A DNA stretch of 64,000 nucleotides from a virus. Each line of letters opens with the position of its first letter. The stretch's first letter is position 1. A program made the position numbers and the translations under genes. This document shows positions 1 to 64,000 of the stretch, piece by piece. The notes under the pieces are model-generated. The model did no database searches and was not told where the DNA came from. It saw only the letters and a program-made list of their open reading frames with translations. The stretch covers positions 1 to 64,000 of the IMG/VR virus record IMGVR_UViG_3300023174_003073; one strand, given 5' to 3'.

Positions 1-108
1 GACATTTTTTCCTGTAAAGAGTATAATATCGAAACAGCAAAAGAAGTTGTAAGGGAATATTTTGGTGCTACTAAAATGAAATCAACCTTCATTGAGCGCC
101 AAGCATAA
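1..108 (+). CDS. 3' end of an unidentified gene
   Basis: An open frame enters from the left edge and stops at TAA 106-108, giving 35 C-terminal residues ending in IERQA. It lies immediately before tRNA-Arg. Too little remains to assign a family; the start is outside the window. Confidence 0.6.
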   Translation, partial: DIFSCKEYNIETAKEVVREYFGATKMKSTFIERQA

Positions 109-112
109 ATTT

Positions 113-187
113 CCGGCGTTAGTATAATGGATAATACAGCGGTCTTCTACACCGTGAATGTGGGTTCGATTCCTGCACGCCGGACCA
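113..187 (+). tRNA. tRNA-Arg(TCT)
   Basis: Cloverleaf with acceptor CCGGCGT/ACGCCGG, D-stem GTAT/ATAC, anticodon loop CTTCTAC and T-loop TTCGATT, discriminator A and encoded CCA. It reads AGA codons, which AT-rich genomes favour. Confidence 0.93.
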
Positions 188-188
188 A

Positions 189-767
189 TTACTTAATAAA
201 TAATTGCCAATCTTCCATACTATAATGATAGTTTTCTAATATATCTAGCATTTTGATAAAAACTATCATTGTCTTTTTATGACCGGCAAGTTCAGTTCGT
301 GTATGCGTGATTTTTCTCTCTACTATTGCTTGTAGAAAGTTTTCACCTTCTTTTTTCAATTTGATTTTTTTACTAACGATGTTTAATTTTCGTATAGTGT
401 TCTCGCATTCATTGATGGCACCAGTAGTGTTTCTCTGAGCCTCATATATGTCAAGTTTCATCTTTAATATTAAATCATCAAATTCTGGGTTTATCTGTAA
501 AGTATGATGCGATATCATATTAGCAAGTCTACCTAAAATTTCATTCTCAATGCCGGCTTCTTCATAATGTTCGCCGGTTGAATCATAGTGTGAACGTTTC
601 GTTGGATCACTTAGTATTTCATATGCTAACTTGATTTTTTTGAATTTCTCTTCGGATCCCCCTTTATCAGGGTGGTGTGTTTGGGCTAGTGTTCTATATT
701 TTTGTTTGATTTCATCAGGAGTGCATGTAGGTGACAATCCAAGTTCTTCATATAAGGTAGTATCCAT
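189..767 (-). CDS. J-domain (DnaJ-like) co-chaperone
   Basis: 192 aa. Residues 1-65 form a J domain with the HPD tripeptide in HHPDKGG and the usual helix II/III arrangement (YRTLAQT before it, LAYEILSDP after it). The rest is a charged helical tail without Gly/Phe linker, zinc-finger or C-terminal substrate domains, so it is a minimal J-protein rather than full DnaJ. J domains stimulate the ATPase of Hsp70. The window also encodes a DnaK at 56.3-58.2 kb, which makes that chaperone, or the host DnaK, the likely partner. It is transcribed away from the tRNA array and its 3' end abuts tRNA-Arg. Confidence 0.85.
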   Translation of the reverse strand: MDTTLYEELGLSPTCTPDEIKQKYRTLAQTHHPDKGGSEEKFKKIKLAYEILSDPTKRSHYDSTGEHYEEAGIENEILGRLANMISHHTLQINPEFDDLILKMKLDIYEAQRNTTGAINECENTIRKLNIVSKKIKLKKEGENFLQAIVERKITHTRTELAGHKKTMIVFIKMLDILENYHYSMEDWQLFIK

Positions 768-805
768 AACGTATTTATCGTGTTGTGTTTTTGCAACAAC
801 AACGG

Positions 806-834
806 TTTACAACAAATACGTTTGGTGTTATACT
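806..834 (+). promoter_or_regulatory. Sigma70-type promoter P1 of the RNA region
   Basis: TTTACA at 806-811, 17-nt spacer, TATACT at 829-834. The predicted transcript starts with AATGAGTTGAG at 841, the same initial sequence as the second promoter. Confidence 0.65.
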
Positions 835-910
835 ATCTTTAATGAGTTGAGAGATTGATTCAAAGGTAAGTTGAAGATTCTAAGTGACGTAGAAATACAA
901 CACAAAAGAA

Positions 911-939
911 TTGACGATAAATCTGTTTAGATGTATAAT
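911..939 (+). promoter_or_regulatory. Sigma70-type promoter P2 of the RNA region
   Basis: TTGACG at 911-916, 17-nt spacer, TATAAT at 934-939. Predicted start at about 946, again AATGAGTTGAG. No convincing coding frame follows before 1843, so the product is probably structural RNA plus tRNAs. Confidence 0.75.
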
Positions 940-945
940 ACATTT

Positions 946-1250
946 AATGAGTTGAGAAAGCAGGTTGTTTCAAACAGCAAGACACGCTAGCAATAGCAAA
1001 AAGTCAAGCAGGAAACATTAAATGAGTTTGTGACTCAGCCTAAACTACTCTGAGACCGCTGAGGAACAGTGGTATCACAAGGGACCCATGTCAACATGGG
1101 TCCTCAGAGTATAAAGCAGAGGGAGAAAGTTCCCCGAGGCTGGCAGTTGAAAAATTACTGCCAAATGATTAAACAACGCAGTCGATTGAGACTAGTTGTA
1201 ATGTTCGTTAAAATTTTAATTTTTCGTATAGCCCTGTTTAAGTTACAGGG
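946..1250 (+). ncRNA. Candidate large structured RNA, 5' domain
   Basis: About 300 nt downstream of P2 with no supported ORF but at least six strong stems. An 8-bp stem (1047-1054/1103-1110) closes a three-way junction holding a 7-bp hairpin (1055-1061/1067-1073) and a perfect 9-bp hairpin with TCAA loop (1082-1090/1095-1103, sharing one base with the closing stem). Further hairpins lie at 1121-1134, 1141-1163, 1173-1199 and 1232-1250. This density is not expected by chance. Its position, in a phage-like genome beside tRNAs, matches where the giant phage RNAs GOLLD and ROOL occur, but I cannot align it to either family. Confidence 0.5.
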
Positions 1251-1251
1251 A

Positions 1252-1482
1252 CTATATGAAAACACATTAGGGTTACCTAGTCCGTTAGGGGTGAACGAAG
1301 GTTGATACGAACCGGATACCCATGAAGCAGGAGGGTTCTAGAGTATGACGAGACACCATCGAGTCAAAGGGCAAGAACTATACCAAACTCCAGGGAGGCG
1401 ACGGAACAACTAGGCACGTAATGAGGTCTTGACGCAAGTTGGTGATGAGTGTCAAAAACTTCCCTAATGTATTTTCATATAG
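1252..1482 (+). ncRNA. Stem-bounded RNA element A
   Basis: A 21-nt terminal stem pairs 1252-1272 with 1462-1482, with a single C.A mismatch. It encloses about 190 nt that contain smaller hairpins, for example GGTT/AACC around 1300-1313. No supported ORF. It may be the 3' domain of the RNA beginning at 946. Its ends resemble those of elements B, C and D. Confidence 0.5.
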
Positions 1483-1487
1483 TAGTT

Positions 1488-1566
1488 ATATGTAAACATG
1501 CTTCAGCGGGATAGCCCGTGTTGGATAGTTTCTGTTTAGTACAGTATCCGAAGTGTGTTTTCATAT
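1488..1566 (+). ncRNA. Stem-bounded RNA element B
   Basis: 1488-1504 pairs with 1550-1566 (16 of 17 positions including wobbles). The inside holds two hairpins, CGGG-ATAG-CCCG and one closed by GGATA/TATCC. The element ends 5 nt before tRNA-Glu. The right end repeats the CATATAGTA of element A. Confidence 0.5.
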
Positions 1567-1571
1567 AGTAT

Positions 1572-1646
1572 GCTCGGGTCGTCTATCGGTTAGGACACAT
1601 GCCTTTCACGTATGTAAGAGGGGTTCGATTCCCCTTCCGAGTACCA
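1572..1646 (+). tRNA. tRNA-Glu(TTC)
   Basis: Anticodon loop CTTTCAC on a 5-bp stem, T-loop TTCGATT, acceptor closed by a G.U first pair, discriminator A, encoded CCA. Confidence 0.92.
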
Positions 1647-1651
1647 AATAT

Positions 1652-1730
1652 GCACCGCTAGCTCAGTCTGGCCTAAGGCGCCGCCCTGTCACGGCGGAGA
1701 TCACGGGTTCGAATCCCGTGCGGTGCGCCA
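1652..1730 (+). tRNA. tRNA-Asp(GTC)
   Basis: Acceptor GCACCGC/GCGGTGC, anticodon loop CTGTCAC on CCGCC/GGCGG, discriminator G as usual for Asp, encoded CCA. Confidence 0.94.
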
Positions 1731-1735
1731 AATAT

Positions 1736-1827
1736 GTTGAGTTGGATGAGTGGTTTAAATCAACACCCTGCTAAGGTGTCGCCTGTAGTAATATGGGCCG
1801 TGGGTTCAAATCCCACACTCAACGCCA
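1736..1827 (+). tRNA. tRNA-Ser(GCT)
   Basis: Class II tRNA with long variable arm, acceptor GTTGAGT/ACTCAAC, anticodon loop CTGCTAA, discriminator G, encoded CCA. Confidence 0.93.
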
Positions 1828-1842
1828 GAGTTAAATAAAGTT

Positions 1843-2358
1843 ATGAAAGAATTTTACGATACAAAAGATTTTCCCTTTGTCAAAGAGTTTGAAAACAATT
1901 GGGAAAAGATATACAATGAATGTAAGAACATTCAGCCTTGGATGATTAATTGGCCAATGAACGCACAAGACAATACTAATTGGAATGTGTTTGGATTGTA
2001 TTCTTGGCCTGACGGTAATCCAGTAGAATTACATTGCAGTGCGTGTCCATTCACTGCTAATTTGATAAATTCAGTTGTACCTAATCATAGGACAGCATCG
2101 TTTTCAAAACTGAAAGCAAATTCAGTTATCAAGCCTCATGTGGGTTACAACGGTGATGTATTAAGAATGCATTTAGGATTGTATATACCTGAAGGTGATT
2201 GTGCAATTAAAGTAGGTAACAGTACTTTTAATTGGAAGAACGGAGAAGCATTAGTATTTGATGACAGACTAATGCATGAGACTTGGAACAACACAAATGA
2301 AGATAGATTAGTTTTTATCATTGACTTTGTACCTGACTTCAAGTTAGAATCTCTATAA
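1843..2358 (+). CDS. Aspartyl/asparaginyl beta-hydroxylase family oxygenase
   Basis: 171 aa. The second half shows the family pattern: KPHVGYNG with the first iron-binding His, LRMHLGLYIP, a Trp-Lys-Asn-Gly turn, FDDRLMHETWN with the second iron His, then a conserved Arg (DRLVFIIDF) expected to bind 2-oxoglutarate. These enzymes use Fe(II), O2 and 2-oxoglutarate to hydroxylate Asp/Asn side chains, and free-standing short versions occur in large phages. The substrate here is unknown. It sits between tRNA-Ser and a structured tract, so it is probably co-transcribed with the tRNA array. Confidence 0.85.
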   Translation: MKEFYDTKDFPFVKEFENNWEKIYNECKNIQPWMINWPMNAQDNTNWNVFGLYSWPDGNPVELHCSACPFTANLINSVVPNHRTASFSKLKANSVIKPHVGYNGDVLRMHLGLYIPEGDCAIKVGNSTFNWKNGEALVFDDRLMHETWNNTNEDRLVFIIDFVPDFKLESL

Positions 2359-2555
2359 GAACGTTCTAGCGTCACTAGATACTCTGACCCGGAGGATGAG
2401 AAGTACAATGACATGTACGGGTGGTACACTTTAAACCGAAAGTGCGTTAGCAATACGATAACGGTCCCTGTCGGGAAGCGGGTGGAGGGTGCATGTGATG
2501 ACTCCAAAGGTTTGATGCACTATAATTACCGCCGAGGGATGCAGAGCATTTATAT
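2359..2555 (+). ncRNA. Structured non-coding tract before tRNA-Cys
   Basis: No supported ORF. Hairpins are visible at 2403-2418 (GTAC arms), 2427-2444 (CACTTT/AAAGTG), 2465-2476 (TCCC/GGGA) and 2489-2520 (GTGCAT/ATGCAC). The boundaries are unknown and the tract runs into tRNA-Cys. It may be a separate small RNA or a processed spacer. Confidence 0.35.
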
Positions 2556-2633
2556 GTCTCGGTACCAGAGTGATTTAATGGCTCCGCCTGCAAAGCGGCT
2601 GATTCGTAGGTTTGAATCCTACCCGAGACTCCA
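2556..2633 (+). tRNA. tRNA-Cys(GCA)
   Basis: Acceptor GTCTCGG/CCGAGAC, anticodon loop CTGCAAA on CCGC/GCGG, discriminator U as expected for Cys, encoded CCA. Confidence 0.9.
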
Positions 2634-2653
2634 AGTTTTTAAAGGAGAACATT

Positions 2654-2782
2654 GTGGCGCACAAGCAACAAGGTATTCTAACACGTAGTCCTCAATGGTG
2701 GAAACACCTTAGAGATTGGAAGCGAGTGTTCTGGAAATCAGAACGACAAGCACAAAAGAGAAATTTTAACAAAGGTGAATGA
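2654..2782 (+). CDS. Small basic Trp-rich protein
   Basis: 42 aa from a GTG start preceded by AAAGGAGA. Rich in Lys, Arg and Trp, with SPQWWKHLRDWKR in the middle. No domain recognised. The ribosome site and the position just after tRNA-Cys support expression; a nucleic-acid role is only a guess from the charge. Confidence 0.6.
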   Translation: MAHKQQGILTRSPQWWKHLRDWKRVFWKSERQAQKRNFNKGE

Positions 2783-2870
2783 CATGAAACGTAGTAAACG
2801 TTAGTGTCATCTTTAGACTTCCATGTATGGTCTAGGGATGGCACGTAAAAGAAAATCTAATACGTACTAT

Positions 2871-2945
2871 CCCTTCGAGGTGTTATGGTAGCATACTCGG
2901 CTCTTACCCGATGAGGCGTCAGTTCGACTCTGACTGAAGGGACCA
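2871..2945 (+). tRNA. tRNA-Lys(CTT)
   Basis: Acceptor CCCTTCG/TGAAGGG, anticodon loop CTCTTAC, T-arm GTCAG/CTGAC, discriminator A, encoded CCA. One mismatch at the far end of the anticodon stem. Confidence 0.87.
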
Positions 2946-2951
2946 ATTCAT

Positions 2952-3027
2952 GGAAGCATAACTCAATGGCTAGAGTACCCGGCTTTTAACCGGATAGTTG
3001 TGGGTTCGAGTCCCACTGCTTCTACCA
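2952..3027 (+). tRNA. tRNA-Lys(TTT)
   Basis: Anticodon loop CTTTTAA on CCGG/CCGG, acceptor GGAAGCA/TGCTTCT, discriminator A, encoded CCA. Its last bases (TACCA) also form the outer end of element C. Confidence 0.93.
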
Positions 3028-3110
3028 TATAAAAACACATTGAATACTAACTGCGACATCCATCGAAAGGTTAGTAGAAGTCTTGCAAGCCAGTGTGTTT
3101 CTATATGGTA
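3023..3110 (+). ncRNA. Stem-bounded RNA element C
   Basis: 3023-3042 pairs with 3091-3110 (19 of 20 positions). The enclosed 48 nt contain CTAAC/GTTAG and CTTGCAAG. The left arm overlaps the CCA end of tRNA-Lys(TTT), so folding of this stem and tRNA maturation would be mutually exclusive or ordered. Confidence 0.5.
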
Positions 3111-3191
3111 GTTATATAAAAACATATTTGACTAAACTCGGGTTCATCCGTGATAGCAATTGCTACTATATCAAATGTGTTTCTATATGGT
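3111..3191 (+). ncRNA. Stem-bounded RNA element D
   Basis: 3111-3131 pairs with 3171-3191 (20 of 21 including wobbles). Inside are CGG-GTTCAT-CCG and the palindrome TAGCAATTGCTA. The right arm repeats the TGTGTTTCTATATGGTA of element C. It ends 8 nt before tRNA-Tyr. Confidence 0.5.
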
Positions 3192-3199
3192 AAAAATTT

Positions 3200-3285
3200 G
3201 GAGGTGTAGGAAAATTGGTAACCCCAGTGGACTGTAAATCCGCCGCCCCTGTGCATTGTTGGTTCGACCCCAGCCACCTCCACCA
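3200..3285 (+). tRNA. tRNA-Tyr(GTA)
   Basis: Class II tRNA, acceptor GGAGGTG/CACCTCC, anticodon loop CTGTAAA on GTGGA/TCCGC, long variable arm, discriminator A, encoded CCA. Confidence 0.93.
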
Positions 3286-3540
3286 AGTTTTGTAAGTGTT
3301 AGCAAGTGAAATCACGCTATTCAGTATTCTTCGAAGGTTCTGTATAGTAGAAGGTTGCGGGTTCGATGCCCGACTGGTCGCTTGAGTGGGACCGGTATAC
3401 ATGATGGCGTATCAGCTGGATGAATCCCAAGTAACGTACCGACTACTGTCCGGACTTGTATAATCAGTTGAATGGTGCTAATAATGTGGTAGCACTACTT
3501 ACAAATTAAATAAATTATTCGCAAAAAGTATAAATACAGT
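3286..3540 (+). other. Structured gene-free tract with a tRNA-like T-arm
   Basis: About 250 nt without a supported ORF. It contains CGGG-TTCGATG-CCCG, which looks like a tRNA T-arm, flanked at a distance by complementary CAAGTGA and TCGCTTG, and a GTGCTA/TAGCAC hairpin near 3475. It could be a decayed tRNA or another structured RNA. No CCA end or clear anticodon arm was found. Confidence 0.3.
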
Positions 3541-3558
3541 GTTAATGAGGAAAATCTA

Positions 3559-3951
3559 ATGTATAAATTTTTACACAGCTATTATCATCCTGAAGGACAT
3601 CCTATAGCAAGAATATTAAATTCATATGAAATTAAATTTTGGGAATTTTTGCAAAATTGCTGGAATATTCCAGGATTAGAACCTGTAATAGAGTTCTTTA
3701 GAAGTGAAGATTACACCACTGAAGCTATTACATGGAGTTGGGAAACTAAAGAAAAATATGATGAATGGATTACAGTAGCCGGTAGCAAATGGAGTTCTGC
3801 ACTAGTACTTGGTGAAATTTACAGCGACTCGGTTGGAGTAACGCAAACTCATAATCTTCCTGATTATAATGTAGAGCCAGCAGCCGATATGATAGCAACA
3901 ACAGTTGAAGATGTAATGTTGGATTATGGTAAATCTCAAATTACTCAGTAA
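3559..3951 (+). CDS. Hypothetical protein, 130 aa
   Basis: Acidic soluble protein with many aromatic residues near the N-terminus. ATG preceded by GAGGAAAA. No family recognised. It ends 7 bp inside the convergent gene that follows. Confidence 0.65.
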   Translation: MYKFLHSYYHPEGHPIARILNSYEIKFWEFLQNCWNIPGLEPVIEFFRSEDYTTEAITWSWETKEKYDEWITVAGSKWSSALVLGEIYSDSVGVTQTHNLPDYNVEPAADMIATTVEDVMLDYGKSQITQ

Positions 3952-4514
3952 TCTATTATATATTCTTTAAAAATTAATTTAGCAGTACCCATTGGAATTA
4001 TATTACCATCAAAGTCATGTAGTACCATAGTCAATGATCTTCTTATACCACCAAACGTAATCATTTGATGGGGGATCCCTACTTGAATTAAACTAGGTAA
4101 TCCGATTTTATTAGAATATATTTTCTCTAATTTGTAACGTTCAAATACTGTATATTTTCTTATAACATTTTCGGGTGCATCACTGTTTTCCATGATATCA
4201 GCATCTACTGGTATGTTTGCTTTGTAATTATACCAAGACATTTCGTGATGCTCTCCCCATACCCAAATTAATTTTGACATATCACCAGTACCATGCAAAT
4301 CTGAATGGATTGGTCCTGGTTGATACGCATCCCCGTATACATCATAAAAACTAGAAATTGTAGTAATGACAATGCCCTTAGTTTTTAAAAAATCTAATAA
4401 TTTTGGTTCGATAAATTCTACAGGAATTAAATTCCAACCTTCTTTTGGTAAGTCATCCATAGGAATTTTTAATGGGTTTAAATCTAATTTTAAGTTAATG
4501 CATAAATCATTCAT
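3945..4514 (-). CDS. Possible 2-oxoglutarate/Fe(II) oxygenase-like protein
   Basis: 189 aa. A double-stranded beta-helix oxygenase is suggested by PIHSDLHG (His-x-Asp iron pair), WVWGEHHEMSWY, and a later GIPHQM plus RRSLTMVL (distal His, then Arg). The overall layout resembles phage 2OG hydroxylases, but the match is by motif spacing only. Substrate unknown. Confidence 0.55.
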   Translation of the reverse strand: MNDLCINLKLDLNPLKIPMDDLPKEGWNLIPVEFIEPKLLDFLKTKGIVITTISSFYDVYGDAYQPGPIHSDLHGTGDMSKLIWVWGEHHEMSWYNYKANIPVDADIMENSDAPENVIRKYTVFERYKLEKIYSNKIGLPSLIQVGIPHQMITFGGIRRSLTMVLHDFDGNIIPMGTAKLIFKEYIIDY

Positions 4515-4552
4515 ATAATATTACCTATAGCAATATTTATTATAAGTAAAAG

Positions 4553-5092
4553 ATGTTTAATAAAGATAGTTTCAGTAACGGACAAATTGATAGCAAGTTA
4601 TGGCTATGCCGAGAACTAGAGAATTTAGGTTGGACGTCTGACCTAACACATATCTATGGTGGTTGGTATGGCGTACTTGCTTTTTTGTTATTAACTAGAG
4701 AGAAATTTGTTGTCAATCGTATTAATAGTTTTGACATTGATCCAGAATGTGAATCAATAGCAGATATGATTAATAATAACTATGTTTTCAAAGAATGGAA
4801 GTTTAAAGCACATACCAGTGATTGCAATACTATGATTAGCAATGCAGATTTGATTATCAACACATCCAGCGAACATTTTGAAACAATGGATTGGTTTGAT
4901 AATATTAAATCAGGAACAAGAGTTATCATACAAGGTAATGACATGGATCACGATGACCATGTTGTTCATAGTGATACACTAGAAAAATTTATAAAGCAGT
5001 ATCCATTAAGTGAAATTGCATATCAAGGTGAGTTAGAATTCATTTACCCTGATTGGAACTTTCATAGATATATGCTTATTGGTAAAAAATAA
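4553..5092 (+). CDS. Class I SAM-dependent methyltransferase-like protein
   Basis: 179 aa. IYGGWYGVLAFLLL fits the glycine-bearing SAM loop and SFDIDPEC the acidic residue after strand 2 that binds the ribose. DLIINTSSEH is in the motif IV position. Proteins of this kind recur in T4-like and large phages. Substrate unknown. Followed 2 nt later by tRNA-Trp. Confidence 0.65.
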   Translation: MFNKDSFSNGQIDSKLWLCRELENLGWTSDLTHIYGGWYGVLAFLLLTREKFVVNRINSFDIDPECESIADMINNNYVFKEWKFKAHTSDCNTMISNADLIINTSSEHFETMDWFDNIKSGTRVIIQGNDMDHDDHVVHSDTLEKFIKQYPLSEIAYQGELEFIYPDWNFHRYMLIGKK

Positions 5093-5093
5093 T

Positions 5094-5167
5094 GTCTTGG
5101 TGGTGTAATGGCAGCATAGCGGTCTCCAAAACCGTTTGTGGGGGTTCGAGTCCCTCCCGGGACGCCA
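5094..5167 (+). tRNA. tRNA-Trp(CCA)
   Basis: Acceptor GTCTTGG/CCGGGAC, anticodon loop CTCCAAA on GCGGT/ACCGT, discriminator G, encoded CCA. Confidence 0.93.
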
Positions 5168-5168
5168 A

Positions 5169-5375
5169 TTATAAGTTATTGAATTCAGGTCCTGCTAGAA
5201 TGAAAGGTTTTTCTTCTAGTATAACGTCATTGACGTATTCTTGTTTCACTATTTGAAACAATGGATTCAAAACAAATTCATTAGGAAGTACCCAAGACAG
5301 TTTAGGATCGTAAGGATCTTTACTAAATGTTTGATATAAAACTTCTACTGTCTGGCGTTGCTCAAATGGAATCAT
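5169..5375 (-). CDS. Hypothetical protein, 68 aa
   Basis: Begins MIPFEQRQTVEVLY. Lies opposite the tRNA array between tRNA-Trp and the next tRNA. No domain recognised. Composition looks protein-like and it fills the gap neatly. Confidence 0.55.
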   Translation of the reverse strand: MIPFEQRQTVEVLYQTFSKDPYDPKLSWVLPNEFVLNPLFQIVKQEYVNDVILEEKPFILAGPEFNNL

Positions 5376-5390
5376 ACAGTATTTATTAAT

Positions 5391-5483
5391 GCCCCTGTAG
5401 TTTAACGGTTAAAACGGCGGATTTATATCCCGTAAGCAACAGATAATTGGTTCATGTGAGTTCGATTCTCGCCGGGGGTACCA
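5391..5483 (+). tRNA. tRNA, probable Ile(TAT), atypical
   Basis: Acceptor GCCCCTG/CGGGGGT, D-stem GTTT/AAAC, T-arm GTGAG/CTCGC, discriminator A and encoded CCA are normal. The most consistent anticodon loop is TTTATAT, giving TAT (AUA codons), but with an A.C pair at 31-39. A variable region of about 22 nt is unusual for Ile and more like Leu/Ser. The identity is uncertain. Confidence 0.7.
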
Positions 5484-5526
5484 AATAGTTTGACAACATA
5501 TAGTAAATGCTATATACTATGTATAT

Positions 5527-5601
5527 GCGGTGTTAGCTCAGTGGTAGAGCAGGGCCCTCATAAGACCTTGGTCGTTGGATCGTTCCCAACACACCGCACC
5601 A
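5527..5601 (+). tRNA. tRNA-Met or Ile2 (CAT)
   Basis: Acceptor GCGGTGT/ACACCGC, anticodon loop CTCATAA, encoded CCA. CTTGGTCG after the anticodon stem recalls the lysidine-modified Ile2 tRNA, so it may read AUA rather than AUG. One mismatch in the anticodon stem. Confidence 0.85.
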
Positions 5602-5612
5602 AATTTTATATT

Positions 5613-6029
5613 ATGGACTTATCAAAAGAAGATGCCGACAAACGTAATAGTTTACCTTATCCAATGGAACTAGGTAGCCCTGCTTTTGCACCTGTCGATG
5701 TTTTTAAAGAAAAGGACATAATACACAATGCTGGCAAACTTCATGCTCAACAAGAGTATGATAGAATCATGGAACAAGTTGAAGTTCTAAAGCGTCAGGC
5801 TGATAGTTTGGCACATAGAATGAAAATAAGTGACATGATGTATAATATCAGTATTACCTTTAAGCCTGTACATGGTAAGATTTATTATGTATACTTAGAC
5901 ACAATTAAGAATGTTCATTGGGTGTCAATGAATCATCCTAACAGTTGGTCAGCACTAGGTATACATCATAAATTTGCAGTTGCTGTTCAACTAATGGGTG
6001 ACAGTAATTGGCAAGAAGTTGAGTTATAA
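5613..6029 (+). CDS. DUF2452-like protein
   Basis: 138 aa from the ATG 11 nt after the preceding tRNA. An earlier in-frame start would lie in that tRNA. A coiled segment (residues 45-70) is followed by YNISITFKPVHGKIYYVY and a C-terminal aromatic region, the arrangement I associate with DUF2452 proteins of large phages. Function unknown. The neighbouring small gene on the other strand overlaps its last 6 bp. Confidence 0.65.
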   Translation: MDLSKEDADKRNSLPYPMELGSPAFAPVDVFKEKDIIHNAGKLHAQQEYDRIMEQVEVLKRQADSLAHRMKISDMMYNISITFKPVHGKIYYVYLDTIKNVHWVSMNHPNSWSALGIHHKFAVAVQLMGDSNWQEVEL

Positions 6030-6188
6030 AGAACGAATGAAGTAAATTGCTGATTCGGTATCAGTAAAGTATTTCATTCTGATTGAGAAAGTGTAAATAT
6101 CATGTACGATGATGTAACAGGTGGAATCGTTACTCATTGAAAGATGGATGAACAATCCTGAATCAGTGATAGCATCGTAAGTGTGCAT
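6024..6188 (-). CDS. Small hypothetical protein
   Basis: 54 aa from ATG 6188 (MHTYDAITDSG). The longer frame upstream is only the antisense of tRNA-Gly. It contains YFTDTESAIYFIRSL at the C-terminus. No clear ribosome site, so moderate support. Confidence 0.45.
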   Translation of the reverse strand: MHTYDAITDSGLFIHLSMSNDSTCYIIVHDIYTFSIRMKYFTDTESAIYFIRSL

Positions 6189-6200
6189 AAAAGTATTTAT

Positions 6201-6274
6201 GCGGGGTTCGTATAGTGGTAATACCTTAGCCTTCCAAGCTAATGCTGAGAGTTCGATTCTCTTACCCCGCTCCA
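6201..6274 (+). tRNA. tRNA-Gly(TCC)
   Basis: Acceptor GCGGGGT/ACCCCGC, anticodon loop CTTCCAA on TTAGC/GCTAA, discriminator U, encoded CCA. Confidence 0.95.
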
Positions 6275-6293
6275 GATTATTAATAGAGCAAAC

Positions 6294-7853
6294 ATGCAAA
6301 CAATTATTTTTTCAGATGTACTTGCTCCTGGTTATGGTAAAAGCGCAGGTGCATATAGAATTGCATCAGAGTTACGGTCAAACGGGTTTACATGTCAAGT
6401 AGTTGATTTTTTCGCACATCTTTCTATTAATCAAATTTATTCAATTATAGATACTTTAGCAACCAGCGATACATTGTGGGTAGGATTTTCTACTACGTTT
6501 TTCTTTACACTGGATGAAAGTATTGACGCACAAAATCAATCACCTGATGAAAGAAACGAAAAGATATTTTTTGATAAAGTACCGTATCCTATAGTTGATA
6601 TGAAAACTGGTTATCCGTTCAGTGCTTCTATTATGAAGGATATATTTCGTTATATTAGAAGTAAAAGTTCAACAATAAAAATTGTTATAGGCGGCGGTAG
6701 AAGTCAACAGGCAGCTTTTCATGATGGGTCTATACTTAACAAAGTATGGGGAGATTATTATGTACATGGTTTTGCCGATGAATCTGTTACTGTATTGACT
6801 AAGTGGTTAATAGATAAATCAAATCCAGAACCAAAATTTTCCGGATTTTATAACAATTTCATTGATTCAAACAAAGAATATGATTATCAAGAATTTAACA
6901 AATCAAGCCTTCATTTTCAAAAAAATGATGTAATTGGTTCTACTGAATTCATCCCGATTGAAATCGCTAGGGGATGTATTTTTAAATGTAAATTTTGTTG
7001 TTTTCCATTATTAGGAAAAAAACGCGGAGATTACACTAAGACAAAAGAAACTTTGCAAGAAGAATTCATACGAAACTATGAAAATTTTGGTACAACCAAT
7101 TACATGTTTATGGATGAGACCATAAACGATTCAATGGAAAAAGTAGAATTCTTGTATGATGTTATATCAACTTTGCCCTTTAAGATTAAGTGGGGAGGAT
7201 ATCAACGTTTAGACTTGTATTATACAAATTCGGAAATGCCTTCAATTATTCAGGAAATAGGATGTGAACAAATTATTTTTGGAGTTGAAACATTAAACAA
7301 GAAAACCGGTGAAGTTGTGGGTAAAGGAATGCATCCGGACAAAGTAAAAGAGTTACTTAAAAAATTAAAAAATCAATGGAAAGATAACATTCAACTTTCT
7401 TCCGGTTTTATTATTGGGTTACCTTATGAAACTAAAGAATCATTAAAGGATCTTGAAACATATCTTCTATCTGATGATTGTGGTTTAGATTCTTGGTCAT
7501 TGTATCCTTTTATGATAGTTGAAGGAATGGATACAATGATAAGTTCTAATCCATCACAGTATGGATATAAAATAATTGATACTGACTATGGAACAGAATG
7601 GGAAAACGATTACATGACCTTTACAGAGGCACATCAAATCACAACTGAAATCAGAAAAAATACCATGCATAAATGCAAAGTTAATGGATGGGTACAGATG
7701 AGATTACGAAATGTCGGATACACTAAGGACGAACTAAATCGTATGACAATCTTTGACTATCACAATAATATGAGTGAAATACATAGCCGACTAACATTAA
7801 AGAAAGAAAATTACTTTAACATTTTAATGGGAAACAAAGAGATTGACAATTAA
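6294..7853 (+). CDS. Radical SAM enzyme with B12-binding-like N-domain
   Basis: 519 aa. Residues 1-190 look like the Rossmann domain that precedes many radical SAM modules. RGCIFKCKFCCF around residue 226 carries the CxxxCxxC cluster ligands for the [4Fe-4S] centre. FMDETIND and the FGVETLN strand fit later TIM-barrel strands (a SAM-binding Glu is usual there). Such enzymes generate a 5'-deoxyadenosyl radical or perform cobalamin-dependent methylation. The substrate cannot be told here. It lies within the tRNA array, 20 nt after tRNA-Gly, with no dedicated promoter seen. Confidence 0.85.
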   Translation: MQTIIFSDVLAPGYGKSAGAYRIASELRSNGFTCQVVDFFAHLSINQIYSIIDTLATSDTLWVGFSTTFFFTLDESIDAQNQSPDERNEKIFFDKVPYPIVDMKTGYPFSASIMKDIFRYIRSKSSTIKIVIGGGRSQQAAFHDGSILNKVWGDYYVHGFADESVTVLTKWLIDKSNPEPKFSGFYNNFIDSNKEYDYQEFNKSSLHFQKNDVIGSTEFIPIEIARGCIFKCKFCCFPLLGKKRGDYTKTKETLQEEFIRNYENFGTTNYMFMDETINDSMEKVEFLYDVISTLPFKIKWGGYQRLDLYYTNSEMPSIIQEIGCEQIIFGVETLNKKTGEVVGKGMHPDKVKELLKKLKNQWKDNIQLSSGFIIGLPYETKESLKDLETYLLSDDCGLDSWSLYPFMIVEGMDTMISSNPSQYGYKIIDTDYGTEWENDYMTFTEAHQITTEIRKNTMHKCKVNGWVQMRLRNVGYTKDELNRMTIFDYHNNMSEIHSRLTLKKENYFNILMGNKEIDN

Positions 7854-7883
7854 TGATACATAGTATATAATATACTTTGTTTT

Positions 7884-7968
7884 GCGAGTGTGACGGAATA
7901 GGTAGACGTAACAGACTTAAAATCTGTCGCTTTAGGGCGTCCCGGTTCGATTCCGGGCACTCGCACCA
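7884..7968 (+). tRNA. tRNA-Leu(TAA)
   Basis: Class II tRNA, acceptor GCGAGTG/CACTCGC, anticodon loop CTTAAAA on ACAGA/TCTGT, T-loop TTCGATT, discriminator A, encoded CCA. Confidence 0.95.
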
Positions 7969-7973
7969 GATAT

Positions 7974-8001
7974 GCCCTGGTGGTGGAATTGGTAGACACG
8001 C
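7974..8001 (+). pseudogene. Truncated tRNA-Leu, 5' half only
   Basis: GCCCTGG acceptor strand followed by a canonical Leu D-arm (GGTAGACACGC), then the sequence departs into a 9-bp hairpin around a T-run and the HNH nuclease gene. No matching 3' half is found after the nuclease; the next tRNA is a complete, different Leu tRNA. Confidence 0.75.
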
Positions 8002-8030
8002 TTTTTTGTGTGTCTAGCATAAATAGATAT

Positions 8031-8480
8031 ATGAAACACATTGAAGAATATATTACATTATCAAAGGCAGACCGACAGCAACATCTTAAATTAGATGAAG
8101 CCTGCATTGAAAGAGGAGCTGGCAGTTATTATTTCAAAGGATTGTTAGCACATTTATTAGATACAACAGTGCCAACAGGACATAAGATACACTTGTGTCA
8201 TGCTTGTCATAATGGTCAGTGCGGTAATCCTAATCATTTGTATTGGGGCACTGCTCAGGAAAATAGACAGGATCAAGTAACAAATGGTGGAAAAACTATT
8301 TGGGAAAGAACAGTAGAAAAACATGGTTTAGAAGAAGCCTACAAAATGCAAACTAAAGGCAACAAAAGTGCAGGTGGTAAAGCAAATAAAGGTAAACCTA
8401 AATCAGAAGAACATAAGAGAAAAATTGCCGCTAACCATAAAGGTGGGCGACAAAAGAAAGTTAATGCGGACGTGACGTAA
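8031..8480 (+). CDS. HNH homing endonuclease with NUMOD3-like tail
   Basis: 149 aa from ATG 8031; an in-frame GTG at 7980 lies in the truncated tRNA. HLCHACHNGQCGNPNHLYWG carries the Cys/His zinc and HNH residues of phage homing nucleases, followed by GTAQENRQD. KSEEHKRKIA near the C-terminus is a NUMOD3-type DNA-binding motif. Such enzymes cut intron-less or tRNA sites and spread with flanking DNA. Its last 15 bp lie inside tRNA-Leu(TAG), whose D-arm supplies the stop codon, and its start follows a broken tRNA-Leu, which suggests insertion into a tRNA-Leu pair. Confidence 0.9.
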   Translation: MKHIEEYITLSKADRQQHLKLDEACIERGAGSYYFKGLLAHLLDTTVPTGHKIHLCHACHNGQCGNPNHLYWGTAQENRQDQVTNGGKTIWERTVEKHGLEEAYKMQTKGNKSAGGKANKGKPKSEEHKRKIAANHKGGRQKKVNADVT

Positions 8481-8550
8481 TTGGTAGCCGTACCAGTCTT
8501 AGAAGCTGGCGCCGAGAGGTGTGTGAGTTCGAGTCTCACCGTCCGCACCA
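8466..8550 (+). tRNA. tRNA-Leu(TAG)
   Basis: Class II tRNA, acceptor GCGGACG/CGTCCGC, anticodon loop CTTAGAA on CCAGT/GCTGG, discriminator A, encoded CCA. The 5' end overlaps the HNH gene. Confidence 0.94.
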
Positions 8551-8560
8551 AAGTTTTAAT

Positions 8561-8636
8561 GGGGGATTAGCTCAGTTGGGAGAGCGGCTGGTTTGCAACC
8601 AGTAGGTCGCAGGTTCGATCCCTGTATCCTCCACCA
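8561..8636 (+). tRNA. tRNA-Ala(TGC)
   Basis: Acceptor GGGGGAT/ATCCTCC, anticodon loop TTTGCAA on GCTGG/CCAGT, discriminator A, encoded CCA. Confidence 0.94.
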
Positions 8637-8670
8637 AGAATCATAAATATAGTATGTCGAGGAACATGCT

Positions 8671-8853
8671 ATGCAATTGAAAGTTTATATCAACAACAAA
8701 CTATACAAAACTGTCACAGTACAAGGTGAAAGTTATGATCCAGGATTCATTTGGCCTGAATTGCAAGCCGATAGAGATTCTGGGTTACTTGTAGGATTTG
8801 ATTTAACCAAGGGAATCAACATTCGTTACGAAAAAGTAACAAACAAGAAGTAA
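8671..8853 (+). CDS. Hypothetical protein, 60 aa
   Basis: Beta-rich small protein (MQLKVYINNKLYKTV). Sits between tRNA-Ala and tRNA-Val with GAGGAACATGCT before the ATG. No family recognised. Confidence 0.6.
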   Translation: MQLKVYINNKLYKTVTVQGESYDPGFIWPELQADRDSGLLVGFDLTKGINIRYEKVTNKK

Positions 8854-8855
8854 CC

Positions 8856-8930
8856 GCTTGATTAGCACAGTGGAAGTGCGCTTGCTCGACATGCAAGAGG
8901 TCAAAAGTTCAAATCTTTTATCAAGCACCA
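8856..8930 (+). tRNA. tRNA-Val(GAC)
   Basis: Acceptor GCTTGAT/ATCAAGC, perfect anticodon stem CTTGC/GCAAG, loop TCGACAT, discriminator A, encoded CCA. Position 33 is C where U is nearly universal. Confidence 0.88.
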
Positions 8931-8951
8931 ACTAATCACAAATAAATATGT

Positions 8952-9026
8952 CGCGGGGTGGAGAAGTAGTATCTCATTAGTCTCATAAGCTAAAGATCGG
9001 CGGTGCGATTCCGTCCCCTGCAACCA
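8952..9026 (+). tRNA. Initiator-like tRNA-fMet(CAT)
   Basis: Begins CGCGGGG and ends CCCCTGCA-ACCA: the C1-A72 mismatch that marks bacterial initiators for formylation. Anticodon loop CTCATAA. The three consecutive G-C pairs normally found in the initiator anticodon stem are absent (stem TTAGT/GCTAA). Confidence 0.88.
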
Positions 9027-9041
9027 ACAACAATCATTCAA

Positions 9042-9281
9042 ATGCTAGAATATTTTATAACCTTTTTTGCTGTATTTTTTACTGATATCTTTTATACTTA
9101 CTACTTGAAGGCAGTACAAGAAGAACAGGTAATGAAAGCCAGTTTATGGGCAGTGGTAGTATTCATAATTGCTTGTATAGCAGTTATAAATTACACTACT
9201 AACTATTGGTTACTTATTCCAGCAGGCATAGGTGCATTTTGTGGCACATATGTTGGGATGATTTTAAGAAAGAAAGAATAA
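9042..9281 (+). CDS. Small membrane protein
   Basis: 79 aa from ATG 9042. Three hydrophobic segments (about residues 3-22, 32-50, 52-74) with a C-terminal RKKE. Probably inner membrane. It ends exactly before tRNA-Pro. Function unknown. Confidence 0.65.
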   Translation: MLEYFITFFAVFFTDIFYTYYLKAVQEEQVMKASLWAVVVFIIACIAVINYTTNYWLLIPAGIGAFCGTYVGMILRKKE

Positions 9282-9358
9282 CGGAGTGTAGCGCAGTCTG
9301 GTAGCGCACCTGGTTTGGGACCAGGGGGTCCAAGGTTCGAATCCTTGTACTCCGACCA
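9282..9358 (+). tRNA. tRNA-Pro(TGG)
   Basis: Acceptor CGGAGTG/TACTCCG, anticodon loop TTTGGGA on CCTGG/CCAGG, discriminator A, encoded CCA. Confidence 0.94.
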
Positions 9359-9377
9359 ATTTTATAGAAAGAAACTA

Positions 9378-9650
9378 ATGCAAGTAAGAGCAAAACATAT
9401 TTTAGTAGAATCACTCAGTGATGCAATGGATCTATACATCAAAGTTAAAAACAATGGTGAAGATTTCAGCACACTAGCACAGACATACAGCAAGTGTCCA
9501 AGCGGTCGTAATGGCGGAGACTTAGGAACGTTTGATCGTGGGCAAATGGTTAAACCATTTGAAGATGCTACATTTGGTTTAGAAGTAGGTGGCTTAAGTC
9601 AACCTGTTCAAACTCAGTTTGGTTATCACTTGATTCAAAGGACTGCATAA
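9378..9650 (+). CDS. Parvulin-type peptidyl-prolyl isomerase
   Basis: 90 aa, a single free-standing rotamase domain of normal parvulin length. Hallmarks in order: RAKHILVES, DFSTLAQTYSKCPSG, GGDLGTFDRGQMVKPFEDATF, and the closing FGYHLIQ. There is no signal peptide, so it acts in the cytoplasm, like PpiC. It would speed Pro isomerisation in folding client proteins and fits the chaperone theme of the window. The next gene overlaps its stop codon by one base. Confidence 0.92.
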   Translation: MQVRAKHILVESLSDAMDLYIKVKNNGEDFSTLAQTYSKCPSGRNGGDLGTFDRGQMVKPFEDATFGLEVGGLSQPVQTQFGYHLIQRTA

Positions 9651-9817
9651 TGACTTGTAGAGGATATGATCCAAAAGCTGTTAAGGTCTCTAAAACAGTA
9701 AAACGTGCGGCAGCATTGATTATGGATAGTCATCAACGTGGCGCTTTTATTCGTAGTTTTGCTAAAATCGAACAAGCTAACAGTCGTTCAGCAGGACGAG
9801 TTAAAGAAGAAAAGTAA
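9650..9817 (+). CDS. Small basic hypothetical protein
   Basis: 55 aa (MTCRGYDPKAVKVS), Lys/Arg/Ala-rich, probably helical. TAATG overlaps link it to the parvulin before it and the methyltransferase after it, so all three are translationally coupled. No family recognised. Confidence 0.7.
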   Translation: MTCRGYDPKAVKVSKTVKRAAALIMDSHQRGAFIRSFAKIEQANSRSAGRVKEEK

Positions 9818-10425
9818 TGCCATATATCAAAGAAGTTTTTGATGTAACAACATTTGAACACGCTAAACACGTTGTTCTTACCAGTGACCCAGACAACCCA
9901 AACAAGTTTGAGAATGAAACAAACTTTTTGATTAATACAATTGCGGAACAAAATATTATACTGAAGGATTCAGTTGTATTAGATTTTGGTTGTGGTATGG
10001 GTCGTGTTAGTAAAAAACTGATTGAGAAATTTGATTGTAATGTCATTGGTGTTGATATAAGCAATACTATGCTTACATTTGCTAATATCTATGTGTCTAA
10101 GCCAAAGAAGTTCAAACCATTGAATTCATATAATATGGCAAATACTATAGATGTTGCTATCAGCACTTTTGTATTACAACATGTAGAGAATCCAAAGACT
10201 GAGATAGATATCATTTACAATAATCTTAAAGTAGGTGGTTATCTAATATTAGTGAATGAGAACAAGAGATATGTACCAAGTGACGTTGATAGTAATCGTT
10301 ATATAGTTTGGAACGATGATGGCTTTGATGTTTTTGGCGAATTAGATAGTAGACTTAACAGAATAAATAGTGTAAAATACATGTCAACAGACACAGACAT
10401 TATCTTTTATAGGAGAGAAGTATGA
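9817..10425 (+). CDS. Class I SAM-dependent methyltransferase
   Basis: 202 aa. Motif I VVLDFGCGMGRVSK, motif II acidic end GVDISNTML, motif IV region DVAISTFVLQHVEN, then LKVGGYLILVNE typical of motif VI. This is the UbiE/methyltransferase-11 layout. The substrate cannot be inferred. Coupled to the gene upstream and overlapping the next by 4 bp (ATGA). Confidence 0.85.
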   Translation: MPYIKEVFDVTTFEHAKHVVLTSDPDNPNKFENETNFLINTIAEQNIILKDSVVLDFGCGMGRVSKKLIEKFDCNVIGVDISNTMLTFANIYVSKPKKFKPLNSYNMANTIDVAISTFVLQHVENPKTEIDIIYNNLKVGGYLILVNENKRYVPSDVDSNRYIVWNDDGFDVFGELDSRLNRINSVKYMSTDTDIIFYRREV

Positions 10426-10610
10426 GTGGAAAAGGAAGTAAACCTCGCCCATTTAGCATATCTCAACAAGAGTACGATACTCGGTGGGATGCTATATTTC
10501 AGCGTGATATTAAAGAAGAAATGAAAGACGAGAAGGCTCCAGTGCTAGAAAACAATCAGAGTAAAGAATCTGATAAAGTTTCTAGTTCTGGCGGAACAAT
10601 TAATATATGA
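10422..10610 (+). CDS. Conserved phage-type small protein, 62 aa
   Basis: Starts MSGKGSKPRPFSISQQEYDTRWD, a small-protein type I have seen in several large phages, with a hydrophilic, probably disordered C-terminus (Ser/Gly-rich). Overlaps the methyltransferase stop by 4 bp. Function unknown. Confidence 0.7.
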   Translation: MSGKGSKPRPFSISQQEYDTRWDAIFQRDIKEEMKDEKAPVLENNQSKESDKVSSSGGTINI

Positions 10611-10616
10611 TAATAT

Positions 10617-10692
10617 GCATCCTTAGCTCAGTTGGTAGAGCGTCGCCTTTACACGGCGAATGTCGGCGGTTCGAGCCCGTCAGGATGTACCA
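10617..10692 (+). tRNA. tRNA-Val(TAC)
   Basis: Acceptor GCATCCT/AGGATGT, anticodon loop TTTACAC on TCGCC/GGCGA, discriminator A, encoded CCA. Confidence 0.94.
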
Positions 10693-10707
10693 GTTACTAA
10701 ATAGAAC

Positions 10708-11274
10708 ATGTTTACTAAATTAAATATCAATCATAATTTTTCCCTACAAAGTTCGAGAAAACTTAAATTTCAATTTGGAAAAGTGATTGATGATGCTTGG
10801 CGTGGAATTTCATACTACGAAGCAGATATAGAAATGGATACCAAGATAAAAAAATATATTCCTGAAAAATATAGAAATTACTTTGATGTTACTATGATGA
10901 TTATTTCAGGACCTTATATTCCACCGCATATCGATGATGGCACTTTGGTAACCATGAATTTTTATATGGAAACAAGTAATGCATGTACATATTTTCATCA
11001 AGTAAAAGACAATATTACACCTACTATTAAAACGCTGCCTTCACAAAAGACAACCGGTAAATTTTTTGCAATTGAAGATTTAGAAACTGTTAGTCAATTT
11101 ACAGCGAATCGTGGAGAAGTTTATTTACTAGATGTTAGTAAAATACATAGTGTGAGTGTAGAAAACTCACCAGACAGAGAAGCATATTGTTTACAAACCA
11201 ATGAGCTTACATACACACAGGTATTAGAAATTTTAGCTGAGAGAGAATTCTCTCAATCAGATAAGCGGGATTAA
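10708..11274 (+). CDS. Possible 2OG/cupin-fold oxygenase-like protein
   Basis: 188 aa. GPYIPPHIDDG offers an HxD iron pair and NRGEVYLLDVSKIHSV a distal His in a jelly-roll strand, as in Fe/2-oxoglutarate or cupin enzymes. This rests on motif spacing only. Its stop codon lies 11 bp inside tRNA-Gly(GCC), so the mRNA and tRNA share bases. Confidence 0.6.
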   Translation: MFTKLNINHNFSLQSSRKLKFQFGKVIDDAWRGISYYEADIEMDTKIKKYIPEKYRNYFDVTMMIISGPYIPPHIDDGTLVTMNFYMETSNACTYFHQVKDNITPTIKTLPSQKTTGKFFAIEDLETVSQFTANRGEVYLLDVSKIHSVSVENSPDREAYCLQTNELTYTQVLEILAEREFSQSDKRD

Positions 11275-11339
11275 TTCAGTGGTAGAATGTTTCGTTGCCA
11301 ACGAAAATGTCATCGGTTCGAATCCGATATCCCGCTCCA
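11264..11339 (+). tRNA. tRNA-Gly(GCC)
   Basis: Acceptor GCGGGAT/ATCCCGC, anticodon loop TTGCCAA on TTTCG/CGAAA, discriminator U, encoded CCA. The 5' end overlaps the preceding CDS. Confidence 0.95.
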
Positions 11340-11356
11340 AATAACCTAAGGATGAT

Positions 11357-11569
11357 ATGCCAAGACAAACAAGTGAAGCCGCAGTAAACGCTGTAGGTAA
11401 TAGATACGATTTAATTCTTATAGCAAGTCAACGTGTTAGAGAATTAACGGCAGGTCATCGCCCTAAATTAACAACAGCTAATGGTCATTCAGTTACCGCA
11501 TTGCGTGAGATTGAAGAAGGACTAATCAACCGTGAATATCTAAAACGAATCAAAAAGGTTGAGCGTTGA
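11357..11569 (+). CDS. rpoZ: RNA polymerase omega subunit (RpoZ) homologue
   Basis: 70 aa. NRYDLILIASQRVREL matches the conserved helix of bacterial omega (NRF/YDLVL.A..RAR), and ALREIEEGLIN is identical to the signature of Escherichia coli RpoZ. The protein lacks the variable C-terminal tail (E. coli omega is 91 aa). Omega binds the beta' subunit and stabilises polymerase assembly, and with beta' forms one ppGpp site. A phage copy could replace host omega and alter promoter choice or the stringent response. ATG follows AAGGATGAT, 17 nt after tRNA-Gly. The next gene overlaps its stop. Confidence 0.85.
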   Translation: MPRQTSEAAVNAVGNRYDLILIASQRVRELTAGHRPKLTTANGHSVTALREIEEGLINREYLKRIKKVER

Positions 11570-12075
11570 ATCTACAGCCAGACTATACACTAGACAAATA
11601 TCTTAGCCAAGAAGAAGTTGAGATGTTTCATAAGAGTGGTGAGCATTATGATTTGTTAAGCACCTTTTCTAAGCAATTCAATAAAGTTAAAATTTACGAT
11701 ATTGGAACTTATAAAGGTCTTAGTGCCATTGCACTGTCAAGTAATCAAAGTAATTTAGTTGTTAGTTATGATATAGGTTACTATGTAACAGTTAAACAAC
11801 CCTACAATGTAGAGTTTCGTATAGGTAGTTTTTACCATGATAGAGAAATGTTAAGTAGTCCATTAATCATGTTTGACATTGATCCACATGATGGAATACA
11901 AGAAAAGAAGTTTGTAGAGAATTTAACTAATGTGGGTTACAAAGGTACTGTTATCTTTGATGACATACATTTGAATGATGGAATGAAAGACTTCTGGAAT
12001 TCTATCACACAAGAGAAACATGACTATACCCAGCACGGGCATTGGTCTGGTACCGGCATAGTTATATTCAAATAA
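11566..12075 (+). CDS. Class I methyltransferase-like protein
   Basis: 169 aa from a TTG start that overlaps the omega stop (TTGA). KIYDIGTYKGLSAIAL is the SAM-binding loop, SYDIGYYV the following acidic turn, and LIMFDIDPHDG and VIFDDIHLNDG acidic segments often seen in O-methyltransferases of the TylF type. Substrate unknown. tRNA-Ser follows directly. Confidence 0.7.
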   Translation: MNLQPDYTLDKYLSQEEVEMFHKSGEHYDLLSTFSKQFNKVKIYDIGTYKGLSAIALSSNQSNLVVSYDIGYYVTVKQPYNVEFRIGSFYHDREMLSSPLIMFDIDPHDGIQEKKFVENLTNVGYKGTVIFDDIHLNDGMKDFWNSITQEKHDYTQHGHWSGTGIVIFK

Positions 12076-12165
12076 GGAAGTGTGTCCGAGCGGTTTAAGG
12101 AACTGGTCTTGAAAACCAGCGATGTTTTACGATATCCGTGAGTTCGAATCTCACCGCTTCCGCCA
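12076..12165 (+). tRNA. tRNA-Ser(TGA)
   Basis: Class II tRNA, acceptor GGAAGTG/CGCTTCC, anticodon loop CTTGAAA on CTGGT/ACCAG, long variable arm, discriminator G, encoded CCA. Last tRNA of the array. Confidence 0.95.
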
Positions 12166-12181
12166 AGAATGAAAGTTAATA

Positions 12182-13105
12182 ATGGAACGATTTGAAAATT
12201 GGATGAGTTATAGTTATGATGGTGTTGAGTATGGAAAGAAAACATCTTATAAATCTCAATTTAAATTATTAATTAATAAAAAAATAGCCACTCCTATTCC
12301 ATCTTATAAAGATGCGTTGTTTAATAATGCAAAATTAATGCGTGATATGTATGATGAACCATTTGACGTTTGTCTTAGTGGTGGAATTGATAGTGAAGTA
12401 ATAGTCAGAACATTTAAGACTTTAGGTATAAATTTCAATACCTTTATATTTAGGTTAGAAGATAACCTAAATATAAAAGATGTAACAGATGCTATTGATA
12501 TTTGTACAGAATTAAAATTAGATTATAAAATTATTGATTTTAACTTAAGGTCGTTTTTTGAAAATGATGCGTTAGCTATGTTCAATCAACACCCGTATGC
12601 TGTAGTAGAAAGATTACCCAGACTTAAGTGGATAGACTATCTCGACAATATACCCGTATTTGGTGATGGTGAACCTTATTGGAGGAGACAGAAAGAAAAT
12701 GATTTCTCTACAAAGTCTGAATGGAAATTTGTATTTGCTGAGGAGTCGCAATATGCAAATTCTTTTTATGCGAGAGATATAGGCAGAAAAGTTATTTCTG
12801 AGTGGTATGAATATACTCCGGAAATTATAATGTCATACTACAATGAACCAGTAATTAAACAATTATTGAATGATGAGATACCTGGTAAAATAAGTTGTTA
12901 CAGCTCCAGAGCAGAACTACATCGTACTATCTGGTCTGAAATTAAATATAAACAAAAATTAGTAGGGTATGAGGGATCACTAGCACCATCTACTGATGCT
13001 ATGCCTGAATATATGACAAAATTTCATAACACATATATAAAACGATATGAATACTCTAAAATTTGGTATTCTATTAAAGAATTAGAAAATTTGTTACTTG
13101 ATTAA
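12182..13105 (+). CDS. PP-loop ATPase, asparagine synthetase-like
   Basis: 307 aa. CLSGGIDSEVIVR at about residue 65 is the PP-loop that binds the pyrophosphate of ATP; FGDGEPYW and later charged segments resemble the synthetase domain of AsnB-type enzymes. No N-terminal glutaminase Cys is present, so it would use free ammonia or another nucleophile. Such orphan proteins adenylate a carboxylate or thiolation target. The substrate is unknown. It converges with the Rieske gene, overlapping by 12 bp. Confidence 0.75.
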   Translation: MERFENWMSYSYDGVEYGKKTSYKSQFKLLINKKIATPIPSYKDALFNNAKLMRDMYDEPFDVCLSGGIDSEVIVRTFKTLGINFNTFIFRLEDNLNIKDVTDAIDICTELKLDYKIIDFNLRSFFENDALAMFNQHPYAVVERLPRLKWIDYLDNIPVFGDGEPYWRRQKENDFSTKSEWKFVFAEESQYANSFYARDIGRKVISEWYEYTPEIIMSYYNEPVIKQLLNDEIPGKISCYSSRAELHRTIWSEIKYKQKLVGYEGSLAPSTDAMPEYMTKFHNTYIKRYEYSKIWYSIKELENLLLD

Positions 13106-13930
13106 ATTTTCTTTAATCCATTTACCCCAATGAACACAGTGATCCTCATATTGATTCATTGCTTTCATTAATGGAAAGTAGTTACCCTTTTGTAATTCAG
13201 CAGTAGCAACATCCTCTTTAAATACAATATCTAATGTTTCAAAAATCATACGTCGGTTAATATCAGTTTCCTCTGTATAGTAAAATTGTGTTATCCAATT
13301 AAAACCATATTCAGTTTCTTTGTTATGCGGTATGATATTGTTTACCATTACACAACCGGGGTTGCCGTATTCAACAAAGGTATAAGGATATACATATAGC
13401 CACCATCCATCGGGGTGTGTTTGTAAAATCCAACCATCACCTTGATCCATAACAATATCATCTAGTTTTACTTGTTTGGATAATAATGGATGTATTCCAT
13501 TCATGTGTAGATGTAATAGGTCAGCTTCAGCATCCATTAACCATAGCCAACTACCTTTACTGGATCCTTCTAACGAATGACTGTATTGCAGTGAAGTTTC
13601 TTTCGACAAATCATCTACCCATTTGTGATCGGGTTCTGTAAAGTCTTTGAATACTAAACCAGATTTACCTATTGAGGCTTGACCACAGTTCAACTTTTTA
13701 TTGTTGTTAAGTGGTACCCCATCCTTATCCCATTCAAATGCATGAAACTTGCAGTATATATTTTGTACATGTGTTCCGGGATCCGCTAATGGATACATAC
13801 GATGAGGACAAAATCTATGAAACAAGTTTACATCATTTGTTGACTTGTTAAGAATATAATCAGGAACTACAAAGTTTCCAGAATTAAGAGCACTACTGTG
13901 TGCAAGAATTTTAGGTTGTTTTTTGAACAT
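13094..13930 (-). CDS. Rieske-type non-haem iron oxygenase
   Basis: 278 aa. Residues 41-63 give CPHR...CKFH, the C-x-H-x16-C-x2-H pattern of a Rieske [2Fe-2S] centre. About 90 residues further on, ADLLHLHMNGIHP offers the Asp and His residues of a mononuclear iron site, as in ring-hydroxylating oxygenase alpha subunits. Such enzymes take electrons from a reductase or ferredoxin and oxygenate an organic substrate. The C-domain is shorter than in classical alpha subunits. It is transcribed towards the PP-loop gene and away from rubrerythrin. Confidence 0.8.
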   Translation of the reverse strand: MFKKQPKILAHSSALNSGNFVVPDYILNKSTNDVNLFHRFCPHRMYPLADPGTHVQNIYCKFHAFEWDKDGVPLNNNKKLNCGQASIGKSGLVFKDFTEPDHKWVDDLSKETSLQYSHSLEGSSKGSWLWLMDAEADLLHLHMNGIHPLLSKQVKLDDIVMDQGDGWILQTHPDGWWLYVYPYTFVEYGNPGCVMVNNIIPHNKETEYGFNWITQFYYTEETDINRRMIFETLDIVFKEDVATAELQKGNYFPLMKAMNQYEDHCVHWGKWIKENLIK

Positions 13931-13980
13931 GCAGTATTTAAGTTAATGTATATAAGATTAAATTTTTTACCCAAAACACA

Positions 13981-14009
13981 TTGACGTTAATCACTTAATC
14001 ATATACAAT
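13981..14009 (+). promoter_or_regulatory. Sigma70-type promoter before rubrerythrin
   Basis: TTGACG 13981-13986, 17-nt spacer, TACAAT 14004-14009. It is followed at once by a perfect dyad at 14016-14030. Confidence 0.7.
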
Positions 14010-14015
14010 ACGTGT

Positions 14016-14030
14016 ATTGATTAAATCAAT
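14016..14030. promoter_or_regulatory. Operator-like palindrome at the start site
   Basis: ATTGATT-A-AATCAAT, 7-bp arms with a single central base, lying where transcription from the promoter at 13981 would begin. The loop is too short for an RNA hairpin, so a repressor site is more likely. Confidence 0.45.
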
Positions 14031-14033
14031 TTT

Positions 14034-14203
14034 AGGATCGGCACAGCAACAAACTCATTAACTATGGACTGTTAGACACTGTGGTAGTAACTGGAGCAGA
14101 GTGCGTAAAAACACCGAGCGTTGAAGGGTGCTATTGAAGCAAGACTAACGAACCAGGTGTGATGGCCCTGGCTAAACAAGCAGTCAACAACGATCCTGTT
14201 AAC
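14034..14203 (+). promoter_or_regulatory. Structured leader of the rubrerythrin gene
   Basis: Outer stem AGGATCG (14034-14040) with CGATCCT (14191-14197), followed directly by GTTAA that can pair with TTAAC at 14058-14062, giving a pseudoknot topology. A CCAGG/CCTGG hairpin lies inside. No ORF. It ends about 20 nt before the start codon and could be a cis-regulatory RNA or a separate small RNA. Confidence 0.45.
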
Positions 14204-14220
14204 TTAATAAAGGAAAAAAT

Positions 14221-14688
14221 ATGCCATTTGAGAAAGTATCACCAACACTAAAGAATCTCGAAAGCGCACTTGCCGGTGAGTCAATGGCTCATATCAAGTA
14301 TCGTTATTTTGCAAAGATTGCACGTGAAGAAGGTTTTGAAGAAGTTGCACGACATTTTGAACACACCGCTGTTCAAGAAATTCTTCATGCTTGGGGTCAC
14401 CTAGAATTGTTGATTGGTAAGCCAACAACTAAAGAATGCTTGATGAAAGCAATCGAAGGTGAAACCTATGAATTCACTACAATGTATCCTGGATTTGAAG
14501 CGGACGCAAAAGCCGAAGATAACCAAATTGCATTGAATGAATTCAGAAACCAAATTGTTGAAAGCGCCGATCATGCTGAACAGTTTAAGGCTGTGTTAGC
14601 AAAAGCAGAGAAACGATTTGCGGCATTGGCTAAAGTTGAAAAACGACACGCTGATGCATATACACAAGTTTTGGAGAGTTTAGAATGA
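14221..14688 (+). CDS. Rubrerythrin (ferritin-like diiron domain)
   Basis: 155 aa. ESALAGESMAHIKYRYFAKIARE is the opening helix of the rubrerythrin four-helix bundle; ARHFEHTAVQEILHA carries the E-x2-H type ligands, and ESADHAEQF closes the site. Rubrerythrins reduce hydrogen peroxide in the cytoplasm using a diiron centre and electrons from rubredoxin. The usual C-terminal rubredoxin domain is missing here but is encoded by the next gene, which overlaps by 4 bp. ATG is preceded by AAAGGAAAAAAT. Confidence 0.9.
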   Translation: MPFEKVSPTLKNLESALAGESMAHIKYRYFAKIAREEGFEEVARHFEHTAVQEILHAWGHLELLIGKPTTKECLMKAIEGETYEFTTMYPGFEADAKAEDNQIALNEFRNQIVESADHAEQFKAVLAKAEKRFAALAKVEKRHADAYTQVLESLE

Positions 14689-14819
14689 GTGAACAACATG
14701 TATGTATCGTATGTGGACACATCCACGATGAAGAACTAGAAGGTAAATGGGAAGAACTTCCAGATACTTATATCTGCCCCGAATGCGGTGTAGGTAAAGA
14801 AGATTTTGAGATAATTTAA
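14685..14819 (+). CDS. Rubredoxin
   Basis: 44 aa. Two Cys knuckles, CIVCGHIHDEE and CPECGVGKEDF, match rubredoxin iron ligation by four Cys. It is shorter than the usual 52-54 residues at the N-terminus and loop. It would donate electrons to the rubrerythrin just upstream; ATGA overlap implies coupled translation. Possibly it also serves the Rieske oxygenase, but nothing shows this directly. Confidence 0.9.
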   Translation: MSEQHVCIVCGHIHDEELEGKWEELPDTYICPECGVGKEDFEII

Positions 14820-14827
14820 TATTTTTT

Positions 14828-14887
14828 AGGATGCATTCAGCAACTTTTAATTTCAACCATAAATGAAACCAAAGCGCATCCTGTTGC
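14828..14887 (+). promoter_or_regulatory. Pseudoknot-capable leader of the TROVE-like gene
   Basis: AGGATGC (14828-14834) pairs with GCATCCT (14876-14882), and GCAAC (14840-14844) with GTTGC (14883-14887). The order of the four strands is that of an H-type pseudoknot. The neighbouring rubrerythrin leader has the same layout and a similar AGGATsG/CATCCT-GTT core. Confidence 0.45.
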
Positions 14888-14912
14888 ATAACACACACGG
14901 AAGGAGTACAAT

Positions 14913-16340
14913 ATGTCAACATTTGTAGAAGCAGTAGCAAACCAAGAAGCCCGTACCGCTAACGGTATGAAGGCACGTAAGTCAACCGCAAATGCTTGCG
15001 TTGACTTGTTCTTTAATATCGGCGCAAGCCGTGGTAAGAATATCATACCCGCATTCACTGCGGCTTATGTTGAAAACTCTGACCTAGCATTACGTATTGT
15101 CCAATGGGCACGTGATGCACGTGGTGGATCCGGCGAACGTGAATTGTTTCGTCAAGTACTAATTCACTTGGAATTGACTAACCCAGAAGATGCTAGCCGT
15201 CTATTGGTTAAGATTCCTGAATTGGGTCGTTATGATGACTTGCTAGTGTTTAAGACTAAGACTCTTAAGTCACAAGCATACACATTGCTGGGCGATGCAT
15301 TGCGGGCACGTAATGGATTGGCTGCAAAGTGGACTCCTCGTAAGGGCGATGTTGCACGTGAAATCCGTGAATTCTTTGGCATGAGTCCAAAGCAATATCG
15401 TAAGAGCCTTGTTGCGTTGACCAATGTTGTTGAAACACAAATGTGTGCAAACGATTGGGACAACATCAACTACAACCATGTTCCTTCAGTGGCACATGCA
15501 CGTTACAAGAAGGCTTTTGGTCGTCATGGTACAACTTATGCAGAATATGTGTCTAAGTTGGTTAAGGGTGAGGCTGGCGTTAAGATTAACGCTGGTGCAG
15601 TATTCCCCTACGATGTACTGAAGGGTGCTATCAACCGATACAGCCGTTCAGATATGTCTAAGACTGAATTGGACGCAATGCAAGCTCAATGGGATGCATT
15701 GCCAAACTATATCGGTGGTGCTGATGTATTGCCAATGGTTGACAGTTCAGGTTCTATGACTTGTAATGCAGGTGGACACAACTCTAAGAGTGGTTTGTCT
15801 TGTTTGGATGTTGCAATCTCATTGGGATTGTATTTTGCAGACAAGAACACTGGTAAGTTCAAGGATACTTTCTTGACTTTCAGTCGCAACCCAAAGTTGG
15901 TTACTCTTAAGGGTAACATCAATCAAAAGATTGACCAAATGAACACTGGTGAAGTCGCTAACACCGATTTGAACCGAGCGTTTGATTTGATCCTTAAGAC
16001 TGCATTGGACAACAATGTTCCTCAAGCAGAAATGCCAGGTACATTGGTGATCTTCAGTGACATGCAATTTGATGCAGGTGTTCATCACGATGACTCTGCA
16101 ATCGAAATGATAGCACGTAAGTACGAGGCAGCAGGTTACGAACTACCTAAGGTAGTATTTTGGAACTTGAATGCCGCATACGGTAACGCACCAGTTAAGT
16201 TTGACAAGAGTGGTGTTGCGCTAGTCTCAGGATTTAGCCCAGCAATTGCTCAAAGCATTCTGTCTGGTAACTTGGATGACTTCTCACCAGAAGCAATCAT
16301 GTTGAAGACCGTTATGAAGGATCGCTACGACCTAGCTTAA
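14913..16340 (+). CDS. TROVE/DUF2828-like protein with vWA domain
   Basis: 475 aa. The first ~270 residues are helical repeats resembling the RNA-binding TROVE module (WARDARGGSGERELF, ELGRYDDLL). From residue 270, LPMVDSSGSM gives the DxSxS metal site of a von Willebrand A domain, and GTLVIFSDMQFD is a later strand. Ro60/Rsr proteins of this build bind misfolded or Y-type RNAs and work with RNases. A phage version next to structured RNAs suggests RNA handling, but that is inference. Start ATG follows GGAAGGAG. The gene is followed by a strong terminator. Confidence 0.8.
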   Translation: MSTFVEAVANQEARTANGMKARKSTANACVDLFFNIGASRGKNIIPAFTAAYVENSDLALRIVQWARDARGGSGERELFRQVLIHLELTNPEDASRLLVKIPELGRYDDLLVFKTKTLKSQAYTLLGDALRARNGLAAKWTPRKGDVAREIREFFGMSPKQYRKSLVALTNVVETQMCANDWDNINYNHVPSVAHARYKKAFGRHGTTYAEYVSKLVKGEAGVKINAGAVFPYDVLKGAINRYSRSDMSKTELDAMQAQWDALPNYIGGADVLPMVDSSGSMTCNAGGHNSKSGLSCLDVAISLGLYFADKNTGKFKDTFLTFSRNPKLVTLKGNINQKIDQMNTGEVANTDLNRAFDLILKTALDNNVPQAEMPGTLVIFSDMQFDAGVHHDDSAIEMIARKYEAAGYELPKVVFWNLNAAYGNAPVKFDKSGVALVSGFSPAIAQSILSGNLDDFSPEAIMLKTVMKDRYDLA

Positions 16341-16355
16341 GCTAAATAGTAGTAG

Positions 16356-16380
16356 CAGATGCCGAAAGGCATCTGTTTAT
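16356..16380 (+). terminator. Rho-independent terminator
   Basis: CAGATGCC-GAAA-GGCATCTG, 8-bp stem with GNRA-type loop followed by TTTAT, just after the TROVE-like gene. Confidence 0.8.
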
Positions 16381-16551
16381 ATAAGTATACCATATCAGTA
16401 CCCTGCCCGATAAGACAGGCTCTACTAAGCGAAAGAGATATTGTGTGCTTATATAAACACCCTAGATAAACCACCGCATATACGGATGAGTTTTTACTAA
16501 CAACTCCATGTTCTTTATATATTAATACTTTTTAGCGCACCTAGGGTGTTA
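16377..16551. other. Two stem-bounded elements in a gene-free gap
   Basis: TATATAAG near 16377-16384 pairs with CTTATATA near 16449-16456 around CCTG/CAGG and ATATC/GATAT stems. AACACCCTAG (16456-16465) pairs perfectly with CTAGGGTGTT (16541-16550) around 75 nt. No ORF. They recall the stem-bounded elements of the tRNA region in build, not sequence. Confidence 0.4.
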
Positions 16552-16562
16552 CTTACTGCGCT

Positions 16563-16590
16563 TGACAATAATCCCCAAATCGTTTATAAT
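16563..16590 (+). promoter_or_regulatory. Sigma70-type promoter
   Basis: TTGACA 16563-16568, 16-nt spacer, TATAAT 16585-16590. Drives the phosphatase gene whose ribosome site GAAGGAG begins nearby. Confidence 0.85.
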
Positions 16591-16611
16591 ACTCTAATGA
16601 AGGAGAAAAAC

Positions 16612-17079
16612 ATGCCTTGGATTGAGAATGTAGCGGCAACCGATGTATCAACTAAGTATCACCACGATGCTGGTGAGAACAGTATGTTGATTAGCATTAC
16701 TGATCCGGCAAGTTGGAGACCGACACCTGCACATAAGTTTAAGGAGATTCATCATTTTGAATTCTTAGATATTGAAAAGAATGACGAGTGTTTGGATGAG
16801 GCTATGCGTTGTAGTCAGGAACAAGCCAATGAGTTGGTAAGACTATTACAACATGCACTAGAAAATAGAATGAATGTTGTGGTTCATTGTTTTGCAGGTA
16901 TATGTCGTAGTGGCGCAGTCGCTGAGATTGGTGTACAGTTAGGATTTGATGACGTTGGAAATTTTCGTAGCCCTAACTTACTAGTAAAGCATAGAATGAT
17001 GAATGCACTAGGTTGGGAATATGATGAAAATGAAAAGCCAAACATTGATGATTGGCGTAATTTTAGGAATGATGTATGA
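16612..17079 (+). CDS. Dual-specificity/tyrosine phosphatase-like protein
   Basis: 155 aa from the ATG with GAAGGAG upstream; earlier in-frame ATGs fall inside the promoter. HCFAGICRSG is the HCx5R(S/T) phosphate-binding loop (Cys about 93, Arg about 99) in which Cys is the nucleophile. The small size fits dual-specificity phosphatases. The target, protein or nucleic acid 5' phosphate, is unknown. First gene of a four-gene run with ATGA overlaps. Confidence 0.8.
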   Translation: MPWIENVAATDVSTKYHHDAGENSMLISITDPASWRPTPAHKFKEIHHFEFLDIEKNDECLDEAMRCSQEQANELVRLLQHALENRMNVVVHCFAGICRSGAVAEIGVQLGFDDVGNFRSPNLLVKHRMMNALGWEYDENEKPNIDDWRNFRNDV

Positions 17080-17438
17080 ATGACGTAGTTGTAAGAGAAA
17101 CAGTTGAAGTGGCAGCTGAACTGTACACAGGTAAAATAGTTGTTGAAGGTAAAGTAGCAGTATTATACAGTCCTGGCTTTGGTGCTGGATGGTACTCTTG
17201 GAATCGTGAACATCCTGAACTAGTTTTTGATCCGGCAATAGTCAAACTAGTGATAGAAAAAAAATTTGATGAACTTGAAACTTTTATGGTATTGAAATAT
17301 CCTGATGTATATCTAGGTGGTTTAAAAGATTTAGAAGTTGTATGGGTTAAACAAGGCAGAATGTTTAGAATTGCAGAATATGATGGTAATGAATCAATAG
17401 AATACAAAGATGAAGATGAGATGTGGATGTTAGCGTAA
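17076..17438 (+). CDS. Hypothetical protein, 120 aa
   Basis: Acidic alpha/beta protein with GFGAGWYSWNREHPEL and VYLGGLKDLEVVWV. Overlaps the phosphatase by 4 bp. Proteins of this type recur in large phages, but I know of no function. Confidence 0.7.
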   Translation: MNDVVVRETVEVAAELYTGKIVVEGKVAVLYSPGFGAGWYSWNREHPELVFDPAIVKLVIEKKFDELETFMVLKYPDVYLGGLKDLEVVWVKQGRMFRIAEYDGNESIEYKDEDEMWMLA

Positions 17439-17447
17439 AGGAAAAGA

Positions 17448-17663
17448 ATGTATAAGATAGAAGAAAAAGAATTTTTAACACTTGATTTGGCAATGGCACA
17501 TGCTAAGGCATTGAATGTCTTTGTCACAATCAAAGGTGTTGAGTTTGAGATTTGTGGTAAGTTTGGTGTTGATAGTGTTGCTGATGGTAAGTGCCCAGAT
17601 GGTGTTGCTTACGATTGGAACAAGGCTAGCCGAATTGGTCGTGTAAAGAAAGAACGAGTTTAA
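17448..17663 (+). CDS. Hypothetical protein, 71 aa
   Basis: Small protein with two Cys and a C-terminal basic stretch. ATG follows AAAGGAAAAGA. Part of the phosphatase-metallophosphoesterase run. No family recognised. Confidence 0.65.
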   Translation: MYKIEEKEFLTLDLAMAHAKALNVFVTIKGVEFEICGKFGVDSVADGKCPDGVAYDWNKASRIGRVKKERV

Positions 17664-17672
17664 GGAGTTATC

Positions 17673-18275
17673 ATGCCATCAGTATTTTTAGTAAGTGACA
17701 CACACTTTGGTCATGCCGGTGTATGCCGTTTTACCAAAGATGATGGTGTAACTAAGTTGCGTCCCTGGACTGATCCAGATGAAATGGATGAGGCTATGGT
17801 CAAAGCATGGAACGAGACTGTCAAGCCCAATGATAAAGTATATCATTTGGGTGATGTTGTTATCAACCGCAAGGCAATGAAAACGTTGCATCGTTTGAAC
17901 GGCGACAAGGTTTTGATTCGTGGTAACCATGACATTTTCCGTGACGAGGAATATCGTGAACACTTCCGTGAATTGCGAGCCTATCATATTATGAATGGTA
18001 TGATATTGAGTCATATCCCCGTACATGAAGAAAGTTTGGGAAGGTTTGGTGTCAACATTCATGGTCACTTGCACGCCAATCGTGTTAAAAAGCCCCGTGG
18101 ATATGACACCAAGACTGGTACTATGTTGTACAGTGATGAAATTGATACAAGATATCATTGCGTATGCGTAGAACAAACTGATTTTCGTCCTATCTTGTTT
18201 GAAGATGTAATGAAACGCATCAAAGACGAGGGTGGAGAGATAGGTTTTAAATCAGGTAATGGACCTGCAATGTAA
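17673..18275 (+). CDS. Metallophosphoesterase (calcineurin-like)
   Basis: 200 aa with the complete family series: SDTHFGH, HLGDVV, RGNHD, a lone His in LSHIPVH, and HGHLH. These bind two metal ions and hydrolyse phosphoesters. The small size and loop pattern resemble phage and bacterial phosphoesterases of the YfcE/MJ0936 type. Substrate unknown. RBS AAGGAG. A strong terminator follows. Confidence 0.88.
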   Translation: MPSVFLVSDTHFGHAGVCRFTKDDGVTKLRPWTDPDEMDEAMVKAWNETVKPNDKVYHLGDVVINRKAMKTLHRLNGDKVLIRGNHDIFRDEEYREHFRELRAYHIMNGMILSHIPVHEESLGRFGVNIHGHLHANRVKKPRGYDTKTGTMLYSDEIDTRYHCVCVEQTDFRPILFEDVMKRIKDEGGEIGFKSGNGPAM

Positions 18276-18301
18276 ATAGGGGCTTTGGCCCCTATTTTTT
18301 T
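18274..18301 (+). terminator. Rho-independent terminator
   Basis: AGGGGC-TTTG-GCCCCT with extra A-T pairs and a run of T. Ends the operon starting at 16612. Confidence 0.88.
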
Positions 18302-18346
18302 GGCTATATAGGTCATGATTATTTGTAAGGAAGAAGCCAATGAATA

Positions 18347-18374
18347 TTGTAGTATTACAGTTTTGTGATATACT
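18347..18374 (+). promoter_or_regulatory. Possible promoter of the D,D-peptidase gene
   Basis: TTGTAG 18347-18352, 16-nt spacer, TATACT 18369-18374, leaving only 9 nt before ATG 18384 and no ribosome site. Confidence 0.5.
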
Positions 18375-18383
18375 AAATATCAT

Positions 18384-19190
18384 ATGAGAAAACTTTTATT
18401 AACCTTATTATTTTCGCCACTGCTAGCATTTGCTGGTGCAAATTCGGTAGTATACAACATCACACATGATACTGTCTTAGACGGTTCGCTTGGTGAAAAA
18501 GAAGTTAGTATTGCTAGTATTAGCAAACTAATGACTATCTATACAGTCCTAAAATCAAATCAGGATATGAGTGAAAAACTTACTGTAACTAGTAATAAAA
18601 TCAATCACACTAAACTAAACAAGGGTATGATTCTTACCAGAGAAGAACTAGTTAATATGTCATTAATTAGCAGTGATAACTTAGCCGCAGTTACGTTGTC
18701 ACAACATTACCCCGGCGGACAAACGCACTTTATTCGTCAAATGAATAATCACACAAAAGAACTTGGAATGAAACATACCTCTTTTGTTGAGCCAACCGGA
18801 TTGAGCCCTATGAATTACAGTACAGTTGGTGATATTGTTTTGTTGACAAAAGCAGTAAGTAATTTTCCTATAGTACAAAAAGCCGCACAAACGCAAAGAG
18901 TGGTTACTAAACCAGTAGTATCTAATAAATCTAAAAAGAGCAAAAAATCTAAAAAGTTAATTAAACAACCGAGGAACAAGACAATCGTTAACAATCCAAC
19001 TAGCCATTACTTTGGAAAAGAAGGAATAGTTACTATAAAGACAGGATTCACTAATGCGGCAGGATTCTGCATCACAATGCTTATTAGTGCCAATGACCAA
19101 TTGTACAATATAACGGTGCTTGGTGCTAGAACTAAACAAGAACGTGAGAAGATAATCAAAAAGGCAATGGACAAAATATATAACGCATAA
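18384..19190 (+). CDS. Secreted D-alanyl-D-alanine peptidase (S11 family)
   Basis: 268 aa. An N-terminal signal peptide (MRKLLLTLLFSPLLAFAGA) directs export. SISK (residues 45-48) is the SxxK nucleophile motif, SSDN near residue 100 the SxN motif, and KTGF near 218 the KTG motif of low-molecular-weight PBPs. It lacks the C-terminal beta-domain and amphipathic anchor of PBP5, so it is closer to PBP7 endopeptidases. A Lys/Ser-rich insert lies at about residues 187-205. It probably cuts or trims peptidoglycan in the periplasm during lysis or entry. Confidence 0.88.
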   Translation: MRKLLLTLLFSPLLAFAGANSVVYNITHDTVLDGSLGEKEVSIASISKLMTIYTVLKSNQDMSEKLTVTSNKINHTKLNKGMILTREELVNMSLISSDNLAAVTLSQHYPGGQTHFIRQMNNHTKELGMKHTSFVEPTGLSPMNYSTVGDIVLLTKAVSNFPIVQKAAQTQRVVTKPVVSNKSKKSKKSKKLIKQPRNKTIVNNPTSHYFGKEGIVTIKTGFTNAAGFCITMLISANDQLYNITVLGARTKQEREKIIKKAMDKIYNA

Positions 19191-19630
19191 TGCAAGTCAA
19201 GTTTTATTATAAAAACAATAACTATGAAAAAGATAACGAGGTTGCATTGACCTCGTTAGCCATTGCAGTGTCACAAATTATAGAGTTGCCGGACACTGTA
19301 GAAATATGCTTGTATCCATTAGAAGATAATGTATATGGTGGCATAGATATAAACAGAGTCAATCGCATTGGATTGAATATCAACTTATCATTAGAATCAC
19401 AATTAAAGATTCTTGTACATGAACTGATACATGTTAGTCAAAAGCATTTGGGTATGCTTAAGATAAAACCAAATGGTATGTGTTATTGGCAAGGCATACC
19501 CTACACAAAGAAACCACCCGAAGAAATGACACATGAAGAATATACCAATCTACCATGGGAATTGGATGTACAACATCGTCAGTCAAAAGTACTACAACAG
19601 GCTTTGGATATCCTTACAACAACAAATTGA
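19190..19630 (+). CDS. Putative zincin metallopeptidase
   Basis: 146 aa. LVHELIHVSQ is an HExxH zinc site; the preceding residues are a short beta-rich domain. No signal peptide. It starts at the last base of the D,D-peptidase stop, so they are coupled. The family and the third zinc ligand are not certain. Confidence 0.6.
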   Translation: MQVKFYYKNNNYEKDNEVALTSLAIAVSQIIELPDTVEICLYPLEDNVYGGIDINRVNRIGLNINLSLESQLKILVHELIHVSQKHLGMLKIKPNGMCYWQGIPYTKKPPEEMTHEEYTNLPWELDVQHRQSKVLQQALDILTTTN

Positions 19631-19655
19631 CAATAAATCAATTTGGGTATACAAT
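19627..19655 (+). promoter_or_regulatory. Sigma70 promoter cassette
   Basis: TTGACA 19627-19632, 17-nt spacer with TTTGGGTA, TACAAT 19650-19655. It overlaps the stop of the zincin gene and drives the gene at 19686. Confidence 0.85.
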
Positions 19656-19685
19656 TCATGTATCAATTCACTAAAGGAGCTAGTC

Positions 19686-20015
19686 ATGTCTGAATTTGAA
19701 AAAGAAACAAATTACAAATCTGCCGGCAAGTTTGCTTGGTTCGCTGAACGTGATGCACGTATGCGTAGTGCAGTAAATAGTTCTCTTTTTTCTGATAGTC
19801 AAAAACTCAGGGCTGAACGAGTGAAATTAGCCCTTGAACTTGTTTATAATGCTGATAAATTCTATATTGAATTTCGCAAGAAATTTATTAGTGTTAAAGT
19901 ACAAAACCCTAGGGTCAAAGATCGTAAGACATTGGACCTGCTTGAACAAGACTACAAGCACGAAGGTTACAAAAAAGTATTAACCGCTCAGGGTTTTACA
20001 TACAGAATTGCTTAA
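19686..20015 (+). CDS. Hypothetical protein, 109 aa
   Basis: Starts at ATG 19686 with AAAGGAG 9 nt upstream; longer frames cross the promoter. Helical, basic C-terminus. No family recognised. Confidence 0.7.
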   Translation: MSEFEKETNYKSAGKFAWFAERDARMRSAVNSSLFSDSQKLRAERVKLALELVYNADKFYIEFRKKFISVKVQNPRVKDRKTLDLLEQDYKHEGYKKVLTAQGFTYRIA

Positions 20016-20116
20016 TAAAAATGAATACTTTAGTATTCGTTTGTGTGTCAGGTGCTCTAGGACCAATTCTATCATTGGCCTCGAACTCTGACACACAATC
20101 AACGAAAACAAAAAGG

Positions 20117-20145
20117 TTGACGATAAATGGATTCGGGTATATAAT
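20117..20145 (+). promoter_or_regulatory. Sigma70 promoter cassette, leaderless target
   Basis: TTGACG 20117-20122, 17-nt spacer, TATAAT 20140-20145. The -10 box ends 6 nt before ATG 20152, so the mRNA should start at the start codon. Confidence 0.85.
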
Positions 20146-20151
20146 TCATTC

Positions 20152-20490
20152 ATGAACTCGAAAACTACTCGCAAACGCAGAACAGACCGCAATCAAGTCA
20201 TTTATTACATTCAAGATGTAGTAACACTTGAGTACTACATTGGTCTGACTGCTGTTTGCTATGCAGGTAATGTTCGCAAGACATTGACACGCCGCATGCA
20301 AAAACACATGCAACGTGCCTTGACTGAGAACAAAGATTGGGGTTTGTCACGTGCCTTGCGTGAACAAGGTGCAGAAAATTTTGTATTCGGTGTCGTAGAG
20401 ATTGTGAGAGGCAAGCGTCCTGCTCATGCCCGCGAGACTGAATTGATTAACACATTGCAACCAGCATTGAACACATTCGGAGTAAAGTAA
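20152..20490 (+). CDS. GIY-YIG nuclease family protein
   Basis: 112 aa. VIYYIQD and YYIGLT supply the two GIY-YIG strands, and the conserved Arg region (RRMQKHMQRA) and Glu (ETELINTLQP) follow. It is a bare nuclease domain without DNA-binding modules. The role may be homing or repair. There is no ribosome site; the transcript is predicted to be leaderless. Confidence 0.8.
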   Translation: MNSKTTRKRRTDRNQVIYYIQDVVTLEYYIGLTAVCYAGNVRKTLTRRMQKHMQRALTENKDWGLSRALREQGAENFVFGVVEIVRGKRPAHARETELINTLQPALNTFGVK

Positions 20491-20750
20491 TGAAAATTCT
20501 AATTTGGAAAAGTAATGGTTCTATCCGTGTTTATGATGTGTCTACTCCTGACAAACTACGGACTCAGATTGAAGATGCCATTGATTGTATAGAAGGTTGG
20601 GGATTGGAAAAGAAAGTTGACGTGGTTCAAACACATATTGAAAAACACCCCGATGACCTTGCGGAATTGACCCGAGCATTTAACACAATCAAAAATGCAG
20701 TCGAAGGCAGTGATACGTTTGAACAATTTTATATTGGGGATTTGCAATGA
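20490..20750 (+). CDS. Hypothetical protein, 86 aa
   Basis: Acidic small protein beginning MKILIWKSNGSIRVYD. One-base overlap with the GIY-YIG gene and a 4-bp overlap with the next indicate coupled translation. No family recognised. Confidence 0.7.
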   Translation: MKILIWKSNGSIRVYDVSTPDKLRTQIEDAIDCIEGWGLEKKVDVVQTHIEKHPDDLAELTRAFNTIKNAVEGSDTFEQFYIGDLQ

Positions 20751-21001
20751 ACAAACCACTTGATGACTTAGATGACATGCCGGAACTGACCGATGAAATG
20801 ATTACCGAACTAAAACAACATCCGGTTGATTTGCATCTAGGTCCAGCAGAAGTTAAACCCCTTGGTAAAAATTCATGGGTAGACCAATATGGTCCCAAAC
20901 CCCCCGGACCCGGAATACATGCGTTGGATGCGTTGATTGTGATTTTATCTTGTGCAATGTTTTGGCTTATACTCAATGTTTGGATTTGGACTTTTAGTTA
21001 A
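20747..21001 (+). CDS. Small single-pass membrane protein
   Basis: 84 aa. Acidic Pro-rich N-terminal part (PKPPGPG) and one hydrophobic segment at about residues 60-83. Overlaps the gene before it. Function unknown. Confidence 0.65.
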   Translation: MNKPLDDLDDMPELTDEMITELKQHPVDLHLGPAEVKPLGKNSWVDQYGPKPPGPGIHALDALIVILSCAMFWLILNVWIWTFS

Positions 21002-21012
21002 GGAGAAAGAAA

Positions 21013-21396
21013 ATGCCCTGCAGAAGTTATGAAGATGATTATCGTATAGGCGATGCCACTGAGAGTTGGCAATATAAAGAACTCAAAGCGAACAACGACA
21101 AACTTGCCCGCATTGCGTGTAAGGCAATGACTGAACTAGTAAAAGCAGGTTATGCTGATTTTTTGATTCTAAAAGATGACGAGGTTCGTGAATGGTGGGA
21201 GAAACATCAGGAAGCGGATCGTAAGGCACGTGAAAAAGAAGAACGTAAAAAAGAACGTACTAGACTCCGTCGTGCGGCTTTGAAGAAACTTTCCGAAGAA
21301 GAAAAGATTGCCTTAGGTCTTAAGAAATTACCTAAGGAAGAACAGGATGAAATGATAAAGGATGCATTAGCTGATGCTTTAGGACTTAAAAAATGA
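21013..21396 (+). CDS. Hypothetical coiled protein, 127 aa
   Basis: Begins MPCRSYEDDYR, then a long Lys/Glu/Arg-rich helix from residue 70 on, likely coiled coil. RBS AAGGAG. Proteins starting this way are common in large phages. Function unknown. Confidence 0.7.
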   Translation: MPCRSYEDDYRIGDATESWQYKELKANNDKLARIACKAMTELVKAGYADFLILKDDEVREWWEKHQEADRKAREKEERKKERTRLRRAALKKLSEEEKIALGLKKLPKEEQDEMIKDALADALGLKK

Positions 21397-21674
21397 TGCA
21401 AGATTTTTATTTTGAAAAGACACGTAATAGTGTTGATGATGACTGGCCCGAAAGTTTTTATTTAGATGACCTTGCTAAGGCATTGAATGTGGAACGGGTA
21501 AGTTATAGGGTTTATTACAGTAAGGATAATCTTACTTGCCGACTGTTTGTGTTTCGTGCTCACTGTACACCTACTGAAATGAAAACAATGTTGGTTATGG
21601 GGTTTGTGTTTGCACAAGATGGTGATACAGAAAATATCCCTGATAAACCAGTAGAAGAGGAAATTGAAGAATGA
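21393..21674 (+). CDS. Hypothetical protein, 93 aa
   Basis: Mixed alpha/beta with an acidic C-terminus. Overlaps neighbours by 4 bp on both sides within the same chain. Confidence 0.65.
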   Translation: MMQDFYFEKTRNSVDDDWPESFYLDDLAKALNVERVSYRVYYSKDNLTCRLFVFRAHCTPTEMKTMLVMGFVFAQDGDTENIPDKPVEEEIEE

Positions 21675-21988
21675 ACTATGAATTTATTGGGTGGTGTAAA
21701 GAAGGTACTCACGATAAAGTTTGGGGAGTCATTCTATTAGCCGAAGATGTTCTAGTAAATCCACCTTGGCCCTTTAAGACTAACAAATATATGACTTTTT
21801 GGGGTCGTAGGGGACATAAACTACAAACTAAATTGTTTGATGGTTCACATTTTGAGGCTGGTGAAATGTATCGTAAGAAAGTGAACAAAGGTTATAAAAA
21901 AGTCAACAAAGAACAATTGGATGTAGTCTATCCAGAGTTTCAATCTGATTTGGAAAAGACAGCAATGTGGGCAATGTTGAAATTGTAA
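21671..21988 (+). CDS. WGR-like domain protein
   Basis: 105 aa. TFWGRRGHKLQTK and a following K-x2-KGYKKVN resemble the WGR domain, a nucleic-acid-associated module found with PARPs and in stand-alone bacterial proteins. ATGA overlap with the gene upstream. Assignment by motif only. Confidence 0.6.
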   Translation: MNYEFIGWCKEGTHDKVWGVILLAEDVLVNPPWPFKTNKYMTFWGRRGHKLQTKLFDGSHFEAGEMYRKKVNKGYKKVNKEQLDVVYPEFQSDLEKTAMWAMLKL

Positions 21989-22043
21989 TGTCAACGGAAT
22001 CGGTAGCTAAGGCGTTATATATATACCCCCTAAGGAGTTTAAT

Positions 22044-22181
22044 ATGTCCCGTGAAGTACTGATGCAAGTAAAAGAAATGGTAGAACGAAATCTCAATATG
22101 CATGAAATTGCCCAAAGAATGCATGTAGATGTTTCTATAGTACAAAGTGCCCTAAAACTCATCAATGACATGTTAACCTAA
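22044..22181 (+). CDS. Small helix-turn-helix-like protein
   Basis: 45 aa with TAAGGAGTTT before ATG. NMHEIAQRMHVDVSIVQSALKLI fits a helix-turn-helix. It resembles the 57-aa protein at 27281 in length and layout. Possible small regulator. Confidence 0.6.
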   Translation: MSREVLMQVKEMVERNLNMHEIAQRMHVDVSIVQSALKLINDMLT

Positions 22182-22185
22182 ATAA

Positions 22186-22214
22186 TTGACTTTAATTAGG
22201 TTTCGTGTTATCAT
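22186..22214 (+). promoter_or_regulatory. Sigma70 promoter, leaderless target
   Basis: TTGACT 22186-22191, 17-nt spacer, TATCAT 22209-22214, exactly 6 nt before ATG 22221. The GTGTTATCATTATAAC block recurs at 29449. Confidence 0.7.
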
Positions 22215-22220
22215 TATAAC

Positions 22221-22517
22221 ATGATTCATCTAAACTTTTCAATCGATTATCCTTTCATTAGGTCGTCATTCAACCATATTTTTAATTATGTTTGTGGCAC
22301 ACCTTTCAAAAACAAATTTTTTGAATTTGAAGTATATCAAGACTGTGAATACCTATTGCATTTTAACTTTGATTGGCGTAGAAAATGCGACCACGCAGGT
22401 GTTAAATTTGCATTAGGTTTGTTTGGGTATGAACTTATGTTCTGTGTTTATGACAATAGACATTGGGACTACAAAACTGACAATTGGGAAGTTTATGAAA
22501 ATCAGCCCACAAGATAA
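22221..22517 (+). CDS. Hypothetical protein, 98 aa
   Basis: Aromatic-rich beta protein (FNFDWRRKCDHAG). No ribosome site; predicted leaderless. Overlaps the next gene by 23 bp. Confidence 0.65.
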   Translation: MIHLNFSIDYPFIRSSFNHIFNYVCGTPFKNKFFEFEVYQDCEYLLHFNFDWRRKCDHAGVKFALGLFGYELMFCVYDNRHWDYKTDNWEVYENQPTR

Positions 22518-22752
22518 TGTAAAAGCAATCGTTGATAATAACCAAATCGATAAAGCTAGAACAGATAGAGAACGAATTAATCGTGAAGTACAAGCCAAAA
22601 CTACGCTAGATGATGAAGTCAAGAAATCAAAGATTGAACAAAACAAATTCATGCACGAACAATTTCAAAAATTGGTAGATGGTATCTATCACGAAAAAGC
22701 ACAACAAAATTCATTTAAAATCAAAGGCACAAATGTTGACAAGGAAGCATAA
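22495..22752 (+). CDS. Hypothetical helical protein, 85 aa
   Basis: Start chosen at ATG 22495 (MKISPQDN), in the end of the upstream gene. Charged, helical, probably coiled coil. No family recognised. Confidence 0.6.
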   Translation: MKISPQDNVKAIVDNNQIDKARTDRERINREVQAKTTLDDEVKKSKIEQNKFMHEQFQKLVDGIYHEKAQQNSFKIKGTNVDKEA

Positions 22753-22976
22753 TGTATAATTTCCCTAGTCCAAACAGAGCAAGCAGTTTAATATTACCTA
22801 TCATGATATTGTTGGGTATCGTATTTTTTGGACGATTTATTTGGGGGTTGATAACTGATGACTATTATGATGCTGAAACTATTGTAGTTGAATTTCATTG
22901 TCCAACAGTATTGTCGATGAAAGAAAATTATCCAAATTTTGTTATTGTAGAATGTAAAAAATTACATGAAAAATAA
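22752..22976 (+). CDS. Single-pass membrane protein, 74 aa
   Basis: Hydrophobic segment at residues 12-34 (LILPIMILLGIVFF), then an acidic outer part with two Cys. One-base overlap with the gene before it. Confidence 0.65.
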   Translation: MYNFPSPNRASSLILPIMILLGIVFFGRFIWGLITDDYYDAETIVVEFHCPTVLSMKENYPNFVIVECKKLHEK

Positions 22977-23184
22977 AGAACAAATTATCCATGATATGTG
23001 TATGACATATAGGCATGATTATGGTTTGCGTAAAGCAGACAATGAACCAAATTGGACAGCAGGCATGACCGAGCAGGATGCCAAAATGCTGTACAAAACA
23101 ATGGAACAGATATACAATAACGATATTGAACCTATCATTGACCACTACAAGGAAAAAGAAAATGCACTTAAGACAAGTAAATGA
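22966..23184 (+). CDS. Hypothetical protein, 72 aa
   Basis: Charged helical protein beginning MKNKEQIIHDM. Overlaps both neighbours (11 bp and 23 bp). No family recognised. Confidence 0.65.
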   Translation: MKNKEQIIHDMCMTYRHDYGLRKADNEPNWTAGMTEQDAKMLYKTMEQIYNNDIEPIIDHYKEKENALKTSK

Positions 23185-23677
23185 AATAACAGACCATAAA
23201 ATTATTGAAGGTAGTGAGTATGGTTGGAACTGCTATCCAAACGCAAGATATTTAAGTTATGAAAGTGAATTTGCCTATGTGTCTGTGCTGTACAGTACTG
23301 AGACACAAGAAATTTATGAGGCAGACGTGACCATCAAGGCAGTTAATTGGTTTGATGCAGATAAAGATATGAGACCTTATCGTTGGTTGAATCCTGAATA
23401 TAAAGATGCTATGATTGCTGAGGCTAAGTCACGCAAAGTCAAATGGCGTAAGGCTTGGGATGATGTTAAATGGATTGACTTAGAAGTCGCAGAAGATTTC
23501 CTAGAAAAGGCTAAAGCAATGTTTAATGGTGAACACTTTGATACTCGCATTCAAGTTCCAATTGAATTGGAAGATGATGTTATGTTAAAATTATGTATGG
23601 AAGCACATAAGCGTGATATTACACTAAACAAAATGGTTGAGGAAGTATTGCGTAATATGATTGAAATACATGAATGA
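23162..23677 (+). CDS. Hypothetical protein with RHH-like C-terminus
   Basis: 171 aa from ATG 23162; a longer frame is only a shadow of the preceding gene. Aromatic-rich N-terminal part. The last ~40 residues (IELEDDVMLKLCMEAHKRD, then NKMVEEVLRNMI) look like an Arc/MetJ ribbon-helix-helix, so DNA binding is possible. Confidence 0.6.
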   Translation: MHLRQVNEITDHKIIEGSEYGWNCYPNARYLSYESEFAYVSVLYSTETQEIYEADVTIKAVNWFDADKDMRPYRWLNPEYKDAMIAEAKSRKVKWRKAWDDVKWIDLEVAEDFLEKAKAMFNGEHFDTRIQVPIELEDDVMLKLCMEAHKRDITLNKMVEEVLRNMIEIHE

Positions 23678-23957
23678 TATTTTATACGGTATATTTGATT
23701 GGATAAAAAGTGATTACAAAACTAACAAATTTAGATTTTGTGTTGAAGTTGTTGCTTGGGGTATTAGCATTGGGTGTGCTATCACAATGGCTGCGACAGT
23801 TCCAAATCCACCTTTACTGGCTATGTATCCTATTTGGATTACAGGGTGTGCTATGTACGCTTGGGCTAGTTACACTCGCCGATCGTTTGGTATGTTGGGT
23901 AACTACTTATTGCTCACAACGATAGATTCAATTGGTTTAATTCGCATGTTAACATAA
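23670..23957 (+). CDS. Small multi-pass membrane protein
   Basis: 95 aa from ATG 23670, overlapping the gene before by 8 bp. Two or three hydrophobic segments between residues 20 and 95. Function unknown. Confidence 0.65.
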   Translation: MNDILYGIFDWIKSDYKTNKFRFCVEVVAWGISIGCAITMAATVPNPPLLAMYPIWITGCAMYAWASYTRRSFGMLGNYLLLTTIDSIGLIRMLT

Positions 23958-23966
23958 GGAAATAAA

Positions 23967-24461
23967 ATGGCAAAAAAACACACAGTATATATTCAAGAAG
24001 ATCCTGATACAGGTGATTTAATTCTTCCACTACCAGAAGGTATGTGTGATGAGTTGGGCTGGGAGATCGGTGATGACATTAAATTCAAACCACACAAAGA
24101 CGGTAGCTTTACCTTGACTAAGAAACAAAAACAAGAAACACAATGGGTACTAGTTGATTGTGTCAGTACATTCCGTATACGATATATGGTTGAAGTGCCT
24201 ATTGGTGTTGACAAGTACGGAAAGAACAAAGCTGATTGGGCATTAGATACTGTTACAATGAACGGGGCAAAAGAGTTTAGCCAAGAACACATTGGTGAAC
24301 AGATTGTTAGCCATCGTGTTGTCACTAAAGAAGAGGCATTGGTATTGTGCGATGTTGACAATGACTATTGTAGTTCTTGGGATGAAGAATTAAAGGTAAA
24401 GAACTTTTTTACAACTTGGCAGGAACAAGAAGATGACACCTACAATAACGACAACGAGTGA
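23967..24461 (+). CDS. AbrB-like N-domain plus C-terminal domain
   Basis: 164 aa. Residues 1-50 (GDLILPLPEGMCDELGWEIGDDIKF) are a swapped-hairpin AbrB DNA-binding domain. A second domain from residue 60 has the look of DpnD/PcfM-type tails. A shorter AbrB-only relative is encoded at 39654. Possibly a regulator. RBS AAGGAAATAAA. Confidence 0.7.
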   Translation: MAKKHTVYIQEDPDTGDLILPLPEGMCDELGWEIGDDIKFKPHKDGSFTLTKKQKQETQWVLVDCVSTFRIRYMVEVPIGVDKYGKNKADWALDTVTMNGAKEFSQEHIGEQIVSHRVVTKEEALVLCDVDNDYCSSWDEELKVKNFFTTWQEQEDDTYNNDNE

Positions 24462-24738
24462 TTGGACAGATACAGATTGGACTAAGTTTGAAACTTGGTT
24501 GCGAGGTATGTTGAGCACCGATACTGTTACAGTAACCTTCACTAAGAAGGATGGTACCGAACGTGTGATGAATTGCACAACTAATCCTGATGTTGTTCCT
24601 AAAGTTGAAATCAAAGAAGGTGCAACACCTCGCAAAGTATCAGAAACTACAATGCGTGTCTTTGATACAGATATTAAAGAGTGGCGCAGTTTTACTACAA
24701 AGTCTATCAAACAGATAAACGTTACACTTGGAGCATAA
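24433..24738 (+). CDS. SH3-like beta-barrel protein (DUF2693-like)
   Basis: 101 aa. VTVTFTKKDGTERVMNCT is typical of a small beta-barrel family common in large phages. Thr-rich start. Overlaps the AbrB gene by 29 bp. Function unknown. Confidence 0.65.
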   Translation: MTPTITTTSDWTDTDWTKFETWLRGMLSTDTVTVTFTKKDGTERVMNCTTNPDVVPKVEIKEGATPRKVSETTMRVFDTDIKEWRSFTTKSIKQINVTLGA

Positions 24739-24739
24739 G

Positions 24740-24976
24740 ATGATTCGATATGATGAAACTGCACAGGTCAAGTGTGTTGACAATGGACAAACTGTAACAG
24801 CCGATGTACTTGAATTCAAACCTCAAGTGTTGTTAAGCATTAGCCTGAATAAAAGTATCAAAGTGGTACTGAAATATTCTATTAATAGTGATGAATATCA
24901 GGGTGATTTGTATGGTAGAACTTTTGTTTCAAAGGGACCAAAAGGCACACACTACAGTACAGGTCGCTCCGGTTGA
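24740..24976 (+). CDS. Hypothetical protein, 78 aa
   Basis: Beta-rich protein (MIRYDETAQVKC). Start at ATG 24740 one base after the preceding stop. Its end overlaps the next promoter. Confidence 0.6.
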   Translation: MIRYDETAQVKCVDNGQTVTADVLEFKPQVLLSISLNKSIKVVLKYSINSDEYQGDLYGRTFVSKGPKGTHYSTGRSG

Positions 24977-25001
24977 CAATAAATAAGGGTTCTGCTATAC
25001 T
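24973..25001 (+). promoter_or_regulatory. Sigma70 promoter cassette, leaderless target
   Basis: TTGACA 24973-24978, 17-nt spacer, TATACT 24996-25001, 7 nt before ATG 25009. The -35 overlaps the end of the upstream CDS. Confidence 0.8.
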
Positions 25002-25008
25002 AATGGTT

Positions 25009-25161
25009 ATGAAAAAAGAACTCTTATCTTTCAAAATTGAACAGCCCAAACACAGGGCCCATCGTGTATTGTTCCAAGAAAATACACCGTTCAAACCCAA
25101 GGTTGTGCAAAGCAAACTTGCATATCGCCGTAACCCAAAACATAAAAATAGTGAGTACTAA
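25009..25161 (+). CDS. Small basic protein, 50 aa
   Basis: Strongly basic (HRAHRVLFQENTPFKPK). Predicted leaderless; an in-frame ATG at 25003 is too close to the -10 box. Proteins of this kind occur in large phages. Function unknown. Confidence 0.65.
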   Translation: MKKELLSFKIEQPKHRAHRVLFQENTPFKPKVVQSKLAYRRNPKHKNSEY

Positions 25162-25162
25162 C

Positions 25163-25396
25163 ATGGAGATCCTACTTTGTAAGGATTGTAAGTATATCAG
25201 CCAAGTTCCGTTACTTAACAAGGTAATACGAAATGACTATGAGCATACTTGCACACACCCTGATTCTTTGACAGAACCAACACCCGATTACGTACTAGGC
25301 CGCTCTAGGACCAGTTATTTTAAGACCTGCGAACAATCACGCATGTACGGCGAAAAGTGCGGGATATCCGCTAGAAATTATACCCCCAAAGTGTAA
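25163..25396 (+). CDS. Cys-rich small protein, 77 aa
   Basis: CKDCKYIS, a later Cys-His pair (HTCTHP) and two C-terminal Cys suggest a small metal-binding fold. ATG one base after the upstream stop. Confidence 0.65.
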   Translation: MEILLCKDCKYISQVPLLNKVIRNDYEHTCTHPDSLTEPTPDYVLGRSRTSYFKTCEQSRMYGEKCGISARNYTPKV

Positions 25397-25418
25397 CAAA
25401 AAGTATTACATTTTTTGG

Positions 25419-25447
25419 TTGACAATAAATGTCTTTGGGTATATAAT
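25419..25447 (+). promoter_or_regulatory. Sigma70 promoter cassette
   Basis: TTGACA 25419-25424, 17-nt spacer ending TTTGGGTA, TATAAT 25442-25447, then TTGATTAAAGGAG leader. Confidence 0.9.
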
Positions 25448-25479
25448 ATATCTTGTTCAGTTGATTAAAGGAGTAAACA

Positions 25480-25782
25480 ATGGAACGTCTTTCACAGATT
25501 CAACAAGTCAATAAAGCTATCATGTTCGGTAACTTTACCAATGATGAATTGAATAGCATTGCCGATGCAGTTAAATTTGCCCGTGCTAGTATTGCAAAGC
25601 AAAACAAACGTGAAATGGGTATTGGTACTGTTGTCAAATTTACAAACAGCCGTACTGGTATGATTGTGACAGGTACTGTCAAAAAGGTAAACAGAAAGTA
25701 TATCCTTGTGAATGAGCAAAAGCCAGGTAGTTTGATTGGTTCTACATGGAGAGTTCCAGCTAGCATGTTGTCTGTTGCTTAA
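25480..25782 (+). CDS. Hypothetical protein, 100 aa
   Basis: Helical N-half, then a small beta domain (GTVVKFTNSRTGMIVTG). Monocistronic with its own promoter and RBS AAAGGAG. Function unknown. Confidence 0.7.
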   Translation: MERLSQIQQVNKAIMFGNFTNDELNSIADAVKFARASIAKQNKREMGIGTVVKFTNSRTGMIVTGTVKKVNRKYILVNEQKPGSLIGSTWRVPASMLSVA

Positions 25783-25799
25783 AAACAACATACCCAAAT

Positions 25800-25828
25800 T
25801 TGACAATAAATCGGTTTGGGTATATAAT
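25800..25828 (+). promoter_or_regulatory. Sigma70 promoter cassette, type A leader
   Basis: TTGACA 25800-25805, 17-nt spacer, TATAAT 25823-25828, followed by AGAATCTTAGACAGTAAAG, the leader shared with four other cassettes. Confidence 0.92.
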
Positions 25829-25860
25829 AGAATCTTAGACAGTAAAGAAAAGGAAACGAA

Positions 25861-26103
25861 ATGACTACACTGACAACTGAAATTTATTATGGTATGTATT
25901 CTGACGAAGGCAACATGGCTGTTCACGGTATCGTGGTAGCTGCCAAAAGTCAAAATCTATCATGGAAACAGACCTTCAAGGCGTTGCGTGATTTGGCTGA
26001 CAGCAACCCTGACAGTTTCGGCGAGGCAATGGACACTGTGGTTCGTGAATGTGTCTATGATGCTATCGGTGCCGACAAGCGTGGTGAGTGTTTTTATCTG
26101 TAA
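25861..26103 (+). CDS. Hypothetical protein, 80 aa
   Basis: Acidic helical protein (MTTLTTEIYYGMYSDEG). RBS AAGGAAACGA. No family recognised. Confidence 0.68.
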   Translation: MTTLTTEIYYGMYSDEGNMAVHGIVVAAKSQNLSWKQTFKALRDLADSNPDSFGEAMDTVVRECVYDAIGADKRGECFYL

Positions 26104-26112
26104 GGAATCAAA

Positions 26113-26379
26113 ATGACTAAGAAAATCTCCATCAAAGTTTTTGCAGACCCTGGTCATGCTTGGGCACGTATTGCAAAATCCAAACTGGTGTCACTTGGCA
26201 TCGCCGACAAAATTAGTACTTATAGCTACATGAATGGTAGTAACGCATTCCTGGAAGAGGACTGTGACTTGTCAGTGTTGGTGGGCGCTCTCCGTGAGCG
26301 TGGCTATGAAATTAAATTCAACGAAAGTCACACCAACCGTCAAAGCAAAATCCGTAGTTATAATACATACCGGGCTTGA
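26113..26379 (+). CDS. Hypothetical protein, 88 aa
   Basis: Alpha/beta protein (KVFADPGHAWARI). RBS AAGGAATC. Its last bases lie in the next promoter's -35 box. No family recognised. Confidence 0.68.
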   Translation: MTKKISIKVFADPGHAWARIAKSKLVSLGIADKISTYSYMNGSNAFLEEDCDLSVLVGALRERGYEIKFNESHTNRQSKIRSYNTYRA

Positions 26380-26404
26380 CAATAAATCAATTCGGGTATA
26401 TAAT
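26376..26404 (+). promoter_or_regulatory. Sigma70 promoter cassette, type A leader
   Basis: TTGACA 26376-26381, 17-nt spacer, TATAAT 26399-26404, then ATAATCTTAAACAGTTGAAA. Confidence 0.92.
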
Positions 26405-26436
26405 ATAATCTTAAACAGTTGAAACAAGGAATCAAA

Positions 26437-26706
26437 ATGAAAGCACTTCAAAAATACATTGACCAAAAAAATGCATGGAATGCAATTTTCAAAGGTGGAC
26501 AATTTGAAATTCAAACTGCTGAGGGTCGCAAACGTGTTGCAGAAAGCATTGATGCTGAACTTAGCCCTGAAAACTTGACCTGCGATGGTGAACTGCCCCG
26601 TAGTCAAGTGCAAGCCCGTTACAAGGCATTGACAGGTGCCGCTAAGGACCTTATCAAATTGGATCCTAGCATGGCTCAATACATGTACGAATTTTCGGAG
26701 GTATAA
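26437..26706 (+). CDS. Hypothetical protein, 89 aa
   Basis: Start at ATG 26437 with AAGGAATC. Helical, amphipathic. Heads a chain of small overlapping genes running to 28673. Confidence 0.68.
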   Translation: MKALQKYIDQKNAWNAIFKGGQFEIQTAEGRKRVAESIDAELSPENLTCDGELPRSQVQARYKALTGAAKDLIKLDPSMAQYMYEFSEV

Positions 26707-26708
26707 TC

Positions 26709-26927
26709 ATGGGTGCTATCCTTGCTGGTATAGGAGCTACTGTTTTAGCCATCGCAGGTATTTTATTTTTTAGTTTCTTGTGTTCATGGCCGGTGTACAT
26801 GCTGTGGAACTATTGTTTGGTTGGTGCAGTTGCAGGTGTCTACGAAGTGTCCTGGTTGCAGGCATGGGGCTTGGCAGTGCTATGCGGATTGTTGTTCAAA
26901 ACTAATGTGGAAAGAAAATCAAAATGA
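26709..26927 (+). CDS. Small membrane protein, 72 aa
   Basis: Two long hydrophobic segments (residues 2-35 and 38-62) and a basic C-terminus. Overlaps the next gene by 4 bp. Confidence 0.65.
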   Translation: MGAILAGIGATVLAIAGILFFSFLCSWPVYMLWNYCLVGAVAGVYEVSWLQAWGLAVLCGLLFKTNVERKSK

Positions 26928-27121
26928 GCGAAAAGTTAACACAGGCTGAGGTCAAGTATCATGAACTGGTTAACACGGTGCAAACATTGACCAAACAACT
27001 CACAGAGTTCCGCAAAATCACTTTTGACTTTGATGGGTTCGACTTTGATGAAATTAACGAAATGTTATACGACATGTTGGGCGAGATTGATGCCCAATTA
27101 CTTGAGGAGAATTTTGAATGA
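26924..27121 (+). CDS. Acidic coiled protein, 65 aa
   Basis: Predicted coiled coil at the N-terminus, then an Asp/Phe repeat (FDFDGFDFDEI). ATGA overlaps on both sides. Confidence 0.65.
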   Translation: MSEKLTQAEVKYHELVNTVQTLTKQLTEFRKITFDFDGFDFDEINEMLYDMLGEIDAQLLEENFE

Positions 27122-27288
27122 GTAATGCAGAGAAAATGAAATTGGCAATTGCAAGATTGGAAGAAGCCAAAGAATTAATGATTGAATCATTGGGTGAAAT
27201 GGATTTTGTAATGGACCATCTCATCCTTATTGATACTATGATTGATGAATTAGCAGAGTATAGAATTGAGGAGTTAGAAAATGAGTAA
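27118..27288 (+). CDS. Acidic helical protein, 56 aa
   Basis: MSNAEKMKLAIARLEEA start, wholly helical, Met/Glu/Leu-rich. Overlaps the gene before by 4 bp and the next by 8 bp. Confidence 0.65.
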   Translation: MSNAEKMKLAIARLEEAKELMIESLGEMDFVMDHLILIDTMIDELAEYRIEELENE

Positions 27289-27454
27289 AATGGCTGATGT
27301 AATGTTGGATATTGAAATGATGATTGAAGAAGGAACACATCCTATGACAATCGCCAGAATGCTTGATATCCCCATCGTGTGGGTGTATGATACACTTGAA
27401 CAAATGGAGCCGAACGAAGAAGAACTAAGTCCCTTTGCTACATTGAATTCATAG
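27281..27454 (+). CDS. Small helix-turn-helix-like protein, 57 aa
   Basis: TIARMLDIPIVWVYDTLEQM fits a helix-turn-helix; similar build to the protein at 22044. Acidic C-terminus. Confidence 0.6.
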   Translation: MSKMADVMLDIEMMIEEGTHPMTIARMLDIPIVWVYDTLEQMEPNEEELSPFATLNS

Positions 27455-27455
27455 T

Positions 27456-27602
27456 ATGGTTATCCTTAACTTATTCTTTGCATTCTTAGCGGCTAAGTGG
27501 ATTATTGAATCTGAGAAATATTCCTTTGCTTGGTTCTTAAGTGGAACCTGTTTTGTGTTTAATACGCTGGCGGTGTTGACGCACCTAGAACAAATTTTTT
27601 GA
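27456..27602 (+). CDS. Small membrane protein, 48 aa
   Basis: Two hydrophobic segments around a Lys-Trp turn (MVILNLFFAFLAAKW). One base after the previous stop. Function unknown. Confidence 0.55.
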   Translation: MVILNLFFAFLAAKWIIESEKYSFAWFLSGTCFVFNTLAVLTHLEQIF

Positions 27603-27611
27603 AAGAATTAA

Positions 27612-28673
27612 ATGAGCTATTTTTTGAAGTCTGGTAATACCTTTCGTGTTGCTAGTGATGAAGCGATGGACATTCATCGCAAACTGCCCGTCGGTAACTA
27701 TGTTATCAAATTGAATGATATGTCAGGTGAATTGTATTTGGAAGGCATTGATAATTTTAATATTCCAAGTAAAATTTATGGTAATTGTCTAAAGCATACA
27801 GACAAGATTATCCGAACCTTTATGGATCGTGATAATGCAACTGGTGTAATGATGACCGGTGAAAAAGGTAGTGGTAAAACATTGCTTACCAAGAATGTCT
27901 CTATTCAATTGGCTAAGCAGGGCATCCCTACAATCGTTATCAATGCTCCCTGGAGTGGTGATAAGTTTAACACATTCATTCAAAACATTGAACAGCCCTG
28001 TGCTATTCTATTTGATGAATTTGAAAAGACCTACAATGAACGTGATGAACAGGAAGCTATTCTGACATTGTTGGATGGTGTGTTCCCAACTAAAAAGTTG
28101 TTCATGTTGACTTGTAATGACAAGTGGCGTATTGACCAACATATGCGTAATCGTCCCGGTCGTATTTTCTACATGATGGATTTCAAAGGTTTGGATGCAG
28201 ACTTTATTCGTCAATACTGCAATGATAATCTAGAGAACAAGGTTCACATTGAAACTATTGTCAATGTCGGTAGCTTGTTTGCCGAATTCAACTTTGACAT
28301 GCTGAAAGCATTGGTTGAAGAAATGAATCGCTACAATGAAACTCCACAAGAGGCATTGGAGATGTTGAACGCTAAGCCTGAGTTTGATAGCGGTACTGAG
28401 TACAAGGTCAAGATTGTGCATAATGGTAAGGAAATTATCGAACCTCGCCGAAGCACATTCGCGGGCAACCCACTGCAACCTCGGGGTGTTGAAGTTGAGT
28501 TTGATGCTGACCCTGATGATGATGAAAGCGAATACATTTGGAAGACTTTCAAACCCGATGCATTGATTCATGTCGATGGTCGTAAGGGTGAATTCACTTT
28601 CCAAGACAACGGAACCACTGTTGTGTTGACAAAAATCGAAAAGAAAACGTACCATCTGTACGATGCTTTTTGA
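27612..28673 (+). CDS. AAA-family ATPase
   Basis: 353 aa. GEKGSGKT at about residue 82 is the Walker A motif, CAILFDEFEK at about 133 the Walker B with its catalytic Glu, and LTCNDKWRI a sensor-1 Asn. RNRPGRI is consistent with an arginine finger. The N-terminal ~65 residues and the C-terminal ~100 are unique. The architecture resembles phage AAA proteins that act on single partners, but the role is unknown. Last gene of the chain beginning at 26437. A terminator follows. Confidence 0.85.
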   Translation: MSYFLKSGNTFRVASDEAMDIHRKLPVGNYVIKLNDMSGELYLEGIDNFNIPSKIYGNCLKHTDKIIRTFMDRDNATGVMMTGEKGSGKTLLTKNVSIQLAKQGIPTIVINAPWSGDKFNTFIQNIEQPCAILFDEFEKTYNERDEQEAILTLLDGVFPTKKLFMLTCNDKWRIDQHMRNRPGRIFYMMDFKGLDADFIRQYCNDNLENKVHIETIVNVGSLFAEFNFDMLKALVEEMNRYNETPQEALEMLNAKPEFDSGTEYKVKIVHNGKEIIEPRRSTFAGNPLQPRGVEVEFDADPDDDESEYIWKTFKPDALIHVDGRKGEFTFQDNGTTVVLTKIEKKTYHLYDAF

Positions 28674-28693
28674 AACTAAAAGTATACACTTTT

Positions 28694-28720
28694 AAAAGAG
28701 TACTTTTGTACTCTTTTTTT
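28694..28720 (+). terminator. Rho-independent terminator
   Basis: AAAAGAGTAC-TTTT-GTACTCTTTT with a T-run. Confidence 0.85.
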
Positions 28721-28732
28721 CGGTTAAAAAGG

Positions 28733-28761
28733 TTGACAATAAATCGGTTTGGGTATATAAT
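28733..28761 (+). promoter_or_regulatory. Sigma70 promoter cassette, type B leader
   Basis: TTGACA 28733-28738, 17-nt spacer, TATAAT 28756-28761, then TTGTATTGATTGATTAAAGG, shared with the minus-strand cassette at 51053. Confidence 0.92.
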
Positions 28762-28790
28762 ACTTGTATTGATTGATTAAAGGAGTTCTT

Positions 28791-28922
28791 ATGTTTCGCA
28801 TTAACAGTTACATTTTTCGCAATGCAGAGGCCCTAGGTGAATATCTCAAATTGCACAAAGGTAAAACTTTTGTAGTAGAATATATTACTGAGTATATGTT
28901 GAACGATCCAATGGAACAGTGA
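28791..28922 (+). CDS. Small protein, 43 aa
   Basis: MFRINSYIFRNAEALG start, aromatic and acidic, with AAAGGAG upstream and its own promoter. No family recognised. Confidence 0.65.
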   Translation: MFRINSYIFRNAEALGEYLKLHKGKTFVVEYITEYMLNDPMEQ

Positions 28923-28928
28923 AAACGG

Positions 28929-28957
28929 TTGACAGTAAATGGATTTGGGTATATAAT
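28929..28957 (+). promoter_or_regulatory. Sigma70 promoter cassette, type A leader
   Basis: TTGACA 28929-28934, 17-nt spacer, TATAAT 28952-28957, then AGAATCTTAAACAGTAAAC. Confidence 0.92.
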
Positions 28958-28990
28958 AGAATCTTAAACAGTAAACAACAGGAGAAACAA

Positions 28991-29401
28991 ATGGCTTACA
29001 TGTCTCAGGAACGCAAATCAGAAATCGCCCCTAACGTCAAGGCTGTGCTGAAAAAGTTCGGTATCAAGGGCTCACTGAGCGTCCGTCATCATTCTACATT
29101 GTCACTGACCTTGAAGTCAGGTAATATTGACTTTATTGGTAACTCTAATCGTGTGTGTGGTTCCGATCACTATCAAGTCGCACGTGGTTTTAAACCTAAC
29201 GCAAGTGGTTACGATTCCATCAACCCTTACTGGTTCCACGAACACTATGACGGTGATGCTAAGGCATTCCTTACCGAAGTCATGGAAGCAATGAATGATG
29301 GTAATTGGGACAAGAGCGATATCCAATCCGACTACTTTAACGTAGGTTGGTATGTTGAAGTACATATCGGCAAATGGAACAAGCCCTATATTCTGGGTTA
29401 A
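28991..29401 (+). CDS. LPD29-like conserved protein, 136 aa
   Basis: Start at ATG 28991 with ACAGGAGAAAC. SLSVRHHSTLSLTLKSGNIDF, WYVEVHIGKW and a middle His/Tyr region resemble the LPD29 domain found in phage and mobile-element polyvalent proteins; here it stands alone. Function unknown. Confidence 0.68.
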   Translation: MAYMSQERKSEIAPNVKAVLKKFGIKGSLSVRHHSTLSLTLKSGNIDFIGNSNRVCGSDHYQVARGFKPNASGYDSINPYWFHEHYDGDAKAFLTEVMEAMNDGNWDKSDIQSDYFNVGWYVEVHIGKWNKPYILG

Positions 29402-29428
29402 TTAACAAGATTTTGGTAACACAAATGG

Positions 29429-29457
29429 TTGACATTAATAACCCTTTGTGTTATCAT
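29429..29457 (+). promoter_or_regulatory. Sigma70-type promoter
   Basis: TTGACA 29429-29434, 17-nt spacer, TATCAT 29452-29457. The -10 region matches that of the promoter at 22186. Confidence 0.75.
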
Positions 29458-29515
29458 TATAACTGTGCTGAAAAGCATATTTTATCAACTAGCTATATTT
29501 TTTAAAGGAATACAA

Positions 29516-29899
29516 ATGGCTAATCAAACTTTCAAAGTCGCAGGTATTACAGTTCACAACGGTAACGCTAAGGTTCGTTTCACTGATGACATGGTGCGCC
29601 GTGTTAAACAATTCTCTAAAGGTGGTGCTACTCGCATTGACCTGATTGAGTTGCCTAGCGAAATGACTAAGGTCGAGGCACTTACTTATTTGGCTGCTCA
29701 TGCAGACTTCCAAAGTGCTGAGGATCAGGCAACTATCAGTGATGCATTGGCTGATCGTGTGAAAGAGGCAAGCAAGGGCACTGTTAAAGTGCGTACTACT
29801 AAAGCCGCAAAGCCTAGTCTTGATTCTATCAAGGCTCGTGGTAAGAAAGAAGTTACTGCTGAACAAGTGTTAGCAGAAGTCGGTGTCGCAACCGTTTAA
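29516..29899 (+). CDS. Hypothetical protein, 127 aa
   Basis: Start at ATG 29516 (MANQTFKVAG) after AAAGGAATAC. Beta N-half, then an Ala/Lys-rich helical and basic C-terminus. It may bind nucleic acid, judging only by charge. Confidence 0.68.
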   Translation: MANQTFKVAGITVHNGNAKVRFTDDMVRRVKQFSKGGATRIDLIELPSEMTKVEALTYLAAHADFQSAEDQATISDALADRVKEASKGTVKVRTTKAAKPSLDSIKARGKKEVTAEQVLAEVGVATV

Positions 29900-29948
29900 A
29901 CAAACAAGGCGCTACGGCGCCTATCTCCATTTATAACAAGGAAACAAA

Positions 29949-30137
29949 ATGAAATTAAGTGATAAACTTGCTAAGGTTAGTGATAGCCTTACCGTTAATA
30001 TGTACGACAATGGTTTTATGGTTGAAGTATCAGGTCGTGATGAAGAATCTGATTGGAAGAGTGCAAAGATTATGTGCCCTACATTGGAAGAAGTCTTTGC
30101 AGTTATCCGTGAAGCCAGTGAAATGGAACGTGATTAA
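29949..30137 (+). CDS. Hypothetical protein, 62 aa
   Basis: Small alpha/beta protein (MKLSDKLAKVSD). RBS AAGGAAAC. Its stop overlaps the next ATG by one base. Confidence 0.68.
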   Translation: MKLSDKLAKVSDSLTVNMYDNGFMVEVSGRDEESDWKSAKIMCPTLEEVFAVIREASEMERD

Positions 30138-30370
30138 TGGCAACGTATGATAATTGGACCACACTAAGTGAAACGGCAATGCGCCGCCGAAGATTTGATC
30201 CAACAAACAAGACCGATTTGTATGAATTGGCTTACTTTAAGCAAAATCATAAGTGGCGCACTAGTTGCCCGTTTTATTTAGAATGGCCTTTTGAGGATGT
30301 GATTACAATGTGTCATACTAAGTACACCGATCACATGCTAAACAAGTTAGAGATTAAAAACTTTATATAA
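30137..30370 (+). CDS. Hypothetical protein, 77 aa
   Basis: Arg- and Trp-rich (AMRRRRFDPTNK, FYLEWPFED), a type seen in large phages. Last gene of the plus-strand block before a two-way terminator. Confidence 0.7.
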   Translation: MATYDNWTTLSETAMRRRRFDPTNKTDLYELAYFKQNHKWRTSCPFYLEWPFEDVITMCHTKYTDHMLNKLEIKNFI

Positions 30371-30371
30371 T

Positions 30372-30400
30372 AAAAAAGCCCCTAAAGGGGCTTTTTTTTA
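30372..30400. terminator. Bidirectional rho-independent terminator
   Basis: AAAAAAGCCCC-TAAA-GGGGCTTTTTTT separates the plus-strand block from the convergent fibre gene. Confidence 0.9.
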
Positions 30401-32272
30401 TGTTGCTGATGTAATAGTTTCCCAACCACTACCAGTATACACTTTTAATTTATGTGAAGTGTTACTATAATATATCATACCCTCTGTAGGTGATGTAGGG
30501 GCAGTTGACATAGGTGTCAATTTTATAAATGTATTTGCATAGATAGTCTCTGCATTGATTACATTGGCAATTGTATTGCCAGTAACATTAGCAGTGGTTG
30601 CAACAATATTACCTAAAGTACTATCACCTACAACTTTTAATGTACCGGTAACGTTAGCCATTCCACCTACATATAAATTCTCTCCAACACCAACACCACC
30701 TGCAACTCTTAATGCACCAGTTGTGTTAGATGTTGATGTTGTAGTAGTATCAATCTGTACAATGCCTGCGGCAATTTGTACTGCATATGCATTGGTTAAT
30801 GTAACATTGTTACCTGCAATTGGCGCACCTGCAACATACAATGTTGAAGCCTTAGTAGCAGTAACAGCAATGTTACTTGCCGCAATCGTTGGTCTGTTGA
30901 TTACGTTAATTGCGGCACTTGATACTGTACCTGATCCTGCTGTTGTACTATCTGTATATGTTGCAGATGATACAATCAATCCAGTACCACTAGTACCCCA
31001 TGCTGAAGTAGTTTGTGAACCGGACACTTGAAGCGTTGGTGCTATAACTGATGTATTTGCTAAAAGATTGGCACCTGTTATGTTAGCAGAAGTTGTTACA
31101 AAGCCATTGCTAGAAACATTTCCACCACCGCGAATCTTTCCTAGAACAGTAACATTACTTGATAATGTACTTGATACAACTACTGCATTGGAGTTGCCTG
31201 TAATAACAGTGTAATCACCGTTGTAACCTGTAGGGGTAACACCTGATACGTTTATTAGTGAATTTGCAACGAATGGAATTCCATCTTGTGTTGCAAAAAT
31301 TATTGTAAGTTCATTTGTTGGTCCACCGGTACCACTCATTTCAGTGATTGATAAATTGGCACCTAAACTTATACCATTTAATGAGTTCACTATGCCGGTT
31401 GTGACAAAGTTTCCAGCATTAACGTTTCCTGAAATATTGGCAACGGTGTTACTCACGATGTATTCAGCAGTAAGATTGCCTACTAGAGTTATATCATCAG
31501 GTATCTCAATTTCAATTGTACCGGACTCTGTAATCGGTGAATTATTAACAGTTAGTGAATCACTAGTTACATCAACTCTAGTAACAGTTCCGATTGCTCT
31601 CAATGAGGATGATATTGTAATATTACCAGTACTATTGCTAATTTCAATTCCAGTACCTGCATTTATTCGTGTAACACCGGTGTTAGTAATGCTGATGATT
31701 CCGCTATCTATTACTGGACCACCTTCTATTAATAATCCAGAACCTACTGCTTGTACTGCAACACTTGTTACAGTCCCAGCTACAGTTGTGTTTGCAATGC
31801 TAGTAATTCGACCATATGAATCTACTGACATTAATGGATTAATATAATCACCTGCTTCAAATCCAGAACCAGTAGGTATAATCGGTAATTCAACTCTAAT
31901 ATCACCTGCACTAATTATAGGAGAATCTGTTACTGATAACGAAGTACTGAGTATACCAACACTAGTTACACCAACCATGCCCTCAGAACCAGAAGCGGAT
32001 ATTACAACTTCACCTGTTGTTCCGGATAATGTAATCCCGGTACCTGCTGTTAAACTTAAAACACCAGTATTGTTTACTCTCACAACACCGTTGCTATTAT
32101 ATGATGATATTGATATACCATTTCCACTGGTGAATGTATTGTATGGACTAGCGCAAGCAAATAGTGTAGTGAAATTATTTGCAGTTTTATTAAAGGCAGC
32201 AAAAATACTATCAGCACCGGATGCTTGATTTTCTACCCCTACGTTTATTGTTTCTTTTCCTGAAATTGCCAT
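30398..32272 (-). CDS. Repetitive virion fibre/adhesin-like protein
   Basis: 624 aa, rich in Thr, Ser, Gly, Val, Asn and almost free of Cys. Many short repeats such as GTGITLSGTTGEVVIS, NVSSNGFVTTSANITG and TGALRVAGGVGVGENLYVGG, the last typical of tail-fibre and tip-adhesin stems. The C-terminus (MSTAPTSPTEGMIYYSNTS, then KLKVYTGSGWETI) is a motif found at the ends of phage structural proteins. It is probably a trimeric beta-structured fibre. No chaperone domain is visible. Confidence 0.75.
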   Translation of the reverse strand: MAISGKETINVGVENQASGADSIFAAFNKTANNFTTLFACASPYNTFTSGNGISISSYNSNGVVRVNNTGVLSLTAGTGITLSGTTGEVVISASGSEGMVGVTSVGILSTSLSVTDSPIISAGDIRVELPIIPTGSGFEAGDYINPLMSVDSYGRITSIANTTVAGTVTSVAVQAVGSGLLIEGGPVIDSGIISITNTGVTRINAGTGIEISNSTGNITISSSLRAIGTVTRVDVTSDSLTVNNSPITESGTIEIEIPDDITLVGNLTAEYIVSNTVANISGNVNAGNFVTTGIVNSLNGISLGANLSITEMSGTGGPTNELTIIFATQDGIPFVANSLINVSGVTPTGYNGDYTVITGNSNAVVVSSTLSSNVTVLGKIRGGGNVSSNGFVTTSANITGANLLANTSVIAPTLQVSGSQTTSAWGTSGTGLIVSSATYTDSTTAGSGTVSSAAINVINRPTIAASNIAVTATKASTLYVAGAPIAGNNVTLTNAYAVQIAAGIVQIDTTTTSTSNTTGALRVAGGVGVGENLYVGGMANVTGTLKVVGDSTLGNIVATTANVTGNTIANVINAETIYANTFIKLTPMSTAPTSPTEGMIYYSNTSHKLKVYTGSGWETITSAT

Positions 32273-32296
32273 GATAATCCTTATCTAGTATTTATC

Positions 32297-32620
32297 TTAA
32301 ACTGAGAAGGAACTTCCACAGCCGCATGTACTAGATGCTGTGGGGTTTTTAATCCTAAATTCCGACCCCATTAGTTCCTCAACATAGTCAACCTCTACTC
32401 CCTGAAGATATTGAGCCGACATTACGTCAACCAGGACCCTTGAGGAACCTGCTGAAAATTCAAGGTCATCTTCACTTTTACTGTCATCTAACATGAATCC
32501 ATAACTAAACCCCGAACATCCCCCACCCTGCACAAACATGCGTAATTTTAAGTCAGGATTGTTCTCTTCCGCAATAATATCTGCTATTTTGATACTTGCT
32601 GATTCTGTAATTGTTATCAT
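32297..32620 (-). CDS. A-type iron-sulphur carrier (ErpA/IscA family)
   Basis: 107 aa. [11 protein letters not shown] and [11 protein letters not shown] supply the three conserved Cys of A-type carriers that hold and deliver Fe-S clusters. Normal length. It overlaps the second carrier upstream by 4 bp. Clients in the window could include the radical SAM and Rieske enzymes. Confidence 0.9.
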
Positions 32621-32940
32621 ACTCTAAAACTTTCTCCGCATCCACAGCGGTCACGTTCATTGGGGTTTATAAACTCAAACCCCTCATTTAATCCTTTTTT
32701 AACATAATCTATAGTCATTCCTTCTAAGTATACATTATGTTTTTTATCTACTATTACACAAAAGTTAGGTTGGGCATAATTGATAGTAGTAGAATCATCA
32801 ATATATTCGTCAATATATTCTAATACATAGGCAAGACCGCTACAACCGGTTGTTTTTACCCCTAGTTTTATTCCTGCATAGCCTTTGAGTTCAGTTAATT
32901 TTTGTATCTTATCTTTGGCCTGTGGAGTAACTGATATCAT
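32617..32940 (-). CDS. A-type iron-sulphur carrier, second copy
   Basis: 107 aa. [13 protein letters not shown] and [11 protein letters not shown] give the Cys-(x)n-CGC pattern. It diverges from its neighbour and is closer to IscA/HesB in layout. The two may form a heterodimer. Overlaps the fusion protein upstream by 4 bp. Confidence 0.9.
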
Positions 32941-35051
32941 AGTACGGCTAAATATTCTTTAAATTTTTTATGACGCTGTTTTACAACATTCGTTGGTTCA
33001 TTGGCATTGATAGCCTTTACAACTTCAGTAGTGTTATTGAAGTTACTAACATTAGGTCTTACTTGATTCTTCCAAAACCATAATGCAATCTTAGCACCAA
33101 CATCTAACCTACTTGCTAATTCAGGATTCTTTACTAATCTATCATCACCAAATATTTGCTGACTTGCTCTGGTATAGTTGTCACGTCCGGTCAACTGAAT
33201 AAAACCACGACCCTTAAATAGTTCCCCATCACCTTTGACTTTATTACCTAATCGTTTTGCTAGTCTAGATTTTTCGTATTTAGCAAATTGTTTTTTACTG
33301 CCCACTTCTTTCATCTTAGAGAAGTCCCAGCTTTCATGTCTAGTCTGTGCCATGAATTGTGCTAGTTCTGAGCCTTTGAGTCCTGCAGCCTTGGCAGCAG
33401 TTTGTAATGCCGCTTCTGCATCACTGTTGTTACTTAGTAATGTAACACCTTCATCTTCTTTGTCATGTGAGAACTTTGGTATCATTGATGAGATTTTATC
33501 TTTCAATGACGGCTCCGGCTTTGCAACTTTAGCAGGCTCTTGCTTAAGAGTAGGCTTTACAGTTGCAGGCATTTTACTAATAGGTTTAGAATAATCAGGT
33601 ACTAGAACTTTTTGTCCTATTTCTAACTTAGTGTTGCGATCCATCTTGTTTAGTTTGTATATCTCTTTTGGATCTGCACCCGTCTGTCTTGCTATACTAT
33701 AAATTGTATCACCTGGTTCAACTATTTGATGAACCATTTGAGGACCTTTAGCCTGAGCACCCATTGCCATAGCACCTGCCATAGCACCTGTTGCTAGTGC
33801 AGATCTCCAATCTTCTTCTAAATCATCTTCCATTATACCAGCAATGCCAGTACCAATACCTGCACTTGCTAGTGTATACTTAATTGTGTCACTCCAACTC
33901 TTTCCATTGATTCTAGACACTACAGTTGGAATCACGGTATTCAATATTGCTTGCAATGCCAAGTTAGTTTGTGCAGGAGTCAATCCCATTTTCTGTGCTG
34001 AACTTAATACACCACCGGCAAGTAATGCACCGATTGTTGTAACAACACCACCTTGAACATATGGGCTTTGTTTTGCTTGTTTAAAAATATCTAGTATCTT
34101 TGATTTGACGGTGGGGTCACTGACCTGACTTAACATCTCTTTTGCAGTACCAACATAGTTGTCAACTGGTTCTTTGCTGATATGTCCGGCATGTTGATAG
34201 AAATCTAATATTGCATTTGCTATTGGATCTTTTAATTTGTCATCACCTTCCGCCACACCTTGCTTTATCCTAGACAATTCGTATATAACTATGTCACCGT
34301 TGTCGGCACGGAAAGCCCTATATCCTAACGCTTTGGAATAACGTTGTACAAGTCTATCGTACAATTTAGCACGGCTTTCTGGATTTGGTTGAGGCTGGTC
34401 AGGCTCATAATATATTGTTGGATCAGTTGCTTTACTAGCTGAGAAACTTAGTTTTTGTGGTTTGTATTTTTTGATGTATTTTTGTATGGCATCCAACACC
34501 GTGGCAAAAATTCGTTGTGCATCGCCCTCGCCTGTGACTTCTTGGCTGTTGTTTCTATAAAACTCAACTTGTACAACTTCTTCACCTTCGTCACCTTGTT
34601 GATTGTTGAACATGATACTTAGATTAGTGCCATCTGGTAATTTTGTGTTTAGGTCAACGTCACCGTAATCGCTTTTCTCCCACTTACCCTTATAAGGATT
34701 GTCAAAGGCTTCCCAAATACGAACATCTTCTCCACGATGTTTATTCCAAAAGCCTGCACCTGCATCAGTTTGGTCATAGCTACGATGTATCTCGTAACCT
34801 TTGCTTTTTGCATAATCATACATTATTCTAGCAATACCTTGACCTTGGTATCTTTCATCAACTTTTAAGTCTTGTGGATCTAGTTCATTGTTGTCGCCAA
34901 TATTAAAGGCAACAGAACCCAATATATTATTACCCCAATCATCAAGTGCATTGATGACTAATACATGACCATTCTTAACCATCTCAATGGTCATGCCCTC
35001 AAAATCTTCTCGGGTTGTTTTGGCTTCTGTGATAAATTCATATGCTCTCAT
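32937..35051 (-). CDS. GNAT-LysM-lysozyme fusion with packaging-like tag
   Basis: 704 aa. Residues 1-11 (MRAYEFITEAK) resemble the T4 capsid-targeting sequence. Residues ~12-110 are a GNAT acetyltransferase (DERYQGQGIARIMYDYAK binds acetyl-CoA). A helical, Ala/Gly-rich middle follows. Around 440-495 is a LysM peptidoglycan-binding domain (VEPGDTIYSIARQTG...YKLNKMD). The C-terminal ~150 residues are GH19-like lysozyme (ARHES-type MAQTRHESWDF, GRGFIQLTGRDNY). It would be carried in the virion and digest cell wall. No signal peptide. Overlaps SOD and carrier genes by 4 bp. Confidence 0.85.
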   Translation of the reverse strand: MRAYEFITEAKTTREDFEGMTIEMVKNGHVLVINALDDWGNNILGSVAFNIGDNNELDPQDLKVDERYQGQGIARIMYDYAKSKGYEIHRSYDQTDAGAGFWNKHRGEDVRIWEAFDNPYKGKWEKSDYGDVDLNTKLPDGTNLSIMFNNQQGDEGEEVVQVEFYRNNSQEVTGEGDAQRIFATVLDAIQKYIKKYKPQKLSFSASKATDPTIYYEPDQPQPNPESRAKLYDRLVQRYSKALGYRAFRADNGDIVIYELSRIKQGVAEGDDKLKDPIANAILDFYQHAGHISKEPVDNYVGTAKEMLSQVSDPTVKSKILDIFKQAKQSPYVQGGVVTTIGALLAGGVLSSAQKMGLTPAQTNLALQAILNTVIPTVVSRINGKSWSDTIKYTLASAGIGTGIAGIMEDDLEEDWRSALATGAMAGAMAMGAQAKGPQMVHQIVEPGDTIYSIARQTGADPKEIYKLNKMDRNTKLEIGQKVLVPDYSKPISKMPATVKPTLKQEPAKVAKPEPSLKDKISSMIPKFSHDKEDEGVTLLSNNSDAEAALQTAAKAAGLKGSELAQFMAQTRHESWDFSKMKEVGSKKQFAKYEKSRLAKRLGNKVKGDGELFKGRGFIQLTGRDNYTRASQQIFGDDRLVKNPELASRLDVGAKIALWFWKNQVRPNVSNFNNTTEVVKAINANEPTNVVKQRHKKFKEYLAVL

Positions 35052-35638
35052 AAATTCTTACCCCAGCGTGTATTGATATGACTCCAGTTCATTATCTTCC
35101 AAGTATTTTCTAAGTATTCTTTTTTATTAGGACCGTAGTCTAAAAAATATGCATGTTCCCACCAGTCAACTAATATAAGAATATCGTCACGAACCTCGTG
35201 GTTTGCAATAGTCTTTATCTCACCGTCATAACTCATGTAAATCCAACCACTACCTTGTATCTTCATGGCTTCTTGTTTGAATTGTTCTTTAAAATCTCTC
35301 CACCAAGTATACTTGCGTTTAATGATTCCTAACACAGGTCCGTTGGGTGTGTTATCTTCTTGTATCTTACGAAATTGACTGAAATAAATGTTGTGCAGGA
35401 AAGCCCCTGCATAGTTGAAATCTTTATCACCTTCACCCTTGTTGTATCGGGTAGCGTATCCATGGGCTAAATCCCCATAGTGATAATCCATTGTCTTTTT
35501 ACTAAGTACTGGATTTAGGCTGGAAAGGTCGTAGGATAGATTGTCTATCTCTAGCTTTTTTGTGCGGGATTCGTTGATTCTCTCTACAATGTCATACATA
35601 GTAGAGTATTTATCGCAACTTAGACTTGTGTTAGCCAT
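35048..35638 (-). CDS. Iron/manganese superoxide dismutase
   Basis: 196 aa. All four metal ligands are in place: His in MDYHYGDLAHGY, His in AFLHNIYF, and Asp plus His in VDWWEHAYFLDY. GSGWIYMSYDG matches GsGWawL. Converts superoxide to oxygen and peroxide, which the phage rubrerythrin could then remove. No signal peptide, so cytoplasmic unless packaged. Its stop overlaps the ATG of the tagged lysozyme. A terminator-flanked gene lies upstream. Confidence 0.9.
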   Translation of the reverse strand: MANTSLSCDKYSTMYDIVERINESRTKKLEIDNLSYDLSSLNPVLSKKTMDYHYGDLAHGYATRYNKGEGDKDFNYAGAFLHNIYFSQFRKIQEDNTPNGPVLGIIKRKYTWWRDFKEQFKQEAMKIQGSGWIYMSYDGEIKTIANHEVRDDILILVDWWEHAYFLDYGPNKKEYLENTWKIMNWSHINTRWGKNL

Positions 35639-35640
35639 TA

Positions 35641-35665
35641 AAAAAGAGCCCCGAAAGGCTCTTTT
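35641..35665 (-). terminator. Rho-independent terminator
   Basis: AAGAGCC/GGCTCTT hairpin with T-run on the minus strand, ending the Ala-rich gene. Confidence 0.8.
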
Positions 35666-35705
35666 ACTTAGAAAAATCTATTAAACCAGCGTTTAATGCC
35701 GGAGA

Positions 35706-36353
35706 TTAGTTTCCCAATAAGCTGTCTAATTTAGAATCAACTGCATTCAAACGTGCCTCAATTGCATCTAATGCTGGGTCAGCAGGTGTGGCTACTGCAT
35801 CAGCAATTTGTTGTTGTACTTCTGGAGTAACTGCATCAACACCTGTTGCTGTTGCAACTACTTCAGCTACTGCGGCAACTACTTCAGCTACTGCCTCTGG
35901 AGCCGGAGCTGGCATATCAGCAACTGCTTCTACGATAGCGGCTGTCATTGCTACTGGATCTAATACAATTTGTGGCTCTGCTGTAACAACTGCAACAACA
36001 GCGGCTGTAACCATATCAGCAACTTCAGGATTGATAATAGCATCTGCTTCATGTAGATCAGCAACCACATCTGTTACTATAGCGGCTGCTTCTGGGATAT
36101 CAGCACTTGGGGAAAATACGATTACATCTTCAACTGCTACTGGAGCTTCATCTGCTGGAGAATAAACAATAGCGTCAATATGACTTTCAGTTTTTGCAGT
36201 CATCATATGGTCGATGTGTGCTTCAACTACTGATAATCTTGCATCTAATTCTTCAATGCTTGTGGCATTGTCTGTGTTAACTGATGTTCCAGTTAGTGTT
36301 GCTAATTTGGCTTCAACAGCTACCAATCTTACTGCTAGGTCTTCTAATCTCAT
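35706..36353 (-). CDS. Low-complexity Ala/Val-rich protein with coiled ends
   Basis: 215 aa. Both ends are leucine-zipper-like (RLVAVEAKLATLTG near the start, IEARLNAVDSKLDSLLGN at the end). Between them is a long acidic Ala/Val/Glu/Pro tract such as VAEVVAAVAEVVATA. No family recognised; probably an oligomeric rod or linker. RBS AAAGGAAA. Flanked by a terminator downstream. Confidence 0.7.
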   Translation of the reverse strand: MRLEDLAVRLVAVEAKLATLTGTSVNTDNATSIEELDARLSVVEAHIDHMMTAKTESHIDAIVYSPADEAPVAVEDVIVFSPSADIPEAAAIVTDVVADLHEADAIINPEVADMVTAAVVAVVTAEPQIVLDPVAMTAAIVEAVADMPAPAPEAVAEVVAAVAEVVATATGVDAVTPEVQQQIADAVATPADPALDAIEARLNAVDSKLDSLLGN

Positions 36354-36446
36354 GGGAATTTCCTTTAAGGTTTTTATCTGTGTGTGTCACCATGACACAT
36401 AAGTATTTAATTACTATTCCATGAATATTGCGTGACAAGTAGAGTA

Positions 36447-37166
36447 TCAGCTCCAATACTTAGATGAGTCTAAACTATCCCAATATTGCTTATTATTGCG
36501 GTTTACAAAGTTCTTAACAAGATACGTAGCCATCCCAAAATATCCCATCTTTTTGAATCTACGACTATCTTGTCCAAAATAATGTTTAATTATTCTAAAT
36601 TTTCTCGGGCTGTATTTGCGAGATAAGAAATAGTCCTCTGAAGTTGACATCTTTTCAGGGAAACCGCCAAATTCTTCAAATCTGTCTCTGCGTGTTAGCA
36701 TGAAAGCACCAACCGCAAATGGACTAAAATGCTTTAAAATTTTATTGATACCATTGAACATAGCAAATCCAATAGTAGCACGTTTGTCACGGTCATAGCA
36801 TTTGATGTTTAATCCGATCAAATCTAAGTTCTTTGATTCCATTTCAGCTACTGCGTCACGGATAACAGTCTCTTTAAAGAAACGAACATCAGCATCAATG
36901 AACAATATGTAGGGTGTAGTTACTAGTTTGGCTCCGTTATTTTTAGCAACACTAACAGGTCCGCCGTCAATGATTTCAACATTTAAGTTACCCTTCATTA
37001 CCTGTATAACTTCTCTAGTGTTGTCTGTAGAACAATCTGCAATAATGACTCTGGTATCTTCTATATCTTGACCACGTAGATGCATCAATAGATGTACTAT
37101 ATAGTTTTCTTCATTCTTACAGGGAACAACAATTGTAATTTTATCACTTAGTTTTGTTTTTTGCAT
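36447..37166 (-). CDS. Family 2 glycosyltransferase
   Basis: 239 aa. TIVVPCKNEENYIVHLL is the GT-A nucleotide-binding start, IIADCSTDNT the second strand, and FIDADVRF the DxD metal motif. The length is that of a simple GT2 domain with no membrane span. It could modify surface polysaccharide, DNA or virion proteins. The acceptor is unknown. Confidence 0.85.
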   Translation of the reverse strand: MQKTKLSDKITIVVPCKNEENYIVHLLMHLRGQDIEDTRVIIADCSTDNTREVIQVMKGNLNVEIIDGGPVSVAKNNGAKLVTTPYILFIDADVRFFKETVIRDAVAEMESKNLDLIGLNIKCYDRDKRATIGFAMFNGINKILKHFSPFAVGAFMLTRRDRFEEFGGFPEKMSTSEDYFLSRKYSPRKFRIIKHYFGQDSRRFKKMGYFGMATYLVKNFVNRNNKQYWDSLDSSKYWS

Positions 37167-37226
37167 TCTGCTATCACCTTAAAACTTTTAAACTTCAAAT
37201 CGTATTTAACTGTTAATAATGCTTGC

Positions 37227-38072
37227 TCACAACTTTGTTGATTTGGAAACGTTAGTTCTATTCTTCCTGGTTGATCCTGCGGGTTGTTCGTGTGTACTGC
37301 TATCAATATCATTATCCACATTGTCACTCTCCTTAATCCAAGTAACTATTTCCCAACGACCATCGTGGTGTTCGACCAATGCTGTGCAACTCTCTACCCA
37401 ATCACCATCATTCATGTAAGTAACACCATCAATTTCTTTTATCTCAGCGTGATGTATATGTCCACAAATCACACCGTCGAATCCACGCTTCTTACAATAT
37501 TTGGCTAAGTTTTCTTCAAACTTAAAAATAAAATCTACTGCTTTTTTGACCCTGTGCTTAAGGAAACGGCTAAGGCTAAAGTACCCAAAACCAAACCGAT
37601 GACGTATCCAATTAAACTTGCTATTGAGGCTAAGTATGAAATCATATGCTTTATCTCCTAAAAATGATAACCATGGAGCTAATCTTGTTATGCCATCAAA
37701 CATGTCTCCGTGTACAACTAGATAGTGTTTACCATCTGCGCCAATATGTTCTATTTGATTGTGTATTTCTATTAAGCCAAAGCTGAAACCATATGGTATC
37801 ATTGGTCTTAAGAATTCATCGTGATTGCCTGCAATGAATATTACTTTGGTGCCACGCTTGGCATGACCTAATACTCTGCGTACTACGTTGGTATGCGATT
37901 GTTTCCAACGCCATTTGTTTTGTTGTATCTTCCATGCATCTATGATATCGCCTACAAGATATAGTGTATCACATGAATTGTGTTTGAGGAAGTTATTTAA
38001 TTTCTCTGCTTGAGAATCTTTTGTACCTAAGTGTACATCACTTATAAAGATAGAGCGATAAGTCTTTAGCAT
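37227..38072 (-). CDS. LpxH-like UDP-diacylglucosamine hydrolase family protein
   Basis: 281 aa. FISDVHLGTKDSQ, LVGDIIDAWK, AGNHDEF, VHGDMFD and CGHIHHAEI form the full metallophosphoesterase set, with the layout of LpxH-family enzymes that cleave UDP-2,3-diacylglucosamine in lipid A synthesis. A tail beyond residue 255 is Ser/Asn-rich and probably disordered. If active, it could affect host lipopolysaccharide. Near a glycosyltransferase. Confidence 0.78.
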   Translation of the reverse strand: MLKTYRSIFISDVHLGTKDSQAEKLNNFLKHNSCDTLYLVGDIIDAWKIQQNKWRWKQSHTNVVRRVLGHAKRGTKVIFIAGNHDEFLRPMIPYGFSFGLIEIHNQIEHIGADGKHYLVVHGDMFDGITRLAPWLSFLGDKAYDFILSLNSKFNWIRHRFGFGYFSLSRFLKHRVKKAVDFIFKFEENLAKYCKKRGFDGVICGHIHHAEIKEIDGVTYMNDGDWVESCTALVEHHDGRWEIVTWIKESDNVDNDIDSSTHEQPAGSTRKNRTNVSKSTKL

Positions 38073-38116
38073 AAGCTAGTATTTATCGCCCCATCTATTA
38101 CAGTATTGTTACAATA

Positions 38117-38275
38117 CTATATATTTACTACCGTCCATTTTGCATCAAATGGTTTGCCTTCGGCGCGGTGCTTTAGTATCTTACGAAATTCTTCTAGGCG
38201 AAGTTTCATAATTGCATCTTCATCGTGTCGGACGCAAGCCTGATACAACTTAGAAACTAATTTCTTTTGTTTCAT
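38117..38275 (-). CDS. Small basic protein, 52 aa
   Basis: Too short for many gene callers but has a strong AAGGAGGAAC ribosome site before ATG 38275. Lys/Arg-rich helix ([20 protein letters not shown]). Follows the IF-1 gene in the same direction. No family recognised. Confidence 0.65.
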
Positions 38276-38302
38276 GGCGAGTTCCTCCTTGACTAGTATT
38301 TA

Positions 38303-38518
38303 TTATCGGCGTCGTGTAATACGACCTTTAGTTAAGTCATAGGGGCTGAATTCAACTTCTACAGTGTCGCCCAACAATATTTTAATATCATGCTTACGCA
38401 TACGGCCGCTGATGTATCCCATGATAATGGATCCAGCTTCCATTTCTACTTTGAACATGGCATTGGGTAGTACATCTACTACCTTGCCGTCCATCTTAAT
38501 ACCCTCTTCTTTTGCCAT
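38303..38518 (-). CDS. infA: Translation initiation factor IF-1
   Basis: 71 aa, the normal bacterial length. [34 protein letters not shown] and [16 protein letters not shown] cover the OB fold and its rRNA-binding basic residues. IF-1 occupies the A site of the 30S subunit during initiation. With phage initiator tRNA and bS21 it suggests modification of host translation initiation. It directly abuts the gene upstream. Confidence 0.95.
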
Positions 38519-38830
38519 TTAAAATCGCAACTCCTTTGCTTTTAACTTGATCCACATAAACTCTTTCATAAACTTTTCGTTCTTGGTTACATATCCATAC
38601 ATACCAACTGGATAGGATATTCTATCTTTGACAATTTTGACACCACCGCGTGGTCCTTGCATCCATACCCTGTCACAGTTATGTGACAGTCTGGTTTGCC
38701 CGCCATAATAACCGCCCATCCGCCCCGGGGATGAATACACACCGGCTTTCCAGGAATCGATGTGATCCGTACGGTCTTGTTGTAGTTCAAAATAATAAGT
38801 GCAACGATTATTTTTAATAATTTTAACCAC
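38519..38830 (-). CDS. Hypothetical protein, 103 aa
   Basis: Start chosen at GTG 38830, which has AAGGAT upstream and overlaps the preceding stop (GTGGTTAA); an ATG 33 nt earlier lacks a ribosome site. Gly/Tyr-rich centre (GRMGGYYGGQTRL). No family recognised. Confidence 0.6.
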   Translation of the reverse strand: MVKIIKNNRCTYYFELQQDRTDHIDSWKAGVYSSPGRMGGYYGGQTRLSHNCDRVWMQGPRGGVKIVKDRISYPVGMYGYVTKNEKFMKEFMWIKLKAKELRF

Positions 38831-39212
38831 GGCGCATCCTTGAAATTTCAACTGCTTGTTCATCGCTAAACACAGGTACAGCATTTGACTTGTGCATTGT
38901 AGCAATACCAATGATTTTGTCACCTGTGTACACTTTATGTACAGCGGCAGTAGAACCGCCGGGTGTGCTTAGACTTTTGATTTTTTGTGTCTCACGACCG
39001 GGCGGCGCAGACAATGAATATGTAAGAGTAGGAGCCTTAAGTGCCTTAGCACGTTTTTTTTCTTCGGCTTCAATGCCTTGACGTTTCAACAAATCTTTCC
39101 AAGATTCTTCTAAGTCACGGGCACGTTTGGCTTCTTCGGCATTACGAAACTTTTTTTTGCCTTTGCGTTTGCCACCGAGGCTGAGCCAAGGGCCCTCAAG
39201 ATGCATAGTCAT
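38823..39212 (-). CDS. Conserved phage-type basic protein, 129 aa
   Basis: MTMHLEGPWLSLGGKRKGKKK start, then a charged helix. I have seen this N-terminal signature in large phages of Gram-negative hosts. Own sigma70 promoter at 39245-39273. Function unknown. Confidence 0.72.
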   Translation of the reverse strand: MTMHLEGPWLSLGGKRKGKKKFRNAEEAKRARDLEESWKDLLKRQGIEAEEKKRAKALKAPTLTYSLSAPPGRETQKIKSLSTPGGSTAAVHKVYTGDKIIGIATMHKSNAVPVFSDEQAVEISRMRRG

Positions 39213-39244
39213 AATACGTGGGTCATAGTGTTAAACATGTACAT

Positions 39245-39273
39245 ATTATAATCTAAAACGGAATTACTGTCAA
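39245..39273 (-). promoter_or_regulatory. Sigma70-type promoter
   Basis: Minus strand TTGACA (39268-39273), 17-nt spacer, TATAAT (39245-39250). Confidence 0.88.
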
Positions 39274-39276
39274 GTA

Positions 39277-39657
39277 CTACTTTTTCAGTATAGCCCACAT
39301 CTTTTCTTTCTCAATGATTTCGGCTTCAAGTTCTATATATTGCTTGCGTAATTCTCGCAAGTTTTCCCATTTCTTTTCTAGTGCTTCATTTGGGTGTAAT
39401 ATAGCTAATCGTTCTTCAATGGCTAATAGTGATTCTTTGATTGACTTACCTTTAATAGCAATATCACCTTGAAAAGTAACATCACCTTCAAACTCAGCAT
39501 CACCTTTAACTTTTAATGATGTACCTTCAAGATTGGGATTGGTTGCAATTGAGTAAGTACCATTAGTCATAGTAGTACCCCAGTTAATCCCGTTAGTATT
39601 AGGTGTAGTAACTGTTAGTGGTACTGATGTTCCTGTACTAGTATAAACGTAATTCAT
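39277..39657 (-). CDS. Structural-type protein with coiled tail, 126 aa
   Basis: Thr/Asn-rich N-half with FEGDVTFQGDIAIKGKS, a beta pattern seen in phage structural proteins, and a C-terminal coiled coil from residue 75. ATGA overlap with the AbrB gene upstream. Role inferred only from composition. Confidence 0.65.
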   Translation of the reverse strand: MNYVYTSTGTSVPLTVTTPNTNGINWGTTMTNGTYSIATNPNLEGTSLKVKGDAEFEGDVTFQGDIAIKGKSIKESLLAIEERLAILHPNEALEKKWENLRELRKQYIELEAEIIEKEKMWAILKK

Positions 39658-39842
39658 TCGTCTTTTCTTGTTAAAATGAACTGCCCCTTAGTATCAACAC
39701 CAAACTCAATGTTGTCACCTGGTTTCCAACCTAACTCTTTTAATAAAGATTTTGGTATAGGCATCAACATATCACCATTTTCATCTTTGTGAGAAATGAC
39801 TTCATAACTTTGTATTTTACCTTCAGGCAGTTTTTTGCTCAT
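39654..39842 (-). CDS. AbrB-like small regulator
   Basis: 62 aa. GDMLMPIPKSLLKELGWKPGDNIEF is an AbrB-type swapped hairpin, related in pattern to the N-domain at 23967. Likely a DNA-binding dimer or antitoxin-like protein without an obvious toxin next to it. Confidence 0.72.
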   Translation of the reverse strand: MSKKLPEGKIQSYEVISHKDENGDMLMPIPKSLLKELGWKPGDNIEFGVDTKGQFILTRKDE

Positions 39843-39849
39843 CTAATAT

Positions 39850-40377
39850 TTAGTGATTTAGATAAGGGGCATAGATTTTGTTCAACTGCATTATGGTATG
39901 TTCAGTTGAAGCATCACTATGTTTAATTGCAATACCACCTGCTTCTGCCCAACTATTAAGGTAATAATTGAAGTCATCTACTAATACATTGGGTTGATTG
40001 TCTGTAACAGCATATTGAAATTTACGCTGAGTAAAGATAGCAGTCTGACTAGTGCCCGGATTATATTGGTCTAGCCAATCACGTTTACCTCGTTTACTTG
40101 CTTCGGGTTCATTTCGTAACGGAGCACTTAATACAGTGAACGGAATTTTGTTATCGTGCAACCATTTAATGATAACTTGTCCACCGGGTAGTGGGTTTAA
40201 ATTACGAAACAATTTATATACACTTTCGGGACCTTTAAGGCTTAGTCGTGTTATTGCATCATTTTGGTCTGCAATGTCATCCCAATGAGGTACATTTTCT
40301 AGTTCTGCTACTCGTTGGAATAAATCTGCTTGGACACCGTCCATGTCTAGGTATAAATGTGGCATGTTTAATTTCAT
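39850..40377 (-). CDS. HAD-fold 5'(3')-deoxyribonucleotidase-like enzyme
   Basis: 175 aa. YLDMDGVQAD holds the two catalytic Asp of HAD phosphatases, TVLSAPLR the motif II Ser/Thr, GKRDWLDQY a Lys, and NVLVDDFNYYL the motif III acidic pair. Size and motifs fit phage deoxynucleotidases that dephosphorylate dNMPs. A second ATG five codons in is possible. Own promoter upstream. Confidence 0.78.
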   Translation of the reverse strand: MKLNMPHLYLDMDGVQADLFQRVAELENVPHWDDIADQNDAITRLSLKGPESVYKLFRNLNPLPGGQVIIKWLHDNKIPFTVLSAPLRNEPEASKRGKRDWLDQYNPGTSQTAIFTQRKFQYAVTDNQPNVLVDDFNYYLNSWAEAGGIAIKHSDASTEHTIMQLNKIYAPYLNH

Positions 40378-40383
40378 AACATA

Positions 40384-40413
40384 ATAGTATCATATTTTAC
40401 ATAAGACTGTCAA
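40384..40413 (-). promoter_or_regulatory. Sigma70-type promoter
   Basis: Minus strand TTGACA (40408-40413), 18-nt spacer, TACTAT (40384-40389). Confidence 0.7.
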
Positions 40414-40473
40414 AGTTTTTGGGCATAAAAATAATAAATACTACTATAATAATTATAACTTAGGGAGACTAAA

Positions 40474-41025
40474 ATGGCAGAAGTAAAACAAGAAGCAAAA
40501 CCTCTATCTCGTTCAGAGCGTGAGGCATTAATCAAGGATAAAGCAGGATGGGTTATTGTCGTATTTGCGGCACTACTTGCTATCAATACCTACATGGGTG
40601 GTAGTAACAGTGGTAAAGTATTGAACAATACTATTGACGCTAACAACACTTGGAGCTTCTATCAAGCTAAGAGTATCAAAGGTACACTGGCAGAGATGGC
40701 ACGTGATGATGCCGTGGCAAGAGGTGATAAAGAAAAAGTTGCAAGACTACAATCTAAAATTGACCGCTATGAATCTGATCCAGAAACAGGTGAAGGTAAG
40801 AAAGAGTTAATGGCAAAAGCACGTGGTCTAGAAGCCGACCGTGCTGTAGCTAAACTACGCAGTCCGTGGTATACATTTGCAGGTAGCTTGTTCCAAATCG
40901 CTATTGTGTTGTTATCAGCAAGTATCTTAGCAGTTAACAATCGTTTATATACAGCAAGTTTGTATGTAGGTGGTGTAGCAATGATACTAATGAGCCAAGC
41001 ACTTTGGCTTTGGTTACCTATCTAA
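40474..41025 (+). CDS. DUF4337-like membrane protein
   Basis: 183 aa. One hydrophobic segment near residues 27-43 and two at 130-150 and 160-183, with a charged coiled middle (WSFYQAKSIKGTLAEMARDDA). This layout is DUF4337. Inner membrane, function unknown. RBS TAGGGAGAC. An inverted repeat (41029-41047) follows the stop. Confidence 0.78.
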   Translation: MAEVKQEAKPLSRSEREALIKDKAGWVIVVFAALLAINTYMGGSNSGKVLNNTIDANNTWSFYQAKSIKGTLAEMARDDAVARGDKEKVARLQSKIDRYESDPETGEGKKELMAKARGLEADRAVAKLRSPWYTFAGSLFQIAIVLLSASILAVNNRLYTASLYVGGVAMILMSQALWLWLPI

Positions 41026-41062
41026 TTTAATGCGGCTATGCCGCATTACCTAAAGGACCATT

Positions 41063-41887
41063 GTGGATCCGTTTACCCTTTTTGCATTAGCCAACGGCGC
41101 AGTTCAAGCCGTTAAGAAGGGTTGCCAACTCTATAAAGACATAAAGAGTGCGGCAGGTGATGTAAAGGGCGTACTTAAAGATTTAGATGACCAGTTTCAT
41201 AAAAAATATGACGGCAAAGAAGTACCTCCGGAAGCTAAAAAACAATTAATTGAAGAAAAGGCGCGTGTTACTGAATTAAACAAACGCAGTGAAGATACTG
41301 CTAATATCTATACTGAAATCGGTGATTACTTGGGTCAGTATTATGACAACTATTTTAAATGTTTAGCCGTACTTGAAGAAGAGGAAAAGCGTAGCAAGAC
41401 TGAAGTCTACACCGGTGGAGATAGTCTAGCCAAACGTGCTTTAAAACGTGTCCTAATGAAAAAGCAATTAGAGCAAATGGGAACTGAATTACGTGAGTTA
41501 ATGATTTATCAATCACCACCTGAACTTGGTGCATTGTTTACTGACGTTGAGGCCATGACCAAAGAACTAGGAGTACAGCAAAAAGTTCTTATGGTTAAAG
41601 AAATGGAAAAAGCCAGATTACGCAAACAACGTCTGGCTCACTATCAATTTGAAATCTCAGTTGGCATTGCAGCAATCGTGTTGGTGTTTGTAATGATGGG
41701 TGTGTTTATGTACATTGCTTATGATGCACAACAACGCTGGGGAGGTGTTTCTAGCACACGATACAGAGATACACTAGAACAAGTAAGAAAACAAGAATGG
41801 TTTGAACATCAGAAGAAGCTACGAGAGTACGAACTTTTCCTACAGCAACAAAAAGCAGAGAAACAAGCAAGTGAATCCAGTAACTAA
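41063..41887 (+). CDS. Helical membrane-anchored protein, 274 aa
   Basis: GTG start with AAAGGACC upstream. Residues 1-190 are charged helices, then one transmembrane segment (IAAIVLVFVMMGVFMYIAY) and a Gln/Lys-rich tail. Large phages often carry such proteins beside DUF4337 genes. Function unknown. Confidence 0.72.
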   Translation: MDPFTLFALANGAVQAVKKGCQLYKDIKSAAGDVKGVLKDLDDQFHKKYDGKEVPPEAKKQLIEEKARVTELNKRSEDTANIYTEIGDYLGQYYDNYFKCLAVLEEEEKRSKTEVYTGGDSLAKRALKRVLMKKQLEQMGTELRELMIYQSPPELGALFTDVEAMTKELGVQQKVLMVKEMEKARLRKQRLAHYQFEISVGIAAIVLVFVMMGVFMYIAYDAQQRWGGVSSTRYRDTLEQVRKQEWFEHQKKLREYELFLQQQKAEKQASESSN

Positions 41888-42206
41888 AACACTGTTAATA
41901 GTATTAGGTTCTATTCTTGGTATATTTTTAGTTCCTGCAATACTGATTATATTCCATGAATACATCAATGCCTTTATTTTTATAATATCAGTGCTTGCTT
42001 GTTTTATTCTGTTTGGATACTATTCTTACCAAGAGTTTTACCCAGAGGTAATGCGGAAACAGATAGAGGAAGAATCAATCATACATGGGTTCAATGGTGA
42101 TCCAGAAAAGATACGATTCTATCGGGCATTCAAAAAACACTTTGATGGGGATTTAAATTTAGAACAGTTAAAGAAATGGTTGATTGACCACCCAAGAAAA
42201 CATTAA
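41871..42206 (+). CDS. Membrane protein, 111 aa
   Basis: Start at GTG 41871 inside the previous gene's end; the longer frame is its shadow. Two hydrophobic segments within residues 6-50, then a charged cytoplasmic part. Function unknown. Confidence 0.6.
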   Translation: MNPVTKTLLIVLGSILGIFLVPAILIIFHEYINAFIFIISVLACFILFGYYSYQEFYPEVMRKQIEEESIIHGFNGDPEKIRFYRAFKKHFDGDLNLEQLKKWLIDHPRKH

Positions 42207-42349
42207 TAACGGGTATACAAAAATACACCAAACAATGTTAATACTGATGCAAATAAAAAGAATAACATAATTATAGCCAATGCTAACCAATAGTTTTCTA
42301 CACCTTCAAGGTGTATACGTAGTTCATCCAATATTGATTCTTTTTTCAT
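42203..42349 (-). CDS. Small single-pass membrane protein, opposite strand
   Basis: 48 aa (MKKESILDELRIHLEGVENYW, followed by a 20-residue hydrophobic helix). It fills the gap between two plus-strand genes and overlaps the first by 4 bp. No ribosome site seen, so support is moderate. Confidence 0.45.
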   Translation of the reverse strand: MKKESILDELRIHLEGVENYWLALAIIMLFFLFASVLTLFGVFLYTRY

Positions 42350-42407
42350 ATAAATATTTAGAATAAATAAATAAGAGAAATAGTACTATACAATATAGGA
42401 GAACAGA

Positions 42408-42626
42408 ATGGCACAACCAGTAATGGAAATACTAAACAGAATCAAGAATTTACGTCAGTTTGAAATAGAAGTAGATTTACCAGACGGCTTTCATCTAAAT
42501 GGAGTTATTCCATTTGATATGACAATATCAGAAAGTAAGGGTAAGTTTAAGGTTTATGCTGACTCTCTAGCCGATGCAAAAACAAAAGTAGATAGTTTTA
42601 TTCAAAGAAACATTTCAGAAGAATAA
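42408..42626 (+). CDS. Hypothetical protein, 72 aa
   Basis: Small alpha/beta protein (MAQPVMEILNRIKN). RBS TAGGAGAACAG. Followed by a terminator. No family recognised. Confidence 0.7.
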   Translation: MAQPVMEILNRIKNLRQFEIEVDLPDGFHLNGVIPFDMTISESKGKFKVYADSLADAKTKVDSFIQRNISEE

Positions 42627-42633
42627 CAACATT

Positions 42634-42652
42634 GCCCCGTAAGGGGCTTTTT
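42634..42652 (+). terminator. Rho-independent terminator
   Basis: GCCCC-GTAA-GGGGC followed by TTTTTC. The next gene starts immediately after it. Confidence 0.75.
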
Positions 42653-42655
42653 CAT

Positions 42656-42901
42656 ATGCGAAATATCATTATATTATCATTATTGTTACTTCCAATAGTC
42701 ACTACTAGCGACATGAATGACTGCGTTAGAATGACCAATCAAGACAAAAAGAATTTTTGTATGGCATCTTATAGTGGGAGTAGCACATTCTGTGATAAAA
42801 TTAAAAATTTTGGTGATAGAACTCAATGTATGAGAATGGTAGTAGCAAAACAAAGACAATCACAATATGGAATGACAAAACAAAAACAAGAAGGAGAATA
42901 A
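42656..42901 (+). CDS. Small exported Cys-containing protein
   Basis: 81 aa from ATG 42656. A hydrophobic leader (MRNIIILSLLLLPIVTT) suggests export, followed by four Cys that may form two disulphides. No ribosome site; the start lies right after the terminator T-run. Confidence 0.55.
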   Translation: MRNIIILSLLLLPIVTTSDMNDCVRMTNQDKKNFCMASYSGSSTFCDKIKNFGDRTQCMRMVVAKQRQSQYGMTKQKQEGE

Positions 42902-42902
42902 T

Positions 42903-43052
42903 ATGAGTTGGTTTAAACATACACCGCCAAAACACCCACCGTTACAAAAACATCACCTACACCCGTATCGTTCTAGCCCTGCAACTCAAAAATCAATGGA
43001 TGAGGCAAAGAAAACAAGACCACCGGATTCAGTACAACGCAAATCTAGCTAA
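42903..43052 (+). CDS. Small His/Pro-rich protein, 49 aa
   Basis: MSWFKHTPPKHPPLQKHHLH start, strongly basic with a His cluster that could bind metal. AAGGAGAATA before ATG. Similar short proteins occur in large phages. Confidence 0.62.
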   Translation: MSWFKHTPPKHPPLQKHHLHPYRSSPATQKSMDEAKKTRPPDSVQRKSS

Positions 43053-43074
43053 ATACTAGTTTACAGGAGCCACT

Positions 43075-43395
43075 ATGAAGAAGTTATTATCAGTGGCGTT
43101 CCTATTCTGCCTAACTAGCTCTATAGCAAACGCCCAGGAGATTATTGACCTAACTAAACCTATGAAATGTTCTGACGCACAATCAGTAATTAACTATTTC
43201 GTAGATACACACAAAGAAACACCAATCTGGGTTGGGAAATCAGTACATAACACTCATATAACATTGTTAATGAACAAAGAAACACGTTCATGGACTATGA
43301 TAGAATATGATGCTAGGTTAGCATGTGTATTGGGTGCCGGAGAAGAAAAGACGGGAAGCAGTCCTAACTTAGGTGTAAAACTCAACATACATTGA
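43075..43395 (+). CDS. Exported protein, 106 aa
   Basis: Signal peptide with AxA-type site (MKKLLSVAFLFCLTSSIANAQ). The mature part has two Cys (KCSDA and ARLACVLG) and is probably periplasmic. RBS ACAGGAGCC. Function unknown. Confidence 0.7.
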   Translation: MKKLLSVAFLFCLTSSIANAQEIIDLTKPMKCSDAQSVINYFVDTHKETPIWVGKSVHNTHITLLMNKETRSWTMIEYDARLACVLGAGEEKTGSSPNLGVKLNIH

Positions 43396-43456
43396 GACCT
43401 AGTCCCTGTTAAATATTGTTATAGTACTCCTATAATAATAAAAAGAAGGGACTATA

Positions 43457-43756
43457 ATGAAGAAATTCAATAATTTACTGTTGGGTGTTGCTGCCGTAGT
43501 AACTGTAGTTGCGCCGCTAGTTCCAAAGAATTTATACATAAACATAAATTCAGAACCAACTCACACGACAAGCAAATCTAAATTGGTTAATAGTCAGTGT
43601 GATTTAGCCTATACCTCGGTTACCGATAATGGAATGCAAGTATGTGAGTACCACTGTAGAGAGGGCAACAAAGCAACAGTATATAAAACATTTCGTAGCA
43701 ATGCAGTTAGTTGCTCTGATACCACAACAGAAAAGGTGCAACAAAGCAAAAAATGA
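43457..43756 (+). CDS. Exported or membrane-anchored protein, 99 aa
   Basis: N-terminal hydrophobic segment (LLLGVAAVVTVVAPLV), then four Cys in a soluble domain (VCEYHCREGNK). Overlaps the next gene by 4 bp. Confidence 0.65.
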   Translation: MKKFNNLLLGVAAVVTVVAPLVPKNLYININSEPTHTTSKSKLVNSQCDLAYTSVTDNGMQVCEYHCREGNKATVYKTFRSNAVSCSDTTTEKVQQSKK

Positions 43757-43971
43757 AAGATATTTTTAAAGAAGTAAAACGTTTTCTACGTCACCCTACA
43801 TTACACAGTCTGATATTAGCACTAACAGCTATGTACTTATTGTTTGGTGTATTGAATGCCGGATTTATAATGATTAGTGTACTTGCTAATATTGCTGATT
43901 TCTTTTGGAATCATCTACCGTTTGATTGGAGTGTAGTCTACGTTTGGAATAGGACTATAATCCTTAGTTAA
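43753..43971 (+). CDS. Small membrane protein, 72 aa
   Basis: Basic N-terminus and one or two hydrophobic segments (residues 18-48). It ends in a 57-bp convergent overlap with the next gene. Confidence 0.6.
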   Translation: MKDIFKEVKRFLRHPTLHSLILALTAMYLLFGVLNAGFIMISVLANIADFFWNHLPFDWSVVYVWNRTIILS

Positions 43972-44166
43972 TCGGTTACGCATTTCATCACCATACTTAA
44001 GTGTAATGTAACTGAATGTCTTTTCGGCATCTTTCTTAAACTTGTTGATACCAATCATTAGATGATTTTCCCAACGCACTTTAGTGGTGATGAGTTTCTT
44101 AAGATTGATATCATTGAGTATATCATCAAAGTTGTTTGATTCACGGTAAAAAGTAAAGTACTTCAT
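43915..44166 (-). CDS. Hypothetical protein, 83 aa
   Basis: Start at ATG 44166 (MKYFTFYRESNN), which overlaps the upstream stop (ATGA). Charged alpha/beta protein. End overlaps a convergent gene by 57 bp. Confidence 0.62.
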   Translation of the reverse strand: MKYFTFYRESNNFDDILNDINLKKLITTKVRWENHLMIGINKFKKDAEKTFSYITLKYGDEMRNRLTKDYSPIPNVDYTPIKR

Positions 44167-44363
44167 TTTTTCCAAAGTATAAAGTTAATGTAGTCTGTTT
44201 CAGATTTAAAGTAAAATTCATATTTACCCGGATGATATCCTGCCATACCTTTTATTTCATAGCACCAATCAGCGATGCATTGATTTTGACACCAGTGTAC
44301 GATTGGTGCAAGCTGTCCAAACTCAATGTCTATCTCAGTCTTGTACTGTGTGTCGGGTGACAT
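44163..44363 (-). CDS. Hypothetical protein, 66 aa
   Basis: Aromatic- and Cys-containing (VHWCQNQCIADWC). Begins within the last 29 bp of the dCMP deaminase gene. Function unknown. Confidence 0.65.
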   Translation of the reverse strand: MSPDTQYKTEIDIEFGQLAPIVHWCQNQCIADWCYEIKGMAGYHPGKYEFYFKSETDYINFILWKK

Positions 44364-44778
44364 TTACTCCACTCTTGTTTAAGAAATTTATACCATCATC
44401 GCTACGATAAGTGTTACGGTATAAAACGTTGTTAATACCACTTTGGTAGATAAGTTTGGCACAGTCCAAACATGGAGCATGGGTAATAAACAAAGTAGAA
44501 CCCACACCAGATTCGTTAGATTTAGCCAACTTGGCCAAGCAATTTGATTCCGCATGTAATACCTCCGATCGTGTTACTAATTCTTCTATCTTCGTCTGAG
44601 GGTGTCTAAAGACATATTCGCAATTATTGTCCCAACCACTAGGCATACCGTTATAACCAATGCTAATGATTCTATCATCTTTCACAATGATAGCACCGAC
44701 TTTCAATCGTACTGCATGACTTAACTGACTTGTACGTTCAGCTACATCCATAAAGTAGTCAACAAATTTTTGTTTCAA
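44335..44778 (-). CDS. Deoxycytidylate deaminase family
   Basis: 147 aa. HAESNCLAKLAKS (zinc His and proton-shuttle Glu) and APCLDCAKLI (PCxxC zinc Cys) define the cytidine/dCMP deaminase fold. GAIIVKDDRIISIGYNGMPSG is the usual second strand of dCMP deaminases. It converts dCMP to dUMP for dTTP supply. T4-type phages carry the same activity. ATGA overlap with the gene upstream. Confidence 0.9.
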   Translation of the reverse strand: MKQKFVDYFMDVAERTSQLSHAVRLKVGAIIVKDDRIISIGYNGMPSGWDNNCEYVFRHPQTKIEELVTRSEVLHAESNCLAKLAKSNESGVGSTLFITHAPCLDCAKLIYQSGINNVLYRNTYRSDDGINFLNKSGVNVTRHTVQD

Positions 44779-44999
44779 ACTACGAATCCCTGATTTTCAA
44801 TATAATCTCTTGCACTCTCATCAGATAATTGAGGAATGATAAAATTTCTTATATCAAATCTATCACAAAATGCTTTACCAAAACGTATACCTCTTAGTTT
44901 AAGAAATATGTATTCCTTACAGAATACTTGGTACTCTTCCCAACTAACACTATCACGTGTACTCTCAATTGTCAAGTTATGAACCATACTATCAAACAT
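44775..44999 (-). CDS. Hypothetical protein, 74 aa
   Basis: Start at ATG 44999 (MFDSMVHNLTIEST), one base after the upstream stop; earlier starts lie in that gene. Helical. Function unknown. Confidence 0.65.
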   Translation of the reverse strand: MFDSMVHNLTIESTRDSVSWEEYQVFCKEYIFLKLRGIRFGKAFCDRFDIRNFIIPQLSDESARDYIENQGFVV

Positions 45000-45000
45000 A

Positions 45001-45540
45001 TTAATCCCAAAGGTTACGAAAATATTTAGCAAACAAATCAAGACCCTCTTGAATTTTTTCTTGATGTTTCATGTGACCAACGTGGTCATACCAGTGTTCA
45101 TCCGGATTCTTATCAACCATTTGATATGTTGCTTCTACTTTGCCTGTAACAGGATTTGGATATGTTCTATCAGTTTTAACCCAATCATATTCAGGATTAC
45201 CATGATGATATAAGTCATCATAATCTTCATATGCAATTTGACCAAATGACCAAATCATTTTATCTAGTGTTTCATCCCAACGCTTACTTCCAATCTCCCA
45301 GGCTTCATCGTGTGACTCCTTGTAGAAATCAAAACTATCTTGGTCTGCATATTTTTCACCACCAATATCATTTACAAACTCACTAGGAAACCCATGTTTA
45401 GTAGCTTTTAATTGAATTAACATTGGATATATAACCTTAGCCAATGTTCCATCCATGTTCCATGTGTCCCATGGATCAATCTGGATATCAACTTTTTGCT
45501 CTCCCGGGCCTTTAGGCCACTTATTGATTTTAATTTTCAT
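45001..45540 (-). CDS. Conserved phage-type protein, 179 aa
   Basis: Trp/Tyr/Asp-rich soluble protein (IDPWDTWNMDGTLAKVIYPML). The helical centre with many aromatic residues recurs in large phages as an uncharacterised protein. 4-bp overlap with the gene upstream. Confidence 0.72.
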   Translation of the reverse strand: MKIKINKWPKGPGEQKVDIQIDPWDTWNMDGTLAKVIYPMLIQLKATKHGFPSEFVNDIGGEKYADQDSFDFYKESHDEAWEIGSKRWDETLDKMIWSFGQIAYEDYDDLYHHGNPEYDWVKTDRTYPNPVTGKVEATYQMVDKNPDEHWYDHVGHMKHQEKIQEGLDLFAKYFRNLWD

Positions 45541-45902
45541 TCTTTTTTAGTCACGACACCGTTGATGAAAGTGAACACTTTATCATCGTGAATCACTGCG
45601 GCATATTTGATGTTTTTGTATTGTTGTGATAGTGTGGCTAATTCTTCAATAGTTTTGGCTTGACAAATGAAATCTTCTTCATCGGTATACAGATACAAAA
45701 TATCATTAATTTTTTGAATTCTTAATCTATATACTTCGGTTACTGCTTGCTTTGCTTTTTCAATCTTATCTAATTCGGCTTCAATGTTAATACCTTCTTT
45801 GGCAGCAACGTCCATTATGATGTGACGCATTCTATATAGGCAATAGAATTCGCCAATAAGATAACCAACAACAAGACCTACGATAAGAAGCAATATTTCC
45901 AT
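45537..45902 (-). CDS. Membrane-anchored protein, 121 aa
   Basis: N-terminal transmembrane segment (ILLLIVGLVVGYLIGEFYC), coiled segment, then a small alpha/beta domain. Function unknown. Confidence 0.7.
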   Translation of the reverse strand: MEILLLIVGLVVGYLIGEFYCLYRMRHIIMDVAAKEGINIEAELDKIEKAKQAVTEVYRLRIQKINDILYLYTDEEDFICQAKTIEELATLSQQYKNIKYAAVIHDDKVFTFINGVVTKKE

Positions 45903-45906
45903 AATA

Positions 45907-46188
45907 TTATTTATTGATTTTTAAGTCAGACCAAATCTTCAATTTTTCAAATTTCTTCATCTTGGCTTGTTGAATCCCTTCAACTGATACACCAACATCT
46001 AAGTCAGTGAGCAATTCAACCATAGCAAAGAGATCACCAATTTCTTCTTCAAGCATATTGATATTAGTACGTTCCTTACCCGGTTTCATTTGATCGGGAC
46101 CAAAACGAAAACACTTACTAATTGCTTGTGTAACTTCTGCACATTCTTCTTGTAGAATTAACATTACTTCTCTCAAATCATCATTCAT
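45907..46188 (-). CDS. MazG-like nucleotide pyrophosphohydrolase
   Basis: 93 aa. LQEECAEVTQAISK provides the ExxE metal motif and LEEEIGDLFAMVELL the ExxxD motif of all-alpha NTP pyrophosphatases. A single short domain of the phage MazG type. It would hydrolyse dNTPs or ppGpp-related nucleotides; specificity unknown. 4-bp overlap with the gene upstream. Confidence 0.82.
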   Translation of the reverse strand: MNDDLREVMLILQEECAEVTQAISKCFRFGPDQMKPGKERTNINMLEEEIGDLFAMVELLTDLDVGVSVEGIQQAKMKKFEKLKIWSDLKINK

Positions 46189-46415
46189 TTGTTATTCCAT
46201 TCATAATCGTTTAAAATTTTAACTACATCTTCAAGTGATTCTTCTACTTCCCATGTGCCATGAGGTGGACAAAATACATACGTGATGTTTTCAATTATAC
46301 CATCTTCCATCTTTGCTAAGTTTTGTGTTTGATATACTGTAGCAATTATATCAGTATTGATTGAAATTTTATTACCTTTGTGTGCTAAGGCAGCATTTGT
46401 TAGTGTGATATACAT
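46185..46415 (-). CDS. Hypothetical protein, 76 aa
   Basis: Start at ATG 46415 (MYITLTNAALAHKG), one base after the cupin gene's stop. Beta-rich. Function unknown. Confidence 0.66.
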   Translation of the reverse strand: MYITLTNAALAHKGNKISINTDIIATVYQTQNLAKMEDGIIENITYVFCPPHGTWEVEESLEDVVKILNDYEWNNK

Positions 46416-46416
46416 A

Positions 46417-46944
46417 TTATAGTTTCTTTTTACTTGCCATTGAAATTTTTGGTTCAACGTACTTTTTGTGATAGTCTTGGTAATTGTTCAAATAATTTTC
46501 GTGTTGAACCCATTGATTTTTTGTTTTAGTCCTATTGATTAGAAATCCCCAATCACGTACTTGTGGACCCATAAAGAATAATGTAGTTGCAGGACCTACT
46601 AACTCATCAAGTTCTAGCCAATGAAAATCTTTTGCTCGGCGAAAGATAATACTACCCGGGCCATGCCAACGTTGAAATTCAGCAATCTTTTTGCCTTCAG
46701 TATTAAAGACAGGTGTGTGTTCCCAATAACCACCACTAAGAACAATAGTCATAAAGGGCCAAGGATGGTCATGAAAGATTGGGTCATCACTCTTTACAAT
46801 CTTGTGTAATGTGACATTGAATGGAAACCATTTGCGGTCTTTGAGAAATAGATAGTAGCGGTGCATATAATCTTCACCTGTCCTACGATCCGGAATTAAA
46901 CGATAACGCCCTAGCTTGTCCATTATCTTGTGAAATAAACCCAT
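46417..46944 (-). CDS. Cupin-fold protein
   Basis: 175 aa from ATG 46944 with AAAGGAGC upstream. HDHPWPFMTIVLSGGYWEHT supplies the first cupin motif with two His, and the later GPGSIIFRRAKDFHWLE the second with one His. Probably metal-binding; enzymatic role unknown. Own promoter at 46963-46991. Confidence 0.75.
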   Translation of the reverse strand: MGLFHKIMDKLGRYRLIPDRRTGEDYMHRYYLFLKDRKWFPFNVTLHKIVKSDDPIFHDHPWPFMTIVLSGGYWEHTPVFNTEGKKIAEFQRWHGPGSIIFRRAKDFHWLELDELVGPATTLFFMGPQVRDWGFLINRTKTKNQWVQHENYLNNYQDYHKKYVEPKISMASKKKL

Positions 46945-46962
46945 TGATTGCTCCTTTTGTGT

Positions 46963-46991
46963 ATTATAACACAAAACTTAATTTCGTGCAA
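46963..46991 (-). promoter_or_regulatory. Sigma70-type promoter
   Basis: Minus strand TTGCAC (46986-46991), 17-nt spacer, TATAAT (46963-46968). Confidence 0.8.
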
Positions 46992-46994
46992 ATG

Positions 46995-47021
46995 AAAAAA
47001 GGGTGATAAACACCCTTTTTC
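46995..47021. terminator. Rho-independent terminator
   Basis: AAAGGGTG-ATAAA-CACCCTTT with A and T runs on either side; terminates the HTH gene on the minus strand. Confidence 0.85.
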
Positions 47022-47039
47022 TCTTAGTCTCGTTAGAGA

Positions 47040-47309
47040 TTAGACGCCGAGTGCCAATGCACGATAGCCAGCGGCTACGATTTCACGGCTAGGAGTACCT
47101 AAACGGTACTTGGTGCTAACACGACCTTTAGTGTCGGTGTGTTGATTTGCATAGATAGCAAAACCACCACGCAAACGCAAATCACTAACAGTTGCTGTTG
47201 GGTTAGCAATGCCAAAACGTGATTTGATTTGTGCCGCTGTCAGTTTCTCACCTGACTTGAATGCCTCGATAAGGCGTTCTTGTTTAGTTACAGTTACTTG
47301 CTTGTTCAT
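47040..47309 (-). CDS. Helix-turn-helix protein, 89 aa
   Basis: Start at ATG 47309 (MNKQVTVTKQERLIEAF). LTAAQIKSRFGIANPTATVSDLR is a winged-helix type HTH; the end is a small wing. Own promoter and terminator make it a monocistronic unit, as expected of a regulator. Confidence 0.75.
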   Translation of the reverse strand: MNKQVTVTKQERLIEAFKSGEKLTAAQIKSRFGIANPTATVSDLRLRGGFAIYANQHTDTKGRVSTKYRLGTPSREIVAAGYRALALGV

Positions 47310-47353
47310 AATTTTCTTTCTTAAAAAAATCGTTGCTCTCACAACGTATAAAG

Positions 47354-47382
47354 ATTATAATACAAATAGAGGAGTAATACAA
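47354..47382 (-). promoter_or_regulatory. Promoter of the HTH gene
   Basis: Minus strand TTGTAT (47377-47382), 17-nt spacer, TATAAT (47354-47359). Confidence 0.65.
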
Positions 47383-47418
47383 CAGTATTTGGTAAACTGT
47401 TTTATAATGTTTACCCGT

Positions 47419-48123
47419 TTAGTCTTTAACTAAAGTTCCGTTAGGACCCAACTTACCTTCTACCCCAATTGGTTGGATTTCTTGCACCAGTGAATCGGGT
47501 AGATATTGATACAACAAATGTTCAATGTCAATATACTTACCTTCACTTAGTTTCTTTTTCATTTCTTTAACTGCGGTTTCATAGAATACAATAACACGCT
47601 CGTTCATTGCAATTGGCCATGACCAAAGCCTACTCATGCGTTGAAATGGTACACCTATAACATCTAATGGAAATTGACTATTGTATTTTTTAGTGGATAC
47701 AATCTTCTTTGGGTCATAAGTTGATGTATCAAAATTTTCATTCAAGTAATATCTACCTGATAGTTTGAATATTCTATCGACTCCGGTAAACAAGTCATGT
47801 TCTCTTAGAACCTTTAACCCATTATGAAAGCACATCACTTCGCACAAATTCTTTACAATGTCCCAGCTATCTGTAGCATTGTAAACTTCATGTACGTAAG
47901 CCTCATTGGAAAAATTCAATACATAGTGTGAATTATCTTGAAGGACCTTTAAGGTTTCTTCATCTAAAGGAACGCCAGATGATTCAAAGATGACGATTTT
48001 TGAATCGGGAGCCCTTGCTTGGACACTCCCTATTGTAGCAAGGGTTTGTGACAATCTCACTTCTTTAGAAAATGCCCCAAACCTTGTATTGACTGCGCTA
48101 GTGATTATAAATAAATTTTGCAT
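47419..48123 (-). CDS. Putative glycosyltransferase-like protein, 234 aa
   Basis: LFIITSAVNTRFGAFSKEVR, LATIGSVQARAPDSKIVIFESSG and HDLFTGVDRIFKLSGRYYLN suggest a nucleotide-sugar (GT-A-like) fold, but no clear DxD was confirmed. Found in large phages as a hypothetical protein. Its ATG overlaps the stop of the gene upstream. Confidence 0.55.
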   Translation of the reverse strand: MQNLFIITSAVNTRFGAFSKEVRLSQTLATIGSVQARAPDSKIVIFESSGVPLDEETLKVLQDNSHYVLNFSNEAYVHEVYNATDSWDIVKNLCEVMCFHNGLKVLREHDLFTGVDRIFKLSGRYYLNENFDTSTYDPKKIVSTKKYNSQFPLDVIGVPFQRMSRLWSWPIAMNERVIVFYETAVKEMKKKLSEGKYIDIEHLLYQYLPDSLVQEIQPIGVEGKLGPNGTLVKD

Positions 48124-48965
48124 TAAACTTCCAAATATTTTAACTGGAAGATATCAGCATGTTCATCCCAACCACCGTAACCTCGTGGGTTACATACGAT
48201 TCGTGTTTCACCAATCATATAGTCAAATGGGTCATGTGTATGACCATGAGTCCATAGTTTAATCTGAGGATGATCCAAAATGAATTCGCTCAAATCACTG
48301 TGATAACCACCGTTCATCAAATCTTGCCCATGATATTTTTCATGTATACTCATGTGACTAGGACTGTGATGACCGACAATAACTACCTTATCTTCCTTCA
48401 TATTACTTAGCATAAGTTTAAAGTAGCTTAAAGTTTGTTGGTGGCGATACATGCTATGTGCTGGACGCAATTTAGTGTATCCATGTTCATCATTACGAAT
48501 AACACGATAGTCATTCATCATGTCCTGCAATGCATGAAGTGTTAATGGATCACCCTTATTACAGTCTGTCCATAATGTAGCACCAATGAAAGTAATATCA
48601 TTGATTTTCTTAGTATCGTTTTCAAGGAAGTAGATGTTTGGGTATCTTGCACACTCGTCACGTAAGTGTTGGATACTAGCTTTCCAACGACCATGGTAGA
48701 ATTCGTGATTGCCTGCAATATAAATTACATGTGGGAATTGAAAACTACAACGACTTAGAAAATCACGGAATCGCAATGCAGTTTCTTGTCTACGACCTAA
48801 GTTAGGGATGTTAACTGGGTCATTGGGATGTACGGGTGGATGGTTGTGTAAATCTTCCGCAGTCATAATATCACCGCTTAGGATAAGGACCTCTGCATCT
48901 TCCTCATTCTTGAGGTTGATGTCCATGAATTCAAGGTGTAAATCACTGCATACTGCTATCTTCAT
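48123..48965 (-). CDS. Metallophosphoesterase
   Basis: 280 aa from ATG 48965 (MKIAVCSDLHLEF). Motifs: SDLHLEF, LSGDIM, AGNHEFYHG, VGHHSPS, THGHTHDPFDY, all present. This resembles small Ser/Thr-phosphatase-like or YkuE-type esterases. Substrate unknown. TAATG overlap with the gene upstream. Confidence 0.88.
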   Translation of the reverse strand: MKIAVCSDLHLEFMDINLKNEEDAEVLILSGDIMTAEDLHNHPPVHPNDPVNIPNLGRRQETALRFRDFLSRCSFQFPHVIYIAGNHEFYHGRWKASIQHLRDECARYPNIYFLENDTKKINDITFIGATLWTDCNKGDPLTLHALQDMMNDYRVIRNDEHGYTKLRPAHSMYRHQQTLSYFKLMLSNMKEDKVVIVGHHSPSHMSIHEKYHGQDLMNGGYHSDLSEFILDHPQIKLWTHGHTHDPFDYMIGETRIVCNPRGYGGWDEHADIFQLKYLEV

Positions 48966-49102
48966 TATCCAAACATCCATTCAGCAAGTTTCATACCTGC
49001 AGCCAAACAAAATATCATAAAAGGAAATCCTACTAGTGCAATGCATATTAGTAGTACCTCAAACTTTACCCAACTATTTTTTTGTAAATTAAATTTACTC
49101 AT
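48965..49102 (-). CDS. Small membrane protein, 45 aa
   Basis: MSKFNLQKNSWVKFEV then a hydrophobic helix (LLICIALVGFPFMIF). Overlaps the SWIM gene by 8 bp and the phosphoesterase start by one base, so it is in the same operon. Confidence 0.6.
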   Translation of the reverse strand: MSKFNLQKNSWVKFEVLLICIALVGFPFMIFCLAAGMKLAEWMFG

Positions 49103-49430
49103 TCTTCAACTCCGAAATGTGTTTACAACTACCACGATACATATATCCAGGGCATGTACATGTCTTTTCTTCTGTATCAATACTATATATATTACCTTTG
49201 CTACCGGAGACTTTAATTATTGTTGACTTTTCTTTAATCTTTTTGAAAGGGCTAACCTTCAATGCTTGAAACTTGCGACCACGTTTGTCTATTGTGATCG
49301 GGTTCTTAAAATAAAAGGGAGCAGTGTCGCCTACTTTGATGTATGCAATCATTTTAGATCCATCTAGTAGATAGGTATGATTAGCGTTATTGCTATCGTT
49401 CCAGACTGTAGTCTCGACAACTGCTTCCAT
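49095..49430 (-). CDS. SWIM zinc-finger protein
   Basis: 111 aa. The end, TCTCPGYMYRGSCKHIS, is a SWIM domain (CxC-xn-CxH). A beta-rich N-half precedes it. SWIM domains bind DNA or proteins; here it stands alone. Confidence 0.8.
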   Translation of the reverse strand: MEAVVETTVWNDSNNANHTYLLDGSKMIAYIKVGDTAPFYFKNPITIDKRGRKFQALKVSPFKKIKEKSTIIKVSGSKGNIYSIDTEEKTCTCPGYMYRGSCKHISELKNE

Positions 49431-49432
49431 GC

Positions 49433-49897
49433 TTATACTTCCTGTGATTCTTTATCTTTAGCCAATTCTTTTGACAACAAATGAAAATTCTCGTCACCTT
49501 GATACATAACATACCAAGTGTCATCTTTCATAATATATGCAAACTCACACCAACCATCATTGAAATGTTCAATCAATGATTCTTTGCTAGTATGTGTGAC
49601 AAACTCTTGACCTTCTTCATCACGGTCACGACCATAGAATGTAGTCATGTTGCCATACTTATCTTCCCATGCACTTGCAGACATGCCGGGAATGTCAAAC
49701 GCACTGAAGGGGTGTTTTCTACCAATGTTAGCTTTGAGACTAGAGATATTGCCCAACGCAACAAGGTTGTTTGCTTTAGGTGAATCGTAATGTTTTTGCA
49801 AAATACGACCATTGTGTGATAGATAGCCATCCCAATGACAATAAACTGTTTTGTAATTGTTACCATGAACAACTGCGATTAGTGAACGTGTACCCAT
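49433..49897 (-). CDS. Conserved hypothetical protein, 154 aa
   Basis: MGTRSLIAVVHGNNY start and HWDGYLSHNGRILQKHY, a signature shared by an uncharacterised bacterial and phage family. Own cassette promoter. RBS CAGGAGTT. Confidence 0.72.
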   Translation of the reverse strand: MGTRSLIAVVHGNNYKTVYCHWDGYLSHNGRILQKHYDSPKANNLVALGNISSLKANIGRKHPFSAFDIPGMSASAWEDKYGNMTTFYGRDRDEEGQEFVTHTSKESLIEHFNDGWCEFAYIMKDDTWYVMYQGDENFHLLSKELAKDKESQEV

Positions 49898-49930
49898 TGC
49901 AAACTCCTGTTGTTTACTGTTTAAGATTCT

Positions 49931-49959
49931 ATTATATACCCAAAGTGATTTATTGTCAA
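49931..49959 (-). promoter_or_regulatory. Sigma70 promoter cassette, type A leader
   Basis: Minus strand TTGACA (49954-49959), 17-nt spacer, TATAAT (49931-49936), then AGAATCTTAAACAGTAAAC. Confidence 0.92.
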
Positions 49960-49960
49960 G

Positions 49961-50392
49961 TCAATAACCTGTACACTCTACCCTACCGCCAAGTCGCTCA
50001 CGGCAATCGTAATTTCTGTAACCCTGGTCTTGTGAAGTTTGGGCATTGGTCTTTTGATGGAGATTATTCATAAATTGGTCATGACTTACTTGTGCAGCCG
50101 CCCGTTCAGTAGCCTGCTGATTTCGAGTACTAATTATTACATTTTGAACACACTGTGAATGAGGTACTGTTCCTGCTTGGAAGCCCATTGAGTTACATTG
50201 TGCCTTTGCAGATTTTAGCATTTTTTCATTACTCCATTGGATTACTTCATCTGAGCAAACTCCATAACCACATAATATTTTAGCACCAAATGACGGCTCT
50301 GTGGATCCAACTTTTGATCCAACATTCATATTACTACTAGCACACCCAGTAAACATAGAACTAACTAAAACCAAAAGGGCAATTCGTTTCAT
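49961..50392 (-). CDS. Lipoprotein, 143 aa
   Basis: Signal peptide with lipobox FTGC at residue 17 and Ser after the Cys, favouring outer-membrane sorting. Mature part Gln/Asn-rich with four more Cys. Function unknown. Confidence 0.75.
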   Translation of the reverse strand: MKRIALLVLVSSMFTGCASSNMNVGSKVGSTEPSFGAKILCGYGVCSDEVIQWSNEKMLKSAKAQCNSMGFQAGTVPHSQCVQNVIISTRNQQATERAAAQVSHDQFMNNLHQKTNAQTSQDQGYRNYDCRERLGGRVECTGY

Positions 50393-50403
50393 TTTGTTTC
50401 CTT

Positions 50404-50571
50404 TTACGCAAATGTATTGGTAGTACTATCTTTCACCACCTTAAAGGCTTCTAATGTCTTTTTGGGTTGTGCTAGGGGATTCTTTGCAATAAATTGCATC
50501 ATTGCAAAAGAGGTCAAGCCCAAAAACTTAGCTTCCTTGTTAATCACATTGAGAGCGGTTTCTAATTTCAT
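50404..50571 (-). CDS. Small protein, 55 aa
   Basis: MKLETALNVINKEAKFLGL start, helical and basic. AAGGAGTTAAC before ATG. Sits between the lipoprotein and the 90-aa gene, same strand. No family recognised. Confidence 0.65.
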   Translation of the reverse strand: MKLETALNVINKEAKFLGLTSFAMMQFIAKNPLAQPKKTLEAFKVVKDSTTNTFA

Positions 50572-50580
50572 GTTAACTCC

Positions 50581-50853
50581 TTAAACCAAATCTAATTGAA
50601 TTTGCTTGTTGCGAATTGTAGTACCGAGACCTGTTGGGACAGGCTTGCGAGTTGCCTCTGCCATTCTACGCTCGTAAGACAACTGAATCAATGCTTCCCA
50701 AACCAGTGTACGTGCAAGAGTGGTAGCAAACATTTCAGTCATTTGGCTGATTGTCATATACAGACCGATTTCGTTTTCGGATCCGTCACCTTTGAAAATC
50801 ACACGAAATTTTTGTGAATTTTTGAAACCTTCAATCACTGTTTTTGTACGCAT
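50581..50853 (-). CDS. Hypothetical protein, 90 aa
   Basis: Start at ATG 50853 (MRTKTVIEGFKNSQ); the longer frame crosses the promoter. Helical C-half. RBS AAAGGAC. Confidence 0.66.
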   Translation of the reverse strand: MRTKTVIEGFKNSQKFRVIFKGDGSENEIGLYMTISQMTEMFATTLARTLVWEALIQLSYERRMAEATRKPVPTGLGTTIRNKQIQLDLV

Positions 50854-50886
50854 TTGCAAGTCCTTTTCTTTACTGTTTAAGATTCT

Positions 50887-50915
50887 ATTATATACCCAAA
50901 TCCAATTACTGTCAA
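50887..50915 (-). promoter_or_regulatory. Sigma70 promoter cassette, type A leader
   Basis: Minus strand TTGACA (50910-50915), 17-nt spacer, TATAAT (50887-50892). Overlaps the end of the small gene upstream. Confidence 0.92.
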
Positions 50916-51022
50916 GTTTTGGCAAGAACTTCATCGATTTGTTGTAATACTTTTTTCTGAGCAAGTGAGCCCGGCACCAATGAGAATGCTTTTCTGTAAA
51001 GTTTCAGTAATTCAATATTCAT
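50912..51022 (-). CDS. Small protein, 36 aa
   Basis: MNIELLKLYRKAFSLVPG, helical. AAAGGAGCAC before ATG and a cassette promoter upstream support expression; the stop lies in the next gene's -35 box. No family recognised. Confidence 0.6.
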   Translation of the reverse strand: MNIELLKLYRKAFSLVPGSLAQKKVLQQIDEVLAKT

Positions 51023-51052
51023 TGTGTGCTCCTTTAATCAATCAATACAAGT

Positions 51053-51081
51053 ATTATATACCCAAAGTGATTTATTGTCAA
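51053..51081 (-). promoter_or_regulatory. Sigma70 promoter cassette, type B leader
   Basis: Minus strand TTGACA (51076-51081), 17-nt spacer, TATAAT (51053-51058), then TTGTATTGATTGATTAAAGG as at 28756. Confidence 0.92.
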
Positions 51082-51281
51082 TTTTCCTGCATCATTTTCT
51101 GAAAGGATTGCATCATATTTAGGGCTTTTTTCATTGCCAAGTCAGGATCTTGTTGCTGTACGCAAATAGCTTTAACTTCCTGAGCCTTCAATTCTAATAC
51201 TTGAGTATTACAAGATTTCAAATCTGAATACGATCCTACTGTATTGAGAGCGGTGCCAAGAATGATTACTAAATTATACAT
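51078..51281 (-). CDS. Small exported protein, 67 aa
   Basis: Start at ATG 51281 with AAAGGAC. Short hydrophobic leader (MYNLVIILGTALNTVG) and two Cys; GSYSDLKSC parallels GNYTGMNSC in the next gene, so the pair look like tandem paralogues. Confidence 0.62.
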   Translation of the reverse strand: MYNLVIILGTALNTVGSYSDLKSCNTQVLELKAQEVKAICVQQQDPDLAMKKALNMMQSFQKMMQEN

Positions 51282-51283
51282 TT

Positions 51284-51502
51284 TTAGTCCTTTAACACGG
51301 GAATACAAATGTATTCTTTTTTATTTTGCATGATAGAGGTAATACTTTTCTCTACTTCTGGTAAAGTCTGACCTGGAGGATTCATACGGGCACTGTATAT
51401 TGCACGTATTGCATTTTGACAACTATTCATACCAGTGTAATTGCCTAAAAATGCAGGAGTTGAACCTGACATAATGAATACTAAAACATACATGCTGTTC
51501 AT
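51284..51502 (-). CDS. Small exported protein, 72 aa, paralogue
   Basis: Leader MYVLVFIMSGSTPAF, then GNYTGMNSCQNAIRAIY. Same layout as the downstream 67-aa protein, 2 nt away. RBS GAGGGG. Confidence 0.62.
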   Translation of the reverse strand: MNSMYVLVFIMSGSTPAFLGNYTGMNSCQNAIRAIYSARMNPPGQTLPEVEKSITSIMQNKKEYICIPVLKD

Positions 51503-51503
51503 A

Positions 51504-51704
51504 TCAACCCCTCAGTACATCAAAGATGGAATTTTGCAGAAGGGCGACCTCGTCACGGTCAACGTAAAAGTCGGTACGAGGATCGTAGTACTCACCTTCT
51601 TTAGGATCGTAATACAGAACCTGACCATTGGGGTAGTGAAACGGACCCTCGAGACCCTTGCGAGGACCGTATTCTTTATTATGCTTGAAAACAACGTAAG
51701 ACAT
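51504..51704 (-). CDS. Tyr/Pro-rich small protein, 66 aa
   Basis: MSYVVFKHNKEYGPRKG with YYDPKEGEYYDPRTDFY. Own cassette promoter and AAAGGAGTC. No family recognised. Confidence 0.65.
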   Translation of the reverse strand: MSYVVFKHNKEYGPRKGLEGPFHYPNGQVLYYDPKEGEYYDPRTDFYVDRDEVALLQNSIFDVLRG

Positions 51705-51733
51705 AGAGACTCCTTTTCACTACAGAAGCCTCT

Positions 51734-51762
51734 ATTGTATACCCAAAGTGATTTACTGTCAA
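51734..51762 (-). promoter_or_regulatory. Sigma70 promoter cassette
   Basis: Minus strand TTGACA (51757-51762), 17-nt spacer, TACAAT (51734-51739). The -35 overlaps the clpP stop region. Confidence 0.88.
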
Positions 51763-52346
51763 CCGCGCTTTGTAACTATTTCGTCTACAAGACCATAGTC
51801 TAATGCTTGTTGGGCACTCATAAAATTGTCTCGTTCCATGTCAGCTTGTAGTACATCAAAAGTTTTACCTTTAGAATTATGCTTAACATAGATTTCAGTG
51901 AGGTTCTTTTTCATAGATATAATTTCATTGACTTGAATCAGCATATCAGTTGCTTGACCTCTTGCACCACCTGAGGGTTGGTGAATCATATGTCGTGCGT
52001 TTGGCAACATAAAACGTTTACCGGGTGATCCTGCTTGTGCAAGCAAACTGCCCATGCTACATGCTTGACCCATTACGATTGTATGAATATTAGGCTTGAC
52101 AAATTGCATAGCATCATAGATAGCCATACCTGCAGTTACACTACCGCCGGGTGAATTGATATACATTGAGATATCTTTTTCACCCTCTGATTCTAAGAAT
52201 AGTAATTGGGCAACGATAAGATTTGCCATTTGGTCGTGTACTTCACCCTCAAGCAAAATTACACGGTCACGCAATAAGCGACTGTAGATATCATAGCTAC
52301 GTTCACCTTTAGCTGTTTGTTCAATAACGATTGGGACTAAACTCAT
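51759..52346 (-). CDS. clpP: ClpP protease subunit
   Basis: 195 aa, close to the length of mature ClpP. Catalytic triad: Ser97 in GQACSMGS, His122 in MIHQPSGG and Asp173 in [23 protein letters not shown] is the usual substrate-binding strand. The N-terminal propeptide is short. It forms a tetradecameric barrel with an AAA partner; the phage ClpX at 58.5 kb has the IGF docking loop. It may form mixed complexes with host ClpP. Confidence 0.95.
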
Positions 52347-52366
52347 ATTGTTCCTTAAAAAACTCT

Positions 52367-52394
52367 ATTATACAGAGTTTTAAATACAAGTCAA
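52367..52394 (-). promoter_or_regulatory. clpP promoter
   Basis: Minus strand TTGACT (52389-52394), 16-nt spacer, TATAAT (52367-52372). Confidence 0.78.
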
Positions 52395-52403
52395 CAACTT
52401 TGG

Positions 52404-53825
52404 TTACGTGTCAGTCACACTGAAACTTAGTTTTTGTGCATTTGGTGAAGCAGAACTTGATTTGCTATACATTTCAACATGCCCATTAACTGTGCCTGGC
52501 CATAATACATCAGCAAACAATTTACCTTGCCGCTCACGTGAAAAGATTTGGACAAAGTTGTAGCCCAAAACTTCTAGTACAGTTTTCCTAAATGCAGGAT
52601 ATACATTTTTTATATTGACTAGATCCATTACAATTTTGTTTAATTGATAATGTACCTTACCAAAATGACTCCCGCTCAATTCACCTCTAACAGCCTTGAT
52701 GTTTGTTAACTTAATAAACTTTCTAGGACAAGGTAATGTTGGATCTTCTAGTGTATCTAGCAGTCTATTGTATTCACCTTCAGTTACGGGGAAAATAGCC
52801 TTAATAAAATCAGGTACTTTATCAGGTACAGTATTAATTAGTAACTGCATTAATCTGAACGGTTGTTGTAACGCACTAGCCGCACGTGCTTCATCAAGTA
52901 ATTTTACAACATTTGCAATATTTTTATTTTTAGTGCTACGAATACTTTCTGGAACAATTAAGTTGTCCATACTAGGAGGTGCACCTTTGTCAGCACCTTT
53001 AGCACTTAGTTTCAAAACGTGACCTGTTGCACTGTTCTGTAATGCTAGACTGTCTGCAAGAGGTGTGTTTGTTGACTTAGGAAAATATAATATTAAATTA
53101 CTCATGGATGCTTGGTCAACATTCATAAATTCAAAAAAGGCATCACTATTGGGGAAGTTAGCAATACCTTGAACTAGTTGTTGAACACCCAAGTATTCTC
53201 CTGCATAGTCACGAATTGCCTTCAGTGCTGGTACAGGAAGATCCTTCTTACTTGGCATAGTTGGAACTTGCCCTGCAGAGATTTGCTTAGACATTCCAAT
53301 AACTGCATGACCTACTAATCCTGCACCCTGAAGAATCTTATCAGACTGAATCATTTGACCTAATACACCTGCTCTAAATGCGCCGGTTGACATAGCAATC
53401 TTCAATGCATTAGGATCATCAGGGTTGAACTTTTTCTCTGTTCCTGAGATAGATAAATTGGATGGTTTGATGGGTAATGCTTCCTTGCCCCCTGGGTTAT
53501 CAACTGCACTCACACCACCAAATTCTTTAGTTTTTTCTAGCATTGCTAGGGTTATTGGGCGGCCATCAGCCGCTATAAAGTTGTTAGGGAACTCACGGTA
53601 ACTATTTGTAGTAATAGTTTTAAGTAAAGCAAGGATATTTCTATCTTTTTTCAAGACTACTTGTCCCCCACCGCCAACTAAGTGAAAGGGTAAACCTGAA
53701 GCATACATTTTTACAAAGTTATCTATGCGACTTTGTTTGGCTGCTTGAGGTCCAAAATCACCTTTCTCTATTTTGCGTTCAGTCAAGATAGTTTTTGATT
53801 CAGTAATAAATTCAGTCGCTCTCAT
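52404..53825 (-). CDS. Tagged internal-protein candidate, 473 aa
   Basis: N-terminus MRATEFITESKTILTE resembles that of the lysozyme fusion at 35051 and the T4 capsid-targeting tag. The rest is mixed alpha/beta with FHLVGGGGQVVLKKD and FPVTEGEYNRLLDTLEDP. The C-terminus QKLSFSVTDT parallels QKLSFSASK in the fusion protein. No catalytic family recognised. Probably packaged in the head. Confidence 0.65.
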   Translation of the reverse strand: MRATEFITESKTILTERKIEKGDFGPQAAKQSRIDNFVKMYASGLPFHLVGGGGQVVLKKDRNILALLKTITTNSYREFPNNFIAADGRPITLAMLEKTKEFGGVSAVDNPGGKEALPIKPSNLSISGTEKKFNPDDPNALKIAMSTGAFRAGVLGQMIQSDKILQGAGLVGHAVIGMSKQISAGQVPTMPSKKDLPVPALKAIRDYAGEYLGVQQLVQGIANFPNSDAFFEFMNVDQASMSNLILYFPKSTNTPLADSLALQNSATGHVLKLSAKGADKGAPPSMDNLIVPESIRSTKNKNIANVVKLLDEARAASALQQPFRLMQLLINTVPDKVPDFIKAIFPVTEGEYNRLLDTLEDPTLPCPRKFIKLTNIKAVRGELSGSHFGKVHYQLNKIVMDLVNIKNVYPAFRKTVLEVLGYNFVQIFSRERQGKLFADVLWPGTVNGHVEMYSKSSSASPNAQKLSFSVTDT

Positions 53826-53861
53826 TCTACAAATTCCTAAGTAATGTAGTATTTATCTTAA

Positions 53862-54335
53862 TTACGACTTAAATAAATCTTGTTTTTTGAACCATTGTCT
53901 GGTAGAATAGCAGGTTTTGATTGAAATATTATGCTCCCACATCTTCAACTGATATCTATAAAAGCTAGGACCGTGACTCATAACTCTATTCTTACGACCA
54001 TGACTGAATACATCCCATTGATATTGATGTGCCATTTCATGTGCTAACATTGTTACCATCCATTGTGTGCAGTACCATTTATCACTTAATTTGATCCTAC
54101 AGTAGGTTCCATTATAATACGGGTTGTCTTCCCCGTAACACATACCCCAATACTCACGGCAAGTGCCCAACTTAATGTTGGGCCTAATTAAAATATTATC
54201 AAAAACTTGCTCGTTTAGCAAATCATATACATGCTCCACGTCATCTAAGTCTGGTCTAAATAGTAGTCTTTTTTGCGCGGTGACTCCGGGCAAAGGTAAA
54301 TCCATCAATTCTCGCAATGACAAGGACTTGAACAT
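53862..54335 (-). CDS. SprT-like zinc metallopeptidase
   Basis: 157 aa. MLAHEMAHQYQWD holds the HExxH zinc site and a third His follows in the SHGPSFY segment. SprT/Spartan domains cleave DNA-bound proteins; stand-alone versions are common in large phages. Start ATG 54335. Confidence 0.8.
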   Translation of the reverse strand: MFKSLSLRELMDLPLPGVTAQKRLLFRPDLDDVEHVYDLLNEQVFDNILIRPNIKLGTCREYWGMCYGEDNPYYNGTYCRIKLSDKWYCTQWMVTMLAHEMAHQYQWDVFSHGRKNRVMSHGPSFYRYQLKMWEHNISIKTCYSTRQWFKKQDLFKS

Positions 54336-54401
54336 ATAGTATTTATGAAAAAATATGCTTTGGAACCAGCCATCATAAATATTAGTTCAAGGAGATTTAC
54401 T

Positions 54402-54701
54402 ATGGAAGTTATTATCATTATTGCTATTATCGTAGCAATTGGTTACGCATTATACAGTACATTCGGAAGCAAATCCCCAGCTGTACAACAAGAAGTTGCT
54501 AAGGTTGAGGAAGTTGCTAAAGAAGTAGTTACTGAAGTTAAAGCAGAAGTAGCCGCTGTTAAGGAAGTTGCTAAAAAGACTACAACCCGTGCTAAAAAAG
54601 CATTGGATGTTAATCAAGATGGCAAAGTTAATGCTCAAGATGCAGTTGCTGCCGTTAAAAAAGTAGCCGCTAAAACATCTAAAGCTAAACCAAAAGCGTA
54701 A
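54402..54701 (+). CDS. Membrane protein with dockerin-like Ca loop
   Basis: 99 aa from ATG 54402 with AAGGAG upstream. One N-terminal transmembrane helix (IIIIAIIVAIGYALY), a Val/Lys/Glu coiled region, and DVNQDGKVNAQDAVAAVK, a single EF-hand/dockerin calcium loop, then a Lys-rich tail. Function unknown. Confidence 0.7.
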   Translation: MEVIIIIAIIVAIGYALYSTFGSKSPAVQQEVAKVEEVAKEVVTEVKAEVAAVKEVAKKTTTRAKKALDVNQDGKVNAQDAVAAVKKVAAKTSKAKPKA

Positions 54702-54763
54702 TATATACTGCTTTATTGCGAAATAGGGCAACAGCCCTATTTCCATATAATTTATAAGAAAAT

Positions 54764-55471
54764 ATGATTCTTGGTTTTGATGTAATCAGTGATTTAAATT
54801 TATCAGAGAACGACACCTTTATATGGGAAGATAAACCCACAAGTTTATATTGTATTGTTGCAGGTAATATAAGTGATGATTTGGCAATGGTACAGACAGT
54901 ATTAGACATTCTAGGTAATTGCTATCAGGGTGTCTTTTTTATTGACGGTGCGTTAGAACATAGCACTGTTATCATTAGAGAAAAACGAAACAAAGAAATT
55001 GAAGATATTTGCAAACCGTTGAAAAATGTAATCTACCTACATGACAATGTAGTAGTGTTAAATGAAATTGCAATTGTGGGGGTCAACGGATGGCATGGTA
55101 ATTATAGCCCTAAGAATAAAATGGCTGAGATAGAATTGATATGTGCAGGCTATCAGGATGTTTCATATCTATGTAGTACTGTTCATAGACTTCAATTGCA
55201 CTCAGAAGTTAAACATATTGTTGTTGTTTCTAGTTGTGTTCCAACTGAAAAATTATACTATGGTGAACAACCAAATATGCATGAGACAGGTCCGATAACT
55301 GATGCATTAGAATATGATACTGAAAAGAAAATATCTCATTGGGTGTTTGGTACATATGGAAAAATAGTTGATACAGTCATGGACAATATCAACTATCTTA
55401 ATAACCCATGTAACGGGCGTAACCCTTATTACGCTAAACGTATAGAGTTTAAGACTCTTCCTCAATTTTAA
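54764..55471 (+). CDS. Degenerate metallophosphoesterase-like protein
   Basis: 235 aa. The fold order is that of calcineurin-like esterases (IVAGNISDD, GVNGWHGNY, VVVSSCVP, HWVFGTYGK), but the metal-binding Asp/His motifs are mostly replaced, so catalysis is doubtful. It converges on clpS with a 23-bp overlap. Confidence 0.55.
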   Translation: MILGFDVISDLNLSENDTFIWEDKPTSLYCIVAGNISDDLAMVQTVLDILGNCYQGVFFIDGALEHSTVIIREKRNKEIEDICKPLKNVIYLHDNVVVLNEIAIVGVNGWHGNYSPKNKMAEIELICAGYQDVSYLCSTVHRLQLHSEVKHIVVVSSCVPTEKLYYGEQPNMHETGPITDALEYDTEKKISHWVFGTYGKIVDTVMDNINYLNNPCNGRNPYYAKRIEFKTLPQF

Positions 55472-55754
55472 CTTGTAACGGATAGCCCTCAGTTCTGGCT
55501 TCCATGGTTACTTCAATTCCCTTTTGCTCTGCAATTTCATAGGGCAATACTGCAACAACTGCACTTCCGGATTCATGTATTCCAGTAGTGATATTTAATG
55601 CAGTATCGTTATTGTAGTGAAAATGGTCAACTAAACTACGTATGACAAATTCCATACTAGTGAGTTCATCATTGATATAAATTACTCTAAACAAAGGAGG
55701 TTCTTTAATGTCAACGATAGGTCGTACTTTAATATTTGAATCAGTTTGTGCCAT
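55449..55754 (-). CDS. clpS: ClpS adaptor
   Basis: 101 aa from ATG 55754. VIYINDELTSMEFVI is the hallmark N-degron pocket segment (usually NDDyTpMeFV), followed by IHESGSAVVAVLPYEIAE. ClpS hands N-degron proteins to ClpA in host cells; no ClpA is in the window, so it may recruit or block the host ClpAP. Confidence 0.93.
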   Translation of the reverse strand: MAQTDSNIKVRPIVDIKEPPLFRVIYINDELTSMEFVIRSLVDHFHYNNDTALNITTGIHESGSAVVAVLPYEIAEQKGIEVTMEARTEGYPLQVKIEEES

Positions 55755-55771
55755 TTTTTTTCTTTCAAAAT

Positions 55772-55793
55772 AGTGTGCAGTTTCCTGCACACT
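55772..55793. other. Perfect hairpin upstream of clpS
   Basis: GTGTGCAG-TTTC-CTGCACAC, with a closing A-T pair, between hsp20 and clpS. It has a weak T stretch on the minus side; it may be a terminator or a leader hairpin. Confidence 0.6.
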
Positions 55794-55817
55794 TGTATTT
55801 ACAATAATGCTATTATA

Positions 55818-56264
55818 TTATTTATTATAGTTTATTGCAATCTTCTTGGGCTTATGCTCTTCTGGAACAATGCGTTCTAGTTCGATGGTCAAAACCCCGT
55901 TTTCATTTATAGCACTTTTAACTTCAACATGTTCTGCTAAAGTAAATTCACGCACAAAATTGCGGTTACTGATACCACGATGTAGATATTCTTTTGGGTT
56001 ATCTAAGTCATGGATTTTGTTACCGGTAATTGTAAGCACACGACTTTCTAATTCAATAGAAACTTCCCCTTCACTGAATCCAGCAACCGCTACTTCAATA
56101 GCGAAACGGTCCTCTGTTTCCTTTACTATGTTGTATGGTGGATAGTTCGTATTAGATTGTGTTGCATTCATACGCATCAACTCATCTATCATGGTATCAA
56201 ATCCGATTCCAAATCTATGAATGGTTGGTATATCTAACGCTCTTAGTGTTAATTCTCTTGACAT
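55818..56264 (-). CDS. Small heat-shock protein (Hsp20/IbpA)
   Basis: 148 aa. Alpha-crystallin core from residue ~40 (FAIEVAVAGFSEGEVSIEL) to ENGVLTIELERIVPE, flanked by a short N-arm and an IxI-like C-tail (KKIAINYNK). GF(D) start like IbpA. Holds unfolded proteins until DnaK acts. RBS AAAGGAG, directly downstream of dnaK. Small Hsp genes of this kind are common in cyanophages and large phages. Confidence 0.93.
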   Translation of the reverse strand: MSRELTLRALDIPTIHRFGIGFDTMIDELMRMNATQSNTNYPPYNIVKETEDRFAIEVAVAGFSEGEVSIELESRVLTITGNKIHDLDNPKEYLHRGISNRNFVREFTLAEHVEVKSAINENGVLTIELERIVPEEHKPKKIAINYNK

Positions 56265-56295
56265 TTTATATCTCCTTTAATAAGCAAGAATAATT

Positions 56296-56323
56296 GTTGG
56301 GCCCGCAACTTGCGGCACCCAAC
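56296..56323 (-). other. Strong GC-rich hairpin between dnaK and hsp20
   Basis: GTTGGG/CCCAAC outer arms and CCGCA/TGCGG inner arms. There is no T-run, so it may be a processing or attenuation site, or a thermosensor, rather than a terminator. Confidence 0.55.
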
Positions 56324-56331
56324 TTTGATAG

Positions 56332-58224
56332 TTAAACAGTCTCTGCTGACTCTTTAACTTCTGCATCAACCACATCTTCAGGTTGTGATTGTTTCTTTTC
56401 AGCTTCCTCAGCATCATGTTTAGCTTTAGTGATTGGACTAATCGCCTCATACAATTTAGGAATGCTTTCTTGGATGACTGTTGGATCATCACCTTTAATT
56501 GCTTCTTCAACTGCTTTGATTGCTTCCTCAGCCTTAGTTTTTTCTTCTAGTGTAACTTTGTCACTATACTTGTCAAAGTCTTGTTTGAATCCATTTAGTG
56601 TAGATTCTGCACCATTACGTGCTTCAATCAATTCACGGGCTTTCTTATCAGACTCAGCATTCAACTCAGCATCTTTAACCATTTGTTGAATCTCGGCTTC
56701 TGATAAACCGCTATTTGACTTAATAGTGATTTTGTTTTCCTTACCAGTGCCTTTGTCTTTAGCACCGATGTGCATAATACCATTAGCATCAATATCAAAT
56801 GTAACTTCAATTTGTGGCACGCCTTTTGGTGCTGGTGGAATTCCATCTAAGTTGAAATCACCTAGCAACTTGTTGTACTGTGCAATCTCACGCTCACCTT
56901 GGTATACTTTGATAGTAACTGCTTGTTGATTGTTTTCTGCTGTACTGAAAGTTTGACTTTGTTTAGTAGGAATAGTTGTATTCTTTTGAATCAACTTACT
57001 CATTACACCACCTAGTGTTTCGATACCAAGACTTAGTGGAGTAACATCAAGCAATAGAACGTCAGTACGTCCACCACCTAAAACATCACCTTGAATTGCG
57101 GCACCAGCAGCCACTGCTTCGTCTGGGTTAACATCCTTGCGAGGTGCTTTACCAAAGAACTTCTCAACAGCCTCTTGTACTTTAGGCATACGTGTCATAC
57201 CGCCAACAAGAATAACCTCGTCAATATCACTGTTACTTACTTTGGCATCTTGCATTGCAACTTTACAAGGTGCAATACTACGTTGAATCAATTCGTCAAC
57301 TAAACTTTCTAACTTAGCACGTGACAATTTGACATTCATATGCTTAGGACCACTAGCGTCTGCTGTTACGTATGGCAAGTTAACATCTGTTTGTGCTGAA
57401 CTTGATAATTCAATCTTAGCTTTTTCTGCGGCTTCTTTCAATCGTTGTAGTGCTAACACATCTTTACTTAAATCAACTCCTGAATCTTTCTTAAATTCAT
57501 CAATTAAGAAATCCATGATGCGTTGGTCAAAGTCTTCACCACCTAAGAATGTATCACCGTTTGTTGACAATACTTCAACTTGTGTGTCACCATCAACGTT
57601 GGCAATCTCAATGATTGATACGTCAAATGTACCACCACCTAAGTCATAGACAGCAACTTTACGGTCACGCTTTTCCTGTTTATCCACACCATACGCTAAT
57701 GCGGCTGCTGTGGGTTCGTTAATGATACGCAACACTTCCAAGCCTGCGATTTTACCTGCATCTTTGGTTGCTTGTCTTTGACTATCATTAAAATAAGCGG
57801 GAACAGTAATAACTGCTTGTGTAACTTCATGACCTAGATAATCTTCCGCAGTCTTTTTCATCTTGCGTAAGACTTCGGCTGAAATCTGTGGGGGTGCTAA
57901 CTTATTATCGTTTACTTGAACCCATGCATCACCGTTGTCATTTTCAACGATGGTATATGGCATCAAGTCTATATCTTTTTGTACAGCCTCTTCTTTGAAT
58001 TTACGGCCAATCAGTCGCTTTGCGGCATAGATTGTATTCTTTGGATTAGTAACTGCTTGACGTTTAGCACTTGCACCTACAAGAATCTCATCATTGGCAT
58101 AGGCAATGATTGAGGGTGTAGTTCTAGCACCTTCGCTGTTTTCAATTACTTTGGGGATTCCGTTTTCAATGACGGCTACACATGAATTTGTGGTACCTAG
58201 GTCGATACCGATTACTTTGCTCAT
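56332..58224 (-). CDS. dnaK: Hsp70 chaperone DnaK
   Basis: 630 aa, close to bacterial length. [13 protein letters not shown] at the start, the ATP-binding [11 protein letters not shown] near 195, [14 protein letters not shown] near 340, and the substrate-binding domain with [13 protein letters not shown] follow. The C-terminal lid is intact and ends in an acidic tail. It folds client proteins with a J partner (one is encoded at 189-767) and a GrpE not found here. A complete Hsp70 is rare in phages. Confidence 0.97.
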
Positions 58225-58253
58225 AATTTTCTCCTTTGTTAAAGCAAGATAGA

Positions 58254-58282
58254 TGTTATAGACCCGTTAGGCATCTATAACA
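58254..58282 (-). promoter_or_regulatory. CIRCE-like inverted repeat before dnaK
   Basis: TGTTATAGA, 11 nt, TCTATAACA: 9-bp arms located 30-58 bp upstream of the dnaK start. The geometry recalls the HrcA operator CIRCE but the sequence differs. It could also act as an RNA hairpin. Confidence 0.5.
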
Positions 58283-58325
58283 GTATATATTTTACATGAT
58301 TGTGTAATATATACAACTATTTAGG

Positions 58326-58547
58326 TTAATATAGTTTTTTGGGTAATTGTTGGTCTCGTAGATGTTTCTTCCATCTACTTTTTGCTTTGCTCTTAGCAAC
58401 TTTGCGCTGGGCAGTGGGTTTAACGAACTCTTGACGGTCGCGGACTTCTTGCAGTAGACCTTGCTCTGCAATTTTCTTTTTGAATTTACGCAATGCTTTT
58501 TCAACATTGCCATCAGTTACTAGTACCCGTCTTCCGTTTCTTGCCAT
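58326..58547 (-). CDS. rpsU: Ribosomal protein bS21
   Basis: 73 aa. NVEKALRKFKKKIAEQGLLQEVR and the basic tail (KSKAKSRWKKHLRD) match bS21, which sits near the anti-Shine-Dalgarno on the 30S subunit. Phage bS21 is thought to replace the host copy and bias initiation. It starts 35 bp inside the end of clpX, in another frame. Confidence 0.93.
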   Translation of the reverse strand: MARNGRRVLVTDGNVEKALRKFKKKIAEQGLLQEVRDRQEFVKPTAQRKVAKSKAKSRWKKHLRDQQLPKKLY

Positions 58548-59736
58548 ATATTGGTGTGGGATTTAAAATTTGATCCACATCTATATTTAGCACAGTTACG
58601 TTATTTTCTTTGTATTGCTTGGTATAGAACATATGACACATTAACACACGCTCAATCTCAGTATGCAATCCACGTGCTCCAGTCTGTAGTGTTAGTGTAT
58701 TTTCAGCAATTTGCTCAAGGGCTTCTTTTGTAAAGGATAGATTGATATTATCTAAACTTAGCAAATACTTATATTGACTGATATAATTATTCTTTACATC
58801 GGTCAAGATATTGACTAATTGTTCTTTGGTCAATTCTTGGATACTGACTGTTGTAGTGAAACGACCGATAAATTCAGGAATCATACCAAATTTAGTTAAG
58901 TCATCAGGACTAACCTTTGTCAAGTCACCCTCAATCTTGCTGTCTGTGATAGTAGCATTAAATCCAATGCTGGTACCATTCATACGATTAGCAATGATAT
59001 CCTTTAATCCAACGAATGCACCACCTGCAATGAATAATATATCTTTAGTGTTGATTTCACTCATATCACCGCCGGGGTGTTTACGACCACCTTCTTTGGG
59101 AATACGAACAGTGCTACCTTCTACCATTTTAAGCAATGCTTGTTGCACACCTTCACCTGATACGTCACGTGTGATACTTGCACTTTCACCTTTGCGGGCA
59201 ATCTTGTCAATTTCATCAACAAAGATAATACCGCGCTCTGCAAGTTTTACATCACCACCTGCGGCATGAATCAGCATACTAATCATAGACTCAACATCAT
59301 CACCTACATAACCGGCTTCTGTTAAACTTGTAGCATCAGCAACGATAAAGGGCACTTTGAGATATTTTGCGGCTGTCTTAGCAAGTAACGTTTTACCACT
59401 ACCAGTAGGACCAACAATCAGTACATTACCTTTTTGTATCTCAATATCTTTTGGTGGATTGTTGATTCGTTTATAGTGATTGGCAATAGCTACACTTAGA
59501 ATCATCTTAGCATCTTCTTGACCAACTACGTGCATATCAAGATACTCTTTGATAGCCTCTGGGTCACGATTTGGTTCAATTGGATTTTCAGGTTCTACTT
59601 CATCATTGATTAGATTTTGACATAGTTCCACGCATTCGTTGCATATAGCAACCTTTTCACTAACAACAAGTTTCTTTACGATTTCTTTGCTGTTACCACA
59701 AAAGTGACAATAATTTATTTTAGATTCTTCGGACAT
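58513..59736 (-). CDS. clpX: ClpX unfoldase
   Basis: 407 aa from ATG 59736 (GTG 59751 possible). Zinc-binding C10, C13, C32, C35; Walker A GPTGSGKT (109-116); pore loop GYVG; IFVDEIDKIAR Walker B; RKH loop; SIGF docking loop for ClpP. All functional motifs are intact. Unfolds tagged proteins for ClpP. With phage clpP it makes a complete protease that could redirect host proteolysis. bS21 is embedded in its 3' end. Confidence 0.96.
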   Translation of the reverse strand: MSEESKINYCHFCGNSKEIVKKLVVSEKVAICNECVELCQNLINDEVEPENPIEPNRDPEAIKEYLDMHVVGQEDAKMILSVAIANHYKRINNPPKDIEIQKGNVLIVGPTGSGKTLLAKTAAKYLKVPFIVADATSLTEAGYVGDDVESMISMLIHAAGGDVKLAERGIIFVDEIDKIARKGESASITRDVSGEGVQQALLKMVEGSTVRIPKEGGRKHPGGDMSEINTKDILFIAGGAFVGLKDIIANRMNGTSIGFNATITDSKIEGDLTKVSPDDLTKFGMIPEFIGRFTTTVSIQELTKEQLVNILTDVKNNYISQYKYLLSLDNINLSFTKEALEQIAENTLTLQTGARGLHTEIERVLMCHMFYTKQYKENNVTVLNIDVDQILNPTPIYGKKRKTGTSN

Positions 59737-59766
59737 GTTATTACTTATCACTTTGTGACATTTTAA

Positions 59767-60756
59767 TTAATTATTTAACTTCACGCATGTTTTGGTTACG
59801 CTTAGTTCAACACTGTCAGCACGTTCTAATGCAGCCTTGATTTTATAATTGATAGGTATCTGAACATTATTATCTAATACTTCGTTACCAAAGATAGTAT
59901 AACTACCTCTATCATTAGCACCTGCAAATGTTGCATCTGGGTTATAACATTCTGCAAAAATAAGGTCACCGTCACCATCTTTGATTTTTGCTTGAATAAA
60001 GAATTCACCACGAAATGCACTTTTCAATTGCTCTGGTTTTAAACTATCATTAAAATAATAAGTATCTGTTCTACCTAAAAACCAATCTTTGGGATTCTTA
60101 CTGACTACATGGATACGTTCAGGTGAACGCTTATCACCATGTTGTATTTTTGACAATGACTCATTCAATGCAACCAAGTACTTATAACTCCAACGCATTT
60201 CGAATGGTACAATCAAAACGGCTCTACGTTTAGTATCTACTACAAATTCATGCTTACCTTGTTTAATGTCAAATGCACGATTTGGGTAATCATTCAATAC
60301 AGCACCTAGAAAAGAATCACCTGATTTTTGTTCTTGCAAATAAGTATCGTATTGAGTTGATAGTCTATCACCTTCAATTTGCTTTTCACTACGACCAGTG
60401 TTTAATACTCGTTCATGTATTTTGCTACTCTTAACAATTACGTCAACAATAACAATTACATCATTTGGATTTTCAATTTTATTGATGATTTGATAACGGT
60501 CAACATAACCTGCACTGTAGTTTATGAGGTCGTCTTTGTTTAGATTGTCTTTGCGTGATTCTCGTTCACTCAATACAGCAGTGCCAACAATCATTGTAAT
60601 TGCATTTCTAAATGCATCATTCTTTGCATTCTCTAATGTTGTACCATTTCCCACTGACCTAACATAGCCGGGGTCTTTAGTATCTAACTTAGTGGTAGGC
60701 TGAGAATGTACTGACTCTGTACAAAACAGAGCCAGTACTATCAATAAGTATTTCAT
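59767..60756 (-). CDS. Exported FlgT/LPP20-like protein
   Basis: 329 aa. Signal peptide (MKYLLIVLALFCTESVHS), then GNGTTLENAKNDAFRNAI and GYVDRYQIINKIE, the pattern of FlgT N-terminal/LPP20-type domains of envelope proteins. Its ATG overlaps the lipoprotein stop by 4 bp. Function in a phage is unknown. Confidence 0.68.
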   Translation of the reverse strand: MKYLLIVLALFCTESVHSQPTTKLDTKDPGYVRSVGNGTTLENAKNDAFRNAITMIVGTAVLSERESRKDNLNKDDLINYSAGYVDRYQIINKIENPNDVIVIVDVIVKSSKIHERVLNTGRSEKQIEGDRLSTQYDTYLQEQKSGDSFLGAVLNDYPNRAFDIKQGKHEFVVDTKRRAVLIVPFEMRWSYKYLVALNESLSKIQHGDKRSPERIHVVSKNPKDWFLGRTDTYYFNDSLKPEQLKSAFRGEFFIQAKIKDGDGDLIFAECYNPDATFAGANDRGSYTIFGNEVLDNNVQIPINYKIKAALERADSVELSVTKTCVKLNN

Positions 60757-61379
60757 TGCATTTTCTTAACGAATTGATTACGTGAGTTATCACTTTCGAT
60801 ATCCCAGCGAATAGTAACTGCAACTTCTTGCTCACCTACCACACGCTCATCAATTTTAACAAAACCTTTAAGGATAGCACCTGATGAGGTTCTAATAGTT
60901 TCAGTCAATTGAACTACAGTGTCATTCACATTTTCTCGGCTAGAGATAGCCTTTGCCTCTTTGTCAGTCATTTCAACAGCATTGTCATCAGCTTTACCTG
61001 AATTAACTTTGTCAGTTGCCTTTTCTAGGTTCTTTGCAATAGTAGTTTGCACACGATTAGTAGTAACTTCTTTTTGCAAGAATTCTGCTACATTAGCATT
61101 GGCTCGCATTTCAGCACGAACTAATGCATTTTTACGATTAGAAATAGTGTTACCGAATGCAGGTGCAGTACCAGTAGATTCAATAGCAACAACATCGCAA
61201 CTAGTACCAAACGATAACCAAGAACATTTGGTTTCAATCTTAACCTTCTCACTTACAAATGATGTAGAAAGTTTTTGATTGATAATTGGTGTATTAGAAT
61301 TAGTACCATTACCAGTTTTCATACTAGAACATGCGGTCAATGACAAGGCAATGACTAGTGCAGATAATTTAAGTTTCAT
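60753..61379 (-). CDS. LPP20-like lipoprotein
   Basis: 208 aa. Lipobox LTACSS at residue 16. RKNALVRAEMRANANVAEFL is the LPP20-type helix, followed by a beta-rich domain (VGEQEVAVTIRW). Probably outer-membrane anchored. Operon with the FlgT-like gene, suggesting they form one envelope assembly. Confidence 0.7.
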   Translation of the reverse strand: MKLKLSALVIALSLTACSSMKTGNGTNSNTPIINQKLSTSFVSEKVKIETKCSWLSFGTSCDVVAIESTGTAPAFGNTISNRKNALVRAEMRANANVAEFLQKEVTTNRVQTTIAKNLEKATDKVNSGKADDNAVEMTDKEAKAISSRENVNDTVVQLTETIRTSSGAILKGFVKIDERVVGEQEVAVTIRWDIESDNSRNQFVKKMQ

Positions 61380-61412
61380 AAAGACCTCTGTGTGTAGTTA
61401 AACAATGAATAT

Positions 61413-61441
61413 AGTTTAACAGTAAATGGATTTACTGTCAA
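61413..61441 (-). promoter_or_regulatory. Possible promoter of the LPP20-like operon
   Basis: Minus strand TTGACA (61436-61441), 17-nt spacer, TAAACT (61413-61418), a weaker -10. Confidence 0.65.
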
Positions 61442-61461
61442 CGATTTTTAATGATTTTGGG

Positions 61462-63111
61462 TCAAGCCGATTTCAAGTGATTCGCAATGGCTTCTTGTTC
61501 TAATTCGGTTAATAATTCAGGATCGTATTCACCGGTGCTAATTTGGTCCATTAAGAATTGTAAGTACTTAGTATTACTTAAATAACTAGCAGTTGTATTT
61601 TTGTTAATGTCTATCCATTTTTCACCGTTACTCTTGTAAACACGATGTGGTATAGCATCAATGCGAATATGGGTGTCACCGATTTTTCCAATGTTGGCTA
61701 ATCCTTGACCAAAAGTAATTTTTACTTCTCTTGGATTATCTTCTTTGATAGCAAATAAGTCAGGACGCTTATCTTTTAGTACATGGGCACTCATTCTTTT
61801 ACCCTCGTACTCTACATAACCACCACCTAAATCTTTAAATCCTACAGTGGATCTTACATTTGGGTCAGCAAGTGCAGGACCGGTTTGTATCCATTTACCA
61901 GTTTTCAAATCCTTGATGCCCTCGTAGGGAGGAGTGTCATCAACAACTGTCTCTTCCTCTACTACATCAGTATTTTCTTTTAGTTCAGGAATAACTACCC
62001 AACTAGTTATCGGAGGCAAATCTTCTTCTACAACATCTTCAAGTATTTGATAGTCAATATACATATCAGGATATCCAGGAGAAGCTACAATATTCATAGA
62101 TTCTTCTGGTATGGTTACTTTGGTTACCAAATATCTAGGATCAGGATCAGTGAATTTGTTAGCTACATAATGTTCAGATGATTCAGGTTCTGGTTCAGAT
62201 GGGAAGGGCCATGTTGCTTTCGGTTCAGTTTCTGGGGCAGGGACTATATCAACTTTTTCTACTGGTTCATCCAATACTATGATTTCTTCTTTGGGAGGGA
62301 TGATAGCCATTGCATGTTTATCATCGCTAATTTTTTTATCCCAATCTTTACTTTGATTAGCCGCAATAACTAAAATAATAGCAAGAGGATCAAATACAAT
62401 AACAAGTAAAATAATTACCCAACGTACAGCACGTTCAAGTAAATTTGCATCAGGATTATCACCATAAATAAATGCCGCAATATATTTGATTGGACCTACT
62501 TCTGCTTCAACCTTACGAACTTCTGACGCAATAGGTGCTCGTTCTTCATTCAGTTTAGCAATTTTTGTTTGTTCGGCTGTAATCTCGTTTTGTAATCTAA
62601 CTCGTTCTTTTGCTTGTCCCCTACGAATAGACACTGCTTTGTCTGCACCTTTTTCTGAATCTGACCTTGCCATGACCTGATCCACAGCCTCATCCATTTG
62701 TTTAAGTGCCTTACGATTAGCCTCAATATTTTCTTTTGCTGTTTTAATCTTCTCATCTAGTATTTGTACTTTGGCAATACTATTTCCACCTGCAACACTT
62801 TGGTCCAAGTGTGCTTTAGATAAGAAACCAAAGATACCCATACTTGTTAGTAATGCGAGTGCTATAACAGCAGGTACAAGATATACCTTCATTATCCATG
62901 TACAACGATACCAATACTTACGCAACCACACTGTTGTAGTGATTTTTGCAAGTTCAAGTGCTGAACCCATAATGATAATAGGTACAACCGCACCAGCAAA
63001 GATAGCGGTTAGACCGACAATACTATACCAAGCGGCGATAGTACTAAGTGATAATGCCACTAACAATGTGGCATTACTGAATGAAAAAATTGATAAAAAT
63101 CGTGTGAACAT
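61462..63111 (-). CDS. Large membrane/coiled-coil protein, 549 aa
   Basis: Four hydrophobic segments (about 13-33, 37-55, 75-97, 233-257) with a coiled coil between the third and fourth (residues 115-205), then a Pro/Glu-rich soluble tail of about 290 residues. Similar topologies occur in T4-like and giant phages. Inner membrane. No enzyme motif seen. Confidence 0.72.
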   Translation of the reverse strand: MFTRFLSIFSFSNATLLVALSLSTIAAWYSIVGLTAIFAGAVVPIIIMGSALELAKITTTVWLRKYWYRCTWIMKVYLVPAVIALALLTSMGIFGFLSKAHLDQSVAGGNSIAKVQILDEKIKTAKENIEANRKALKQMDEAVDQVMARSDSEKGADKAVSIRRGQAKERVRLQNEITAEQTKIAKLNEERAPIASEVRKVEAEVGPIKYIAAFIYGDNPDANLLERAVRWVIILLVIVFDPLAIILVIAANQSKDWDKKISDDKHAMAIIPPKEEIIVLDEPVEKVDIVPAPETEPKATWPFPSEPEPESSEHYVANKFTDPDPRYLVTKVTIPEESMNIVASPGYPDMYIDYQILEDVVEEDLPPITSWVVIPELKENTDVVEEETVVDDTPPYEGIKDLKTGKWIQTGPALADPNVRSTVGFKDLGGGYVEYEGKRMSAHVLKDKRPDLFAIKEDNPREVKITFGQGLANIGKIGDTHIRIDAIPHRVYKSNGEKWIDINKNTTASYLSNTKYLQFLMDQISTGEYDPELLTELEQEAIANHLKSA

Positions 63112-63144
63112 TTGAGTATTTATTCGGGTTTATATGTCATAGTA

Positions 63145-63366
63145 TTATAACACTTTGCCCAAGCAATTCCAAATCAATTGGTCTAGTTCAGCTTGATAAT
63201 CTTTACCAAGTCTACGTTTTTCATATATGGCTTCAAGCATTTCTTTACCATCACCATAATCGGCACCAGCACCACGATTTTCTAATTCTTCAATTAGGTC
63301 ATCTGTTTCAAAATCACTGAGGTCAACATCAACTTCAACCTCAGTGTAAATGGTCTTATATGTCAT
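63145..63366 (-). CDS. Acidic protein, 73 aa
   Basis: Start at ATG 63366 (MTYKTIYTEVEVDVDL), overlapping the gene upstream by 11 bp. The Asp/Glu-rich N-half may mimic DNA or bind cations; a helical C-half follows. Confidence 0.65.
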   Translation of the reverse strand: MTYKTIYTEVEVDVDLSDFETDDLIEELENRGAGADYGDGKEMLEAIYEKRRLGKDYQAELDQLIWNCLGKVL

Positions 63367-63556
63367 TATCTTCTCCAAATAAATGTTTGTAATTGCTCAT
63401 AAATTCTTTGTGTTGCATAACCAATTTTCTAGGTAGACTAGAGTTCATTGAAATTAAATAATGCACCCATAATCCATCTTCTCTTGGCTTAACTTGAATC
63501 ACTTCAATTCTACCACCATCTTCAAATGTATATGATTTTCCTACTAGATTACTCAT
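63356..63556 (-). CDS. Hypothetical protein, 66 aa
   Basis: Beta N-half (SYTFEDGGRIEVIQV) and helical end. Overlaps neighbours by 11 and 8 bp. No family recognised. Confidence 0.65.
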   Translation of the reverse strand: MSNLVGKSYTFEDGGRIEVIQVKPREDGLWVHYLISMNSSLPRKLVMQHKEFMSNYKHLFGEDNDI

Positions 63557-64000
63557 CGGCTCTATCTATTGATTCTGTATGTGCGGCACATTCTGGGCAG
63601 ATACCTTCTTTGTAACAATCGTTTTCTACACCACTCCAACCACATTCAGTACATTGGATAGTATGTGTCATTAGTTCATCAAACTCACGTTTGAGTTCTT
63701 CTAATGCCTCTTCTAGGTCTGCTTGTGATACAGTATCATCTTCTTCACGACTATCAAACATTACCCAACCATCTTGACATGTAGGGCAAAAGAGTTGTCC
63801 ATTCAATTCAGGAAGTTCGCTTTCTTTGTGCATTGCCTCACAACTGAAACAAGGAACTTCTTCTTCATTGTCTTTGGCTTCTTGTGCCCAACGTGCCTCA
63901 CGTTCTTTATTTTCTAGTTCTTCTTTAATACCAACTTCTGTTAGTTCAGTATCACTATCACACATTGGACAAATATCTTTATCACTATGTGATTCTTCTT
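63549..64000 (-). CDS. Multi zinc-ribbon protein, 5' end outside window
   Basis: The frame stays open to the window edge. Reading upstream of ATG 63965 gives DICPMC, part of a zinc knuckle, so the true start is beyond 64000. Three further CxxC pairs (CFSC, CPTC, CTEC/CPEC) suggest three zinc ribbons in all. Acidic linkers. Possible nucleic-acid or adaptor role. Confidence 0.7.
   Translation of the reverse strand, partial: EESHSDKDICPMCDSDTELTEVGIKEELENKEREARWAQEAKDNEEEVPCFSCEAMHKESELPELNGQLFCPTCQDGWVMFDSREEDDTVSQADLEEALEELKREFDELMTHTIQCTECGWSGVENDCYKEGICPECAAHTESIDRADE

What the first reader, a model, noticed from the sequence alone, without database searches (positions are those of the whole stretch)
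806..1570. Promoter-driven ornate RNA beside the tRNA array (GOLLD/ROOL-like candidate)
About 620 nt without a credible gene, started by two sigma70 promoters and carrying at least eight strong stems, including a three-way junction with a perfect 9-bp hairpin and a 21-nt closing stem of element A. Giant phage RNAs such as GOLLD and ROOL are known to sit beside phage tRNAs. This could be a divergent member or a new class. The stems are directly visible; the family link is inference.
Basis: partly seen in the sequence, partly recalled or inferred. Interest (0 to 1): 0.9.

Follow-up and report, generated by a model that had tools for sequence, protein, structure and literature searches.

The report
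New phage RNA beside tRNA genes
A large phage carries, at the head of its tRNA genes, a previously undescribed folded RNA inside a control region built like that of bacterial ribosomal RNA genes, and related stem 'clasps' grip the 3' ends of three particular tRNAs (Lys-UUU, Glu-UUC, Gln-UUG), the same tRNAs that several bacterial anti-phage enzymes cut.

Summary
806-1570 is non-coding, starts with two sigma70-type promoters and is strongly structured (z = -5.9). The GOLLD/ROOL/HEARO link does not hold: no Rfam match even at E = 10. Element A (1252-1482, "RNA-A") is a new RNA family. Forty-four aligned relatives in IMG/VR contigs keep a P1-(P2[P3,P4],P5) fold with extensive covariation, and lengths and frames exclude a protein. 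In 29 relatives it sits as in the window: tandem promoters, a boxB-like hairpin, boxA (GTTCTTTAAAA, the rrn antitermination signal), then RNA-A inside a long closing stem, then tRNA-Glu(UUC). This is the plan of a bacterial rrn leader. In 15 others RNA-A follows tRNA-Glu(UUC), and its closing stem begins with the tRNA's own CCA. The same "CCA clasp", with unrelated inserts, is specific to UUN-anticodon tRNAs: in a scan for the clasp arms alone, 58 of 60 clasps with an identifiable tRNA follow Lys(UUU), Gln(UUG) or Glu(UUC). The window has one after tRNA-Lys(UUU). A companion RNA-B, absent from this record, has a varying but always palindromic loop, the signature of kissing dimers. Function is unproven. 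I favour a processed stable RNA, perhaps guarding nuclease-targeted tRNAs.

The parts
806..834 (+). promoter P1, TTTACA-17-TATACT with TG before the -10
   Evidence: tandem promoters kept in 30 of 37 distinct leaders
911..939 (+). promoter P2, TTGACG-17-TATAAT
   Evidence: aligned in relatives
940..1043 (+). leader element, about 80-89% conserved in L002, L004, L019, L028, L034, L044 and others
1047..1162 (+). RNA-D: three-way junction (ACTCTGAG/CTCAGAGT) with a 9-bp hairpin at 1082-1103, then a GGGA..TCCC hairpin and GGCAGT-TGAAAAATT-ACTGCC
   Evidence: 26 viral contigs, helices change on both sides by eye
1173..1199 (+). boxB-like hairpin ACAAC...GTTGT ending 3 nt before boxA
   Evidence: stem sequence varies between relatives (GTTGA/TCAAC, GCAAC/GTTGC, ACAAC/GTTGT, CTAGTTAG/TTAACTAG); excess over shuffles modest
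1203..1213 (+). boxA, window variant GTTCGTTAAAA (relatives GTTCTTTAAAA)
   Evidence: rrn boxA consensus GYTCTTTAANA from PMC5725501; the same motif in three Burkholderiales rrn operons
1225..1258 (+). H0 hairpin CGTATAG-CCCTG...CAGGG-CTATATG; its 3' arm is also the 5' arm of RNA-A's P1 stem, so the two lower stems exclude each other
   Evidence: sequence; both pairings kept in L006, where the arm has changed
1252..1482 (+). RNA-A (element A): P1 1252-1269 with 1465-1482; P2a CCTAGT 1276-1281 with ACTAGG 1409-1414; P2b CCGT 1282-1285 with ACGG 1401-1404; P3, P4, P5 between
   Evidence: model R1 92.5 bits, E = 1.4e-22, although the window is one of the 21 seeds; covariation
1486..1568 (+). small bracketed cassette with the same arms (TATATGTAAACATGCTTC / GAAGTGTGTTTTCATATA) and an unrelated insert
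   Evidence: also in L025, L028, L054, L067
1572..1646 (+). tRNA-Glu (TTC)
2952..3027 (+). tRNA-Lys (TTT); its encoded CCA is the start of the clasp
3022..3111 (+). CCA clasp of tRNA-Lys(UUU): CTACCATATAAAAACACATTG / CAGTGTGTTTCTATATGGTAG, 48-nt insert
   Evidence: (I7, 90%)
3112..3195 (+). second bracketed cassette following the clasp
   Evidence: related inserts in L029 and L055
192..767 (-). divergent DnaJ-domain gene (label from its sequence), used as anchor to find related loci

Best explanation
806-1570 is the head of the phage's tRNA operon, built like a bacterial rrn leader, and RNA-A is a structured non-coding RNA carried in the place that 16S rRNA holds in rrn. Shown here by sequence: tandem promoters, a boxB-like hairpin, a boxA at constant spacing, a long closing stem, a covarying multi-helix domain, and tRNA-Glu(UUC) as constant neighbour. 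Inferred: (1) host Nus factors load on boxA and make the polymerase read through the long structured, untranslated array; (2) the 5' arm of P1 is first held in hairpin H0 next to boxA and swaps to the 3' arm once that emerges, closing RNA-A as the leader-trailer helix closes pre-16S; (3) a double-strand nuclease of the RNase III type cuts the closing stem, which often has a mismatch at one fixed position, and with RNase P releases RNA-A as a stable RNA and frees the tRNA. What the released RNA does is not shown. The tie of RNA-A and of the clasps to tRNA-Glu(UUC), tRNA-Lys(UUU) and tRNA-Gln(UUG) suggests that it controls or protects these tRNAs.
For: RNA-A fold: 44 loci, 79.2% of cells paired against 65.6% shuffled, 368 double changes against 133, 0 of 500 shuffles; slid controls 31-42%. 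The P2 helix exists in 27 distinct sequence combinations with a mean of 5.4 of 6 pairs, against 3.2 (maximum 4.0) when strands are swapped. Relatives met through the RNA-B pattern, not through any RNA-A seed, score E from about 1e-36 to 1e-22. boxA lies 47-52 nt before P1 in all 29 loci of the window's type; GTTCTTTAAAA exactly in 27 leaders; the same motif precedes 16S and/or 23S in Cupriavidus, Variovorax and Caballeronia. Tandem promoters in 30 of 37 leaders. Neighbour: 15 of 15 loci of the second type have RNA-A directly after tRNA-Glu(TTC), overlapping its CCA; in the first type the first tRNA found downstream is Glu in 24 loci and Asp in 3. L099 has lost the RNA-A core but keeps its closing stem, and other leaders carry only a 30-70 nt insert, so stem and core are separable modules. 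rrn parallels: PMC10250234 (leader-trailer helix, boxA, boxC tether), PMC5725501.
Against: No RNA data: transcription, antitermination, cleavage and stability are all inferred. The window's own boxA has one base off the consensus (GTTCGTTAAAA), shared by a small clade. The host is unknown; Burkholderiales is only compatible. RNase III cleavage is not shown, and the fixed mismatch is absent in many copies. The alignment A3 was fitted to the model structure, which favours that structure. Relatives share ancestry, so counts are not independent events.
Confidence: 0.6

Rival explanations
1. Clasp-linked RNAs, RNA-A among them, defend the tRNAs that host anti-phage nucleases attack. Held on or near pre-tRNAs with UUN anticodons, they shield the CCA or the anticodon arm, act as decoy, or keep a reserve of unprocessed tRNA that is matured late.
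For: Clasps follow Lys(UUU), Glu(UUC), Gln(UUG) in 68 of 152 contexts but only 29 of 1043 contexts of other tRNAs; in a scan keyed to the clasp arms alone, 58 of 60 with an identifiable tRNA (44 Lys, 11 Gln, 3 Glu). The same three tRNAs are among the top substrates of Cas13a (PMC11042736); RloC takes Glu and Gln, perhaps through the shared wobble base (PMC3874168); PrrC takes Lys (PMC13191261). Cas12a3 cuts CCA tails (PMC12851939).
Against: In the window's arrangement RNA-A is upstream of tRNA-Glu and does not hold its CCA. Cas12a3 cuts diverse tRNAs, not only UUN. The host and its defences are unknown. No RNA-repair ligase of the tested families was found in the record, but the record may be incomplete and one of the three searches had no positive control.
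Confidence: 0.2
2. Only the stem matters. Bracket and clasp are tRNA maturation or spacing devices, and the inserts, RNA-A included, are passengers.
For: Many brackets hold short unrelated inserts; L099 keeps a stem without the core; leaders such as L040 and L057 have only a 30-nt insert.
Against: RNA-A's core is under selection for its own fold in 44 loci, with conserved unpaired stretches, and keeps its neighbour. RNA-B likewise is conserved.
Confidence: 0.15
3. Divergent member of GOLLD, ROOL or HEARO.
For: Position beside phage tRNAs and ornate folding. RNA-B, next to RNA-A in many relatives, carries the palindrome signature used for GOLLD and OLE multimers.
Against: No Rfam match up to E = 10; 231 nt against more than 800 for many GOLLD; RNA-A itself has no conserved palindromic loop.
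Confidence: 0.02
4. The pairing is a by-product of repeats or palindromic DNA (recombination sites) and not an RNA function.
For: Bracket arms recur many times in the arrays and cassettes are exchanged, as recombination at the arms would give.
Against: Internal helices P2, P3 and P5 covary and are not repeats; the elements point the same way as the tRNAs and promoters.
Confidence: 0.03

Closest known systems
Bacterial rrn operon leader (boxB-boxA-boxC, leader-trailer helix; PMC10250234, PMC5725501)
   Same: Tandem promoters, boxB-like hairpin just before boxA, boxA of the same sequence, a long stem enclosing a structured RNA, tRNA downstream.
   Different: Encloses a phage RNA of 231 nt and not rRNA; boxA to stem spacing is longer, with hairpin H0 between; found in phages.
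GOLLD and ROOL RNAs (PMC12286853)
   Same: Phage-encoded ornate RNAs of unknown function, often beside tRNA islands.
   Different: No sequence or structure match in Rfam; much smaller; different helices. The palindromic kissing-loop feature is in the companion RNA-B, not in RNA-A.
Stable RNAs of the T4 tRNA cluster (species 1 and 2; from memory, not tested)
   Same: Non-tRNA stable RNAs co-transcribed with phage tRNAs.
   Different: No comparison was made; T4 lacks the described clasp as far as I recall.

Membership tests
GOLLD | match to the Rfam covariance model | tested here: not met
   no match up to E = 10
GOLLD | length, many members over 800 nt, with a universally conserved 3' region (PMC12286853) | tested here: not met
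   RNA-A is 206-261 nt and bounded by its closing stem
GOLLD | beside phage tRNA islands | tested here: met
ROOL | match to the Rfam covariance model | tested here: not met
ROOL | assembly into an RNA-only nanocage | not testable with these tools
   needs cryo-EM
HEARO | match to the Rfam covariance model | tested here: not met
rrn-type antitermination leader | boxA matching GYTCTTTAANA | tested here: inconclusive
   met in 27 distinct relative leaders; window has GTTCGTTAAAA, one base off
rrn-type antitermination leader | hairpin (boxB) just upstream of boxA | tested here: inconclusive
   present and varying as a pair in most leaders; mean 5.1 pairs against 3.6 in shuffles
rrn-type antitermination leader | leader-trailer helix of more than 17 bp enclosing the RNA | tested here: met
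   22-nt arms, 95% complementary; helix 1 has 96% of cells paired
rrn-type antitermination leader | Nus factors bind and read-through increases | not testable with these tools
   needs a reporter or pull-down
T4 species 1 and 2 RNAs | sequence or structure relation | not tested
   no reference was fetched

The most novel reading that the evidence does not exclude
Large aquatic phages run a tRNA-guarding RNA system. Structured RNAs, exchanged as cassettes, are tied by a double-stranded clasp to the 3' CCA of exactly those tRNAs (Lys-UUU, Glu-UUC, Gln-UUG) that share the wobble modification recognised by bacterial anticodon nucleases, and are expressed from an operon that borrows the rRNA antitermination and leader-trailer design. 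RNA-A is its leading member, and RNA-B works as a kissing-loop homodimer.
Probability: 0.2. Interest if true: 0.95.

Novelty: categorically new. Interest (0 to 1): 0.86.

Why it matters
It adds at least two covarying RNA families (RNA-A, RNA-B), and a third by inspection (RNA-D), to the few known from phage tRNA arrays. It shows phages using the rrn plan (boxA plus leader-trailer stem) for tRNA operons, and reveals a sharp, unexplained rule: clasps sit on UUN-anticodon tRNAs. That rule makes the old question of what the non-tRNA RNAs in phage tRNA clusters do directly testable, and links it to tRNA-cutting defences.

Tried and rejected
GOLLD, ROOL, HEARO or any Rfam family: none. Protein-coding: rejected by length, frame and stops. 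Presence in bacteria: a pattern scan of 257 Gb of GTDB genomes gave two matches, both chance (no tRNA, no RNA-A nearby). Named phages and plasmids: megablast of the first 8 kb and blastn of RNA-A and RNA-B gave nothing beyond weak chance or tRNA matches. Palindromic loop in RNA-A: none conserved. RNA-B in the window's record: not found. RNA-repair ligases in the record: none. A first hand-written RNA-B structure was one column off and was corrected. Group II intron domain V and RNase P RNA were considered by eye and dropped: the resemblance is weak and in one subgroup only.

Full report
What was checked. The window is the first 64 kb of a 170,986-base IMG/VR virus record. Region 806-1570 lies between a divergent DnaJ-domain gene (192-767, -) and tRNA-Glu(TTC) at 1572, near the head of an array of 21 tRNAs running the same way. 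Two sigma70-type promoters open it (806-834 and 911-939). It has no credible ORF and folds far better than its shuffles (z = -5.9).

Related loci. The DnaJ-like protein found 17 related loci. In most of those with tRNAs nearby (L002-L007, L013-L016) the order is DnaJ(-), promoters, leader, and then in most cases tRNA-Glu first. A pattern from the most constant stretch found 55 viral stretches, against two chance matches in 257 Gb of bacterial genomes. A pattern from a second RNA next to it, RNA-B, found 94.

RNA-A is a real, new structured RNA. A covariance model from 21 sequences finds 44 loci that I aligned. Some fifteen of them were met only through the RNA-B pattern and still score about 92-143 bits. 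Pairing is 79% of cells against 66% in shuffles and 31-42% in slid controls; 44 of 57 pairs show a change on both sides. The P2 helix, partly misaligned in that table, was counted separately: 27 distinct combinations keep 5.4 of 6 pairs, against 3.2 when strands are swapped. The search for the 3' strand was local, which favours the observed value. Consensus: P1 closing stem; P2a plus P2b (window CCUAGU-CCGU with ACGG..ACUAGG) leading to a junction with P3 and P4; P5 beside it; GACGG-type loops on P3 and P5 in many members; conserved unpaired CCGUUAGG or CCAGUAGG (partly in P2b) and GUAAUG. No Rfam family matches.

The leader copies rrn. In all 29 loci of the window's type a boxA lies 47-52 nt before P1. 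It reads GTTCTTTAAAA in 27 distinct leaders, which fits the rrn consensus GYTCTTTAANA (PMC5725501). I checked three Burkholderiales rrn operons: GTTCTTTAACA, GTTCTTTAAAA or GCTCTTTAAAA stand before 16S or 23S. The window itself has GTTCGTTAAAA. A hairpin whose stem varies as a pair ends a few nt before boxA (the excess over shuffles is modest). The 5' arm of P1 can also pair with CATATAG just upstream (H0); in L006 all three strands have changed together. PMC10250234 discusses the same logic for pre-16S: boxA holds the leader strand near the polymerase until the trailer strand emerges and the leader-trailer helix closes.

The neighbour is constant. In the window's type RNA-A precedes tRNA-Glu(TTC), alone or with another small RNA between (24 loci; tRNA-Asp is the first detected in three). 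In the second type (15 loci) it follows tRNA-Glu(TTC), and the P1 stem begins with that tRNA's encoded CCA (CCATATTAAAACGCATT ... AATGTGTTTTAATATGG).

The CCA clasp. The same arms with unrelated inserts follow other tRNAs. Over 1195 clustered contexts the clasp is on Lys(UUU) 27/49, Glu(UUC) 24/60, Gln(UUG) 17/43 and all others 29/1043 (Fisher p = 7e-45, though contexts share ancestry and Glu was partly a search seed; the control at shifted positions is 33 of 6908). These three tRNAs share U34-U35 and, in bacteria, the mnm5s2U wobble base (established knowledge). RloC takes Glu and Gln, with that base proposed as the cue (PMC3874168); PrrC takes Lys (PMC13191261); Cas13a prefers Lys, Glu, Gln and Thr (PMC11042736). 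Cas12a3 cuts CCA tails, and its authors note that viral means of resistance are unknown (PMC12851939). The link to defence is inference.

RNA-B. About 122 nt, 98% of cells paired, 136 double changes against 33. Its apical loop carries a palindrome centred exactly 9 nt before CCGTTGAG in 36 of 36 sequences, at least 8 nt long in 34, in about ten different sequences. PMC12286853 uses this kind of palindrome switching as evidence for intermolecular kissing loops in OLE and GOLLD. RNA-B is not in the window's record.

RNA-D. 1047-1162 recurs in 26 contigs in varied contexts, including between protein genes; its helices change on both sides by eye. It was not modelled.

Limits. Everything is sequence inference. 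The host is unknown, no transcript has been seen, and counts over related phages are not independent. The literature searched is the open PMC library; I found no description of RNA-A, RNA-B or the clasp there, which does not prove absence elsewhere.

Verdict. The family guess is wrong; what the evidence shows instead is a new RNA family in an rrn-like leader, and a clasp rule tied to three tRNAs.

Noticed in passing
L076:2229-2350 (-), L037:12966-13089 (-) and 34 more: RNA-B: new structured RNA of about 122 nt beside tRNAs, with an apical loop that is always a palindrome but in about ten different sequences, the signature of a kissing-loop homodimer.
   Followed up: yes
window 3022-3111 and 3112-3195; L177-L246: CCA clasps: stems that start at the encoded CCA of tRNA-Lys(UUU), tRNA-Gln(UUG) or tRNA-Glu(UUC) and hold unrelated inserts; very widespread in viral contigs.
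   Followed up: yes
window 1047-1162; L092, L115, L137, L160, L163: RNA-D: three-way junction plus two hairpins, found also between protein genes in other phages; function unknown.
   Followed up: partly
window 2360-2555, 3290-3500, 6030-6200, 14000-14200: Further gene-free stretches between tRNAs and genes, possibly structured RNAs.
   Followed up: no
L002:4340-4445 (-), L019:1053-1150, L038:422-580: Other stem-closed RNAs fill the slot between RNA-A and tRNA-Glu in relatives (TTGTGC...GCACAA; TGTAAAACTATTATTAAG...).
   Followed up: no
window 51762-52346, 56335-58224, 58513-59751, 192-767: The phage carries a ClpP-like protease and, judged from their sequences, DnaK-, ClpX- and DnaJ-like genes.
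   Followed up: partly
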